From contig OX485803.1 of assembly GCA_950295325.1 (NCBI GenBank), forward strand, positions 48,873,554 to 48,937,553: a stretch of DNA of 64,000 nt, given 5' to 3'. The stretch comes from Polytrichum commune. Its lineage: Eukaryota; Streptophyta; Polytrichopsida; Polytrichales; Polytrichaceae. Made by a program: the position numbers and the translations under genes. Below are positions 1 through 64,000 of this stretch, piece by piece; the stretch's first letter is position 1, and each line of letters begins with the position of its first letter. The notes under the pieces were generated by a model. The model ran no database searches and was not told the DNA's origin. It was given only the letters and a program-made list of their open reading frames with translations.

Positions 1-560
1 GTGACTCTATTACACATGTGACACTAAAAATACCATAAACCATGTACAATTCTACTCCCCGCTTGACCCCCCCCCAAAAAAAAAGAAAAGAAAAAAAAAA
101 AAAGGAAGCAAAGGGCATAATATTGATTGACACCATCGTCGTTGTCTACACTAAACATGATAGTTAGTGTCATATGGTATTTAATGTCACTATGGTAACT
201 TTTATGAATAAGTTTACAAATACTGTCATGGATGATGGATAAGTTCATCCATTGGCCAAATACCCTACTTTCTTGTGATGAAACATTGTCAACAACTTGT
301 GATGAAATATTGTCACGGATGACTGAAATTTGGATGAGAAGTCACTAGGTAAGTGACAACAATTGTAACACTGTAAATCTATAATCCCCCAAAATTTACA
401 AGGAATCACAAATAAGGCTGGGTTGACATTTATTGGTGGTGACACTATACCGCGGTTTGCAATTCGTATTGACCAGGACAATTAGACTCGGTGACACTAA
501 ATATCATATTTGGTGTAGTTCTGACTCCGGGAAAGCGCGTGAGAGCCGCACATTTCCGTC
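1..560. other. Upstream spacer with terminal motifs of a dispersed repeat
   Basis: No gene is supported here. Poly-C and poly-A tracts lie near 68-105. The motif GTGACACTAAA-TACCATAAA occurs near 20-45, in inverted form near 158-175, and again near 490. Related copies lie near 23,230 (inverted) and 24,245, each followed by a GGTGTAGTTC-like stretch. This looks like the end of a dispersed repeat family. The short open frames here have no recognisable content. Confidence 0.4.
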
Positions 561-630
561 AGGAACGGTGGTCGCGTTGGACGGGGTCCCGCGGGAACGG
601 CGGTCGCATTGGACGGGGTCCCGCGGGAAC
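560..630. repeat. GC-rich tandem repeat upstream of the ArfGAP gene
   Basis: Two near-identical copies of a unit of about 34 bp stand back to back. They are built on GGAACGG-GGTCGC-TTGGACGGGGTCCCGCG, and a degenerate third copy follows. The surrounding 530-900 stretch is GC-rich compared with the AT-rich flanks. It lies some 570 bp upstream of the start codon, so it may belong to the promoter or 5' leader region. Open frames across it are probably chance results of base composition. Confidence 0.6.
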
Positions 631-1121
631 GGTGGTGGCCCTGGGGGAAACGATAGCGGCGTTGGACTGGCCCGTAGGAACGGCGTGGGCTGGGCAGGAG
701 GGAACGGTGCGGGGCAGGGCGGAGGAGGGACGGGAGAGAGTCCGTGGTTGCAACGGGGTCCGGGAGTCCATGGCGAAAGGAAGGCTTGCTCTATGATTGC
801 CACTCATTGCGAGGCTCTCGCTTCCGCATTCCTTGGCCGCCCCACGATCCCTGCGACCCTGCCCGATTCTTCCTCGCCTCGCCTCGCCTCCGAGGACCTG
901 CCATCACTTACCTTACTACTGCCATTGCATATGGTTCGCGCGCGACACTTCTGTTTCTGTTGGCTGCAGTACACCAAGAGTTCGTGGCCTCTTTGTGGTG
1001 CGCATTGTGCATTGAGGAGAGAGGAGTAGGTGGTGCGGAGAGCGCATTGTGTGGTTTTGGTTGGGACTGGTTTTTGCGAGGTTTGGGGGGTTTGTTTTTG
1101 GTTGGGGCGGCGAATTGCCCT

Positions 1122-1124
<3 letters not shown>

Positions 1125-1178
<54 letters not shown>
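1125..1178 (+). repeat. (CT)n microsatellite in the probable 5' leader of the ArfGAP gene
   Basis: An uninterrupted TC dinucleotide run of about 50 bp ends 11 bp before the ATG at 1190. A shorter CT-rich stretch follows the first exon near 1300-1320. Pyrimidine runs of this kind are common in plant 5' leaders. An effect on expression is inference only. Confidence 0.85.
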
Positions 1179-1181
<3 letters not shown>

Positions 1182-1189
1182 CCGCCATC

Positions 1190-4100
1190 ATGGCGTTCGA
1201 GGAGGTGCTGGATCGGGACTTGCTGTTCCGGAAGATGAAGACCAAGGCCGACAATAAGGTGCGTGGCTTGCTTCTTCTCTCTATCCACTCTTAGCGTTTC
1301 CATCTCTCTTTCTCTCTCTCTCGCTGGGAGGATTCTGTCACGACTTTCTTAGCAGTGGGCGGGATTAGAGAAGTCTGATAGCCTTTTGGGCCGTGTCGGC
1401 TTTTGAGGCTCCGGGGTCAGGTTAGGCAGATGAAAGATCGAAAGGGTGCAGTAGAAGAAGGTGACAAAGGAGCTGAACACTTATGAACATGAACATAACA
1501 GAGCAGAATAGAACAGGAGATGGGTCGCCTGTATTCTTGCCAGATTTTCTCCTCTGGGCCACACCTTATTCCGTTCTACAACCATGTTCGCATCAACAAT
1601 GTGGGTATCACATGAGAGAGGTTTTATTAAATGGTTTTTATAATAATTTATAATAATTTATAAATTTTGTTTGATTTTTTTTCCCTTCTATGTGTGCTCC
1701 TCCACGTAAAGAGACCTTGGGCTTGGCGATCAAGGCTTCCCTGCCTTGTTACGGAGGGTTGTTCGATTACGGAACAGAGAAAAGGGATATGTGTTGTTAT
1801 CTGGTCTGCCACCAAGTGAATGGTTCGGACAAGGAATTTGGGTTAAGCATTTAGTGGAAGTATGCACCATTTTTATACCTCAACCGGTCTCTGTTTTCGC
1901 TTCAGTTCGATAGACGTGTGAGGAACCATGTAGGATGGCACTTGTACGAGGTGGCGACGATTATTGTCATCTCAAGGACTTCTACACATGTTCACATGAT
2001 TTATGCTTTAGACTTCGGAAGTTCTGGATATTTACAAACCATCAGCTTATCCCCATTAGCTTTTGAAAATGACCCAGCTTCTGGAATTTGAAGGGGACTT
2101 GTGTGTAACTTATGTACTGTACTTTGCAACCTATTGATGTTGGCTCTTAGGTTTCAACACGGGGGCCAGGTACTTGCATTGTCTGGTTCTTCTTTGTGAA
2201 ATTATGAATTGATATGCTGCAAGTCAGGCCCTGTTTGCTCAGTCTTACACCTTCTGCAATCAAACGGCTGCAATAACATCAGAACGGAAGTGGACTATGA
2301 AGTTCAAAGCCAGTTTGGGCATTGACAGCTACAAAAGCTGTGTGTCATTCCATGGGTACTTCCGGCCACCATTGAATATCCGGGTCCAGGGTCATGGACA
2401 CTTATGGAGGGAGTCGCTTGTGTTGGATAGATTGTATCAAACTCCGTTGGTTTAATGGCGATTCATCTTCGACGGTATGGGTTTTTAACAATGTAGGTCA
2501 ACTGGATTGTGCAGGTGTGTTTTGATTGTAGCACGAAGAATCCCACTTGGGCTTCTGTGACATATGGAATCTTCATATGCCTCGATTGCTCCGCTCTTCA
2601 TCGAAGTCTGGGTGTTCATATTAGTTTCGTAAGGTAAGAGCAACAAGAATCCTGGTTTGGACGGTTTCTCAATATATCACATGGAGAAATGTTTCTGGAA
2701 CTAGATTAAAAAGGGTTCTGTATCCTCATTAATAGGAATATTGTCTGCATTGAATAATGAGCCAAATGACCCATGTGTTAGCGCATGAAGTTCTGCTCAT
2801 ACTTCACCTCTCTGCTTGCATGTTTAGCTTAACCTGGTGGCGAGGACCAGGATTAAGGTAAGTGGGCCTAATTTGGTTACTATCTTAGTAGGACATATAT
2901 ATGGGGCCTAATTTGGTTACCTCTTATAAGCAGACACCTATCACGAATTTGGTTAACCTGGTGTTTGGTTAGGTGAGGATCTTAGAACAAACACCAGAAA
3001 AACATGTGTTTGAAGAGATTGGAGTATGTGCTTTGTTCAGTATTCTAGGTTCAATAGTGGACATAAGTGGGGGCCTCTATGATCATTCGAGAAGAATTAG
3101 AATCTTTTCTTTGATAATGAACAAGTATTTATATGACCTCTGAAAATTCTGGGGAAAACGGCTATGGCTCTAATCTGGATTTGCTAATCATTTCATACTA
3201 ATTGTGTATTCAATGTCCTAAGAGAAGTGGGCGCAGAGCTAAAATGTGTCTGCTTTAGGCTCACTTATTTTGGTTTTTAAGACTGGTGGGATGATGCAGC
3301 CATGTCTCGAGGGTCCTTGTTATGGATTCTCTACAATTAGGAAGTTCACCTGAATCCTGGTTTGATCTAGAATTGGGCTTCTTATGAACTTGTATTAAAC
3401 GTCATGCTGAGGCTGCTACATATATGGGTTACAAACGTTTTTTGAATATCTAGTTTGAAAGTCACCTGACAGGTCCTGTGCTGCTCTGTGTTGTTGATTA
3501 GGTCGACCACTCTCGACAGCTGGAACCAAGATCAGCTGAGAGTGATGAGCTGTGGTGGCAACGGTCGGGCACGTGTTTTTTTTAAGCAATATGGATGGAC
3601 AGAAGGAGGACGAATTGAGTCGAAGTACATCTCGAGAGCAGCTGAGCTCTATCGGCAGCTCCTTGCCAAGGAAGTGTCCAAGGGTGTTGCCACTGCGAGC
3701 CTTGCCCAATCTGCCTCTACAGCAAATGGGCACTCCACTACAAAGGCCGACGACTTCTTCTTCGTGGAACAGAAAGTTCAGCAGCCAGCAGCTGTTTCTG
3801 CCCCTGCCCCTGCACCTGCCCTTGCGCCTGCCCCTGTTGCCCGACCTGTATCGAGCAATGTCACAAGGAAGCCTACGTCATCTCTTGGAGCCAAGAAGCT
3901 GGTTACAGGCAGAAGTGGAGGGGGTCTGGGTGTGAGGAAACTCACTACAAAGGTACGATGTGCTCTTTAGTTGATTGGTGATTGTTAAAATCACTAAGAT
4001 GGGTGTTTTTCCTACTGCTAGTTAGGTGGGTTCTTAAATTGGTCAGAGGTAAATAGAGTTATCATTTAACTGAATGAGAAATTGTTGATATTGTATGGAA

Positions 4101-6828
4101 AGCAACCAATGAACCGATATAGAATGTTTTTTGTACAAACCCCCACACTACCTCCAAGCATGCACTGAAAACTTACCAAACATGGAAGGTGTTGTATGCT
4201 AAAAAATCAGCTCCCGACCAAAAGTCATGATGAGTTGCAGGACAGTGTTAATGTTTTCAATGCAACACCGGAGGTGGTTGAAGAGTGGTTCAGAATACTC
4301 CTCGTGCCCCTTTAGGAGGATTAATTGCACTCAAAAAGTGTCCACAAATGACTTCAGAAGAATTCTTCACGCAAACTAGAATGGACAGAGGCCCTAAGCC
4401 TTGCAAAGGGTGGCTCAAACCCAAGGCCTTAACCTGGATCCCATGGGAACTCCGAAGTTAAGCCACCTAAAGGCTGCAATAGTACTCAGATGGGTAGCCT
4501 TTCTAGCACCTGATTTCTGGGATACCCTACCATCTATGCTGCACCCAATCACAGTGGGGATATCTGGGTGACCTGGACGTTTCAATCAACCATGTGGGAA
4601 CCTAATGGCTTGCCCTTGGGGGAGATAGGTGCTGGCCAGCTTGTTTGTGCCTTTTCAAGGTGTTCACCTTTGAAAGGAAGCAGTAGTTTTGGGGCCCCTC
4701 TAATTCTTGTTCTGCCCGTTTTGGGGTAACATGTAGGCCAAGTCAAAGATGAAGCACCATCATAATTCATGCTGGCGTCAACATGGGAGTCATATTGTTT
4801 TCTTGCTCTAAATCTTTGACATACAGGAGGTATTTGATGTGCACGGAGGATAAAACTAATGATATTGCTACTGGTAATGATGCAGTCAAGTGAAGACCTG
4901 TATCATCAAAAACCAGCTGAGCCTGAGCCCACACCTGTGGCTCCTGCACCTGCCGCTGCCACTCCTGCGGGAGGAGTGGTGCAGTCCGCTCCAAGAACTT
5001 CGAGGTTTATCTACACAGACGAAGTATCGCCAACCAGTGTCTCCAACAGCGATAATAATAGCCACTCAACCAATGGCCACGTGACAGCTCCTGCTACTGT
5101 TGCTGACTTTTTTGCTGAGTTTGGTGCATCCCCAATCAGACCATCATTTAGCAATGGGCGTTCAAAGGCACAGGTACTATAACTGTGAGATTCTTAAGAT
5201 GTCAATCTTAGGGTGGGTTTACACTCAAGCTCGAGTTGAGGGTTTGTACTTGCAATTTTTGGGACTTTGATTCTTAAAGTTGACAAGTTTTCATCCAAAG
5301 CTCAAACTATTGAGACCTTGACCAATCTTTGAGCTCCCAATAGTTCGAGCAAGTGTAAAGTGGCCATTCTCAAAGTGAGATATCAAGGGGGGAATGCTAT
5401 ATAACAAAGAAGCATTCATGACAAGCCAAAGACTGCCTGAATGCCCATTGGCTTTGGGTCCACAAAACAAGAGCTTGAGCTCTCGACAATCCCTAATCTA
5501 CCTCATGGAGGTAGCTTAGGATTTTGACTGAGAGCTTGTCAAATATGACTGATAGTAATCATTCCACATGAAATCCATCAAGGCTCCATCTAAAACTTCA
5601 AGCTCTCAAGTTGGGAGCTTCTGCGTAAAGTGGTTTTGAGTGAACAAGCATGTGTAAGGGGCACCCCGTCAATGAGAAGGCTCTTTTTTTTGAGCTCTTA
5701 ACTTGAGCTCTAGCATAAAGGAGGCCTTACCTTGTCTCAGTCTTTCTGCAAAGAAGAGATGTTCCATCATGTTCAGGAAGTTTGCATTGGATGCAATGAT
5801 ATACTGTAAATTAGACATTGGTCAGTGTTTCAATAGCATTTTCCACTGGAAGAGGTGGTGATTTCAACATAGGTTATCATGGATAATTGGTTTAGAGTGT
5901 CCTTATCCAACACTAATTGTAAAGCTTGTGAACCTTGCGGTCCTTTCATGGTTCACGTTGGAACTTGTACAATCTGTTCAACCTTACAAATTACATTTTA
6001 TTTTCTTTGTATGAGAGTGACCTACAAGTGAAACTAACGAATTGTGATTCTTTTCTGTAAAGAGAAGTGCCAGATTTATTTCAGAATTGATGGAACTAAT
6101 ATGTTTCTCGCTTTTCTTATCTTTGTTAGTTATGGACAAATAACATCACACATGTGATGTACAAGTGTGTTTCTGAAATGTCCTTCCTTTCATGCAGCCT
6201 GAGGAGAGCCATGAAGCACAGAAGAAATTCTCCAATGCAAAATCAATCTCTTCTGCACAATATTTTGGCAACTCGAATAAGGATGGGGACTCAGAAAACT
6301 CTGGGCGTCTGCAGAAATTTGCTGTAAGTTACTTGTGTGACTCGTGTGCCTATCTGATGATGGTTGTGAAATCTCCAGGTGGAAGTATCTAATTTGACAA
6401 TGCCGAGCAGTCCGCTCTAAGGGTGCAGCTGGAGTTTATGATGCTGGGAAATGAAGTAGTTCTTACCCATGCTAACCTGGTGTTTGTCAATGTGCAGAAT
6501 TCATCAGCAATCTCAAGTGCTGACTATTTTGACCGTGATGAAGAAAGCATATTTGGTAGTTCCATGGACATAACTGCAAGTGAGATCATGTCGAAGTTGT
6601 CAATGCAGGTAACGGACTCTTCACATTATGGTTAAGTGATTACAATTTTTGGTTCTGTAGCCTTCTCTAAGGATTTCTTATAGTCCAATACCAGGTTAGT
6701 TGAGGGAACTGAGAATGTCAGCTTAAGTCTTGGGAGTTTTATGTTGAATTGACAGATATTTCATCTTAGGACTGACATTATTGACCTGGGGTGTTGTGCA
6801 GATTGCTGACTTCAGCTTTTTGAAATGA
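1190..6828 (+). CDS. ArfGAP of the AGD8/9/10 (ArfGAP2/3) type, seven exons
   Basis: GTPase-activating protein for Arf small GTPases, which by family acts in COPI/Golgi traffic. Proposed exons are 1190-1258, 2515-2633, 3502-3952, 4886-5173, 6198-6323, 6498-6608 and 6802-6828, giving 396 aa; all junctions are GT-AG with matching phases. The ArfGAP zinc finger is formed by Cys25, Cys28, Cys45 and Cys48 (CX2CX16CX2C), followed by [12 protein letters not shown] with the arginine finger at Arg53. An Ala-Pro-rich linker lies near residues 163-176. Two [17 protein letters not shown] motifs and the segment [10 protein letters not shown] are typical of this subfamily. The start is supported by the conserved N terminus. 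The 3' end is uncertain: exon 7 adds only IADFSFLK and stop, whereas related proteins run on for about 25 residues. Intron 3 holds a 5S-headed SINE. Confidence 0.88.
2930..3280 (+). repeat. Copy of dispersed repeat family R1 (ArfGAP intron 2)
   Basis: About 350 bp that resembles 45,345-45,690 almost end to end. Shared landmarks are a GGTTAGGTG(T/A)GGATCT stretch, GTGTTT(G/C)AA(A/G)GAGATTGGA, the sequence around 'tggatttgct' and an ending with GTGTC followed by TTTAGGC-CACTTA. More diverged relatives lie near 7,140-7,370, 17,120-17,270, 31,700-32,000, 32,230-32,500, 35,230-35,520, 37,480-37,720, 40,450-40,780 and 55,020-55,340. No coding capacity is seen, so this is a non-autonomous element of unknown class. 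Confidence 0.6.
4408..4794 (+). mobile_element. 5S rRNA-headed SINE-like element, copy 1 (ArfGAP intron 3)
   Basis: The first 120 bp (about 4408-4530) resemble plant 5S rRNA from its 5' end. They contain GGATCCCATGGGAACTCCGA followed by AGTTAAGCC, then a degenerate box C-like GTACTCAGATGGGT. The 5S internal promoter boxes A and C are therefore partly kept. A body of about 260 bp follows, shared with the other copies. It contains TGGGAACCTA-TGGCTTGCC, AAGGTGTTCACCTTTGAAAG and a 3' end in GGGAGTCAT. It lies in sense orientation within the intron. There is no obvious LTR pair, primer-binding site or poly(A) tail. Confidence 0.75.
5210..5735. mobile_element. Possible MITE-like insertion in ArfGAP intron 4
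   Basis: AGCTC/GAGCTC-rich sequence whose two ends are imperfect inverted copies: GGGTTTACACTCAAGCTCGA at 5' against a reverse complement reading TTTATGCTAGAGCTCAAGTT at 3'. Related half-copies occur inside (near 5340-5370 and 5595-5665), suggesting nesting. No clean target duplication was found. Confidence 0.3.
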
Positions 6829-8500
6829 GATCTTGTATACTTTTTAGGTTTGTAGTTTTAACTACATTGATTGGGGGCACCTGGAGGCTCACCTCAGCTT
6901 ACCTGGGCCAGTGGCAGGGTAGACCATTTTTTTTTCTTCTCGTGGGGTGCTGCAATCGCAGCACGCTGTGCTCTCATTATGTGCAGCTACCTCATAATTC
7001 AATTTGTTGAGCACCATAATAAGGGTGCATTGAAAGCAGGCTGGTGTGCTTTGATTTTGAGGTTAATATTTTTTTAGAGTCATTTCATATGTCACTGTTG
7101 GTCTCCATGGCATCCCAAATATTGCACTTCCTTTTGAGAGGGATGAAAGGAATGGTTGTGCTCAACTATACAAGTGCAAATACCTGTTGAGTTAAAGAAT
7201 GGGGACTCAACTTATTATGGGGACTTCCAACTCCACATAAAAATCTGGCTGTTGGATCAGATTGGAAAATGTCTCATCCAATTGACATTTTTAAATCATG
7301 CAAATCATCATTTCAAGTTTCAGAATCGTCATCACAGAGGCGCTTGCACTTGGAATGCTGTCTATATGATTTGAGTACACAATCTCATTGTAACACTCGT
7401 CAATATGGTGTTTGTGCTTGGCTACAAGCCTTGTTTGCTATAAACCACAGAGATAAGTTGTATCACAGAGAGTGACTACAAAAGGCCAACATGATGTACG
7501 ATATTCCTGCTCACCTCATTTTTGGGCAACCCCTCCAGCATCCGCAACCAAATACGGATATGTAAAAGCCTAAATCCCACCTGACTTTAGCCGCTGCCAT
7601 TCTTAAGTCCTAAAACCGGCCTTGTTTGTAGGGCTGGCCTGTCCATACAAACGTGGGCTCGGGCGAGGGTTTCCTATTGCCGTGGGATTTAAGACCACTT
7701 TTTAAAGCCTCATTTCGTACCTTGGTAAGTTGGTATCGTTTTAGCGCCTGTGGTGCCACTTCATGTCACCTTCCGATCTCCTTCATCCTGCCTTCTCACT
7801 CAGCAATACTTTTATCTAAATTGCCACTCCTTTGCGCTCTCTTCGACACAACTCTCAGACTCGCTTGAACTGAATTTGAAGACATATCCGCTTCATTCAA
7901 CAATCTCAGCACCTGCGCCTGCATTCAACACCTAAACACTCCTCCGAACGGTTAGATTTCGGCACCTGATTTCGATTTCGATTTCACTGCATTCCAGGTC
8001 ATTGACGAGCATGCTCTCACAGAAAACCTAGCTGATCGGATTGCCTGCTAGCTGATAGTCCAGGAATTCCTACCTTCATGAATAAACGCATGCTGCCAAA
8101 TGAATGTTTACACTAGCGAAATCCAAGCAGTTCGCTGCAAAACCGAAATTCACGAACTTAGCTTGCAGAATCAATTCGAGTTCAGTACACCTATGCCATG
8201 TGACTGTGACCTGTAGTGTTTAGTGGAATTTCAGTACTCCTGTACAAATCCAATGCGCTGTAAAGCCGAACAGAGCAATTAGTGGCTTTGTCAAAGGAAG
8301 GGATTGAGCTGCACATAAACCCTGTGAACTAAACCTGCAAACTAATACAGGTGCTCACACCACCTACAAATTTATTTTGGGTCAGCAAGTTGATTGAAAC
8401 TCAAAAATTTCAAAGCACCGGCTTTGCTCATGAGAGCTTCAGAGTGTGCATAAAGAGAAGAAAGGATTGAGACATTTACCTGTCGCAGAGGGATTGAAGG
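6829..8500. other. Spacer 3' of the ArfGAP gene, no supported gene
   Basis: Probable 3' UTR followed by repeat-derived DNA. 7140-7370 is a diverged, reversed fragment of repeat family R1 and shares a GGACTTCCAACTCCACAT-like stretch with 17,130-17,150. 7540-7700 shares a CCCACCTGACTTTAG-type stretch with 23,545-23,570. The missing C-terminal ArfGAP codons were sought here and not found. Confidence 0.45.
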
Positions 8501-9180
8501 CAGGAGCGCCTCCGAAGGACCAATAACTCCCCGGTGTAACGCCCTTCAACGCTACGTCCTTCGCACCCCGCGCGAAGCTCACAACTCACCTACACAAGCC
8601 ACTTGTCTAGGTGAGTCCACACTCTTAGCAACTTTGGATCTCCTCGTCCTCACACTCGTGGGGTCTTCATTAGTCAATCCACGGACCACCCTGGTCCCCT
8701 TCGTGGTCCCAAAGTGCGGGCCTTCCCACATGCCCCGCGTGTGCTCCGAGTCCCTTAGGTCCTCTCTCATTAGCCATCGTGGCTAAGCCCTTCGTGCACC
8801 CGCACGGGTCACCCTACCTCTACGCTTAGTCCTCCTGCCTAAGCGTAAATTTCCAACCGGGTTCAACCCAACACACTAAGGGGTGCGGCTAGCCGCACAC
8901 CCAAACCCCTTAGGTGTCTGCCCGCCCCAAGGTTAGCGTCCATTCTAAGGGGGCCTTATATCCTCCCCCACTTAGAACACTTGATGTCCTCATCAAGTCC
9001 TTGATATGGCTCTCCTCATCCTGGATGAGGCGAAGTCTCAATGCCTTCGGTGTGGACCATTTCCGATTTGCGTTGGCTCCCAAGACGAAGGCTAAAACGC
9101 GCGTGCCTTCTCTTGCTCTTGCGCCGGTCCTACGTGACTCCTCCTTACTCAATGTGAGGATCACAATTCCTTAAGAAAAA
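8500..9180 (-). mobile_element. Probable Gypsy-type LTR retrotransposon remnant (coding end, PPT, LTR)
   Basis: Read on the minus strand, a short open stretch (9164 to about 8960) ends in TTGATGAGGACATCAAGTGT. The purine run AAGTGGGGGAGGA follows near 8965-8955. In plant Ty3/Gypsy elements this arrangement commonly marks the end of the polyprotein, the polypurine tract and the 3' LTR. The candidate LTR then runs to about 8535, where the plus strand reads TGTAACGCCC. No second LTR, gag, RT or integrase was recognised, and orientation and exact limits are uncertain. Base composition is markedly GC-richer than the flanks. Confidence 0.4.
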
Positions 9181-9189
9181 TCCTAAGCC

Positions 9190-10932
9190 CCTCCATCGTT
9201 GGACCTCACCTGGCCATGGCGAATTGTGAGTATTTGTTGCCGGCTGGTAATAGAATGCGTTTGAGGCTATTACGAGTTTTGTACCCGGAGGGTATTGGCC
9301 TGCATCCAATACCCTTCGGGCTTTCATACATAATTTGAGTTTCATATCCGGAGTGTATTGGCGCTGCCGCCAATACTTATGTCGCTCTGTTACATATTTT
9401 CTGTTTTTTTTTGGCAGCCCGGCTAGAAACGACCATAAACCCTAAATAAGTGAATATAGATGTGACAAGAAAGATTCAAAACATCCGATTGTGAATGTGA
9501 ATAGTCTAAAGATATTAATGTTTCCGTCTGCACCAACCTCAGTTCAAATCCGGTTGGTTGCATTGACTGGTGATATTCCCTAAAGATCTAGTGGTTAAAC
9601 AAGAAATAAAGTAGGACTCTTAGATAGAAGGTTTTCCTACGCACGAGTGCATAGATCCTTCTTAATTAATTTTTAATGAAATTAATTGTTTTGAATCAAT
9701 CAAACTACTTGCTAACCCATCTGGTTGACTATTGCTCTCATAAAAAAAATTCATTTCGTATCATGATGGTATTAGCGTTGCTGTCAATTTCATTTATATT
9801 CTCTCCAAGATTTCTTATTTCCTATGAGTTACTTAAAATATAAGAAATATAAGAAATATAAGATTAATACTTACGCAATAGATTTCGTATCCAACTTAAT
9901 TTCTTCTATTTTCGTGTATGAAGTTGTTTTCATATTCTTCATATGTCTTGTAATATTTGTTTTCTTCTTGTTCATCATCCTCTTCAGCTTCAATATGATC
10001 CACAATATTGTTGGATACATCCCCATCAAGGTTTTCTTTTGCCTTTTCATCTCTTTCGTCTAAGTCATTCAAATCTATACTATTTTGTAGTTCTGCTAAA
10101 TTCTCTATATATTTCTACACTAGAATATCTTATTTATTCCTATTACTATTCGTTCGTTCTCGAACTCTCTTTGTTATAAAATACAATTATTTTTGTATAA
10201 TCCTTCTTCCACTCAATTGTGTATTAGTCTTATGATGATTTTCCTCTTGCATTTGTGTTAATAAAATCTAAGTCCTATGCAAGTCACTCTCTATAACATT
10301 TGCATGAAGTTTGATGCATACTCCTACATATATGTATTAAATCTTATCAAAATGTGGCTCTATTATATTGATTATAATACTTATTTCAAAATATTTTGAC
10401 AACATATAATTTCCTGGTTATTTTGATGATGACTAATCCAAAAGCTAGTTACAAGCAATAACTTAATTTCAAAATTCATAAGGGTAGGGAGGCTTGTAGC
10501 ATTATGCTGGATAGGCTTAGGGTTAAAGTTAGGATTCAAAATTTTTCTCCATTTCTTCTGAAAATTTTATTATAGTCGTTTTTTATTTTTCTTCACGCAG
10601 AGATTCATTTATTTCTTCATATTTTATTCTTTGAAAGTGGTTGTCTTTATAGCTATTTGATATTTGGGTTACTTCCTATTATTTTCTCATTTAGGGTTTG
10701 TTGAATAAGACTCCAATCTGCCAATACAAATTGTGTCTCATCGACTTACTCCAATTTGTTTTTTTCCTTTACTTCTTAATGACTACCATTAGAGCAGATT
10801 GATTATTTGTGCCCTTCGTTTTGCCTCTTAAAAATGATCATCATCTGAAGGTCTCAAAGGATTTACTTAACTTGTGGTTCAATCTCCGGTTAGGATTCAT
10901 GTACATGGAGGAAGAGATGTATTCTATGGACG
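9190..10932. other. AT-rich spacer, no supported gene
   Basis: Strongly AT-rich, including a short ATAAGAAATATA repeat at 9836-9862 and T-rich low-complexity DNA from 9780 to 10,700. The open frames at 9824-10,235 are hydrophobic by base composition and overlap one another, so they are not credible genes. It may contain the 5' flank or terminal repeat of the transposon that follows; no terminal inverted repeat was identified. Confidence 0.5.
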
Positions 10933-13900
10933 GTGATATCTTGCAAAAAAAATTTGATTCAGAATAACATGTATGAAGATGTCTATGTTTGGATTTTGGG
11001 TTTAGGGTCATTTAGAGTTATAGGGATTTCTAATTCCGAAATGCAAGCATCCACTATTGTGTTGACTAATGAGTTTGGTGCATCTACTATTAATGTACCT
11101 AGTGTGGCTACTGTTAAGATCGAACCAAGTGATGAGGACATTCTTGTGCTTATCGATTCGGATGATGATGTTTATCTTATTATTGATCTTTATGATACAT
11201 CATTTTTTCTTTATAGCTCTAAAACTTCTAATTCAGTTTTGGTCTCTGTGGATGTTGATAAAATCCCTCAGAGTCTATTAGACATGAAATTTGCTCGCCA
11301 TGATTTTACGTCTCAACTTCCACCTCTTCAACATTTTTCATCATCTTCAAGTTTTAATAATCTCGATGAATCAAAATTGACAAAGTCTAGAAGAAAGTCC
11401 AAATCCGATTTTGGTACATTTGATTTTGACAGTATAAATGTACGTGATGTTAAGTATTTACCACCATCTTTTCATGGTGATGTTTTATTTATCTTGCCTC
11501 CAATAAATATGAATGTGCCTAGTACATGTGGTAATTCTATGGATTCCATGAATAAAATGTGCGACGGATATTCTTGGTATACAACAAAAACAACAAATAT
11601 TCAAAATAATTTTGGACTTTCTTTTAGGCGTTTTTCGTAAGCAAGTTATTTGTAGTGCCCAAATAAACATTGTGATTATATGTATCACAATGGAGGTGCC
11701 CATAATTGTACAGAATGAATTAAATCGACTCCTATTTTATTTTTTGTAGGAGATGTTGCCCAAACAAAATCAAAATTGGAATGTAAGGTATGTCGTTCCA
11801 CGCCAATGTATATTACGTTGTATCATGTTCGTATAATATATGTCCATTATACGTCCCTTGAGATATCAAAGGTTTGTATACATTTTGGTGTTCATGAACA
11901 CATTGTATCAAATAATACATGTCGTGAGTCACTTGACATGGCTTATCAATGCGTTGCCAATGAGGTCATAAAAACACCTACTGCCAAAAACTCTGCAATA
12001 GTTATAGCAACGAACAAAAAACTCCTAGCATACTACTTTCTAAAATTTCCATCAAACGGTGAAGGACATTACTTGGCAGGTTCGTTGTTGGAGGTCATTA
12101 TGGATAAATTCAATACTCTTGTATCTTCAGATTGTCGTAACTTTGTATCGGGTTAAAAACGTTTTGTTCGTAGTGGAATGGGTACGATGGATAGTATCAT
12201 GAAGCTCAAATATCATTCAGATTTCAATTACGTTCATGATAGTAGATTCCCGTGGCAATCCAAAGACAAAGTATTTGTCTTCAAAATGTTAGTAGATCTT
12301 CCGGGGAATAATATGGATCTTATTAAACGTATGCAGGTAGGAGAAGATATGGAAATTCATGGATAATGTTTGACCACGTCAATCATTTGAAGGACTGGAC
12401 CACTCTTACATGTAATGTGTATAGTAGCAAATATTGCAAGGTGCTTACCATTGCGTGTTGTGATATGCAATCTGAAGATGACATAGCTCAAACGTTCTTT
12501 TAGAAAAACTTGAATTCCGTTATGATGGAGAATGAAGTTTCGAATGTAAATCTCAAGGGTTTCATGGCAGATAATGTTCATGCTAATTGGAATGCGGTCA
12601 GAAAGATATATGATGGAGGTGATCCAAATTTGCCAATGGTGGGTCGTGAGCATATTTGTCTTTTTCATTAGTCGCAAAGCTTGGATAAGGTGTCGTAAAA
12701 GTATTTCAAGGCATCTTTGCAATTTCAACACAAACAATTATGCAAGGATTATAAGGATGCGAAAACAATTGATGAAGCTGAAACTAAATATCATATCATT
12801 CGTTTATGGTAGTTGTCATCCGGAGTTGCCACAGAAGAAAACATTCTCAGCTTGTCCGAGTGGTTGGGATTTTGGCATTTTCGTTATAGGCAATGGGGTG
12901 GTTATATGATTCTTGTAAGTGCATTGTTGCTATTCTTATGTTTTTTTAATTTTGAATATGCATGATATATTTGCACATATACAATCTACTATAATTTGTG
13001 TAATGTTTGTAAGATATGACTATGAATGAACGTGCAGAAATGCCAACATATAATCTTGCAGAGACGGTGCACAATAAATGACTCCAACAATTTGGAAACA
13101 AGATGACTTGTCTGTATGAAGCGACAGTGGATGATTTGATTCGTGCACTCATACGGATTGCAAATTATAGATCATGGTTGAGAGATGGTTCTATTGGTAA
13201 AGGCCATGATTCAATGTCCTTGAAATTGAAGGTTATTACCAGGTGTGAAGATCCAAAACTACTGGCAGAAGCCATAAAATCCTAACTGGGGGTAGAAGAT
13301 CTCAATACTAGGAATTGTGCTTTGGAGGGGTTTGAGTTGTTTGGATCCACCAAACGAAAGCTAGATGTGCCACCGGGTGTGGATTATAACTCACATTGAC
13401 CCAATAAAGTGAACTACTCGATTCCTCGCCCTAACATTAGGGTTAGAAGGGCATGTATAGAGGAGTCTTTGAATTCTACAGAGCATGGTGTGGCACATAC
13501 CACATTAATATTAGAGACCGATTATTCTTCTTCCCATTGACATATTGCAAGAATACCGCCAAACTCTGTCAAAAGATGTTGGGCAATGCAAGCCAATACA
13601 TGGACTATGTGCAATGCCAAAGTTGGAACTGGTAAACATGACACACCATCTCCCACGTACAAGGGATTTAAGAATCCGCTTCACCAACAATATGGAACAC
13701 GAGTTTTGGTTTTGCCCAAATGACATCAAACGTTATGTAAGTGGCAACAATAAGAAGTATGTACTAGATTGGCCTGTAGTACCCAACATATGGCATGTGA
13801 AGATAGGTACCAATCTCTCAAAGCAGGACGTATTGGCACTCGAGGACGCTAGATTCCAATTGCAAATGGAGGGAGGCTCTCTCTCCTAGCCGTAGGCTTT

Positions 13901-14695
13901 CGACAATTGCGATGCTCCCAATCCTTCAGACATATTTCCATGTGCCATTAAACCCGGATGCCCACCCAACCTCTTGGTTTGGAAGGTCAGTGCGCCACAA
14001 TCTAGCAGCACCGACGATGGATCATAAAAACAAATGGGAGAACGCTGGGCTCATGAACGGTTATTATGTGGTTAGAATAACTGCCATTCCATATTTAGGA
14101 TTTGGAATGCTAATCAACATCGTCTCCAAGGAGGACATCACATATTGTGTCACAATTGACAACATGCCGCATTGTACATGCCCTGACTTCACTAAAATGT
14201 CATCTCAATCTTTGGGAAAGAAAGGAAAATTGGTGTATTGCAAACATCTTTACTACTCCCTCTGTTTCAAAATAAAACCGTGGTTTCTATTTCAGTGCGG
14301 GATTAAGAACAATGACCAACTTTGAACCACAATGCGTTTTTTAACCAAAATTGGGAGCTGCCGAAAATTAGCAAGTTGGCACGGAGTATACAGTATTTAC
14401 CGAGGCTACTGTAGCTTCTTAGATAAATATACCATATTTATTAGTAGGCCCAGCTGCACTGCCGTTGTTAGCCGTGAATGATAGGCATGAGTAGTGGTAA
14501 TAACAAAACCATGGTTTTATTCTGGCACGGAGTTTATGCAGAAACCATGGTTTTATTGTGAAACAGAGGGAGTATGTGTTTAGGATTTTGTGCAAGGTGA
14601 ATTATGATAATGACAAGTTCATTCATGCTCCAATGTATTCCTACAACGAAGTCATGCGGCTACTTGAACTTGCAAGTGTTGTAGAATGCGAGTAA
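10933..14695 (+). pseudogene. Decayed MULE-type transposase with SWIM zinc finger
   Basis: The same protein can be followed through many frames. The N-terminal part (10,933-11,640) is acidic and ends in NNFGLSFRR. After a frameshift come CKVCRSTPM near 11,790 and CRESLDMAYQCVANE near 11,930. RFPWQSKDKVFVFKM at about 12,248-12,290 is followed by IMFDHVNHLKDW (about 12,365) and GFMADNVHANWNAVRKIY (about 12,560-12,610). A near-continuous stretch ending FWHFRYRQWGGYM closes near 12,910. After a gap come AEMPTYNLAETVHNK (about 13,035) and the SWIM finger HCTCPDF...YCKHLYY (about 14,170-14,255), closed by VFRILCK after a MITE insertion. More than ten stops or frameshifts make it non-functional. The domain order fits MULE/FAR1-related transposases seen in several plant genomes. 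Confidence 0.75.
14256..14572. mobile_element. Stowaway-type MITE inside the transposase pseudogene
   Basis: The left end is CTCCCTCTGTTTCAAAATAA and the right end is the inverse, closing in GTGAAACAGAGGGAG. The terminal inverted repeats continue inward with AAACC-TGGTTT. The element is 317 bp and flanked on both sides by TA (14,254-14,255 and 14,573-14,574), the Tc1/mariner target duplication. CTCCCTCYGT plus AAAATA is the classic Stowaway end. It interrupts the codons of the SWIM motif; removing it with one TA gives an in-frame junction. Confidence 0.92.
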
Positions 14696-16327
14696 TATTC
14701 CAAGTGTTGTATTCAACCGCATGTTTGAGAATTTGAATAAGTGACATGTATTAATGTGGATTTTTATAATAAAAACCAACAATGGACTGATGGTTTTGAA
14801 AGTATTCATGGTAATAGGCTCCCTTCATTCTTCTTCAATATGAATGCAAGTACTTTGCATCCCCTAAATTGCAAAAATACGAGTGCTAATTTTAGAAAAT
14901 ATATCCTAAATATGTGTCCGATTACTAAATTTGGCATCATTGCTCACGTGTTACCGCTCATTGCTCACGTGTTACCACTCACTGCTCATTTGTTACTTCT
15001 CACCGCTCACTGCTCACAACTCATTGCTCATGTGTTAGCTTCCCTCTATTGAAAGTGATCAAGCGTGAAGCGTTTCTTTGGTAGTGCATGTTTTTTTGCA
15101 CCTTTTGATGGATTGCAAAAATTTAAGTGGTTTTAAAACGGATTGTCATGTTTTCTTATGGAAAAGTATCGTGTGATAGGCTAGGATGGGGTCCGAAAGA
15201 AAAAAAAACTTGCATGCATGTCGGAGTGCTTTGATTCATGGCCGATTTACATCACGGACCATGAAATCATACCATGAAAGACGACATCTTTTCATAGTCC
15301 AACATCCACGGTCTAATTTCTTAAAAAATAAACTTACAAAGTCTTTGGGCCCCTCACTAGGTGTAAACCGAATCAAGAGGAATGATCATGCACCAAAAGT
15401 GAATGTGATGATTATTTTAATATATGTTTAAAAAGGGCAGTTTTGAAACAAATTCAAGTTTGACCATTCTCTTGTCTTCTCATCTTCATCTTCTCTTCCC
15501 CAAAAAAGAATTCATTAGAATTTATTATAACATCATTTCTTTGCCATGGGCCCTTGCCTTTTTCTATAAGAACACCTCTTTTGCCTCTCCCACTGCAAAA
15601 CCCCTTGGACTATGTTAGTGGATAATGTAGGCCTTAAAATATGTCTTTTGGGATCCTCGAACTTCATGGTCACTTTGATATTTTTTTTCTTGGTGTAAAC
15701 TAAAGTGGTCCTGGGACGAGTTCAACAATCAATCATTGATTTTACAAGGCATTAGGACGACTTCAAGGTCCATGGTGTAAACAACCCCTCAAGAACCTTG
15801 CAAGTGAAGTCATTGGGCCATTTTGCATGCCCACGTCTATTCTATGAAACATGTAATGTCAAGTTTAGGGTATCATTGCAAACCTCTCGATCCATATTAC
15901 ATCAACATTGAATTCACATCGATTAAATCACATCAAACAACAATATCAAATCAATGCAAACCAACCGTAGGGTTGCAAGTTGAATAGACAATTTTCTTGA
16001 ACTTGATAATAAGTTGAATATTCAATAGTTGCCAGATTTGAAATAATGGAATATGATTCTCATGAATGTTTAATGAATCATTTGCCAAACGCATGGTTCA
16101 TACATGGTGGTGAACCTAAATTTAGTGGTAACACTACCTACGTAGTGGTTAAGGCACCTACTTATACTAACAAGCTACTTCTCTTTACATTTGAAGGTAA
16201 CTTAGAATATCTTATCACCGGGAAGAGAGAATGATCACACTTGAGCATACTCCTCATCCATCCAGTATAAAAACAAAATAAAATAAATTGACTCCATGGA
16301 GGTTTTTGGTTGATTCGTCATACATGA
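14696..16327. other. Spacer with a dispersed repeat copy, no supported gene
   Basis: 14,940-15,035 holds short tandem copies of CTCATTGCTCACGTGTTAC-like units. 15,190-15,450 resembles 24,560-24,765: both contain GACCATG(A/G)AA, a TTTCTTAAAAAA stretch, ACAAAGT-TTGGGCCC and CACTAGGTGT, followed by AGTGAATGTG. This marks a second dispersed repeat family. No open frame has recognisable content. Confidence 0.45.
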
Positions 16328-16342
16328 CTTGAACTAGTCTAA

Positions 16343-16713
16343 AGAAAGAAAGAGAAACTCCGGTCCCTTTTAATTAACAAGGGGCTGGCGTGAATAAAGT
16401 GTCCGTTCGTAATGCCAATGAACCCGATGGCCACTGGACAAGGGGACACTGGGACAATACTACTCTCCCCTTTCGAGGATGGACACTATAGTGACACACT
16501 ATACTAGTTCCTAGCTAGCCACTAGTGCCTTGAAGATACCGGACATGGTATCCCCCCAAAGGGCTTTGAGGTACCCATACAACAAGGTCCAAGGACCCCC
16601 CACCATAGTTGGGTGGACTAAGGTGGTGAGCACCACGCCGGCATGGGGAATAGAACCCACAACCTCCTCATTGGGGGCCATGAGCCTAACCACCAAGCCA
16701 AGGCCCGTGGTGC
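16343..16713 (-). mobile_element. Full-length tRNA-derived SINE with 15-bp target duplication
   Basis: On the minus strand the element starts at the target duplication with a tRNA-like head. Box A is near TTGGCTTGGTGGTTAGG and box B near GGTTCTATTCC, about 40 bp apart. An unrelated body of about 250 bp follows, and the element ends in a CTTT/TTTC-rich tail. The perfect direct repeat CTTGAACTAGTCTAA occurs at 16,328-16,342 and 16,714-16,728. Head, tail and target duplication are all present, so this is probably a fairly recent, complete insertion. Confidence 0.85.
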
Positions 16714-16728
16714 CTTGAACTAGTCTAA

Positions 16729-18084
16729 TTCAAGGCCTTCAAAGCTAATTCTAGTCCCATATCAACAAAAAAAACTATTAACTTTCACATTGCATGCTAT
16801 ATCATGACTTTTATGTTGGATGAATGAGAGGTACATTTGCATGCAATATTTCTCTTTGTCCCTTATCACCTAGCATGATATGTAAGTTGCCATAGTTCAC
16901 ACTTACATTTATCCTAATTGTTATCTATAAGACACATGGTGGCTTCTTGTCACTCTAGTGTCGACAACCATTTTCTTGTTTGTATTGTGCACTCATAGGA
17001 AACCTAATTTAGAACTAGTCACAACACAATATAAGATGGGTAAAGTTACTCCCAAAGTTAAGCAAAGATACCCAAATTTTGTGAACTGTCCCTTAGTAAC
17101 TAAAGGCTATGTAGGGTATGTGATCCTTTTGTGGGCACTTCCAACTCCACATGTATTTATGGTTCTTGGTTATGCTTTAAAATCATTTCATCCAATCAAC
17201 AATTGCAAATCACGAAGATTGTCATTTCAATTTTTAAGATACAAGTTGAGATACAAGAGTTAATACAAAAGGTGAATGTGAAGTTTTAAAAAACAAACAA
17301 TAACATAACATTATTCGGCCATGTGGGTCAGTTCCATTGACTTACAATATGTCAATGATATTATGCGGGGTCCCCAAACAAAGTAGTAATATTTGTTTTA
17401 TATTCATACATTCAGGTTGACAGTTGGAAATTTGGGTGGAGTTGTACTCTTGGCCCACTCACAAGAATCACTATTAATCTCGACAGTATTCACAAGAAGC
17501 ATTGTTCATTAAAAATACTATTCACAACAACATTATTTTACAAGGAATGACAAATAATTACATTTAGTTTTGGTGACATAACAATACTCATTTGTCCTGA
17601 CTTCATATTCAATTTGAAGAACCATGATTTTGACATCTGACAGCTTTATTCTCAAATCCATAACATTACTCAACGTGTAATTCTCGTTTCGTGTACCCTC
17701 ATAATGTAACATTGGGGTGCTTACAAAACTGTGCATGAAGACTCGAATTCAAACTCAACACCCAACATCCGATTATTATATTATGAGGGCCCATGTCGCT
17801 GAGTAATGTTATGTCTCCTAAGGGGCCATTAACAAAGCTCATCACTGAGTAAACCGCTACACAAGCTGTTTACAATTAGTATACTAATGACTCAATGGTG
17901 ACAGTAATAAATACAATATTTCAGTGTACTTAACTCAATGCTAAACGCTGGCCCACTTGCAATTAGCAGGCTCCAAGAATCTGCTCCGACGAACGATGAT
18001 TCGGAAGAGAGAGTGGTTGTTGCAAAGCAAATTCAAGCGGCAGTTCCTGAATTCTGTTGCATAAGCGAAGGCACATGAGTGGAG
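16729..18084. other. Spacer and 5' flank of the AS8-type gene
   Basis: AT-rich and non-coding. 17,120-17,280 is a diverged reversed fragment of repeat family R1. The last 140 bp (17,945-18,084) become less AT-rich and probably contain promoter and 5' UTR. No core promoter motif is clear enough to call. Confidence 0.45.
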
Positions 18085-20111
18085 ATGACGATAGTGAGCT
18101 TGTTTCGGAGGTATAAGCGATGGAACCCCGTGCACCCCACCTACGGAGCGTTCTGGGGAGTGGGGGTGGGGATGGGGTGCGGTGTGGGTTGGGGTCCAGG
18201 GTTTGGTCCCGAATCGGTGGGATTCGTGGGCTCCGGATGCGGAGTGGGCATCAACATGGGAGTCACGCTGGTGGGCATTGGAATTGGACTGCCTGCAAGC
18301 GGCCTCACTTGTGTGCCATGCAATGGTCAGCCATCTCTCTCCTTGTTTCATTTTTAAGTAGGCTCATGCTGTCCATTCCGTCGTATTCCTGATGTCAACT
18401 TCCCCCAGCTACTACCCAGTTTGTGGTTCTAGTATTGAGCATCATGTGTTTTTTGTATGGGTCTGCTGGTTAGTGATGCAAGTAGGCCCTTTTCTTTGAA
18501 GAGTGTCAAGGGGCAGAGTAATCAACACCACGGTTGTTCACTATATAACTCACAAAAATAAGTCTAGGGTTTAGGGTTGAGCCTTGTGAGTGTGGAAGTT
18601 TCGGAGGTGAGATGAGGAGCAGTGCAAAATTATGCCATGATAGGGTTATGGGAATCATGCAGTGGGCATTGGAATTGGACCTGCCTGTAAGCGGCCTCAC
18701 TTGTGTGCCATGCAATGGTGAGTCGTGTCTCTCTTGTTTTAGGCTCACGCCGGCCATCCGAACAATTCATGTCAACTTTCCCACAGGTAGAATCTAATTT
18801 GAGGTCTTAGTATTGTGGGTTTAGCATCAAATGTCACATGTTTGCATAGGTTTGCTGGGTAGTGGTGCGGGTAGACCTCTTTGCTGTGAAGAGTGTGAAG
18901 GGGCAGAGGAATCAACTAAGGTTGTTCCTATCATGACTCAGAAATTAGGTGTAGGTACGAGCATATTAAATGTAGAAGTTTCGGAGGTGAGATGAGGAGC
19001 AGTGCAAAATAATGCCATGATAGGGTCATGAAATGGGGCTTAGGAATTGGACTTTCTGGAACCGGCCTCTCTTGTGTGGTGTGCGATGGTGAGCCATGTC
19101 TTTGCTTTTTTGAATTCATATTGACCGTTCCGTGTAATTCTTGAGTCAGTGGGTCATGCCAATTTCCCACAGGTAGCATTCAATCTATGGTTTGGCATTG
19201 AACATCATGTGTTTGTGTAGGTCTGCTGGGTAGTGGTGCAGGTAGACCCTTTTTGTTGAAGAGTGTGAAGGGTTAGAGTAATCAACGCCAAGGATGTGCC
19301 CACTTCGACTCAGAAAATTAGGTTCAGGTTTGAGCCGATTAATGTGGAAATTTTGGAGTTCAGATGAGGAGCAATGCAACTAATGCCATGATAAGGTCAT
19401 GGGAGTCATGCTGGTGCACTTCCACTTTGGTGCACCCAATCATAGGGGGGTATCCTGGTGAACTGAATATTTTTATCCATCCATGTGGGAACCTAGGGGC
19501 TTGCCTTTGGGGGTATAGGTGCGGATGGTGTGTCTGCGGCCGTTCAAGGTGTTCACCTTTGAAAGTAGGCAACAATCTTTGGGGCCTCTCTAATTCTCGT
19601 GATGCTTGTTTTGGTACAACATGTAGAGTTACACGAACTCGTAGGCGAAGCAGCACAATAAATCACGCTGGTGACAACATCGGAGTCATCCCTCTCTTTT
19701 GATTCTACACCTCATTATACTAGCACGGTTTGTGTTGTGAGCATTTGTTGTATTCTTAGCAAACTTTGGGTTTTCTCCTCTGCAGTGGTTACTGGAGCTG
19801 GACAGCGGGTCCATGAGATGGGCACATGGATGGCTCCAATTATGTTTAGTCTTGCAATGCAAACTTGGAAATCAATGAACACCAGCCTTCTACGACTTGA
19901 TCAGCAGCTGCAAAGGGGCCGGGAGAGAATTGTCAACAGATCATTTACCAGGCAGCAGAGTACAGTACCAAATGTCAAAAGCTTGCAGCCGACAAGAGGA
20001 GACATTGATACATTTAACAACCGCTCGCAGCTGAAAGTCACCACTTCTCAAAATGCACATCAGGTGTCTCTTCAAGATGCAGGTCACAATGACTTCATTG
20101 AGGGAAAGTAA
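18085..20111 (+). CDS. Cadmium-induced protein AS8-type small protein, two exons
   Basis: Exons 18,085-18,325 and 19,786-20,111 join in phase to a 188-residue protein. The N terminus carries LFRRYKRWNPVHPTYGAFWG, then a run of GxG motifs through GCGVGWGPGFGP and a second glycine-rich, membrane-like stretch (about residues 20-75). This conserved block is typical of the plant AS8 family (Arabidopsis At4g19070), whose biochemical function is unknown to me. The C-terminal exon is polar, with RVHEMGTWMAPIMF then Gln/Arg/Asn-rich sequence. ATG 18,085 was chosen because the in-frame codon at 18,079 is GTG. The donor is weak (ATG then GTCAGC). The 3' end of exon 1 and the intron downstream are tandemly repeated, and the intron also holds a SINE fragment. 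The family call rests on memory of the motif. Confidence 0.72.
18260..19412 (+). repeat. Tandem duplication of the exon 1 end plus intron (AS8-type gene)
   Basis: About three units with a period of 370-390 bp. Each unit begins with a copy of the last coding part of exon 1, anchored on GGAATTGGAC at 18,281, 18,671 and 19,042. It continues through the donor region (CAATGGTCAGC, CAATGGTGAGTC, CGATGGTGAGCC) and a shared intron segment with TCTGCTGG-TAGTG and GATGAGGAGCA(G/A)TGCAA. The downstream exon copies are shorter and diverged. Their donors read GTGAG, closer to consensus than the GTCAGC of the first copy, so alternative splicing is conceivable. Confidence 0.85.
19413..19701 (+). mobile_element. 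5S-headed SINE family, copy 2, 5S head lost (AS8 intron)
   Basis: Body-only copy in sense orientation. It begins near GGTGCACCCAATCATAGG and contains GGGAACCTAGGGGCTTGCC, TTCAAGGTGTTCACCTTTGA and TAATTCTCGTGATGC. It ends in ACATCGGAGTCATCCCTCTC. The 5S-related first 120 bp are absent; the body follows directly the truncated fourth unit of the host tandem repeat. Confidence 0.7.
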
Positions 20112-20366
20112 TCTGGTTTTGTAACTCAGTTTGTAAACAAAGCTATGGGGCAGTGTTGCTGAGCCTCACCAGGTCCTAGATGGATGCCACTTCAAAAAAA
20201 AAATCAGGACATGCTGCATTTCACAGGGAAAAATGCTTCATTTCCATGCTATCCTGGTAAGTTCTTCCTCGCATATATCCTTGAATGCAGTCTGTTTGTT
20301 TGAGATATCAGGTGAGGAGAGTCTCAGATGGTCATAACACTGAGATTATAGTTATAGGGTGTATAC

Positions 20367-20632
20367 CAGTGTTGTGTGGGTTATCTGAGTTTAACCTGGA
20401 TATGAAGAAGGATATGTGTATGGGTATAAAATACCCGACCTGGACGCTGTCATATCCTTCAATACCAGTATTGATACCCACTTGATTTCATATACCATTG
20501 CAAAATTCCATGGTATCACCTATATAACCGTGGACATTTTCTTAATATTACAGCCCACCACTTATCAAAATTAATTCTTTTTCAATACTCTTACCCACTC
20601 GTATATGGAAAAATGATACCTGCACAACACTG
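20367..20632. mobile_element. hAT-like MITE with 8-bp target duplication
   Basis: Ends are CAGTGTTGTG and CACAACACTG, imperfect inverted repeats continuing to about 16 bp (GGGTTATC against GGTATCA inside). The flanks are GTGTATAC (20,359-20,366) and GTGTAAAA (20,633-20,640), a 6/8 match. An 8-bp duplication and a CAGTG start fit the hAT superfamily. It is 266 bp and non-coding. Confidence 0.7.
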
Positions 20633-23001
20633 GTGTAAAAACGTTATCAGCCACAACACCACAGGTCTCTGTTACTGTTCTATTCATCTGCTTCATCTCA
20701 GCAATGATATAATCTATCCTTTGTGTCTAATTATACTCTGATTCTTATCCAGCTCTAATTTCCTGCTGACAAATGCTGATCGCTTTTATCATCCCTAACT
20801 ACTGATTGAAGCTAGTAGTCAGATGGTTAAATGAAATCATAATGTAACGTGTATCAGGTGTGAATGCTCTCAATTGAAAGTTTGTTAAATAGTTTCCACT
20901 CTTATCATCCTAATGGTTTGGTTGTACACATAAAATAATATTGCTCTGGTCTTGCGATGCTCAAGGTAAATTGTGCCTTTTATAAAGCTCAAAGACACCA
21001 CTTGATAAGTGTTAACGAGCTTTTGGCTTTCATAGCTCCTATAAATTGATTGATTGGTGACAATGTGATTGTGAACGAGACATTACTGGATGGATGAGAC
21101 TTTCTGTTTTGTTTTTGGGTAACTTTCACTTCAGTAAGGTGAATTATGTAACCTTGTGTACTGACATCTGCACAGCTGGTTTGTGGTGCAGATTTTTTGA
21201 CCTCCAATTGTAGAATATGATGACCTGCATGAACCTGGTAGATTTTAGTGAAAAATTGATGACTTCTGTTCATACACTGTATGTAAGGGTGTACAGAATC
21301 ACAAATAAGTGTGCTTCTTTTTTGTCCCCATTTGAATCCATGACTTGTTGCCAGTATAGTGAAACAAGCTGTAATCTACTTTGTATTTCTTTTTTTCCTA
21401 ACTTAGATTCGTACTTGCCTGGATTCCAGTTATACGAAAATGAGTGATCTCCTTCAACAGAAAATTATGGAATTCAAAACGCAGAAAGGCTTGAGTGAAT
21501 TTACACCTCAACTGCACTATGTAATGGATAACTCATGGCTGGATTTATCATGCCCTGCTTATGAGAGCCTCGACACTTTGGTGGTGGTTGAGATTTCTTA
21601 ATGGCAATTCCCACAACTTCTCGAGTTAATTGGCTACATATCTCGAGTAACTTACAACGATTGTTGTGTACTGTATGTGTTGGCAGAGAGAGAGACACAA
21701 TGCCGACCTTAATGTTGGCGTGCTATGTGTTGGTATGTATGGTAGATGTGATGGTTAGCATTTCAATTGCCTTACATTGGAGTATCAACATTGTGATTTT
21801 TGAAGGGGTTCGATGTGCTTTCAGTTTAATACTAGCAACCTGCTTGTTGCACATGAAACATTAAACCATGCCCCTTGCTTACACAACACAGTTGGTTGCT
21901 CAACATAAATGTCATAGATTTCCACCTTGTATCAACATATGCATGGTCAAGCGCACTATGAAGTGCTAGTAAAATGTAAGAAAATTTTGAAATCTCATGT
22001 TGCGATTTTGGCAAGCTATGCAATGGTGAAGCCCAACATGTGAGGGTGTCCGAAAATGATGGTTGTATAAACGTCAACATGAAAATATGTGACAATGTGT
22101 AATTAATAGTATAGATCTCCTTGTCCAAGCAAAACCCTATTGTCTCATGGTAAGGTACACCTACCTATTCTCATCCATCTGGTGACACCCATTTCACTTG
22201 GCCTAAATCCAATGAAACTGAATTTCAAAGGTGATGGCTAACAAATGCCTTCATCGTGTACATCCTCCACACTAATGCAAGGGGAGAACTGGCTGCTAGT
22301 TACAGATGAACCAGTTGAGTTTGAAAGATAACTGGTTGAAGTTCAAGACTTCAGGAAAATTGCTGATCATTTTAGAGGAATATATAGAACATACCCCAAT
22401 TTATAAAGATGTCAGCATGTAAGCGGTTGGACTTGGGAAACACTAGGATCTTGACTGATTATGCCCAAAAATCTTTCTGATGCTGCTCCACACCTGGTCC
22501 TTCAAAACTGGTGTTGTTGTGTATACTTCTCCCATTTGAGAAAATGGCAATGTTATCATCCTATCTGGAAAGAGAATACCATTTGAATCCACAACTTCCG
22601 TACGGATGCATAAATAAAGTAATCAGTTTTTGTGACCTTCGTCTGATCCAAGGTAATGTGCATTAGTAAAGAGGCAACCTGTTTGCAAAGGTAAACTAAT
22701 TGCATATATCACTGTAAATAATGAGGAGCAATGTTTGATGTTCCCCTTCAAAAACTCCACGTCCAACTTGCCCAACTTCTAATTAAGAACCTCTAAGGAA
22801 AATTTGAAAACATGAACATTGTTATAGTGTGACATAGAAACATTATAGGAATAACATTTACCAAAAATGATGTAATTGCAATTTAACCATGGTGAATGCA
22901 TATGCCATATGGATGGGCATGTGCCTACACACTCCTTTATAGAAGGCACCCTCAACCACCACGACCCACTATGCTTGGCATCAAAATGGATTCACACAAT
23001 T

Positions 23002-23226
23002 ACTACACCGATTATCCCATTTAGTGCGTGTTACTATTTGGAGTTATGTAGTGTTGTAAGTCTTTAATGAGGATGTAATATTTTACCAAGTAAAGTTTAT
23101 TTTGCTCTATAGTGTCTGAACAACCTATTGAACTTTTGTTAGTAAAAATTGAACTCTTAAGTAAGACGTTATTGCACTGTGTAATTCCAAATAGTGACAC
23201 GCAATAAATGAGATAATCAATGTAGT
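23002..23226. mobile_element. MITE or fold-back element with arms of about 60 bp
   Basis: The left arm starts ACTACACCGATTATCCCATT and runs on through GTGTTACTATTTGGAGTTAT. The right arm reads as the inverse with few mismatches (ACTACATTGATTATCTCATT, then GTGTCACTATTTGGAATTAC). A 100-bp AT-rich loop separates the arms. No clean target duplication was recognised; the outer flank on the right (CACCATTTATGGTATTTAGTGTCAC) belongs to the CACTAAATACC family. Confidence 0.7.
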
Positions 23227-26200
23227 ACACCATTTATGGTATTTAGTGTCACTTACCCCATATTGAGGCGTATGCTAGGTTACACTAATGAATAACAACT
23301 TCACCATAAGTGTCACCTCACGACACTCGGCATTCAAGTGCTCTCACTAATATTTTGGCATGAGTATGTTCAATAGTGTTATGAGGTGCATGCCTATGTT
23401 ACACAATGGTCTACAAATTGACTAAAGTGTACACATATGACACTTACCATTAGTATGCTCAAGAATATCTTCCTCTTACATATCAAAACGTAAACACATG
23501 ATAGTTGCCATTGGTACGCTCAAAGGTATCTTCCGCTTGCATACTATGCCCACCTGACTTTAGCTGAGCCTAAAAGTTGGTTCTATAAACACGGCCTTCA
23601 CACCATCGACATTATCTAGTGCTGAGCCTAGTTGGCAAATGATGTGGCCCTGGTTAAAAAGTGGAGGTTTTAAGCCTCAACCACCGACCCTCCCATCAAT
23701 ACCTAACACATGAGGCAAGAATGTAGGACCTTTAAAAGTGTTGCCTCCTGCCCTTGTGATTGGTTGCTTTTAGTCTTAGCTATGAGGGCACGAGGGGCTC
23801 CATTAACAAAAACCGACGGTAAGATAGATAAGTAGTAAGGCATTTGGGAATGGGACAAAAACTATCCAACATTCATTGCTTGGTAGATCAAACAATGACC
23901 ATGATGTGTGAAAGCTACTTAACTCAAACCTACTCGACAATCTCCTGAGCAAGTTCTTGTAGGTGCATTGGGATAGCCAGACACCTCCGCTATAACCAAG
24001 GGAGCTTTACCCCGTTTTTAGGAAAGCCTTTGGTTATTTGGTAAAGTCAAGTGGGGAGGGGGCATAAGCAGCAACACTGTCAACTGAAGTATCCCAATGT
24101 GCTATCTACATGTCATAATGTAGATATTTTTCCACTTAAGAAAGCTACTTATCTTGACAAATGGAATCATATTGGCAATTAGCGGGTGTGACACTTTGAA
24201 ACGTCTAGGCATCTAGTTTAGGCCCTTCACAAATAGCCTACGTGGCACTAAATACCATAAACGGTGTAGTTCCATGGACATTTCTTAGCTAGGGCAGATC
24301 GACAGGTTTGGGATGATCCTCATGGTGTGTTTGTGGGTCTGTCAAATCTTATGGTAGGAGGTTGGCCTCAAACATGTCGATTGGCATTACAACCCTTTAG
24401 TGTAAAGTGCTCAAGAGTCTTTACAAAGTTTGGGCCAATAAATGGATCTCGAATTTTGGCTGTAGCAAGGTGAAGTGGACCATGGTCCACCAAGGTCATA
24501 CTTGCGGAACACACAAAAATAAAGTGAGTGGCTCCCAAATATGTGGGCCTTGTTCAGTTGGGGATGCTTTGGGCCAGTTTACACCATGGACCATGTAAGT
24601 CAGACCATGTAAGTCGGACCATGGAAGATGGCCTTTTTTCATGGTCTGATTTCTTAAAAAAATTCAATTTACAAAGTTGTTGGGCCCTTCACTAGGTGTG
24701 AATTGAATGTGGAACAAGAGAAACGACCATGCACAAAAAAGTGAATGTGCTTCTTTTTAAATATTCTCTATTCCGACGAAAATTGATTATTTTCCCCTCA
24801 AAAGGTCCCACGTATCATGTTCACATTCGCCACAACCCACTTATATCCACATGGTAACTACATTCCAACACATGTAAAGATGAAATAGGGAGCCCTTTAC
24901 AGTAGTTCTAGCACAATGGTGCACATTGTAAACCACACTATACATATGCTTGCATTATACACATGGATACCTTTTTAAAATTTGGTTAATTAATCAATTT
25001 TACATGAGGTTTTATTTTTTTCATTTTTCATTTTTTCTTTTTATGCTTCCCTTGGAAGTTGGAACACATGATCGTAAACTTGGAATTTCTAAGCTTTTTA
25101 TGAACAATATGTATACATATGAGGTATCAAAGAAGACCCATGACATATCAAAGGCATCAAAGAATGGCAAAGGAGGAGGAGACAAAGGAAGGAAGGATGG
25201 GAGCCATGGGAGGAAGGACAGAGGGAGAAAAGGGGAGAGAAGATATAAATAACAAAATCAAGAGAGCATGTCAGAGTGCATGTAGACATCATTTGAATGA
25301 TGTGCACCTCTATGGAGTTGTTTTCTCTGATGGATATTGAAGTTATGTTGAAAAGGTGAGATTCAACAACGAGAGGGAATTGTTGCATAGGAGTGTATCT
25401 CTAATCCATCCAAGTTAGAAAACATGTTCTCTAGAGGTTTGTTGTTGATTCATCTCTATTTACGTTCCATTACTAGACTAGCTATCATGGTCTTTAGAGC
25501 AAACTAGGTACAATATTAACCTTGGGGATCCATATTATTTCATGACGTTTCGTTGGACAAATGAGAAGTGAGCTATTATGGAGCAATTCCCTATTGCCAG
25601 GTTCAACCCTCTTCGTTTTTGCCCAATATCTTGCCATATCACATGTTAGCCAAAAAACAACCGAGTGCTTTCATTGGCAAACCCTAGAGACATTATTAGG
25701 GTGGCATTGACTCGTGATACCCACAGATATCATAATTGTTCCTCATGTGTTCCACCTATTTCCAATTGACATGGTTGTTCCCCATTACTAGAGTACAATC
25801 AATGATCTTAATGAATAGCTTTGACAAACTCCAATGAAAAGTTTAAACCCCTTGAGTTTAGACCTATATTGTGTTCAAGCTCGAATTATATTCTAATCAC
25901 TTGTCATTCTCATGTCAAGCTCAACCCTCGGGTGCCAACTCCTAAAATTACAAACATGTATATATTTAGTTTAAGTCATTTTATAATAAGTCACATATGT
26001 AGACATCTTAAGTTGGCATTTTATTATAGACCTTAAATAGGTTCCAAAAATATAACTTCTTATCATATGGAGACATGTTATAGTACAATTGCATGCTTTT
26101 AAATCAAAATCGAAAGTCCAATCACATGTATCACAAGGCAAACTCCTTCAAAATATTGTCAATCTTTTGAATTTATTGTACATTTTTATACACAAATTGT

Positions 26201-26543
26201 CATTTATTTTGTATTTTCATTTTCACTAGGACCCGACCTCTTGCTACATTATAGAATGGTTCAAAAATTGAGGATATTACAAGCACATCAATTGTGAGGG
26301 ACCTAGATTTTCATTATTCTACAACCATATATCATTTTTATTTATAATGAAAACCAACTATAAATTTTGAAATCACCACATTATATAAAAATTCTTATTT
26401 TGAAGTAACTTGCATGCAAGTGTGAATAGACTTAGGTTAAGGAATATAGTTACTTATGCATTATATACATAAAAATCACCAATAAGTTTAACTTTACCCA
26501 CAAGTGACTCGCCCTCACCCTAATACTTAATAGGTATTGAATT

Positions 26544-27062
26544 GTGGAAAGGTACCAACGCCGAATATCCCGAATATTCCCTCTCGGACTACGCTCACCA
26601 ACCATCCCACGTTCCGGCGACCTGCGGTCCGTAGTCCCACCAAACTTCGAGCCTGCAACGACCGAGGGTCGTGACGTTCAGGTCCGCTCGTGCCCACCAT
26701 CCATTCCACGCTCCGACGACCAACGGTCCGCCATATACGACCCTGCTACCCGGGGTCGGAAATTCAGTTCCTGCTGTTGGGTTTCTACCGTCCGACGGTC
26801 GCTCGGATCCTTTCTGGTCTTTCCGTCTGGGGGACCATTTGCGAGGCTACTTTTGCAGCTGCGCTTGCAATCTTGCGTTCGGGAGCCGGCGCTCTCGATT
26901 TCAAGCTCGGCCCATCGTAAGTTTTCTGTAGCGTATTGCTTGCTTAACTTCTGTCGCCGGAGCGGAGGTTTGTGCATTTTGGGTTGGGGGGTTTTGGTGG
27001 TCTGGTTCTTAAACAGGTTGTATTGTTTTCAGCGTATTTGTGTTTTAGTAGTTTCTGCGGCG
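26544..27062 (+). promoter_or_regulatory. Probable promoter/5' UTR with a leader intron of the phosphate carrier gene
   Basis: GC content rises sharply from about 26,540. A diverged direct repeat of about 98 bp stands at 26,597 and 26,695 (CCATC...CCACG(T/C)TCCG(G/A)CGACC). A plausible 5' UTR intron runs 26,917-27,032, with donor CATC/GTAAGT and acceptor TTGTTTTCAG. The reading frame upstream of ATG 27,063 happens to be open to 26,544, but its sequence has no carrier or transit-peptide character and crosses this putative intron. Confidence 0.5.
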
Positions 27063-28193
27063 ATGGCGGTCTCCGAGAGACGGAGCACGATGGTGCCAGA
27101 GTTTCTGTACACCCAGAGAGCCGCTGCGAGCTCGCCAGCGTCGCTCTTCAGGTCGCTCACCACGCAGGCCACCAGCGCCGCGCCAGCCTTCACGGCGACA
27201 TCGCTGTTCCGCGATGTGGCCAAGGCGGCCGCCAGCCCCACCGGCGTGGCGCCCTCGTTCATGGTGCCCGCAGCCGCGGAGGGAAAGATCGTGATGTTCT
27301 CGCCCGAATACTACCGCGCGTGCGCCATCGGAGGCATGTTGTGCTGCGGACTGACCCACATGGCCGTGACGCCCATCGACGTGGTGAAGTGCAACATGCA
27401 GATCGCCCCCGAGAAGTACAAGTCCATCGTGGGAGGATTCTCCATGGTGGTGAGGGAGCAGGGCCCCGTGGGGTTGTTCCGCGGTTGGGTGCCCACTCTG
27501 ATGGGGTACAGTGTGCAGGGCGCTTGCAAGTACGGGTTCTACGAGTACTTCAAGAAGACGTACTCGGACATGGCCGGGCCCGAGAATGCGAAGAAGTATA
27601 AGACGTTGATCTACTTAGCGGGTTCAGCATCCGCCGAAGTGATTGCGGACATCGGGCTGTGCCCATTCGAGGCCGTGAAGGTTAGGGTGCAAACGAAGCC
27701 AGGATTCGCCAAGGGCATCACCGATGGCATGCCGAAGCTGATCGCGTCGGACGGAGTGGGAGGGCTGTTCAAGGGTTTAGTACCCCTTTGGTGCAGACAG
27801 ATCCCCTACACCATGATGAAGTTCGCGACATTCGAGAGCACCGTGGAGGCGATCTACAAGTACGCCGTGCCCGTGCCAAAGAGCGAGGTGTCGTCAAACA
27901 CGCAGTTGGGTATTTCGTTCAGCGCCGGATACATTGCCGGAATTGCGTGCGCCATCATCTCGCACCCAGCCGACAACTTGGTGTCTTTCTTGAACAATGC
28001 GAAGGGCGCCACGGTGTCACAAGCCGTCAGCACTATGGGCATGAAAGCGTTGTTCACACGTGGATTGCCTCTTCGTATTATCATGATAGGAACCCTGACC
28101 GGATTGCAGTGGGGAATTTACGACTCGTTCAAGGTTTTCGTCGGGCTGCCAACTACTGGCGGTGTTGTGGAAGAGGTGAAGAAGATCGAATAG
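27063..28193 (+). CDS. PHT3: Mitochondrial phosphate carrier (PHT3/MPT type)
   Basis: Inner-membrane carrier that imports phosphate with protons (or against hydroxide) to supply ATP synthesis. The 376-residue product has the three mitochondrial-carrier repeats. Signature motifs are PIDVVK at residues 104-109, PFEAVK at 201-206 and the degenerate third PADN at 302-305. Diagnostic phosphate-carrier stretches are present: GYSVQGACKYGFYEYFK, LAGSASAEVIADIGLCPFEA and LWCRQIPYTMMKF. Residues 1-70 are rich in Ala/Ser/Thr/Arg and acid-poor, fitting a mitochondrial presequence. ATG 27,063 begins MAVSERRS in a good context (GCGGCGATGG). The coding region has no introns and is distinctly GC-rich compared with its flanks. 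Homologues in flowering plants, as I recall, have several introns. An in-frame open extension upstream was not used. Confidence 0.95.
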   Translation: MAVSERRSTMVPEFLYTQRAAASSPASLFRSLTTQATSAAPAFTATSLFRDVAKAAASPTGVAPSFMVPAAAEGKIVMFSPEYYRACAIGGMLCCGLTHMAVTPIDVVKCNMQIAPEKYKSIVGGFSMVVREQGPVGLFRGWVPTLMGYSVQGACKYGFYEYFKKTYSDMAGPENAKKYKTLIYLAGSASAEVIADIGLCPFEAVKVRVQTKPGFAKGITDGMPKLIASDGVGGLFKGLVPLWCRQIPYTMMKFATFESTVEAIYKYAVPVPKSEVSSNTQLGISFSAGYIAGIACAIISHPADNLVSFLNNAKGATVSQAVSTMGMKALFTRGLPLRIIMIGTLTGLQWGIYDSFKVFVGLPTTGGVVEEVKKIE

Positions 28194-30580
28194 GAAGAAC
28201 ATTGCATTAATTTCCCCTATTGAGCACATTTTTCGCATAAGGCAGCGAGCCGCTCTCATTCTTGTTAGTGTAGGGTTGGGATGGTTCTAGGTCTGGCCAG
28301 TGGATGAGGCAGTTTGTGAATCGTCTTGGATGACGGATGGATGGTGGACACGGCAATAGTATTTTGTGTCCTATTTCCTTGTTGCGGAAGCCGATGGTCA
28401 CGCAGGCTAACACTCCTTGAGAGACTAATCCAGTTTTGCAGGTATTTGTTTCATATAACACTCTTTACAGAATCCCCACATGTGCTCTCCTGAATCCTGA
28501 TTCATGATGATTCACAGCATCTCAACGTTTTGGGTTGTTGATGAGCAGTGAGGAAGGGAGAGGAGCCGTGAGTATGGGTTGGGAAGCAGAGAGATCAGCT
28601 TAGGTCTAATCTAATTTAACAGAGGGAATTGGAGTTGTCGATCTCTTTATTGAGATTGTTTCTCTATGGACATATGCGCTGGTTCCCCTTTTGGGCTTAA
28701 TAAATGAGCAGGTTGTTACTTTGAGATTTAAGGAAAGTGATGTGGTTTTTGTTGAGAATGTTGTTTAGTTTTGAAACTAAGATATGCTTGTTTGTTTCTC
28801 TGTGAGAATGTGATGTGGTGTTTGTAGCTGGCATTTGATGGTGGCAAGAATACAGACATGGGCACGCATTTGATCTCTTTGATCATGGAGTATTTGTACC
28901 GTGTTTTGGAATGTGATTTTCCACATGGTTCCAAATCTGTTTTCTGAGTGCCTAGAGTAGCCGAGAATATTGTTTAGGTAAGGAGTTTTTTGTGTAATTT
29001 TGGTGATGTGGATTGAAGAGTTTATGAAGTTATTGAGGGTAGAAGAGCAAATAAATTGTAAATTGTATCTCTTAACAACATATCCGTTGAGTAGCAAGAG
29101 TTTTGCAGGTAATTTTGTGATTCTGGGATAGATGATTGCATGTGGGCTTTCCTACTCGTTCACAAAATGTTGCAAGTGTCGTTCTTCTTTCTTGTTACCG
29201 CTCCAAGTGGTAATAATGTTGCATCAATAAAAGTAACTGCAGTTCGATTATTTCTTAATTTATGAGGTAAGGTCGTCTAATGTATTTCTGAACTCTACAT
29301 GGGGTTGCAGGAAGGAAAAGTTGGTGGGTATGATGTGGGCTGTTAGTTTTTGAGGTTTCTAAATCATCTAGAATTGCTCCAATATCTACACTGTTTTGTC
29401 TAATTAGAGGGCCACACTAATCCAATTACCCACACTAGTTTTTTTTATTACAATTTGAAGTGGCCTACTGTAATTTCCATAGTGAAAAATTAGTGTGGGT
29501 GAAATTAGTCTGCATATTTGGATGAAAATTCAAGGCAAAGCAAGTACTATAAAATTAATGTGGTCACACTAAATTATAACCTATATGAATTTCCCACCCA
29601 CACTAATTAGACAAAACAGTGGACTAAGACCGTGCTGATAAATGAATCTGGTATATACATACCAATGGGCGATTTGTGGGTATTATTGATCAAAATCCTA
29701 GTGTTTCCAAGTGCAACTGGAAGCATGTTGTGATCTTTCAGGTTTTCTTAATTAACTTGAGGTATATTCTATAGATTCCTCTAAAATGACTGGTTATTTT
29801 CTTAAAGCCTTGAACTTCGACCAGTCAGTTTTTTTCAAACTCAACTGGTCCAATTGTAACTAGCGGTCGGTTCTCCCTGTTCATTGGAAACATGTGAGCA
29901 GTTTAGCTTAACGATAATCCACTTGTGTAATAGAGGTGAATGAAGGTGGGAGCCAAGTTCCTGAGTCAAGAGGCTAAGGGCGCTTGAGGCATCTGAATTA
30001 ATACAGCTGTCTGGAAAGTTTCTCAAAAGAGAGATGGAATTGTGGGTTTGATCCTTCTTTGAGAAAACTTTCTATTAAGAGCCCGCTAGCTCATCGTGTT
30101 ACGAAGCCTATTTTGAAAGTTGGGTGAAAATTTTGGGACCACCTTTTTTCACCTCTCAAACTTTGAGGGAATTTTAAGATCTAGATTAGGGTATGTGCAC
30201 GAGATCCGGTGTCCTAAATCTTGGATCAATTTATGTAAGGTTAGCTTGGCCCACCCATTCTAAGTAGGACAAGTTAGAAAGCCGCTTTTTAATAGCATGA
30301 CACCACTCTTAAGGAAACGTGGGTGACTATTGATTCTCATAAACTTAGGGTTCGGGACTAAACCCATGGTTTCATTTGTTCTACCTTACAAAAAACACTA
30401 ATGTCCCATGTAGATTATAGCAGTCCCCATGACTTATCATGTAGCACCTAGGTATAATGTGACACCCTCTCTAGTTGTCACCTAGTGATTGCTCGACAAC
30501 TAATGTGAGTTGATGACGATCAATGTGGGCCACATGAAATCATATGTGTGGTGTATCTTTGAACTCTAACTAAGGTCACC
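28194..30580. other. 3' UTR of the phosphate carrier and AT-rich spacer
   Basis: 28,200-28,720 is probable 3' UTR; AATAAA occurs near 28,699. The rest is non-coding apart from the MITE at 29,389-29,621. Between 29,750 and 29,900, sequence containing CTTGAACTTCGACCAGTCAGTTTTTT-CAAACTCAACTGG resembles 57,015-57,075, marking another low-copy dispersed repeat. Confidence 0.5.
29389..29621. mobile_element. MITE with perfect 19-bp terminal inverted repeats (CACTG ends)
   Basis: The left end CACTGTTTTGTCTAATTAG (29,389-29,407) and its exact inverse close the element (29,603-29,621). It is 233 bp. Subterminal copies of CCCACACTA/TAGTGTGGG occur in both halves. CACTG ends and repeated subterminal motifs suggest a CACTA (CMC) relation, but the flanking 3-bp duplication is not clear. 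No coding capacity. Confidence 0.8.
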
Positions 30581-30895
30581 AACTTTGCTTACACATGGCT
30601 TGCTCCTTAGACTTCAACGTGCAATCCAGAGCTTGGTTCTGAATCTTCTCGTGATGAATTTGTAGGGTGGATGTTTTGGGAGGTGTGGTGTAGTCAATTT
30701 TGAAACTCCCCAATGTCTGCTATCTGGCTTTTTTCCGCGTGGTTTTGACTTGAGCATCCCCCATTGGGAAGAAAATCCCTCAGCTTCAGATCTCATGATC
30801 CCCAGGTCCGTGAAGGGCGCCTTGGGGAGGCGTCTTGGGCCGTAAAATTCTACCTCATATGGGTTTATGCCTGATTCATCCAAACTTAATCTCAC
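30580..30895 (-). pseudogene. Truncated, decayed duplicate of the orphan ORF
   Basis: Reads EAEGF, then a W/K-rich stretch and a HPPYKFI/RFRTKLW-like end that line up with the C-terminal third of the 31,041-31,637 ORF. At nucleotide level GGCTTGCTCCTTAGACTT, TTTTGGGAGG-GTG and GAAAATCCCTCAGCTTC are shared. Both copies are followed on the plus-strand left by a TCTAA-TAAGGTCACCAAC motif. It lacks the first two thirds and an intact frame. Confidence 0.6.
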
Positions 30896-31040
30896 TACAC
30901 CGATGCTAATTTGGGGGTCGAACTTGCTTTCAAAGCTATTCCAAATTGTAAAGGGTTTCCAATGTTTTCACTTTCAACTTACATGATTGTCTTGATGTTT
31001 TTCTTCTCCTTTCATTTTGTAGTTTTGAATTCTAATAAGG

Positions 31041-31637
31041 TCACCAACATTGTTGACACTCGGCTTGCTCCTTAGACTTTGTTGTGCATGCCAAAACCTG
31101 GTTCCTGATCTTGTCGTGATGAATTTCTAATGCAGATTTTTTGGGAGGCGTGGGGTGTGGCCAATCCTGAAACTCCCGGATAGCCGCCATTTGGCTTTTC
31201 CGTGCGGTTTCGGCTCGTGCATCCCACGTCGGGAAAAATCCCTCAGCTTCGGGCCCAGCCCCTCCCAAGTCCGTGTACCCCTTAGGGTTTCTCCACACGG
31301 AAGGATCTTGGCCTGGGAACGAGGGTAGGGGGCTCGGAGGCAACGTTAATTTCCCTTCATTCATGCGCTCCACCCAACAATCCTCAATATACTTAAGCTC
31401 CCGGAGCCGTGACCGGTAGCGTGCATAAAGGAAGGCCAACCTCTTGTTCTCCATCTTGTAAGGGACCGCGCAACCTCGGCGTGAGAATGGGACGATAAAG
31501 CGCTTGAGGTCCATGGCCGCAAGTTGCTCCTCGTAAGCCTGCTTCTCGAGTGGGCGGAACGAGGAGCGTTGGAACTCGAGTTTTTGCTGCCATGTTGGCG
31601 GGTCATACCCGGGTGATGGGGGGTCATAATCTTCCAT
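31041..31637 (-). CDS. Orphan ORF of 198 codons, unknown function
   Basis: I do not recognise this protein. It begins MEDYDPPSPGYDPP, is charged, and is rich in Arg/Glu/Trp/Pro. One middle segment (about residues 30-95) has a heptad-like mix of Leu, Arg and Glu around ENKRLAFLYARYRSRLREL, followed by a Pro-rich LPPSPLPSFPGQDP stretch and a basic C terminus with HHDKIRNQVL. No signal peptide, TM segment or catalytic motif is seen. The ORF is uninterrupted and GC-richer than its AT-rich surroundings. A decayed duplicate lies 150 bp downstream, so it may be part of a repeated or transposon-borne sequence rather than a host gene. The start is the first ATG in the frame. Confidence 0.45.
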   Translation of the reverse strand: MEDYDPPSPGYDPPTWQQKLEFQRSSFRPLEKQAYEEQLAAMDLKRFIVPFSRRGCAVPYKMENKRLAFLYARYRSRLRELKYIEDCWVERMNEGKLTLPPSPLPSFPGQDPSVWRNPKGYTDLGGAGPEAEGFFPTWDARAETARKSQMAAIREFQDWPHPTPPKKSALEIHHDKIRNQVLACTTKSKEQAECQQCW

Positions 31638-34428
31638 TAAGGTAGATGGGGTTGGAAGTGGCTAAAATGTTCCCTGGTTAGCCTACTTCTCTTAGATATG
31701 AAACACGCAATTAGTACAAAATGGTTAGCAAATCCTAATCAAGGATGTAGACACTTTCCTCATAAGTTTTGGACCTCATGTGGATGTCTTATTCGTTTTC
31801 AAGTGAAGATTCTAGTGCTCATTAAATAGTCATATAAATCCCTTCAATTATATGGAAATTATATGAGCATGTAGTTCAATCTCTATTAAACACATGTCTC
31901 TTTGGTATTTGTTCTTGAAGTCACACCAAACCACATAACACTCAAATCAATATAGGTGTCCTAATAAGAGAATCAACAACTGTCTACCTTACCACTCACT
32001 CTTTGCAGGGAAAAGTAATTGATGACATCCTAGAATCAATATGTGTTGATTATGTAGATCCAGATCTTTAGATTGAGTACAACATTTATTGTCCCCTTCT
32101 TGTGCCAACTTTGATTCAATTGGGACAATCTCTTTACGTGGAGGACAAATTGGACAACGGGGAGGGATGTTACAAAAGTTTATTCTGAACTAAAAAAAAG
32201 TGTAGAACTACGTTATTGAAGAATGTTGTGTTAATATTAAATGATTAGCAAAGCCAAATCGAACTTGTCGTCATTTCCTGATAATTTCTGGAGCTCATGT
32301 GAATATCTTATTCAATATCAAAAGTGATTTTTTTTTGTTCTTCCCCATTTATGATGTTGACTATCGAACATCAAATAGTTAAGAGACTTTGAGTACATAG
32401 GTCAATCTTTTCTAACCATATGTCTTTTTGGTGTCCGTTCTTAGATTCACACCTAGCTAGATACAACTCAAACATACTTGTTTGATAAAGATAAGTAAAT
32501 GAACTAAACCAAATTGGGAATCAGTAGGAGTGGAGCAACAGAGGTGATGATTTGGAATTGGTAGAGTTGATGAACATGCCTTGGGGTTGCAATTACTCCC
32601 CCCTTGAGAATAGTTTCTAAATCACTTTGAATGCTTCTGATGAATGTCAGATGATATTATTTCACAAAGAAGAGAAACTTCCACACACACACAGACACAA
32701 ATATGTATATATATATATATATAGAGAGAGAGTTTGTCTATGAATTCAAAAAAATTACAGTTTGAAATGTTTTGAGAACTAACTAGGAGCAATTAATAAA
32801 TGTCTCTAAAGCACAAGTCACCATCCACACTTTAACTTTTATTTATCCCACTTCTATGAAGATTTATAAACTTCCTGAGAATTCATATTCTTGAAAAATG
32901 CTTATGACATGTTTAAGCCGCTCCAAACTAGGTTCTATAGCCACTGACTCCCGCGAGTACTAAGGTATTATGGGTTCAATACTTAACACAATTGGGAGGA
33001 CCTGTGTGATCACTTAAAGAGATGGAGAAACCTCACTTTGATCTCTTGTAACTGTCACATCTCAATTTTGATTTTGAAATTTGAAATGATAGTCTCTGTG
33101 ATTTGCAATTGCTAAGGTACCGAGGCCTTAAAGCGATAGTTTAAATAATCTTTGCTATTTTAGGCAAGTCAAATAGCTTGATCAAAATTCAAAAAAATTC
33201 ATAGACCAGCGAATCTATATGGAGTCTATAGATTCTTTTTCTAACAAATAATAAGTCCATATGTAACCTACATAGATTCCCAAAGTCCTCTTGAGGAAAG
33301 AACCTTTTGCTCTCCACTAGGGGGGTGCATTGATGTTGGATTGCTAAGTAAGAATCACCACAAAATCAACCTTACTGAGAGTGAGGATCTTCTAGTAAAT
33401 GAAGGTGTTGTCCCCCTTTTGTGGATCACATCTTACACCATCTTGTTGAGCGGATAGACTCCCAATTAGTTATTATAATTGGCCAAAGTCGGTGTTCTTC
33501 TAAAAGTGCTCTTGCATCCTTCTTACACCACTATTATGAATGGCCAAAGTGGTGCTATATTTTTTGAATGCTGCATACAATCGATAACTTACTCGATGGC
33601 ACTGTTACACTCACTTGTTGATGGCATAAAAATGAAAAATAAGTGTCGCCAAAAGGAAGATGGTACTTTGAGAATTTAGTACCTTAAGCAGATGAGACAA
33701 TTCCCGATTTGATTAAATGGTCAAATTTGGCCATGGAGTTGGAAGTGCCCACATACCTTGAAGATGATGGCCACCCTGGACACAGGCTTGGAAAGCTGCT
33801 CAGTGTAATTTGTTATGCATACAGTGCATGCACATGGAAACTCAGTCATTATACCTTGAAGGAGCTTCAGAACGGAGTACATTTACTGCAGATCTCATTT
33901 CTTGACACTTGGGGGATTCTGTCTTTTGAAGGAGAGAAGTTAATGTCTTTGAGCACAAAAACCTTTCAGGAGTGGTGCAGATGGGACAGATATCTCAAAC
34001 ACACCTTTTCAAAAGACCAACCGTCATGTACTGTAATTTGTTCAACAGAAATATTTCCATAGAATCGAAGTTTCAAGACAAAAGACATCAGGGTTTACGT
34101 GTATTCCCATCTTAGGTCTAGCTTTTTGTAATCTGAACTCATGAGACATACATCAGGTGTGCACATTCTACATCCTTCCACACTAATCATTTTGTTAGCA
34201 CTGAATAGGATGACACTGTCACAACTTAAACAGACTTATGACATCTGACATCAAATCTGCCTAAGTTGCGAAATCTAATGTACCGATAATACTTACTTTA
34301 TTGTAAAGCACAAAATGATCAGTCAACCTCCATTCACTCTCCAATCTTGTGGGGCCTAAAAACACTAAGTTCCCTTTGTTTCATTTTAGTCTTTGTACAA
34401 TGAGATGTTACATGCAGTCTCTTCTTGC
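31638..34428. other. Repeat-rich spacer, no supported gene
   Basis: Two reversed copies of repeat family R1 (about 31,700-32,000 and 32,230-32,500) and a forward fragment near 32,980-33,130 and 33,690-33,765. A (TA)n/(GA)n microsatellite lies at 32,703-32,732, next to a CA-rich stretch. The plus-strand frame 33,709-34,062 opposes the 3' flank of the Insig-like gene, has no recognisable motif and starts inside a repeat fragment. Confidence 0.45.
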
Positions 34429-37400
34429 TTAGTCTCTACGCTTTTGCGAGAGCACGTTGTGGTGGTAGATTGAGGAAAGATAGCGTGCGAGGTTGGAGAT
34501 GGATGGCGTGTAGAAAAAGTAGCATGCTAGCACCCATGTAACCGTACTCTGCATCACAAAACCAGTCCAATCAGAATTGCTACTAATATGTACAGTATGC
34601 TGCAATGATCCACAACAGTCAAAGACGAAGAAAATAGATAACTCCGATGTTGTCACCAGTGTGATTTATGGTGTTGCTTCATCTTTGAGTTGGTCTGAGT
34701 TTATATGTAATCGCGAAACAAGCATCACAAGAACTAGAGGGCCCTCGAAGACTACAACCTTCTTTCAAAGGTGAACACCTTGAACATGTGTAGACAAGCC
34801 GGCATCTCCCTTGAGGGCAAGCCCCTACGTTCCCACATGGTTGGTGGAAAACATCTAGTTAGCCTGAATAATCACCAACTATGATTGGGTGGACCATAGG
34901 TGGTAGGGGTGCACCGGAAATCAACATGAACTTGGAGTTTCCGTGGGATCCAAGTTAAGGCCTTAGGTTTTAAGCCACCCTTGCAATAGCCAAGTATGAA
35001 ATCTCCCCGCAATTGAATGCGGAATAGCAATTGCAAGATGCAAGTGTGTGCAGTGCTACAAAGATTGGTAAGATGACTTGAGGAGCTATCATACCTCACC
35101 AAAGAGCTCGATGTTCCCATTAGGGTAGTGCCAGAGCCCAAAAAACCTGCGTCATATAACTGTTCAGGTTACAAACCAACTTTGTAGCTATATATTCAAG
35201 TTTCTCAAAGTGTGCGTGCATGTGTGGGTAAGGTGTGTGGGCCTTATGTGGTCACTCTCCTTGATTAGACACCTATATTCGAGTGGTATATGGCAAGGCT
35301 TGTAGTTAAGAATGGACACCAACAAGAGATGATTATGTGTTCCAATGAGGTTGGACTATGTGTTCAGAATATAGACACCATTCTTGGATGAGTTGTTCAC
35401 ACAGTTATGTAATTCCTTCAAAGAGAAAGAGGGTCTTCTCTTTGACCTCCTGAACTTTTGCATCTCAAGATTCTACTTCAATTGGTGACTGGGTCAGATT
35501 AAGAGTTTTCTCACCCGGTCAGCAATTGCGACTCACACATATTGTCAGTTCATGTTTTAGAATTGGAGTTTCACAAGATGCAAACATTGAAGTGAACAAC
35601 AATCTCTTTCTCTCTACGCGATCACATAGGCCCTTGTAATTGTGATGTTCACTATTGCACGTAGCATGGTGTCTGTGTTTTGAGCAGCTAGTCATATCTT
35701 ACTGTAACACAAATCTTTTCTAGTGTCCATCCTCAACTAGAAGCCTTGCCACATCCTGATAAATATAGGTGTCCAATCAACTAGAGTGACCACATAAGGC
35801 CCACATCCCTTAATACAAAGGAACTGAGAGAATGGCGACTTCTTGTCTAATCCTGAGGATGCACACAACGAGTAAGGGTTGCAAGACATACTTGTTGATG
35901 GGTATTTCAGCAAGTGGGCATGCAATTCCCACAAGCGAGGCAAGGCCGAAGCCCCACCACGTGTTGTCAAACACAAGCCAGTTGAGTTCCGCAAGAGCAA
36001 AGAGAATGTATGCCTCACTGTTGAATGGAACACCTGCTTTGTACATCTCCGCACTCACCTCCAACAGCACTGCCAATGTTCTGCAATGCACAAGAGATTG
36101 TGAAGGTCACATTAGTGCGTTTATAGAAGACATGGCCATTCTGAAGTGGTGGAGTGGGTGGTCCGCTTAGATAAGCATCTTGGAGAGTATACACTCGGTG
36201 ACATTCATTTCGGCAAGGTCTTTAAGGGGAGAGAGAGATGACTCCCATGTGGTTGCTGTCGGCGTGAAGGAACATCATAATTCATCTTCAAGGTAGGCTA
36301 AGTCTATATGTAATCCTGAAACGGGCGTCATTAAAATTAGAGGCCCCCCGAGACTACTGCCTCGTTTCCAAGGTGCACACCTTCAACAGGTGCAGACAAG
36401 CTGGCATGCACCTATCTCCCCAAAGGCAAGCCCTAGGTTCCCTTGAACCCATTCAGTTCATCCACATACCCTCGTCCTAAATATATTGTGCACACGGGAA
36501 GCACAGAAGGGACATATCTTTGACAGCTGCATCCCCTCCATACTATGATTGGGTGGACCATAAGTGGGTAGGTGCACCGGATATTAAGTGCTAGGAAGGT
36601 CACCCATCCGAGTACTATTCCGGCCTTGGTATGCTATCCAGGTTGAGGAGGCCCCTGGGTTTAAGCCACCGTAGGGTCTGTTAAGTTGAATCTTAGGAGA
36701 TGGCAGAAGGCTTTGTCCAAAGATAGGTAACCATGAGGCTTGCCACATGACTACGCTTGGCATTCATGCAAGTAATGAACTTGATTTAATGGAAATTTAT
36801 TCTTGAAGCTAGAATAAGAAAGAGGACGTCCTTACACATGCTTAAGAAATGCTATGGAAGAGGCTCCCAATGAGCAATTCATTGTTGAGAATTGAAAAAA
36901 CATTTTGCATATACTTCTGGTCGATGTCACCAACGTCGACATGCATTGATATAGTAGCTATACTATACCATGAAGAAGAAGGGCGCTTCATCATCTCCAT
37001 CGTGTTTACGTGACAGACAACAAATGCATGTTCTAAGACATTCAATGCAGGTTCACACAAGTTGTTTAGAGAAGAGCAGGATCATTGGGGGTAGAAGAGT
37101 GGGAGTATCTTAGTTTTAGTATTTGTACAATGAGGTGAAGATCAAACAAGAGAATTACAGTGTTGCTTGCGGTCGACTCTCCTTGCACCAGGTTCGACAA
37201 CTGATGGTTCTTCTATTTGGCGAATTTCTGCAGAATTTTCTCAGCTGATGACCTGAAATGGTGGAATGAGTGAATTTTACTTTGGTGTATGTGATATTGT
37301 TTCAGGAATGAGGTCACTCACATGAATGAATAGACCACTTTCTGCAGGTTTGCTTTCGGTAGGGCGCCTTTTCGAGCCAGGTTCTTGTCAAGAACAAGCT

Positions 37401-38638
37401 GCAGCACTCCCACCACGCTGTAGAAAACGCCGAGCATAGGGAAAACCTGGTGCCACACAATGTCCACACCATGAAAAAAGTGGAATATAAATACTTCCAG
37501 AGATTGTCATTTCAAGTTTCAGAATTGGAGTTCACATATAGAATGTATGAGCAGTCAAAGTGGAGATTCTCTCTCTCTTTGAATGACCACAGGACCCTCC
37601 CAATTGCCTTAAGTACCGACCCTAGAGTGGTTATCATATTTGAGCACATAGTCCAATATCACCGTAAAGCGTGTCTTTTCGGTGTCCATTCAGCTGAATT
37701 CACGGCGCTCGTCGAAGCACTTGGATGTGAGGAGAAGTATTTACTAACCCAAATGTTGGTGTGGAGACCAGCGACATCGATGGCCCCACGGTCGTAGATT
37801 TGCAGCTGGACTCGCGAGTGGATGGCATCCAATGGCGGTCCCAGCAAGACACCGAATCCGAACAGGGAGATCGCCACCTTCTGCCATCCTTGCAGGATGT
37901 CTTTCTTGCACACAAATTTTCAGTTAGTGCCGATGTCTTTCGTCTTCATTTTATCAAATACTTTGTACTACGTCGGAATCCAAAATGTTGCAATGGAATC
38001 CAGGATTCATCCTTCTTGCATTGCAACATATGCTATGGACTAATTCCTTCCATTGCCTGCCAGCCATGGCCACTGTTGAGTCTGGTGCAGGTCCAAATCC
38101 TGTAGGATGCTTAAAGCAAGTTCACAATGAATGGCTCAATACTAAGAATTTTCTCGAGGTTTTGGAATCCGAAATGTTGCAATGAAATCCAGGATTCACC
38201 TTGCATTGCAAATACCCTATGGACTAATCTCTTCAATTGTCTGCCTGCCAGCGAGCCATGGCCACTGTTGAGTCTGGTGCAAGTTCAAATCCTGTAGCAT
38301 GCTCAAAGAAAGTGCATAATGAATGACTTAAAACTAAGAATTCAATCCAACTTAGATTCCTCACCTTCTGTCTCGGGAATCGGATTTCCCGTCTCGGGGA
38401 TACCGTCCTGTTGTCTCTGAGCCCTACAAGAAACCCCACACTCTGGAAGAATGCGAGCCTGCCTCCACGTTCGCAACTTCTGAGAGGCAGATGAATACTG
38501 CAAAGTAGAGATGGAAGGCAAGGTTCGAAGAGGTGCAAAATGAAAAGCTCGAGCTGTAAACCGCGCACGAAGTTGAGGAATTGAATTTCCAATTTCCGCA
38601 ATCCAAGCCCTCTTCAAACTTTCAACCAGTGTCACCAT
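34429..38638 (-). CDS. Insig-like multi-pass membrane protein, plastid-targeted, seven exons; one donor defective
   Basis: Proposed minus-strand exons: 38,638-38,365; 37,900-37,749; 37,446-37,322; 37,252-37,217; 36,080-35,892; 35,146-35,095; 34,548-34,429, totalling 316 codons with stop. Residues 1-90 are Ser/Arg/Ala-rich and include GVSCRAQ, fitting a chloroplast transit peptide. Hydrophobic segments follow: [92 protein letters not shown] and [19 protein letters not shown]. Overall layout recalls plant proteins of Insig-domain type, though I hold that label loosely. Exon 4 ends GCCAA/ATAGAAG, where AT replaces the expected GT; if not spliced there the frame hits TAG at once. Either the allele is broken, the site is non-canonical, or the sequence has an error. 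The acceptor of exon 2 (AAAG) is also the least certain. Introns hold two 5S-headed SINEs and a tandem duplication. Confidence 0.7.
34630..34989 (-). mobile_element. 5S-headed SINE family, copy 3 (intron 6 of the Insig-like gene)
   Basis: Minus-strand copy, sense to the gene. The 5S-like head begins at the right end (GGGTGGCTTAAAACC...) and keeps GGATCCCACGGAAACTCCAAG-like sequence, but the central box C region is deleted. The body then reads CACCTATGGTCCACCCAATC, the AAGGTGTTCACCTTTGAAAG landmark, and ends near CATCGGAGTTATC. Confidence 0.75.
35230..35520 (+). repeat. Repeat family R1 copy
   Basis: Contains TTATGTGGTCAC, ATTAGACACCTATATTCGAG, GGTTGGACTATGTGTTCA and TTTGACCTCCTGAACTTTTG. These align with 40,450-40,680 (TATGTGGTCAC, CGGACACCTATATTTAAG, TTTGACCTCCTATAAGTTTTG). 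A reversed fragment stands near 35,720-35,815. It lies in intron 5 of the Insig-like gene (minus strand). Confidence 0.55.
36227..36673 (-). mobile_element. 5S-headed SINE family, copy 4, best-preserved 5S head (Insig-like intron 4)
   Basis: The minus strand starts at the right end with GGTGGCTTAAACCCAGGGG. It then carries AGTACTCGGATGGGTGACC (plus-strand positions 36,598-36,616), which differs by one base from the plant 5S box C sequence as I recall it. CTTCCTAGCACTTAATATCC and GGTGCACCTACCC lead into the shared body. An extra stretch of about 75 bp (about 36,440-36,515) interrupts the body. The 3' end is GGGAGTCATCTCTCTCTCCCC. A possible imperfect target duplication is GGTCT-TTAAG (36,217-36,226) against GGTCTGTTAAG (36,674-36,684). 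Confidence 0.85.
37480..37720 (-). repeat. Repeat family R1 copy (intron 2 of the Insig-like gene)
   Basis: Reverse copy with GAGATTGTCATTTCAAGTTT, the TTGAGCACATAGTCCAAT stretch and GTCTTTTCGGTGTCCATTC. All match the 55,200-55,290 and 32,400-32,450 relatives. Confidence 0.6.
37974..38352. repeat. Two-copy tandem duplication (period 189 bp) in intron 1 of the Insig-like gene
   Basis: AAATGTTGCAATG starts at 37,983 and recurs at 38,172. AGCCATGGCCACTGTTGAGT and CTAAGAATT also recur at the same spacing. The second copy stops about a dozen bases short of the exon 1 donor at 38,364. It is non-coding. Confidence 0.85.
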
Positions 38639-40096
38639 TTTCTGTTGCAATTCATGTCAGTAGTGAGGAAAATCTTTCACTGTTCCGGCAAAAATCATTG
38701 TAGCAATCGCCCCAATTTCAAGTCCAAACTTGGTCCACATCAACGAATGAATATTACAGAGAATCATCAACTTACTCGAAGGAACCGATTGATTCGAGGT
38801 GGGTGAGAGGGCCCACTCTTCTAATGATCTGGCGGATGAATAGTCAAAATATTTCGTGAGGATTGTATCCAAAACGAATTTATTATCTCAAAGAGCAATT
38901 GAGACCTTATAAGACTGCTGTCAACGCTTGCAACCCGGAAAGCTCACAGCTTGGATTCTCTTCGAAGGTTCAAATTGTGGTTGCATCAGAATGGCAAGCA
39001 GACGAATGAGAAGATGAATGAGACGAAACCTATATGATTTGCATTTGGTGGAAGATGCACAAGAATATGCAATTTGTATCGGTCAAGCTGTCGCAAGCAG
39101 GATCTTCCACGGTGCATCTTGTGGATAATATAAAGACACATGCCTGTTAGAACAGATGAAAAGCCTCGACCTGCAGTTTGGATGAACTAGGTAATCAATT
39201 TGTGAAACTTTTCTTGGGTTCAACATTTAACCTTATTGAAGGCACCGCAGCACTAGTGGCATAATCTTACATTCTCATCCTATTTAAATACGACATTTTA
39301 AAGGCAAGCTTGGATATAGCTATATACGAATGCAAAACTCACAGAAATAATACCTATTAAAAGTGACAAGGATTAGATCTTGCAATGTTTTCACCTTTCA
39401 AATACGTGCTGCTATAATGCTTGTGGTGAATCTGTCGTTTGGATCAAAATCACTTCAGGATTCAAATGTTTTGTCATATGATTACATCTTTGCTGTCTGC
39501 CGTCTAGGATATATGTAAGGTACTGAGTGAGCTGCAGATACAGTCGGATATGTATCAGTGAGATTTGAAGTTATGGGACCTTCTTAACAAACTGTCAATA
39601 GATTCTGCATTCAATGCTATTTATCAAAGGCTCTGTCAACCCTCTCTCCGCAGTCAACTCATGATAGAGAATACATTCGTTGCATTTTCAGCTTTGACTC
39701 ATTTTTAGAGTTTCTACCACGCCTACTACCTACCACTCTGACCATGTGGAGAATGAAACCAATAATCTGGTATGCACAAGAGAGTTAACACACATTGGCA
39801 CACAAGCTGCTGAGAACTATAGATTCATAAGCATACAAAAACCCAACAAGATAGAAGAATTCTTATTATAAGAAGGTTTGACGCCTTTCCATAAGAACAA
39901 GGGGGCTTCTCTTTGAGAAATTTGTGACCCCATTGGTAGTATATATGTCGTTAGAACCAGTGTCATTCACAAAACAAGGTTGTAGACGCACATATCAGAC
40001 ATGAAGACGTATAGCCTGTTTCCCAATACAAGTGATGATTTAAAAACTGTATAAAATGGTTCACTTTTATTGCTCATGAAGACTATAACAGACATG
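38639..40096. other. Spacer between the Insig-like and mS35 genes
   Basis: About 1.46 kb on the shared minus-strand path, expected to hold the 3' UTR of mS35 and the promoter of the Insig-like gene. The first 300 bp upstream of ATG 38,638 is less AT-rich. No TATA or other core motif is convincing, and no gene is seen. Confidence 0.45.
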
Positions 40097-42651
40097 TTAG
40101 CATGCAATGGCAGCTGCTGAGTTTCTAGATGGTATTGCATCACTTTGTCCAGCCAATACATGAACATTGGCAGTGTTTGCCTCATCAATAAGGGCATACA
40201 ATGTTCTCAGCACATCCTTCCTGTTCTCTTCTCTCAAATCAAACCTGCACCAATAAGCAAAGCCCCTGAATGAGTTTCAATCCAGTAATAGGAGACAAAT
40301 GATCTCCCAAGATGTGAAAAGATAGACTGAAATGTTTATGGAACAAGTCAATTAAGACGAGGATCATTAGCTTATCACTTGTGTACAGCAAGTTACTCAT
40401 CATTTAATCCTTCATAGTGACTCATGGCCATGCCAACTACCCATACTTGCCTTCCAATTATGTGGTCACAGTTCTTAATCGGACACCTATATTTAAGTGG
40501 CAAGAACACAAAACAGACACATTTTACAATGAGTTTGGATTATGTCCTCAAAATATAGACACCATTCTAGGTTCAACAGTGAACATCACAACTGGAAGGG
40601 CCAATGTGATCACTTGAAGAGAAAAAAAATCTTCACTTTGACCTCCTATAAGTTTTGTATCTGAACTCCGATACTAAAACTTGACATGATACTCTTCATG
40701 ATTTGCAGTTGCTAAACTAGTGAGACAAGTCCTGATTTGATCTAATGGTCAAATTTGTATATGGAATTGGAAGTGCCCACAATGGAGCCACATACCTTAG
40801 GACAGACTTTCAGAGAAGAATGCTGTGGTACTTACCTCTCACTGGTGATAGTAAGTTCATCATTATGTGGATTATATCGCTTTCCAACAATCAAAAGCAG
40901 CCTCTCCTTCGCTTGAGGTGTAAGTTGAAGCTCTTTCAAGTAAACAGCAAGTTTCACTTTCCTATTTGCTGGGTGCCATGCGTCACCACCGGGGCCCAAA
41001 ACTACCCGGGTCACCCACCGCAAAACTGGGCCCTCACCCGGGGGATCAATGTCTGGTGACTCCCCTTTTGCATACACATCTGAATCTGCAGGCAAGAATT
41101 CAGTAAATCTTGGTGGTCAATATATCTACTGTGCATAGTGAGTGTGGATGACTAAGTGCATTGTAATCCTTAAAGATTGACCTCCAAAAAAGCTGGAACT
41201 GCTAAGGATGAGTGAATGGCCCACCAATAAATGTGTCCTGATAGGTTTGACAGCCTTCAAATTCATTAGGATACATATTTCTATAAGCTCAAATCAGCTT
41301 CAGTATATATATGGTTTTCAGAGCTCCGATCTTCAAAGGCCCAACTGATCAAGCTATATATATAACAGACAAATAGCAGGAAACCCTGACCAGTGGATGT
41401 ACAACTTAATTTCCGCTAAAAAGGATGGTAAAATTTTAATACTAGGATCTGTAGAAGGGGACTATGCTGCCAGTATGGTTGCTCCAATCCAGTAGAGAAA
41501 CACATAACTCATACCTATAAACACTAGAACTTCAAAGGACCACAAGGTTATTAAGTGAACAAAGATGCTGCACAGAAACACATAACTTGTACCTAAAGAA
41601 ACTAGAACTCCATAGAAGTGCCATAAGTTTAGATAGAGAAAACCATGCTGCACACAGATGAGCTGAAAAAACTCAGCATGACACACAGTTGCACTTGAGT
41701 GCAAATGTGAAGTGTGACAGAGTAAATTCGCACACCCACAGTTTTATGGGCAGGGAGTTTCAACAGCCTCTAGCCAGAGATCATTTCGCACCACAGAAAT
41801 TGAGGAAAGAAGAGACAGTAAGTAGTGAAACCTGGGAAAATTGAATCAAGGGTGGGATGACCAAGCCATTTGTCCACTATCCCTCGCGCATTGTACAAAT
41901 GGGTAATGCCTTCCTCCAAAGGCACCATGTCTAGCTCATCCTCAAAACTCTTGCCATATGTTCCATACCGCTCTCTTCTCCTCATCTTCTTCGGTCGTGG
42001 TGGCTTCTCTCCATCCTTTGGTGGTTCCCCTGCAAATCAATCAAATGTTAACCGTAAAGAATTTCAAAGCACAAGAAATACACAGTGACTCAAATTGATA
42101 GCCATCTCATGTAGCCACCCGACCACTCTCCCCCCAAGATGGATATGAGATGGTGAAAGAGAACGAAACAGAAAAGGTTGTGCTTCCACTCTGCGCTTCC
42201 ACTCTGCGCTTCGATTCCCTAACCCCACTTGGTGAACACGGTAAACACGAGACTTGAAATCTCTGCAGAATAAGTATCTTCACTTATCAAGTTGTATCTT
42301 CAACTTGGATTTAGGTCATCAATCCAAGCAGTCACCGTGTTGGTGAGCATGGATAGTGTACAACTACAGCAAGCATTACAGATTTCAAAATCTCTGCATG
42401 CGAAGTATCTTAACCTATCAAACGATCAGGTCACCATTCCAGTTGAAAGTATACAACTATAACATTGAGGTCGCATTACAGAAGACGAGTTTACCTTCGG
42501 AGCTGGCGCTATATGGTCTGATAGTCACAATGCTCCGCTCACATAAAGACTGGGAAGCACATGGCTGCGATTTTGATGAGATTGCACAACCATTCGATGA
42601 AATTAGAGCTTGCTTAACCTGTTTCCAGGCAGCCCACCGCGCTCTTTGCAT
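40097..42651 (-). CDS. MRPS35: Mitochondrial small-subunit ribosomal protein mS35, four exons
   Basis: Protein of the mitoribosome small subunit. Minus-strand exons are 42,651-42,495, 42,029-41,832, 41,085-40,836 and 40,244-40,097, all GT-AG and in phase, giving 250 aa. The N terminus MQRARWAAWKQVKQAL with the later IRPYSASSEG is Arg/Ser/Ala-rich and acid-poor, as in a mitochondrial presequence. The conserved mS35 core runs about residues 160-230: KVKLAVYLKELQLT, then LIVGKRYNPHNDELTITSER and FDLREENRKDVLRTLYALID. Arabidopsis relatives (At3g18240, At4g21460) are longer, near 400 residues as I recall, mainly outside this core, so an upstream exon could be missing. ATG 42,651 was chosen over the in-frame GTG at 42,657. 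The gene is head-to-head with the HNH gene. Confidence 0.88.
40450..40780 (+). repeat. Repeat family R1 copy (mS35 intron 3)
   Basis: Forward copy, antisense to mS35, carrying CGGACACCTATATTTAAGTG, TTTGACCTCCTATAAGTTTT, CATGATTTGCAGTTGCTAA and TGGAATTGGAAGTGCCCACA. It is the longest clear representative of the right half of the family in this window. Confidence 0.6.
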
Positions 42652-43689
42652 ATTCACCCCTCCTGTTTTTTTTCCCCTGAATACTCAAACTACAAAATCC
42701 GGTTTGTTTCTCTTTCTTGATCCTGAACTACATACACAAACCTCACATTGTCTTCCTGGAATCCGATTTTTCCAACAACTTCAACCCAAATCAGTGCATC
42801 CTTTACAAAAAACCCAACCCTCGAAATGCACCTAAACCCAGGAACCCTAATAGTCTTTTCCAGCCTTAAAGGCCCCAACACTCCGAGATCTCAACATAAA
42901 ACTCCTTTCACAACCGAGAATTGCCTGGCACAACCAAGTGCCAGACCTCAATCTGCAAGTCTCCTAAACCCCAGAAGTCCCATAAGAACCTCACGAGTTC
43001 ATTTGGGACATGCACCATACTGTATTGGCACAACTGCCCTAAACCCTAGAGTTCCGTGTTCCCAGGCCTGCCATTGGCCCATCCTCCCAGGAGAACGCTT
43101 GGGAGCGCAACGTTCCCTATAGCCCTAAGTGGTTACCTTTCCTTTCCTTGCAGTTGATACGGTGCCCTGGTTTCATTCATTCGATTATTCCAGCAAAGGT
43201 TAGGATCTGTTAAAAAAGAGTGTTGTTATGAAATGTTGAATTTGTTGTGATCAGGCTATGCTAGCAGGTGGGCAATTGTCTCTCTTGTTTGCAATCTTTC
43301 ATGTATATGCGGTGATGTTGTGATAACTTCCAAGCGTTTCTGAGGATCTTGGCTGTTTCAGTTCTCAAGTCTTGGATTGCTCTAAGGTAGAAAGTTTCTG
43401 CCACAAATTGGATTTTGTGGAAGTTGAGAAGTGTTTCAACCGCATAAATTGAGTGGCTGTATAGGTTATGGGTTCAAGCTGTGGAGAATATCAACTTTTT
43501 GTATCACTTGCAGAGTTGTGACATAAATTCCATTTCAGGACTTTCTGAGAGGTCGATTTCTGAGCAGATGTGAACTCCTCGAATCGGACTTGCGTGTCTT
43601 CAACCGAACCACCTGATTTGAGTTGGGCGGTTTTTTTTATCGAGGTTTGTTGACTTGATTGTAGTAGTCAACTTAGTTGATCACGGGCT
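42652..43689. promoter_or_regulatory. Shared divergent promoter region of mS35 and the HNH gene
   Basis: About 1.04 kb separates the two start codons. It carries telo-box-like AACCCTAA at 42,843-42,850 and CCTAAACCCTAG near 43,038-43,049, with weaker CCTAAACCC near 42,831 and 42,963. One GGCCCA (site II, inverse TGGGCC) lies at 43,076-43,081. Telo-boxes combined with site II elements are known in plant promoters of ribosomal and mitochondrial protein genes, which fits mS35. Which motifs serve the HNH gene is not known. Transcription starts were not located. Confidence 0.55.
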
Positions 43690-45883
43690 ATGGACGACAC
43701 CTTAGTATATGAAGAAGATGGACTTCCCACAAAGGGAGATGGAAGTGCAAGTCCGCAACGAAGGAACAGAATTTTTGATGATAAAATGCGGAATCAGTGT
43801 TGGCAAAAGGCTGATGTGGTGCCAGGAAGACATCCAGAGCGATGGAGAAAAGATGTAGCAGGGAATGTGGTGTGTCGAAGACTCACTAGATGTGAAGGAT
43901 GCCTTTGCTATGAGTACGATCACATTCGTCCCTTTTCTAAAGGTTTTTCTTCTGTCCTTTTTGCAATTTACCAAAGTGGGTTATGGTTTAGGGGCTAGGG
44001 TTTAGGGTTTACCAAATTCGTTCTTGATGTACCACTTGTAGGACATTAGAAGAGGAGGTGACGAGAAGAGATGACTCTGCTGTTGCCAGCGGCATGAATT
44101 AAGGTGTCGTTTCATCTTTAAGTTAGTCTAATTGTATATGTATTCCTGAAACGGGCATCACAAGAATCAGAGGGACCTTGAAGATTACACCTCCTTTCAA
44201 AGGTGAACACCTTGAACAGGCACGGACAAGCTAGCCTGCACCTATCTCCCTGAATGGCAATGGCAAGCCCCTAGCTACCAACCTGGGTTGAAGATATGAA
44301 ATTCACCTATACATCCCCTCTAGGATTGGGTGGACCATAGCCATGTTGCCATTGGCGTGAATCTTGGTGAATCATGGTGCTGCTCTGTCTTCGAGTTAGT
44401 CCAGTTCCATATGTAATCTTGAAACATGAGAATTAGATGGACTTGAAGATTACTGCCTCCTTTCCAGAGGTGATGACCTTGAACGGGTCAAGGGCGAGGA
44501 TAAGCAGACCCGCACTATCTCCCCAAAGGCAAGCCCCTAGGTTCCCACATGGTTGGTAGAAGGCATTTGTTTTACCCAGATACCCCACTATGATATGGGT
44601 GGACCATAGCTGTAGGATGCACCAGAAATTGAGTGCTAGGAAGGTCACCCATCTGAGCACCATTCAGGCCTTATGCGGGCTTAACCTCGGAGTTCCCACG
44701 GGATGCAGGTTAAGGCCTTGGGTTTAAGCCACCTGTGAGAACTTTAATTTCTATTCTACTGCTTCAGCATGTTGCTACATAGGGACCTCAATTGGTGAGC
44801 CTGCTCCAAGATTCATGATGCTATCTTTCAGAATGAAATTACTCCCTTATTGACCTCACACTTTGCTATCTCTTTACTATCTCATAACTATCACATGCGG
44901 AAGGTGATCATCGGGCACTGCTCCCTTATTCTCTTTTGTCAAAACACTTCTCGACTTTAGAGTGTCTTTTTCCATGAAATCTGGTTGTCTCTAATTTGTT
45001 GTGGATGGTCATTTCATATCACCTCGTTGAAGTTTCTCCTCTGGTGCAGTTGGGATGTTGTATCTGATACACATGTGCCGTGGACATGTGCAGGTGGAGA
45101 AACACAGGTTAACAATTGCCAAATTCTACAGTCTCGTGTCAACCGGTTCAAGAGTAATCGAAGCGATTTAGCTGGAAATGACTTGAAACAATTCTCCTGT
45201 GACCTAAAATTTAGCGGTGAGTCTCCTTTTCAGGATGTGAATATGTACTGCAACCTCTTTTGTATTAGTCTGGGTCATGCCTACTGTCTAATGTGCTTGA
45301 AGCCAAGTCAAGTGACCCATTTCAGCAAACAAGGGACCATGCTCCACCTATATTTAATTGGTGTGTGGTTAGGTGTGGATCTAAGAACGGACACAGAAAA
45401 GGCATCATGTGTTTCAAAGAGATTGGACTACATGCTCAAGATTTGTTAATTATTGTTCAATAGTCAACATAATTGAGGGGACCTATATGATCAATCAAGA
45501 AGACAGACAATTTTCACTTCGGTTAATGAAGAAGATATGCATTTGAGCTTTGAAGATCATGAGGAAAATGGCTATGTCCTCGAATTGGATTTGCTGATCA
45601 TCTCATACTAATAGTGTGTTCAATATCTTAGGAGAAGTGGGTATGGAGTTAAAAGTGTCCAATTTAGGCCCACTTACCTTAGTAATCTTTCCTTCATACA
45701 CTTATGTCTTCTGTGGTGATTGCAGACAAGGAGCTAGATGTAATAGAGATGGCTGTCTATGGGAATGTTGTTCGTCCAGGCCTTCAATGCAAATGCAAGA
45801 GTGTCGCAGAGTCGTTAGGAACCGCACTGTACAAGCAGAAAGGACCCGAAGTTTCCTCATGTGAGCTCCCTTACAAATCTTGA
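43690..45883 (+). CDS. HNH nuclease-domain protein (At3g47490 type), three exons
   Basis: Exons 43,690-43,942, 45,094-45,216 and 45,726-45,883 join in phase to 177 aa; all are GT-AG, the first donor being weak (AAAG/GTTTTT). The HNH fold is indicated by CEGCLCYEYDHIRPFSKGG with Asp77-His78, then NNCQILQSRVNRFKSN with Asn92 and Asn101. Cys62, Cys68, Cys71 and Cys73 may bind a structural metal ion. A conserved C-terminal block KELDVIEMAVYGNVVRPG with paired CKCK follows, ending near SCELPYKS. This layout is typical of the small plant HNH family. HNH proteins cleave nucleic acid with a single metal, but the substrate and compartment of this family are not known to me. No clear transit peptide is visible. 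Intron 1 carries a tandem pair of 5S-family SINEs and intron 2 a copy of repeat R1. Confidence 0.88.
44063..44341 (-). mobile_element. 5S-headed SINE family, copy 5, no 5S head (HNH intron 1)
   Basis: Body-only copy on the minus strand, from CTATGGTCCACCCAATCC at its right end to GCAGAGTCATCTCTTCTC at its left. It abuts copy 6 directly at 44,341/44,342, so in 5S sense it follows a complete copy head to tail. The body is otherwise full, with the AAGGTGTTCACCTTTGAAAG landmark. Confidence 0.75.
44342..44734 (-). mobile_element. 5S-headed SINE family, copy 6, complete (HNH intron 1)
   Basis: The minus-strand 5S-like head spans about 44,734-44,617. GGTGGCTTAAACCCAAGG is followed by CCTGCATCCCGTGGGAACTC and CGAGGTTAAGCC, and the box C equivalent reads GGTGCTCAGATGGGTGACC. 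CTTCCTAGCACTCAATTTCTG ends the head. The body follows, with CCCACATGGTTGG... on the plus strand and an AAGGTCATCACCTCTGGAAAG variant of the landmark. Confidence 0.85.
45345..45690 (+). repeat. Repeat family R1 copy (HNH intron 2)
   Basis: Closest relative of 2930-3280. It holds CACCTATATTTAATTGGTGT, GTGGTTAGGTGTGGATCT and AAAGAGATTGGACTACATGC, and ends with AAGTGTCCAATTTAGGCCCA. It lies shortly upstream of the exon 3 acceptor at 45,725. Confidence 0.65.
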
Positions 45884-48670
45884 CCATTGGGCTGAGAAAG
45901 AAGTCACTCACAAGTTTATTAATGAAGTGGACTTCCTTGTTATCACTACATATGGACTGAGAATAAGTTAAGCAGCTCACCTTCAAGAGAGTGCATTCAG
46001 TTAAGTTGCCAATTAAATGTTTTAGTTTATTGCGAGGTACTATCTATTCATTGGGAAATAGTGAACAACCTTCTATGGTTCATTAAAGTGTGCCCATGGC
46101 CCATAATTTTGAATGGATGAAGATCCAAATCTCAAGACGTCCAGAGAGAACATATTTTTGCAAGTCTCTGTTGGTATGTCAGGGCATTGAGTGTTTGACA
46201 CAATCTTTAGGTCCAGATGGCCTAACATGGTATGTCATTTGTTCTGAAGCCAAGTGTATAGCATTACCTTGTTTGTTTGTCAAGCAATTTTCACATCCTA
46301 TGAGAGACCTTATTTCAAGAAAATTCACACTCAACTTACAATGAGTTTCCATCCTTTTGTCCACGTCCTTCCCATTTTTCTTTTTTTCTTTTTGGGAGCA
46401 AATGGACTCTGACTACAGTGAGATTGTATATAAGGCATGTGTACATTTAGGGTCATATATTTTAAAAGATACAAACATTGACGATGTAATGCGGCAAACT
46501 ATGAAGACCAAAATTAAATTTGTAACATTTGTGGTACTATCCCTTGGCATGTTTGTCTGCCTCTTCTTTGGTAGGACACTCTCAAACTCTCCTCTCCAAA
46601 CATCTTGTTGGCCTTTCAAATTCTGGATATTCCCCACTCTTCGTTCCCTTTATTTGTTGGTAACTGGGTTTTGTTTTGTGGAGAACCTTTCAACCACATC
46701 CTAATCTGCCTTGAGAAATATAGGTTTTGAAATGAACCTTGCATGCTTTGCCTGCTCATTTCTACATCAAACTTCTCAATTAGTTACAAAATATGGTTTC
46801 AGCACATAGTTCACGCCTATATAGCATGTCGACAAACTTTGGTCATTATGAAGGATTGGGTGAAACGACCAAAATAAAAACAACTGTGAAATTAGCATGT
46901 GCTTGGTGATTTTAGCAAGGAGTTAGGGTTTAAAAGGGTAAGCCTTCACGCATGGTGACATGATGCACCCAACCTCGTCTATTGGTAACCCAGTGTGTCT
47001 GGGGACATTTGGTGGAGTATACAAGTATGTACAGTACATGGCCACAATAATCCTCCCTCTTGACAAGTGACAAATACTATATGTGGAACAGTCCACATAA
47101 TAAATATCCACATAGTTTTTGTTATGTAAAAAAATGTATTTTTGGGGTCGTTGTGTTCATGTGATGATGGTCTTTTTTGGGAGTTATCAAGAGTTGAGGA
47201 TAAGTTATGACATGTTAAAAGTAAGCTCCTTCCAAATGGGACACTTAGATAATTTTGGAATACTACCATAACACCTTCATCACTTTGGCACTAATTAAAA
47301 CATTTATAGGAAAACTGAATTTTTTGGAAATTGCATTCTAAAAATCTCAAACATTCTTATGGGAAATTTTGATTTTCCCTTTACATCCGGGATTGGCGAA
47401 TCTTAAAGCATATAATAATAATAATAATAATAATAATTTGCCTACAATAGCCAAAGTGGCAAAGGTACTATGGTATGCATGACGTAAAATAGGAACCAAT
47501 ACATGTTTAGGGCTTATAAATTGTAAATCTATTGGCACAAATATAGGGTTTCTTTATGTCAAAGTATCTTTTTATTGAAAATACATTTCCATTGATAAGT
47601 CAATCCATTTATCAACACCAAACTTAAAATAAACTTTTTCTTCTGCTATTCATGTTTAATTCAAAATGTGACTATTAGAGCTATTGTAGAAGATTGCTTG
47701 CAATATAACTATTGTGCAATAATTTTATGTTGTGCAATAAACAAAGCTGATGTTTCTAATTTATACCTTATAAATAGACCTTGAATGCTCAAAACTTGTT
47801 GATTTGGCATTTGCAAACACTAGCACATAAACAAAAGCTACAAAACACTTTCTTTCTTCTCTCCTCCATGATGCATTCTCCTATCTAAGTAAAACATTAT
47901 GAAGTCTTTTGTATGATCTCATTTGGGTTTACACTGATAACTTGTGACCTCTTAAAGATTTTGGGCTATGGACTTCTCTATGCTCTCATTAAAAAAGCGG
48001 GGCACTGTGGCCAATTAAGAGCCATGGCCTAATGCTTTTAATGTAAAGAGGCCCTTACACTATTTAGATCATTCATGTCTGCAACAACTCCCATTGAAAG
48101 CTGCTTCCACAGTGCACACTTCCCGTATGTATATAGCAATTGAAGCAGCTCAAAAGATCACGTGAAGCCGAACATCACTCAAAAGTGGCCCAAAATGGTA
48201 AAGATGGTCTGTACGGTGTTCACTACATCTGAGATGCGATTTGTGCTCGAGTTTCAATCCACTCATTGATCTCTGCGCAGGATGGATCGGATCAGCATGG
48301 CAAATGTAACAATGCACCTGAATTTCCATGTCGTATTAGCCTGGTCGGTTGGTCGGTTGAAGGTTCGGAGAGATCATATGCGTGGGATAACAACTTGACC
48401 TTGACTTAATACTAATTACTGGCATTGTTGAGTCGCTTTTCTGAGTTGTGGATCATCTGTCTGTTTGTTGTTGCTCTTGGCTCAATCCATTGGAGAAGCT
48501 AGCAGAGGTAATATGAATGTAAGTAGCACCGGGTCAAGGTTAGGTCTGCAGCATTCAACTCTGCTTCTTCGACCCAGCATTTAGTAGTGATATCTTCACT
48601 TTTGCACTTTGTAGCTCGTGGTGTTTGTAGCTCGAGCTGATTGCTTGCAGATCCCTATCAATTCGTTGCC
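45884..48670. other. Spacer between the HNH gene and the five-TM gene
   Basis: The first few hundred bases are probable HNH 3' UTR. 46,300-48,000 is AT-rich with only short chance frames. A (TAA)9-type microsatellite lies at about 47,411-47,440. The last 200 bp before ATG 48,671 are the expected promoter and 5' UTR. No gene is supported. Confidence 0.45.
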
Positions 48671-51600
48671 ATGGCCTCTGCTGAGCGAGAACTTTGTAAA
48701 GTCTCCATCGTTGCTCATGTTTCACTTTTTCTTCTCTCCCTCGGTGTACACCTGACTTTTGCAACTTCGGAGGCGACTACCTCTCCTTTCTCGGATCTGA
48801 ACGATGTGCAACTGAGCATCGATACTGGTAAGTTACTCGCCATCCGCATATGTTTTTGTTTATTTTTGTTTATTTTTGTTCTGTTGCCATCGAAGTAAGA
48901 ACTCATATCCGATCTTTTTGAGCTGGGCTAGATTGCAACAATGTCCGTGATATTGGTGTGGCAGCAGTTGTGCTTGCTTCTTCACATACATTCGGCAGCT
49001 TGAACCATTGGGAACCATTGGCGTAGTGTTGACGAAGCATTCCAAGGACATTGTGAAGGATTGAAGGATGTTGGCCATGGTCCTGGAAGTAGGGATTGAT
49101 GCAATCTTTGCAGCTGTACTAAATTGCAACAATATCCGGCAGATTGGTCTGGTAGCGGTGTGCTTGCTTCTTCACATTCACACTGTGCAGCTTGAACCAT
49201 TGGAAACCATTGGCGTAGTGTTGATGAAGCTTTCCAAAGACGTTGTGCAGGAATTTTGAAGGATGTTGGACATGGTCGTGGAAGAATGCTTTTGCAGAGC
49301 ATGGTTCCCATTTCCAATGGCTCCCTCGTGCTGGCAGCGGACAGGACGTATAGGCGCGATCCACTTAACGGCTTCCGCCATTACCGCGGAGGGTGGGACA
49401 TCAAAAACCGAAGCTACTGGTCGGTAAGTACTAAGGCTTCCTGCACACACTCAAGCTTTGACTGTTAAACTCATCCATCCGGTTTGTCTGTTCCAAGTTT
49501 TCTGCTGCAGTCTGGTCGATGGCATTCGCTGCACTGGCCATAGCTCCAGAATGCCCCATTTTGAAATACCTTGTGACAGATGTTAGATAGCTTTTGATAC
49601 TCCCCGTCTTCACCTATGTTGAGCTTCGAAGGCTCTATTTCGCCGGCCTGCGATGTCGTCCACGGTGGTTCTACATTTTATGGCACGATGACACTGCCAC
49701 GCCTATTGGGAGGAATATACTAATTCATGACAAATGGTTTGCGTGTCACATCCTCTGGTTTTTCTATTCGACTTTTCTGCTGCAGTCTGGTCGATGGCAT
49801 TCGTTGCACTGGCCATAGCTCGAAGTATGTCCTATTTTATAAGACCTTCTGATAGATGCCAGACGGTTTCCAAAACTCACCGTCGTCACTTTTGTCGAGC
49901 TTTGAAGGCTTTGATACGCCGGCCTGCGATATCGTCCAGAGTGATTATACGTGTTATAGCACGGGTGAAACTGCCAGGTCCATTGGGAGGAAGATACATA
50001 TTTTGCGTGTTACATCCTCTGGTGTCTCTGTATTTGAGTTTTCTGCTGCAGTCTGGTCGAGACGTTCGGTGCACTGGCCATAGCTGGCAGAATCTCAACC
50101 TTGTAACAAAAATAGCAGGCAGCCTCCGATGTTCGCCGTCGTCACTTATATCTAGCTTTCAAGACTGTGATTCGGAGGTCTGCGACATCTTCCAGAGTGG
50201 TTGTACAGATTATGGCACGATGACACTTGGGAGCTTGAAAGATACTCGAGAATGTTGGTAAGTCGAGATTGGCATTGCCAACTCATGTAACTTCACACGA
50301 TCGGATGTATCCCTCGCTGGCATTGATGCATCTGAAAGAGGAGTGTGATTCTAATTGTCTGTTCACAGAAGTATCAAGAATCTGAGATCTCTCAGACCAT
50401 CGTGAACTGAGTGGATAATACTGGCCTTCGGCACATATTTGGTGAAGGCTTCGTCACCCGCTATAAATTAGAGTTAATGCAGTTGTTGTATAATCTTCTC
50501 CAGTGGCTCTCTACCTCTACGTCCCTCCTTTTCAAAACCAGATGTTATTCTACAGGAGAGAAGCCATACCTCCCAGCAGCAGGAGGAGGCCGGTGCTCGT
50601 TTTAATCAAAGTGTTACAAGAACCCTTTTAAAATGCGCATTCTTGCTTAAATTTCTGGAACGACGAGCAGTGATCTGCAGGTGTATAAAGATGTATGTAT
50701 TTATGTATGTATGTATCTATCTCTTCTCTGAGGCGTTGATGATTACTCTTGGCTGTGCAGTCGGTGGGATTCACAGGGCTGCCGGGATTCCTCATTGCTT
50801 TGCTGTGGGTGGCACTGGGTCTTGTGTTCCTGGTATTATTCTTCGGGCGCAAGTTCGGCTGCCGACATCTCATGCTCAAGGAACATGACCATGGTTCAGC
50901 GGGCTATTACATTCCCCTCTTCCTGCTCATTCTTTTCTCCGCCGCTGCCATGTAAGCTAACAAAGTAGTGAAACAGCTTCTCCTTCTCCTTCTCCTTCTA
51001 TGATCGCCTGCTTGGATATGTGGAAACATGCTTCCCCTATTTAGGTTTGCAATCTTTGCGGCCAATTCTTCTCCTGACACGGAATTAATGGAGCTTTATC
51101 TTCAATCGTGACAACATCCTTCAGTATTAGAAGAAGAATTGACTCCAATGTTGCTACCGGTGGGAATTATGGTGTTGCTTCATCTTCGAGTTGGTCTAAG
51201 CCTAAATTTAATCCTGGAATGGACACCATGAGAATTAGAGTACCCAAAAGACTACTGCCTCTTTTCAAAGGTGAACACCTTGAACGCATCCTGACAAGCC
51301 GATCCGCACCTATCTCCCACAAGGGCAAGCTCTTAGGTTCTCACATCGTTGGCTGAAATTATCTGGTAGTAGGGTGTGTTGAAATCAACTGCTAGGAGGT
51401 CACCTATCCAAACACTATTCCGGTCTTTATCTTCAATTGTGACACCATCCTTGAGTATTAGATGAAGAGACGACCTGAAGTTGCCACTCGTGGGAATTTT
51501 GGTGTTGCTTCATCTTTGAGTTGGTGTAAGCCTATATGTAAGCTTGGAATGGACATCACGAAAATCACCCGAAGACTACTCCCTCCTTTCAAAGGTGAGC

Positions 51601-54600
51601 ACCTTGAACGGGCGCAGACAAGCCGACCTGCACCTTTCACCCCCAAGGACAAGCCTTTAGTGGACCTGCACCTATGGTGGGTATTTGGATACCCCCTATA
51701 ATTGGGTGGACCATAGGTGGTAGGGTAAACCAGAACTCAAATGCTAGGAAGGTCCTCCATCTGAACACTATATCTGCCTTATGTGCGAAACCTCTGAGTT
51801 CCCATGGGATTGGGTTAAGGCCTTGGGGTTTTAGCCACCTTTCCTTGAGCTCTCTCTCTATAGTCTCCCAGCGCAAATGGAATAATTCTCAAGGTACCCG
51901 GATAACCTGAGATTTATTCCATTTGGGTGCACCCCTCATTGCAATTGAATCTTGGTAAAAATAGGCAACAATAGGTGTCTTAGTGACTAGTGAGAGGTTA
52001 TTGCACTATGCTCAGCAATGATTTGTGGATGGAAACAAGGACCAAGGGAAGTCCAGGCCTTACAGGGCTTGGTAAGGATGTTACATATGTCGACCGACAT
52101 GAGGCCATTCATTCATTGATGCGTGTCGCTGCTTCATTAATTGCAGAGGTGGATGCTACCTCCTGTACTGGGGACAAGCGAAGTTCCACAATGAGCTTGA
52201 GTCCACCTTCAACTACGTGGTCAATCAGTCATACACGACGGTGCAGGGGCTGCACAATGTCTCCAGTTACCTGTCGCAGGCCAGCACCATCAACGTGGAG
52301 AGCTATGGACTCCCTGCACTGGAGATTCAGCAGATTCAGAACTTAAATGTGCAGATCAATCAATCCGCTGTGAAGTTGCAGAGCAGGACGGAATCAAATT
52401 CGGTGCAGATTCAAGAAACAATAAACCACATGTAATGTCTCCTCTCTTCTCATATTCATATGGTTCAGTAGACGTGTCTTCAGTGGACACTTTTCTGAGA
52501 TGGAAGGCCTACTTGTGGAAGATCTTCATCAACACTCAGATTTTTGAGGTACTTGCAAATATGTGGAGGAGATGGCAGAAATCCAATGCCAATTCGGAGT
52601 TGTGGAAATTTTCTATGAATTTCTAAACTCAAGATTCTTCTGCTCATAATTAATTAGTCACGTGCCCCTACCCCCAAATGGAACACAATTGTGTTGCTTA
52701 AAGTGCACTCCCTACCACTCCCATGTTGAGCCACACCAAAACCAAAACTGTTTTCTTGGCGCTCATTCACATGAGAAACTTGTGTGATTAGTGGGTGCAT
52801 GCACTTTCAAATTGTGTTACGTGCCAACATGAATTAGTTGCATGGTAGACTATATAACCGGAGGTGTTGTATTAAGATGTGCGTCGCTCTAAAGAGCCGA
52901 TTGTTTGTTTTGAGAATATCTACTGAGATATAGACAAGAAATGGTCTTGGAACCATTTTTGGCACTGTGAGTAGGAGTGCATTAGGGTTTCTTATTGCTG
53001 GCATTAACTCACTGATATTCCACCTGCAGCCGTACTGCCCTGATAACCATTTCAACAGTGATGCTGCTACTCATGCTTGTTGGCCTGGGTATGCTTTTCT
53101 CTCCTTTTCCTGCTGCCATTCTTAGGTCTGAATCAACAGCATAATACAGCTCTTGAATGTTGTTTTGCCTGTACATCCTAGAATGGGACACTCTATTTCA
53201 AATGACTGGAACTTGCGCAACAATAAGTACTTTCTAGCAATTGTTTTCCCATACGTAGTTATTGAAAAGCTTGATTTGGACAAAGATACCCTTGGGCATG
53301 TTATATTAAAACACATTTTAGAAAACGCTTTACCCCTTGTGCGTTGAAGGGATATGCTGCTGCATTTAAGAGATAATCCAATATCGCAACATTATTCTCA
53401 TATGCTCATTCTGTGTCACTGCCCTTTACTGTTACCCATGATCCGAACAAATTCTGGGTTGTACTCTTCCAGTCTTTGCTGCAATAGGAAACCGTCGAGC
53501 TGTCTACACGTAAGTTCCTGGCTCCCCTAATGTGTGCAATGGCTTCACCTCCAAACAGCTGCATCACTTACAAGTTTGCTGCAACCCTCCATTTTTATTT
53601 TTTTATTTTTCTATTTTTTGAGACAAATGAAACACTTCATTTCATTGCCAAAAAACATACAAGGCCACTGGGATGTGGTTCCCTCGAAGTTTTGTCAATT
53701 TTTTGCAATGCGTTTCTTTCTATCCAGGGTTTATTATAATCTTGAAGACCTGATGATGTTCCTTATTCATGTGCGTTGGCCCAGGTTGGTGGTGATTGGC
53801 TGGTTTCTTGTGGTGGGCACTTGGATTCTCTGTGGGATCTTCATCCTGCTTCGAAAGTAAGCTCCAATTGCTCACCTAAGTACTATGTTATGATGTTTAA
53901 CTTCAAAGATTGATTATCTTCTGGATATTTTATGTTATGCCTACTCATCAATGCAATGTACTGACATAGCGGATCCCAATATGAGATAGTTTTTGTAGGA
54001 GCGGAGAAAAAAAAATTCTCCTATTGATCATTGACTCATTTAACAATGTTAATCACAGTGGTGAAGCGGCATTTATAACTTGAACTGACATGTGGGTAGT
54101 TGCCCATAGCGAGAAGAAAATAACCTTCAAGTAGCTAGGTTAATCAACTCAACACTAAAAATCTGCTTGAGAATGAAAGGCAGCGGCCAAGTAGGTTAGT
54201 CAGTCACCATGGCACTTAGATGCTTGAGGAATGGGAGGCAGTTGTGTGCACACATGTTAGAAAGAAAACTTCTTCGAGAGGAGTAACTCATTTTGGCATT
54301 GGAGATGGGTACTAGTGTTAAGGAATCAAGTTACGATACATAACTGTGTTTAAAGTGGGCAAGAATCAAGTCGCTGATATCATCATCTGAATTTTGGCAT
54401 CATCTGCTTTTTGAGAAAAACCCTACAGCTGATGTAGTACCCACCCTTTGCATTCTCAAGCATCTAAGTGTTGTTGTGACTAACCTACTTGGCGGCAGAC
54501 TTCTGTTTTATCATTTAAGTGTTGCAGTGGTTAAATCTACATGGAAGTCAATTTCAACGAATTTCAATGAAGATTAAAAAGTGTGGATGGGAGGGTTTGC

Positions 54601-56676
54601 AGTGTGATGGGGGACACATGTATTGCAATGCAAGAGTGGGTGGCTCATCCGTATGCCCGAACGAGCTTGGACGCTATCTTGCCATGTGTGGACCCTCAAA
54701 CAGGAGCCAACACACTGGCCCAAAGTAAGGAAACAGTGAGCACTATAACCAACAATGTCAACACTGCCATTAGTCTTGTCATCAACAAAGACAACAGCGC
54801 TCTTGTTTACTATAACCAGTCTGGACCTGCATTACCCACCCTGTGCAATCCTTATGGACCAGCACCAAATTATACTGAGACTCCTTGTGCTAATGGAACT
54901 GTGAACTATGCAACTGCGCCTGCGGTGAGTTCATCCCTCCTTTCTTCTTGCTTCATCAAGTGCTAACTTGCAGTGATCTGTAAGGTAGATGTGTGTGTTA
55001 TTGGGATACTTCTCTCCTGCAAACCTTCTCATAGGGTATGAAGCACGAAATTGATTTGAGATGATTAGCGAATCAAAATTGTGCCCATAGCCAGTTGCCT
55101 CATATTTTTCAGTGCTCATATGTATATCTTATTCATTATCAAAGTGAAGAGTGTCGTGCTCATTAAATGGTCATATAGGTCTTCCAAATTATGTTGACTA
55201 TGGAGCCTAGAATGGTTAGCATATTTTGAGCATGTAGTCCAATCTCTTTTAAACAAATGTCTTTTTGGTGTCCATTCTTAGATCTACATCTAACCACCTA
55301 TCACTCAAATATAGGTGTCCAGATTATTGCTATGTTGGAGTTAGGCACACTACCTTATTAACTCTACCTACCTCTGCTTCCAGTATGAGCCCCTTTAAAT
55401 ATTTTAGAGAGGAAATTTCAGAGGTGCCATGTCATTGGAATGGTGACTACATATAGGCTAAAAAGAACACGCCCTTCTCTTTCCTTCCCTTCCTCCCCTT
55501 CCTCCCATCTGCTCCTCTCTCTCCTTTCCTTCCTACGTCATGCATTCCTTTGGGTGTTCTAGGATTGCCCTTATGGACATTGTTTAAAGCTCTAGTAAGT
55601 TCCCAGATCATGACTACTTGTGAAGGAAAAAGAAAAAGGCAAGCAAGAAGTGATGTTATAATCAAAGAACAGACAATGCATGCAACTATCAATTAACACA
55701 AGAAAAACATTATGGACGGTAGTTTCAATGGTCACTAGTTGTCCAAGGAATGTGCACATGATCTTATATTTCCCTACCCAATTTTCGAGCTTCATCCCTT
55801 GCTCCTCAAACTAATGGCCCCAGATGGAACAAGGCTCACATTTTAGAGTTAGTCTTTAATTCAACCAGACTTTTGGTTGGGAGGTGGTTGATTTGCATGC
55901 AATGCTTCCATGTTGGGTTTAGTTTTTGGTGGCATGCTTGGAGTTGGTGTGGAGGTTTGGACAAAGAATTTCTCTGAATTGGTTCTTTGAGGGATCAAGC
56001 ACATTCTAACACCTCTTTGCATGCCAAAACAAGTTTGGACCTTAATGAACAGATATAGAATGTACTTTGTTCAAACCTCCTCATGGACTCCAAGCATGCA
56101 CCAAAAAACTTACCGAATATGGAAAGTACTGCATGCAAAACAACCAAATCCGGACCAAAAGTCCAGTTGAATTAAAGGATAACTCTAATATATTCAGCGA
56201 ATTTGTGATTTCAGTGAAGAAACAAATGCTTTTGTAGATTTTGATGTCTGGATATACCACTTATAGGTCCTGCGCCATGAACTGAACATTTTTCCCACTT
56301 CCTCATTCAGGTATGGGCCAAGTACATCTGCCCTTCCAACAATGTAACTTGCACAGGAACAGGAAGGTTAACTCAAACCTTATACAACCAGCTTGCGGCG
56401 GCCGCAAATGTCTCATACGGGCTCCGCCAGTACAGTCCCTTCCTGGTGGATCTGCAAGACTGCCAGGCAGTGAGATTTGCCTTCACAGACATTACTCAAT
56501 ACCATTGCCCGGGTCTTCGCAAATACACGAAATCGGTGTGGATTGGTATGGCGATTGTCTCAGCTGGTTCAATGCTCACCATCCTTCTGTGGATGCTCTA
56601 CATCCGGAGGCGAAACATGCGATACCGGATGAAGAACAAGATCACATCTTTCACCCAAAAGTCGGTGGACGCCTAG
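48671..56676 (+). CDS. Five-TM plant membrane protein (At2g12400 family), nine exons
   Basis: Exons: 48,671-48,827; 49,251-49,423; 50,761-50,951; 52,147-52,431; 53,030-53,088; 53,473-53,509; 53,785-53,856; 54,603-54,924; 56,311-56,676. All are GT-AG and in phase, giving 553 aa. An N-terminal signal peptide (residues about 12-31) is followed by the conserved LAADRTYRRDPLNGF and HYRGGWDI. TM1 is near 116-140 and TM2 near 158-182. An extracytoplasmic loop with N-glycosylation-type NQS/NVS sites runs 183-268. TM3 is near 270-295, TM4 near 303-324, then a long Cys-rich loop with DTCIAMQEWV, ILPCVDP, YYNQSGP and LCNP. TM5 is near 508-530, before a basic tail RRRNMRYRMK. Two large extracellular loops with Cys pairs recall prominin/tweety/Prm1 topology, a resemblance only. 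Function is unknown. ATG 48,671 has the better context (GCCATGG) over the in-frame upstream codon at 48,641. Confidence 0.9.
48931..49312 (+). repeat. Two-copy tandem duplication (period 191 bp) spanning intron 1 and the start of exon 2
   Basis: ATTGCAACAAT-TCCG starts at 48,932 and 49,123. TGTGCTTGCTTCTTCACAT, AACCATTGG(G/A)AACCATTGGC and GAAGGATGTTGG-CATGGTC recur at the same spacing. The second copy provides the first 16-20 codons of exon 2. The first copy lacks the CAG acceptor (GTGAAGG instead of GTGCAGG) and contains an in-frame TGA, so it is a dead exon copy. Confidence 0.85.
49498..50245 (+). repeat. Three-copy tandem repeat (period about 270 bp) in intron 2
   Basis: Units start at 49,498, 49,773 and 50,039 with TTTTCTGCTGCAGTCTGGTC, followed by GCACTGGCCATAGCT. 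Each contains CGTC-TCACTT-T and a GGCCTGCGA-(A/G)TCGTCCA or GGTCTGCGACATCTTCCA variant. The third unit is cut short near 50,245. Each repeats an acceptor-like CTGCTGCAG. Confidence 0.9.
51094..51423 (-). mobile_element. 5S-headed SINE family, copy 7, head truncated (five-TM gene intron 3)
   Basis: The minus-strand copy starts inside the 5S head (GTGTTTGGATAGGTGACCTC, box C-like). It continues with CTAGCAGTTGATTTC, then the body with the AAGGTGTTCACCTTTGAAAA landmark. It ends in an extra 3' segment CTAATACTGAAGGATGTTGT and then ATTGAAGATAAAG, which copy 8 shares. Confidence 0.75.
51424..51840 (-). mobile_element. 5S-headed SINE family, copy 8, complete (five-TM gene intron 3)
   Basis: The 5S-like head is at the right end (about 51,840-51,722): GGTGGCTAAAACCCCAAGG, CCCATGGGAACTCAGAGGTT, then GTGTTCAGATGGAGGACCTT for box C. 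The body and the extra 3' segment ending ATTGAAGATAAAG follow. A partial body duplication includes GACCTGCACCTATGGTGG. It abuts copy 7 head to tail. Confidence 0.8.
55020..55340 (-). repeat. Repeat family R1 copy (five-TM gene intron 8)
   Basis: Reverse copy with TTGAGCATGTAGTCCAATCT, CTTTTTGGTGTCCATTCTTA and CACTCAAATATAGGTGTCC. The part before it (TGATTAGCGAATCAAA) matches 31,720-31,740 and 32,240-32,260. Confidence 0.6.
55844..56187. mobile_element. MITE with terminal inverted repeats of about 140 bp (five-TM gene intron 8)
   Basis: The left end TAGAGTTAGTCTTTAATTCA is mirrored by the right end (inverse TAGAGTTATCCTTTAATTCA). The pairing continues inward through GACTTTTGG, TTGCATGCA, TTTTTTGGTG-CATGCTTGGAG and GGAGG-TTTG. 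The element is 344 bp, so almost the whole is stem. A half copy lies at about 4106-4255 in ArfGAP intron 3. The superfamily is unclear. Confidence 0.75.
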
Positions 56677-59600
56677 GTAGTCAATCCCTTTTGCCTTAAA
56701 AGTATTCCTGCAAGTTTCTTCCCTTAATTGATTGTATAGGATCTGCTCTGTCCACAAACATATTAGTGTGTGCTTCAGTTTATGGGTACATACGGAAAAG
56801 TGCAGAATTGGATTATTTTTTGAGAGGAGTTTAGGGGTACAGGGACACTACAGCTTGGGGGCGCTTCACCATAGAAATCTCTTATTGGTGGAAACGGCTG
56901 AGACCATCGCGCTTCACTTTTGAAGTCCAACCGGTTGCATGTTGATATCTTTCAGTGCTTTTTTATTAATCTAAGGCATATTTTACAGGTTCGTCTTAAA
57001 GAGTTTGTGATTCGCCCAAAGTCTTGAACTTTGAACCAGTTATTTCTCAAACTCAACCAGCCCATCTGTAACTAGTGGTCGTATCTCCCTCTTTATAGGT
57101 TGAGAATTTTTTTTCTAGTTTGTCCTCAAATTAAATATTGACATGTTTAGGTCTGTTCAAGTCGACAAGCCAACATACATGTGGCAATCTCATTTCATAA
57201 AGTTAAATTCAAGCTTTTCAGAATGCATCTAAGCTTGATGTCGACTAGTGCTCTTATAACTGAATAATTTGTTACAATCTCCATAACATTGCTAACCTCC
57301 ACCTGCCACTTACCCTAGGAAGGACAATCATTGGGTCAAGGGCTGGGAATAATTGTGCCATGTCTCAAAAAAACGATGACTTTAGTCTTTAGTGCTGCAA
57401 TAAGAGTCCCATTGAACATGGCATCTCTTTTGTTGGAGGCTCTCAAGTAAAAGAAAGGTTTACACCTAAACACCATGTAGCTCTAGCCTACTTAAAGAAA
57501 TGTTTACATTCTGAGTTTGTCAAGCCATGCTCATATTCAGATGACTTGCAATCAAGCTCATGCAATGTCAAGTATGAAGTTTCTACAATGTGGAGTATGA
57601 GGCTAGAGATTGTGGTGAGATGGAATTGAAGACAATGAGTATTGGTATATGGTATGTCCAATAAGCCTAATATTGATCATGATGCAAATGAACATTTATA
57701 GCTTGGTTTTCATCCCAATGCAATGTAAGTATGTGCAATCTATATCACCTAGAATGCTTCATAATTCACTTAGTCAACCATACTAAAGAGCAAGGGCTCT
57801 CCACAATGTCGCATCTACTTGTCTAGGTCCATTCTAGATGCACCTCCTTGACCAAAATTTCAAATAGTTTGTATAGTGGTTCAGCCACGCTCCTTCATGT
57901 TGCTCCAGCTTTTTCCACCCCATACCACCAAGAGGCAAATGGTGCACATTCAACACCCCCCTAGGTTTTTCCAATCCTTCTCACCTTGGTACAATCATTA
58001 CCCAAACTTAAATTCTTCCTCAAATTGTCTCCCCAACATTCTAACTTGACTCCTTTAAGAGACATAGGCTCCTTCCAAATAGCCATTTCCAACAGCTAAA
58101 GACAAACCACCCCTCGTTCCTCTTAGGAGGTAAAAGAGCGCGAGGATTCAAAGGAGAGCTCAATGCTGAAGCCTCAATCAACGTTGATGAGGTAACTTCT
58201 CACTTCCCACATCCTCCAATCTACACCCCATCAATACTCAATCACTTGCTCTATTTCCTCTTCCTCCTCCCCCTCTTCCTCCTTTCCCACATAATAATTC
58301 CACCTCATCTCCTCAACTTCCCCCATTTGTTACACATTCTCCTCAATCTCGTATTGTCATAGACTATCTATGGTTCATATATGAGATTCTTCAGAACTTA
58401 TACAACAAACCTCCTTCTCTTTACACACTGCAATTAGCACCATCCATGATCTTATTCTTGCTCATTAGATCCACCAATGCTATTATGCATTCCCTCTATT
58501 CCCCCGAACTTCGTTACCTAGCACATGAGTAGACAACGTACCAAGACACTCTATGCATTTTACTCAAATTCCTAGTCATCAAGAAGTCGACCCAAACACT
58601 AAATTCTCCCCCAAATATCATATACAAATTTGCTTTGATACTAGTTACATAATTCTTGCTAGTACCATAGAACAACTAGCTAAATAAATAAATAAATTAC
58701 CAATGTCGGGCAATCTAACATGAATTTGAGCATGTTGGCCCTACCCTGCTTAAGAATCCTCTTGGTGCAAGGTGGGATTTACTGCCTACCTTGCAGTGGG
58801 TGGGCTCTTGGCTTCCTACTTACCTAGATAGTTATTTTCTTTTTCTTTTTTCTTTTTCTTAGTCTGTCAAGTAGAGAGAAGATTTCACAGCGGGAACTGA
58901 ACCACCAACCACTTCATGCGGAAATGGGTACTTCTCCACTATCACCCGGTAGTTTAGGGCCATCTCGGACATGAACAACTAGCTATTGACCGATTCACTT
59001 TTATGGGTATAGAATTAGATTGCACCTATTCAAGACCAGTCATGGCCTTCGTCTACACAAGCTCCCTAGATGAAATTTTTTGGACAGGTTTTATAAAGGT
59101 TGACCTTCGCCACCCCTAGAAAGATGGTGTTCCCCTACTGGATGGACGCAGAGCATTTATAATACAACTACACAACCGGCTTGTCCGGGGCAAAATTGAA
59201 AAGGGTTTGATATCCCATCCTCCATTACCTACCTCAAAGTTAAACTCGAAGGAGATACACTTACCAACCATAGCTTGGGAAGCTTCACAGCCTCCCTCAT
59301 CATGAAGAACTATATGGCCGGAACACTCCTCAAAGTAATTAAGGCACTTCCAGACCCCTCACCAAACATCAGATTTTGCTTTCCTATCCTTAATGACCGA
59401 ACAAGCTTGCTCTCTGATTCTTCAAAAACCTCCTGCTCTAGATAATCTCAAGGTCCAAGCTATGATTCCCTCAGCATACCCTCCTGAAACTCATGGTAAA
59501 GGAGTGAACACCAATTGCTCCAAGGAATTCGTTACCAATGCTTTGAGAGAGTTGTTCGCACTAGACACCATTGTTTTAGTTACTTTTGGACATGCTAACA

Positions 59601-61900
59601 AAGACTTAGAGGGTAAACATCTTGGCATTGCATTTGTGGTTTGTTAAATAATCTTTGCTTACACTCCCCTGAAGTTTGAGTTCACAAGAGTCTATTCAGC
59701 ATACTGCCAACTTCAGCAACTACTTCCAACGTTGTAGACATTGACAAGAGTTTGCCCAATACTCTGCCAGTTGGAGGTCTTGCTTTTGAAGCTCAAGAGC
59801 TCAAACTAGCCCTACCTATATGCCGTAGGCACATAACATGGCACATGCGAAGGATATAAGCCCTCAAAAATCTAGGTAGACAATTTGGAAAGCTTGCATG
59901 TGTAAGCTTCCAAGTATGCATGTTTGTGTTCTTCACCATGTTTCCCTTAATAGCAATTTAGGGTGTACCTAACTTATTGTTGCCATGGTTGTTGCAGAAT
60001 AGTTGAACTAGTTAAGGGTGAATGCGTGGATAGGTCTTGACCAACCAACTACATTGTTTTATACAAAGGGCTAGTTACACGTGAGTGCCACATCCATGTG
60101 CAAACTATATTGTCCACATATGTATTAGAGCATGCATGGGACTAACACTCCACGAAAATTAGAAACTACGTGCGGCCAAAGATAGGGTCATTTTTAATGA
60201 TTGTATCAAAAAAATTGAAGTGGTTTCGAAATAAAATAGGCCCCACACAATATGTGTCTTTGAGCTCAAAATAATGTAGGTTATTATAGATTCCATGAAA
60301 TTAGGTTTATATTATTTCTAAGATACCATGCTATAATTTTTTTGGAAAAGGGTTATAGTGTATACATTCCCCTATCCCGCCCATAGTAGATGTTTACTTG
60401 TCATAGGATGAATTTTTTTGTTGAAGAACATTAGGCAACGGGTTTAGGTAAGCAACATGGAAGAGATTGGTTTAAGTTATGGCATTGCATTGTGAGAGTT
60501 TGGTGTTTTGTTGGCATCTACAAATTGTATATCTTCTAGTAGTTTGGTGTTGGCACATTTGTTTGTTTTGTTTTTTCCACATGAATAAAAATGTAGTGAG
60601 ATAATCATAGGGCATAGCACTCTTCCCACCAAGCACTTATTGATTTATAATAAACATATGGTACATGAAAATAACCAACCCCAACCTTTCAAAGTACTTG
60701 AAAAGGTAATATTATATTTCCATAATTAAAAACTACCTTATTGAACGAGTCATTTAATTGCTTGTGAGCAAGATAATACCCCCAAACAATTATACCCTTG
60801 TTGCACATGATTCTTGTACGTCACACTAAGTGTTAGCCCCATGTCCGAAAGACTTTCAAGGCATGTTCCATGGATGTGAAGGTTATTGTGGTTGCCTATG
60901 GTGAATGATCCCATTGGAGTCTAATTGTCATAGATGACAGATTGACCTTGCACATGGACTCTATCTACCACTACCATAACCTACAGTTTGTGAAGGCATT
61001 CTCTAATTATGTGCATATGGCTTGGGCTTGGTGTAGAGGGATAGTAAAAGGTAGTGCTTTGTACAATGCATTTGTTCATGCACCTATGTATCAATTGTCT
61101 TGTTCCCATACAAACTGATGGGTAAGAATATCATACTATTATGAACTTCAATCACCACACCCAAAGGAGAGCGTCTATGGGAGGGCACAACAACAATACA
61201 ATGAAAACAATACATTAATTTGGAACAACAAGTTGGTTTAAGGTTCATTTCATGTCATGTACCATGTGTTGTTGACCTCCTTGCACCATTTTTCCAATAT
61301 TCCGTATATTAAATGGCCCCTATTTCAGTGGGTGACTCAAAAGGCGTGTTGCTGCGAGTGATTGCATGGGAGTTTCATGGAGAAGATGATTGGGTAATAA
61401 TGGAATGCCAAAACCTTGAATTGACACGTGAACTAACTGAAAAAATCAGATCACTTTATCATGTCCATGAGGAGTTCAAACTATACATGGGCCATTACAA
61501 GGATATTTGATGTGTACAATAGATAGAGACATATAGCTGACCCCAAAACCCTACAATGTATACAACAATAACCATTGACAATAACCCATGTAACAACATA
61601 AACAAACCATAAGTAGCTACTGTGGTACTATCGGATCAAAAACGTCATGAGGACAATCGATGGATTCCACTCTTCTGTGGGATCTAAGCACCATGCATCT
61701 ACATGTCTTGTATCCGTCATTGGGCATTTGCATATCTTTGCCAAAGTTCGGTGGTGTCTTCTTGAAGTTCACCCAACTCCCGAAGCACAATATGTTCAAT
61801 TGCAAAAGAAATGTCTAGCTGCTCATGTGCATCAAGGAGTTGTGCTATCAATCTGTCGATGTCCACATTAGCCTATCATGATCCAATTAGGTCTCTTTGA
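56677..61900. other. Spacer of transposon-like, mostly unassigned DNA
   Basis: 56,677-56,960 is probable 3' UTR of the five-TM gene. 57,015-57,075 resembles 29,810-29,870. 57,830-58,640 is C-rich and 59,030-59,650 has overlapping open stretches in two frames, including the 84-codon frame at 59,393; none has a motif I recognise, so decayed transposon sequence is the likeliest reading. 60,300-61,650 is AT-rich. Confidence 0.4.
58765..58970 (-). mobile_element. Possible tRNA-derived SINE
   Basis: On the minus strand a box A-like GATAGTGGAGAAGT is followed about 35 bp later by a box B-like GGTTCAGTTCC. Downstream comes a purine-rich AAGAAAAAGAAAAAAG tract. Spacing and order resemble a tRNA-type Pol III head. 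No target duplication was found, so the limits are approximate. Confidence 0.35.
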
Positions 61901-62499
61901 AAGTTTCCTGGAGGACATGTGCCAAATCATTTGGGTCACAATTTTTTTTGGTCATGTCAACTACAACAAACAAAACTAAGTCTTCCTTGTATGCTTTAGT
62001 TTGTTTGTTGTCACCTATGGGCAACAAGTGAGTGCGCTCCTCCTCCAGTTCCTGGGATAGTTGTGTGCCGGTATCTTAGTGATTCTCTAGAGCGTATGTT
62101 ATATCATCAATGGTCATTGTGCGCTTGAGAGATGATGAACCATCTTCTATGGTTAGTTTTGATGTTTTTGGGACATAAAAAATGAACTAGATATGAACAA
62201 ATCATAATAAACATGAATACTAAACACACATTAATGGAAAATAATGTAATGATCATCAAGAGAGGAAGTCTTTGTGACGCTTCAGGCTATAGCTTTGTCC
62301 TTGTCCTTGCTCCACCAAGTGGATGTTGTCATGTGCCATGTCAACTATGTCAACCGCAAAACGACACATGTCTTCAATAGTAGCAGTTGACTTTGCCCCA
62401 TGGTTGATCCACTTATGCGGAGGTGGTGTTGCATGAACATGTGTCATGGAGCATATGCTTGACTGGGCATGAGTTTGCTAGGAGACATGAGGTTCTCCA

Positions 62500-63760
62500 A
62501 TCCGCAATTTGGAGTCCCTATGAAGGATCCGCAATAACGAGCAATGATTCCTCCTGCAATCTCTGGGTGCATCATAGTTGAAATTTGACTTGGTGTTTTA
62601 TTGCCTTTCATTGCATGGGGACAAGAACATGGTGCCTACACAGAGTCTAGGTTGTAAACCCTATACTCCTTATCAAGGTGATTCTTGGATTTCACGATAG
62701 CTACCTTGTCACCATCATTCGTGCTCAACTTCACACTCAAGGCGGGGATGTTCGTGGCCTTCAAAAGCATGTTGAGAGTGAATTGTTCTTGCTTTTTTGT
62801 TGCACACGAACCCATGTGCGTCCTGGAGGGATTGGTACCAATAGTGGGAGCGTACATCCTCTATGAGTTGGTAGATCATCTAATTGATGCAACACCCATA
62901 TGCTCTCCCTTTGGACTGCGTCAAGATGGCCTTCAAATTTGAGTGATAAATCTCTATGATAAAATTATTGTCTTGTCCACATAGGAAAGATTTATGTGTC
63001 CCATAACCCACATCTTGGTTTAGGGGAGCCACTCTTCCCTAACGTAAACCCTAAATTCGTTGGCCTGCATGGGCATTCCAAGCATAATATTTTGGAGCTC
63101 TTGATGGGCCCATGGGTCCATATCCAACCCATCTGGAGATGTAGTGTTGTACATGATATTTCCAAGAGCCTTCAATGCAACGGCACTGGCGATAGGGTTT
63201 TTAATCTTGACACATGATTGTTTCGGCCATGCTCTTTGGACATGCCAAAAGCACAAGAAGATCTTCAATTCCATCCACACCTCTCTGCAATAATGGATAT
63301 ATGTGGTTAGTGATGCCATGGGACTTGGACTAGAGCATACACAAATTCCAATATAATTAGACGTCGATGCAAAGGGAATTAGACAATTTCATTTACCATT
63401 ATATGCAAAATATGAGGCACAAGAGTTAGGAGCATGTCAAAACATGGACAAGGACATAGACATGTTACAAAAAGAAAATTCATGCTTTAAATACTTAATG
63501 AATGCTATTGATTTTTTCTTGAGCACAGTCAATGATGAAAGCGTTAGTTTTCCAATCTAGCTGGACCACCCGAAATGATCATTGAGAGTTGACATCCATG
63601 GGGAAAGGTCACTTTGACTGCACTTTAATGTAATGTGGTTTGCTACTTGAACACCATTGTACCAGTCATCAAACACCATAATAGTGTAAAGGGGGAACAT
63701 ACCCTTCTCATTGAGCTTCCTCTTTGGATGTAGCAACGTTGAAGCTATGGGTAAACACAA
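62500..63760 (-). pseudogene. Second decayed transposase (MULE/FAR1-like)
   Basis: Minus-strand fragments in order: PLYTIMVFDDWYNGVQVA (about 63,700-63,640) and DLSPWMSTLNDHF. A short FIIDCAQEK stretch lies near 63,525. IFLCFWHVQRAWPKQSCVKI (about 63,260-63,200) with ALGNIMYNT follows, and then VKLSTNDGDKVAIVKSK...YRVYNLDSV (about 62,740-62,640), the usual lead-in to a SWIM finger. The order fits a MULE-type DDE transposase different from the one at 10.9 kb. Frames are broken by stops and gaps; the N terminus may extend beyond the window or be lost. Confidence 0.5.
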
Positions 63761-64000
63761 GTGTTCTCAAGGCCATATTGACAATGGTATCTACAATAAA
63801 GAACAAGAATATTTAACATAGTGGTTGTAAGGGATTACAAACACGTTTTTGAAACATGAAAAAAAATTGTAAGAATAACATGAAGTGAATATGTAGGGGA
63901 AGATAAGGACCTGATACAATCATTGAAGTTGTACCACCTAGAGGTGATTTTAGTGAGTTAGGGCCGTTTTTCCAACATGGTGTTCAACAAAACAATATTA

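Follow-up and report, generated by a model that had tools for sequence, protein, structure and literature searches.

The window, a 64-kb stretch of Polytrichum commune DNA, holds eight copies of a dispersed element that is almost certainly a SINE with a head derived from 5S rRNA. The proposed build is a 5S rRNA-derived head followed by an anonymous body, a LINE-like 3′ end and a tail that is (TCTTT)n or T-rich. From these parts we infer a putative route of amplification. RNA polymerase III would start at the 5S +1 position by means of the internal 5S promoter, and the transcript would bear a 3′ stem-loop and a pyrimidine tail like those of a LINE encoding an APE-type endonuclease, a reverse transcriptase (RT) and RNase H. 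The RT of this LINE would recognise the 3′ end of the SINE RNA, which would then be copied into a nicked target by target-primed reverse transcription, and this would leave target-site duplications and a tail of variable length. We regard this whole statement, with Pol III transcription and the RT of this LINE as its putative steps, as quite probable. The initial annotation of the window had proposed a plant 5S SINE, and that reading is supported by sharp ends, target-site duplications, a variable tail, the 5S head, a star-like family and the LINE-like 3′ end.

Copies of the element and its layout

A profile made from 42 aligned copies, of which three rows are window copies (those at 4.4, 36 and 44 kb), was used to search the window. 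Eight strong copies at six loci were detected (E 3e-116 to 3e-68), the same number that had been claimed at the outset, and ten 10-kb stretches drawn at random from this genome gave no match at E <= 1e-3, nor did their shuffled version. The copy on which the finding was based is real and full length (model 2-395; 36235..36671; profile E 8e-88). Its orientation needed correction: it lies on the minus strand, with the 5′ end of the 5S part at about 36671 and the body running towards 36235. The 5S-derived head of this copy, at the high-coordinate end, occupies 36552..36671 on the minus strand (bounds approximate, set by eye) and contains the box C-like AGTACTCGGATGGGTGACC; some additional letters are found within the body. 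A second full-length copy (model 1-395) is located at 4408..4796 on the plus strand and gave the strongest match (E 3e-116). Also on the plus strand, the profile search found a 5′-truncated copy at 19404..19692 (model 109-394), which enters the model at position 109 and so has at most the last few letters of the head left. The copy at 34635..34985 on the minus strand (model 102-395) has lost the centre of its head, and an extra profile match at 34980-34929 (E 2e-9), a separate piece, is part of it. A further match at 16629-16456 (E 7e-4) was too weak to be counted as a copy.

The copies at 44 and 51 kb are present as annotated, and are described more correctly as partial copies in tandem, all on the minus strand. 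The 44 kb pair (44068-44734) consists, in the 5S sense, of a nearly full-length first unit (model 2-385; 44340..44734) and a second unit that is a headless body (model 126-395; 44068..44342); in the tree, the 44068 unit is not the sister of the 44340 unit. The 51 kb pair (51135-51840) consists of a full-length first unit (model 2-394; 51467..51840) and a second unit in which the head is reduced to its 3′ part (model 61-392; 51135..51438). These two units are sisters in the tree (support 0.873). By eye, about 40 bp of outside sequence is common to both, and the pair therefore looks like a local tandem duplication. 5S letters are present in six of the eight copies, rather than in five as first counted. 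All or nearly all of the 5S part is kept in the copies at 4408, 36235, 44342 and 51467, and the partial heads of the 34635 and 51135 copies had likewise been described correctly. No direct or inverted repeats were found around two of the window copies, and the whole copy at 4.4 kb showed no special fold (z +1.16).

The genome searched comprised 408 Mb in 64 contigs, seven of which are 42-78 Mb in length. For a LEAFY exon of this genome, the best solved relative is chain 4bhk, from the moss Physcomitrium patens (115 bits, the next one reaching 103), which together with the seven large contigs suggests a moss. When the 44 kb copy was used as the query, at least 42 matches were obtained, with 40 of the 1710 first-look candidates scored, and 40 regions were fetched with about 300 bp of flank. 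One of these, L044, is not a SINE and was excluded from all SINE counts, leaving 39 loci, which together with the three window copies make up the alignment of 42 rows. Loci L008 and L038 have both flanks in common and represent a single insertion that was duplicated, yet both are within the counts of 39; L042, which is without 66 core columns, was also retained. The alignment runs from GGGTGGCT to GGAGTCATCTT, and similarity is lost abruptly beyond both ends. With ends this sharp across the 42 rows, the element was not found to be part of a larger autonomous element, the outcome against which the initial annotation had cautioned. In the 5S sense, the head covers positions 1 to about 118 and the body (about 275 nt) extends to about 393, where the tail begins. 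The element is thus non-coding and dispersed, about 393 nt long plus the tail, with fixed 5′ and 3′ ends. A GG start was present in 31 of the 42 rows. The tail is (TCTTT)n or T/C-rich: the 12 letters that follow the core were at least 75% pyrimidine at 33 of the 39 loci, a T/C-rich stretch was absent after the core at six, and the unbroken tail run varied in length from 0 to 24.

Tandem partial copies together with repeated head pieces were observed at L083 (92-732), L080, L087 and L024, which suggests repeated local duplication at SINE sites. Motifs resembling splice sites were also counted around the 39 loci. The 3′ splice-site-like YNCAGG was found downstream 33 times in sense and 17 in antisense, and upstream 16 and 13 times; the corresponding counts for TGCAG were 26 and 21 downstream, and 24 and 9 upstream. 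Donor motifs near the tail were about even between the strands. These counts are suggestive, and the pyrimidine tail of the SINE might serve as a polypyrimidine tract within introns.

When an internal 20-mer was searched in the genome with at most two mismatches, it was found at 826 places, compared with 3 for the reversed control. At this tolerance, the 20-mer is retained in 6/8 window copies and 26/39 fetched copies; dividing the 826 places by these retention rates therefore gives roughly 1,100-1,240 body copies genome-wide. Mean divergence from the majority sequence was 13.6% (42 rows). Among 48 genome copies, the median pairwise identity was 0.78 and the tree was star-like; the fetched copies included no young one. 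The family consists of old insertions, as after an old burst.

By our own arithmetic, about 0.2 copies would be expected in the window at genome density, compared with the eight observed, and SINE density between 4408 and 51840 is about 40 times the estimated genome average. With the window excluded, 92 exact places of the 20-mer formed five neighbour pairs within 50 kb, compared with a simulated mean of 1.04. Local duplication was considered as the cause of the window cluster and rejected, given that the 51 kb pair is the only window pair that groups with support; the copies at 44068 and 36235 are joined in the tree by a zero-length branch with support 0.

The head and the host 5S rRNA

The host 5S sequence was recovered from the genome (L003) and aligned with the SINE head. 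The alignment scored 86; the best of 1000 shuffles reached 26 and stretches of the body 4-10, which bears out the homology of the head that had been claimed. Individual heads were 69-85% identical to 5S, mostly within 5S positions 14-96. In the window, the 36 kb copy matched the host 5S at 94% over positions 65-96 (32 letters), the 4.4 kb copy at 79% over 14-93, and the 44 kb copy at 78% over 14-96. Moreover, when the search was reversed and a 120-bp 5S query was used, the SINE heads of L013, L018 and L041 were returned among the 40 matches listed, with the L013 head at 85% over 66 bp (E 1e-12). When the first 20 letters were compared without gaps, the head equalled the 5S stretch at 12 of 20; in the gapped alignment, the head starts five letters into 5S. 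By alignment, the element start, placed by the initial annotation at the 5S 5′ end, thus lies at or within about five letters of it.

The head retains a stretch resembling 5S box C, and its majority sequence includes GGCCGGAATAGTACT of the host 5S. This presence may point to a birth independent of animal SINE3. When the Rfam 5S model was run on 12 SINE loci, two matches were obtained, the better at 22 bits, where the cut-off is 38, and an Rfam search of the window at E<=1 returned no 5S. The 5S fold is largely lost in the SINE heads. Given that the 5S-matching promoter region is retained and the Rfam fold matches are low, the promoter region is therefore better kept than the structure of the rRNA.

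Other 5S-related sequences were encountered in the genome. Two tandem 5S-like elements are located at L044 394-503 and 576-689 (G000:C2:59433593-59433888; Rfam 46 and 51.9 bits), upstream of C2H2 zinc-finger exon sequence. Two more, also in tandem, are located at L110 (G000:C7:14288127-14288425), with a similar first-exon-like stretch by eye. We take these pairs to resemble the 5S-mimic exon of plant TFIIIA, but in doubled form. As for 5S itself, the genome has about 12 scattered copies that are complete or almost so and 95-100% identical to L003 (e.g. L001-L004). Outside the 120 bp, the four copies that were compared have little in common, apart from the pair L001 and L002, and no close tandem 5S array was present among the 40 matches listed for the 5S query. 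In mosses, 5S is described in an excerpt of PMC3095306 as linked to 35S.

The 3′ end and candidate LINE partner

To compare the SINE 3′ end with LINE ends of the same genome, as the initial annotation had proposed, the genome was searched with RVT_1. At least 150 matches were obtained (150 of 2621 candidates were scored), and 15 loci were read downstream of the RT. One LINE family (L057-L059) ends in poly(A). A second family (L060-L067) has a zf-RVT domain in L064, the sole frame tested; no SINE-like end was found in the 3.1 kb read at each of its loci, nor in a further 3.6 kb read at four. The SINE end is thus not shared by the poly(A) LINE loci or by L060-L067 as read. A third family, represented by L068-L071 (continued in L096-L099) and nine more loci, ends in a hairpin followed by a (TTTTC)n-like tail. 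The end was readable at 11 of 13 loci; L105 and L108, which have no readable end, are outside the 11. Three domains were recognised in the LINE at C5:33.41 Mb: RVT_1 at 114.5 bits, RNase H at 56.4 bits and an APE-type endonuclease at 31.5 bits. Its frame (L109, G000:C5:33406300-33411400) has GDIHPNPGP upstream of the endonuclease, a stretch that resembles a 2A-type ribosome-skipping motif. At L096, two SINE pieces in opposite orientation (882-985 and 1172-1283) lie just downstream of the LINE 3′ end.

In one copy, the candidate partner LINE ends with AATTCACGCCGGT...GGGCGTTCA-(TTTTC)n, and the SINE majority sequence ends with AATTCACGCCGGT...GGAGTCAT-(TCTTT)n. AATTCACGCCGGT, or a near-identical stretch, is present in several LINE ends and in the SINE at a similar distance from the tail. 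When SINE 40-mers were scored against the 11 LINE ends, the last 40 nt and the overlapping windows just before were the best. The mean score of 10.09 was reached by none of 2000 mononucleotide shuffles (highest 8.8, shuffled mean 5.7). A position control was also carried out at five of the 11 LINE loci, and in each of them the very end of the LINE was the best of 453-809 stretches. The LINE and the SINE thus share a 3′ end. Scores of single LINE ends ranged from 6 to 14, and three of the 11 (L099-L101) scored 6-7, near the shuffled mean. The shared stretch is short, with 13 identical letters at best, plus the hairpin and the type of tail.

The LINE hairpin was drawn by us from the same sequences that were used to test it. 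In these, 90 of 90 cells were paired (10 distinct rows) and double changes occurred in five of the nine pairs; when partners were slid, at most 57% of cells were paired. Of five measures, four exceeded nearly all shuffles, and the fifth, further pair types, was reached by 88 of 500. In the SINE, eight of the nine hairpin pairs form in 28-39 of the 42 rows; the remaining one forms in 2. The SINE hairpin comprises five outer pairs, one at a position unpaired in the LINE, and three inner pairs compared with four in the LINE. As predicted from these alignments, the SINE hairpin corresponds to that of the LINE, though not pair for pair. Together with the shared letters, it points to the APE/RT/RNase H LINE as the likely partner of the SINE.

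It could be argued that the element is a true 5S SINE moved by a different LINE, either one that recognises T-rich tails or a poly(A) L1, and that the shared letters are a coincidence or a relic. The shared block is indeed short, three of the 11 LINE ends match very poorly, the SINE has lost one of the hairpin pairs, and other LINE families are present in the genome (poly(A) L057-L059; L060-L067). However, the match falls at the 3′ ends of both elements and beats 2000 shuffles as well as the other positions tried, the type of tail repeat agrees between SINE and candidate LINE, and the other two LINE families lack the SINE end at the loci read. We therefore consider movement by a different LINE to be rather unlikely. 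The weak match of three LINE ends and the altered SINE hairpin did lead us to lower our estimate for the whole statement slightly, from a high one to the one given at the outset.

Insertion sites, other origins and known systems

Target-site repeats were scored as the best ungapped repeat shared by the 5′ flank and the sequence that follows the core, with 459 mismatched flank pairs as the control. Scores of 8 or more were obtained at 11 of the 39 loci and in 4 of the 459 controls, and scores of 7 or more at 15 loci and in 20 controls, with no repeat scoring at least 7 at 24 of the 39 loci. Target duplications, for which a search had been suggested, are thus present above control; examples are TTCTTACCCAGAA at L005 and TCATCAGGTGCAAA at L006. 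A second sample comprised 20 loci hand-picked from the 92 exact places of the internal 20-mer. In this sample, 12 copies extend to the start of the head and 18 to at least model position 393; an excess of 5′ losses is to be expected because the 20-mer sits nearer the 3′ end. Target-site scores of 8 or more were found in only one of nine full-length copies of this sample, and no convincing repeats were found around 5′-truncated copies.

Given that Cassandra is a known plant element with 5S (PMC10853983, in excerpt), solo LTRs or remnants of a Cassandra-type TRIM, with the 5S within an LTR, were also considered. No repeat family was found to surround the element when the 39 loci were examined together with about 300 bp of flank. 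Seven direct repeats of at least 40 bp were detected, in six of the 39 loci. At L010, L023 and L043, the element lies between the two units of a local direct repeat of 59-104 bp; the repeats of these loci and of L015 are local and were not found at another locus, and those in L024 and L030 involve SINE units. Apart from L008 and L038, flank matches between loci were seen for L024 and L030, with 147 bp downstream in common, and for L020 (downstream) and L029 (upstream), with 141 bp at 72%. A tRNA-Met primer motif, scanned on the sense strand, was present with at most two mismatches at one of the 39 loci. The structure of a Cassandra TRIM (5S inside two LTRs plus a tRNA-Met primer site), named beforehand as a competing outcome, was thus looked for and not found in these loci, in agreement with the earlier impression that LTR pair, TG...CA ends and primer site were lacking. 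LTR elements usually have target-site repeats of 4-6 bp, a size exceeded by the clear repeats found here. Two copies do lie about 330-350 bp apart at some loci, but the pairs that were read are partial tandem copies. Moreover, the 5S lies at the very 5′ end rather than inside, the ends are GG and a T/C-rich tail of varying length, and no LTRs are common between the loci. An LTR origin is therefore very unlikely. A tRNA-headed SINE (SINE2) was also rejected: ARAGORN, which can miss degraded tRNAs, found a tRNA at 0 of the 39 loci.

The head could in principle stem from the 5S mimics of a TFIIIA-like gene, two loci (L044, L110) having two 5S-like elements each, at least one of them beside C2H2 exons, or from a promoter-less retroposed 5S fragment, such fragments being dispersed in the genome, but the head scores higher with 5S (95) than with the mimics of L044 (75 and 70), by which an origin from the latter was rejected, and a promoter-less piece would not be expected to found about 1000 copies with a fixed 5S-start end, so that we give this origin hardly any credence.

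As a 5S-headed SINE, the element can be compared with several known systems, for which the papers are cited from excerpts. 5S-derived SINEs have been described as zebrafish SINE3, AmnSINE1, springhare Ped-1 and moth HaSE3, PxSE4 and PxSE5, and in the fungus Aspergillus fumigatus (PMC10886601, PMC3747384, PMC5063351), and SINE3 elements are considered to have been born several times (PMC10886601). These families are alike in the 5S head and SINE build, and a LINE partner is listed for several. To judge from their descriptions, the present family differs in its plant host, in a head that matches the host's own 5S, in its pyrimidine (TCTTT)n tail, and in the likely APE/RT/RNase H LINE partner from the same plant. 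The 5S-SINE build is thus known from animals and a fungus. No description of a plant or moss 5S SINE was found among the titles and abstracts listed for the literature searched, which included few subscription journals. One source lists 5S-like sequences among SINE3 elements 'including plants' (PMC3095306), but the reference given there is the Cassandra paper. On balance, we are inclined to think that no 5S-headed SINE family had been recognised in a land plant before this one, and that the family and its partner LINE make up a SINE/LINE pair of the stringent type, with a T-rich tail.

Cassandra TRIMs of ferns and flowering plants carry a captured 5S internal promoter inside their LTRs, and animal SINEs are given as an example of non-autonomous elements taking up 5S promoters (PMC10853983). 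The moss element resembles Cassandra as a plant transposable element with a captured 5S internal promoter (PMC10853983); in contrast to Cassandra, it has no LTR, its 5S is at the 5′ end and its 3′ end is LINE-like. A plant 5S SINE would show that the 5S promoter was captured in plants in a second way, beside the LTRs of Cassandra. It has been proposed that Cassandra arose by insertion of a 5S SINE into an LTR (PMC10886601), and in the excerpts of the literature searched no plant 5S SINE is named as the donor. If our reading is true, land plants do possess a donor of the sort from which Cassandra has been proposed to arise.

The plant SINEs Au and p-SINE1-3 and Chlamydomonas SINEX-2_CR have T-rich or (CTTT)n tails (PMC3747384, Table 2). 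They are alike in the T-rich 3′ tail; here, the head is 5S-derived, compared with the tRNA-derived or unknown heads listed for land-plant and green-algal SINEs with a LINE tail (PMC3747384). The LINE tail of Au and the p-SINEs is given as 'Nd', and SINEX-2_CR is paired with RandI (PMC3747384). Which LINE moves T-tailed plant SINEs has been left open (PMC3747384, section 4.1), and the same paper asks whether recognition of a specific RNA end was a property of the ancestral plant LINE. If true, the hairpin with (TTTTC)n would be a concrete LINE end of the partner sort that is missing for T-tailed plant SINEs, and a structured, T-tailed LINE end makes both of these questions testable. Pairs with shared 3′ ends are known as UnaSINE/UnaL2 in eel, ZmSINE2/LINE1-1_ZM in maize and TS/RTE in tobacco, and stem-loops are common in stringent-type SINE/LINE pairs (PMC3747384). 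The moss pair is similar to these in its shared 3′ end, and differs from them in combining that end with a 5S head and a T-rich tail, and in a LINE whose RT has R2 proteins as its best solved relatives (96 bits), compared with 52.5 bits for L1 ORF2.
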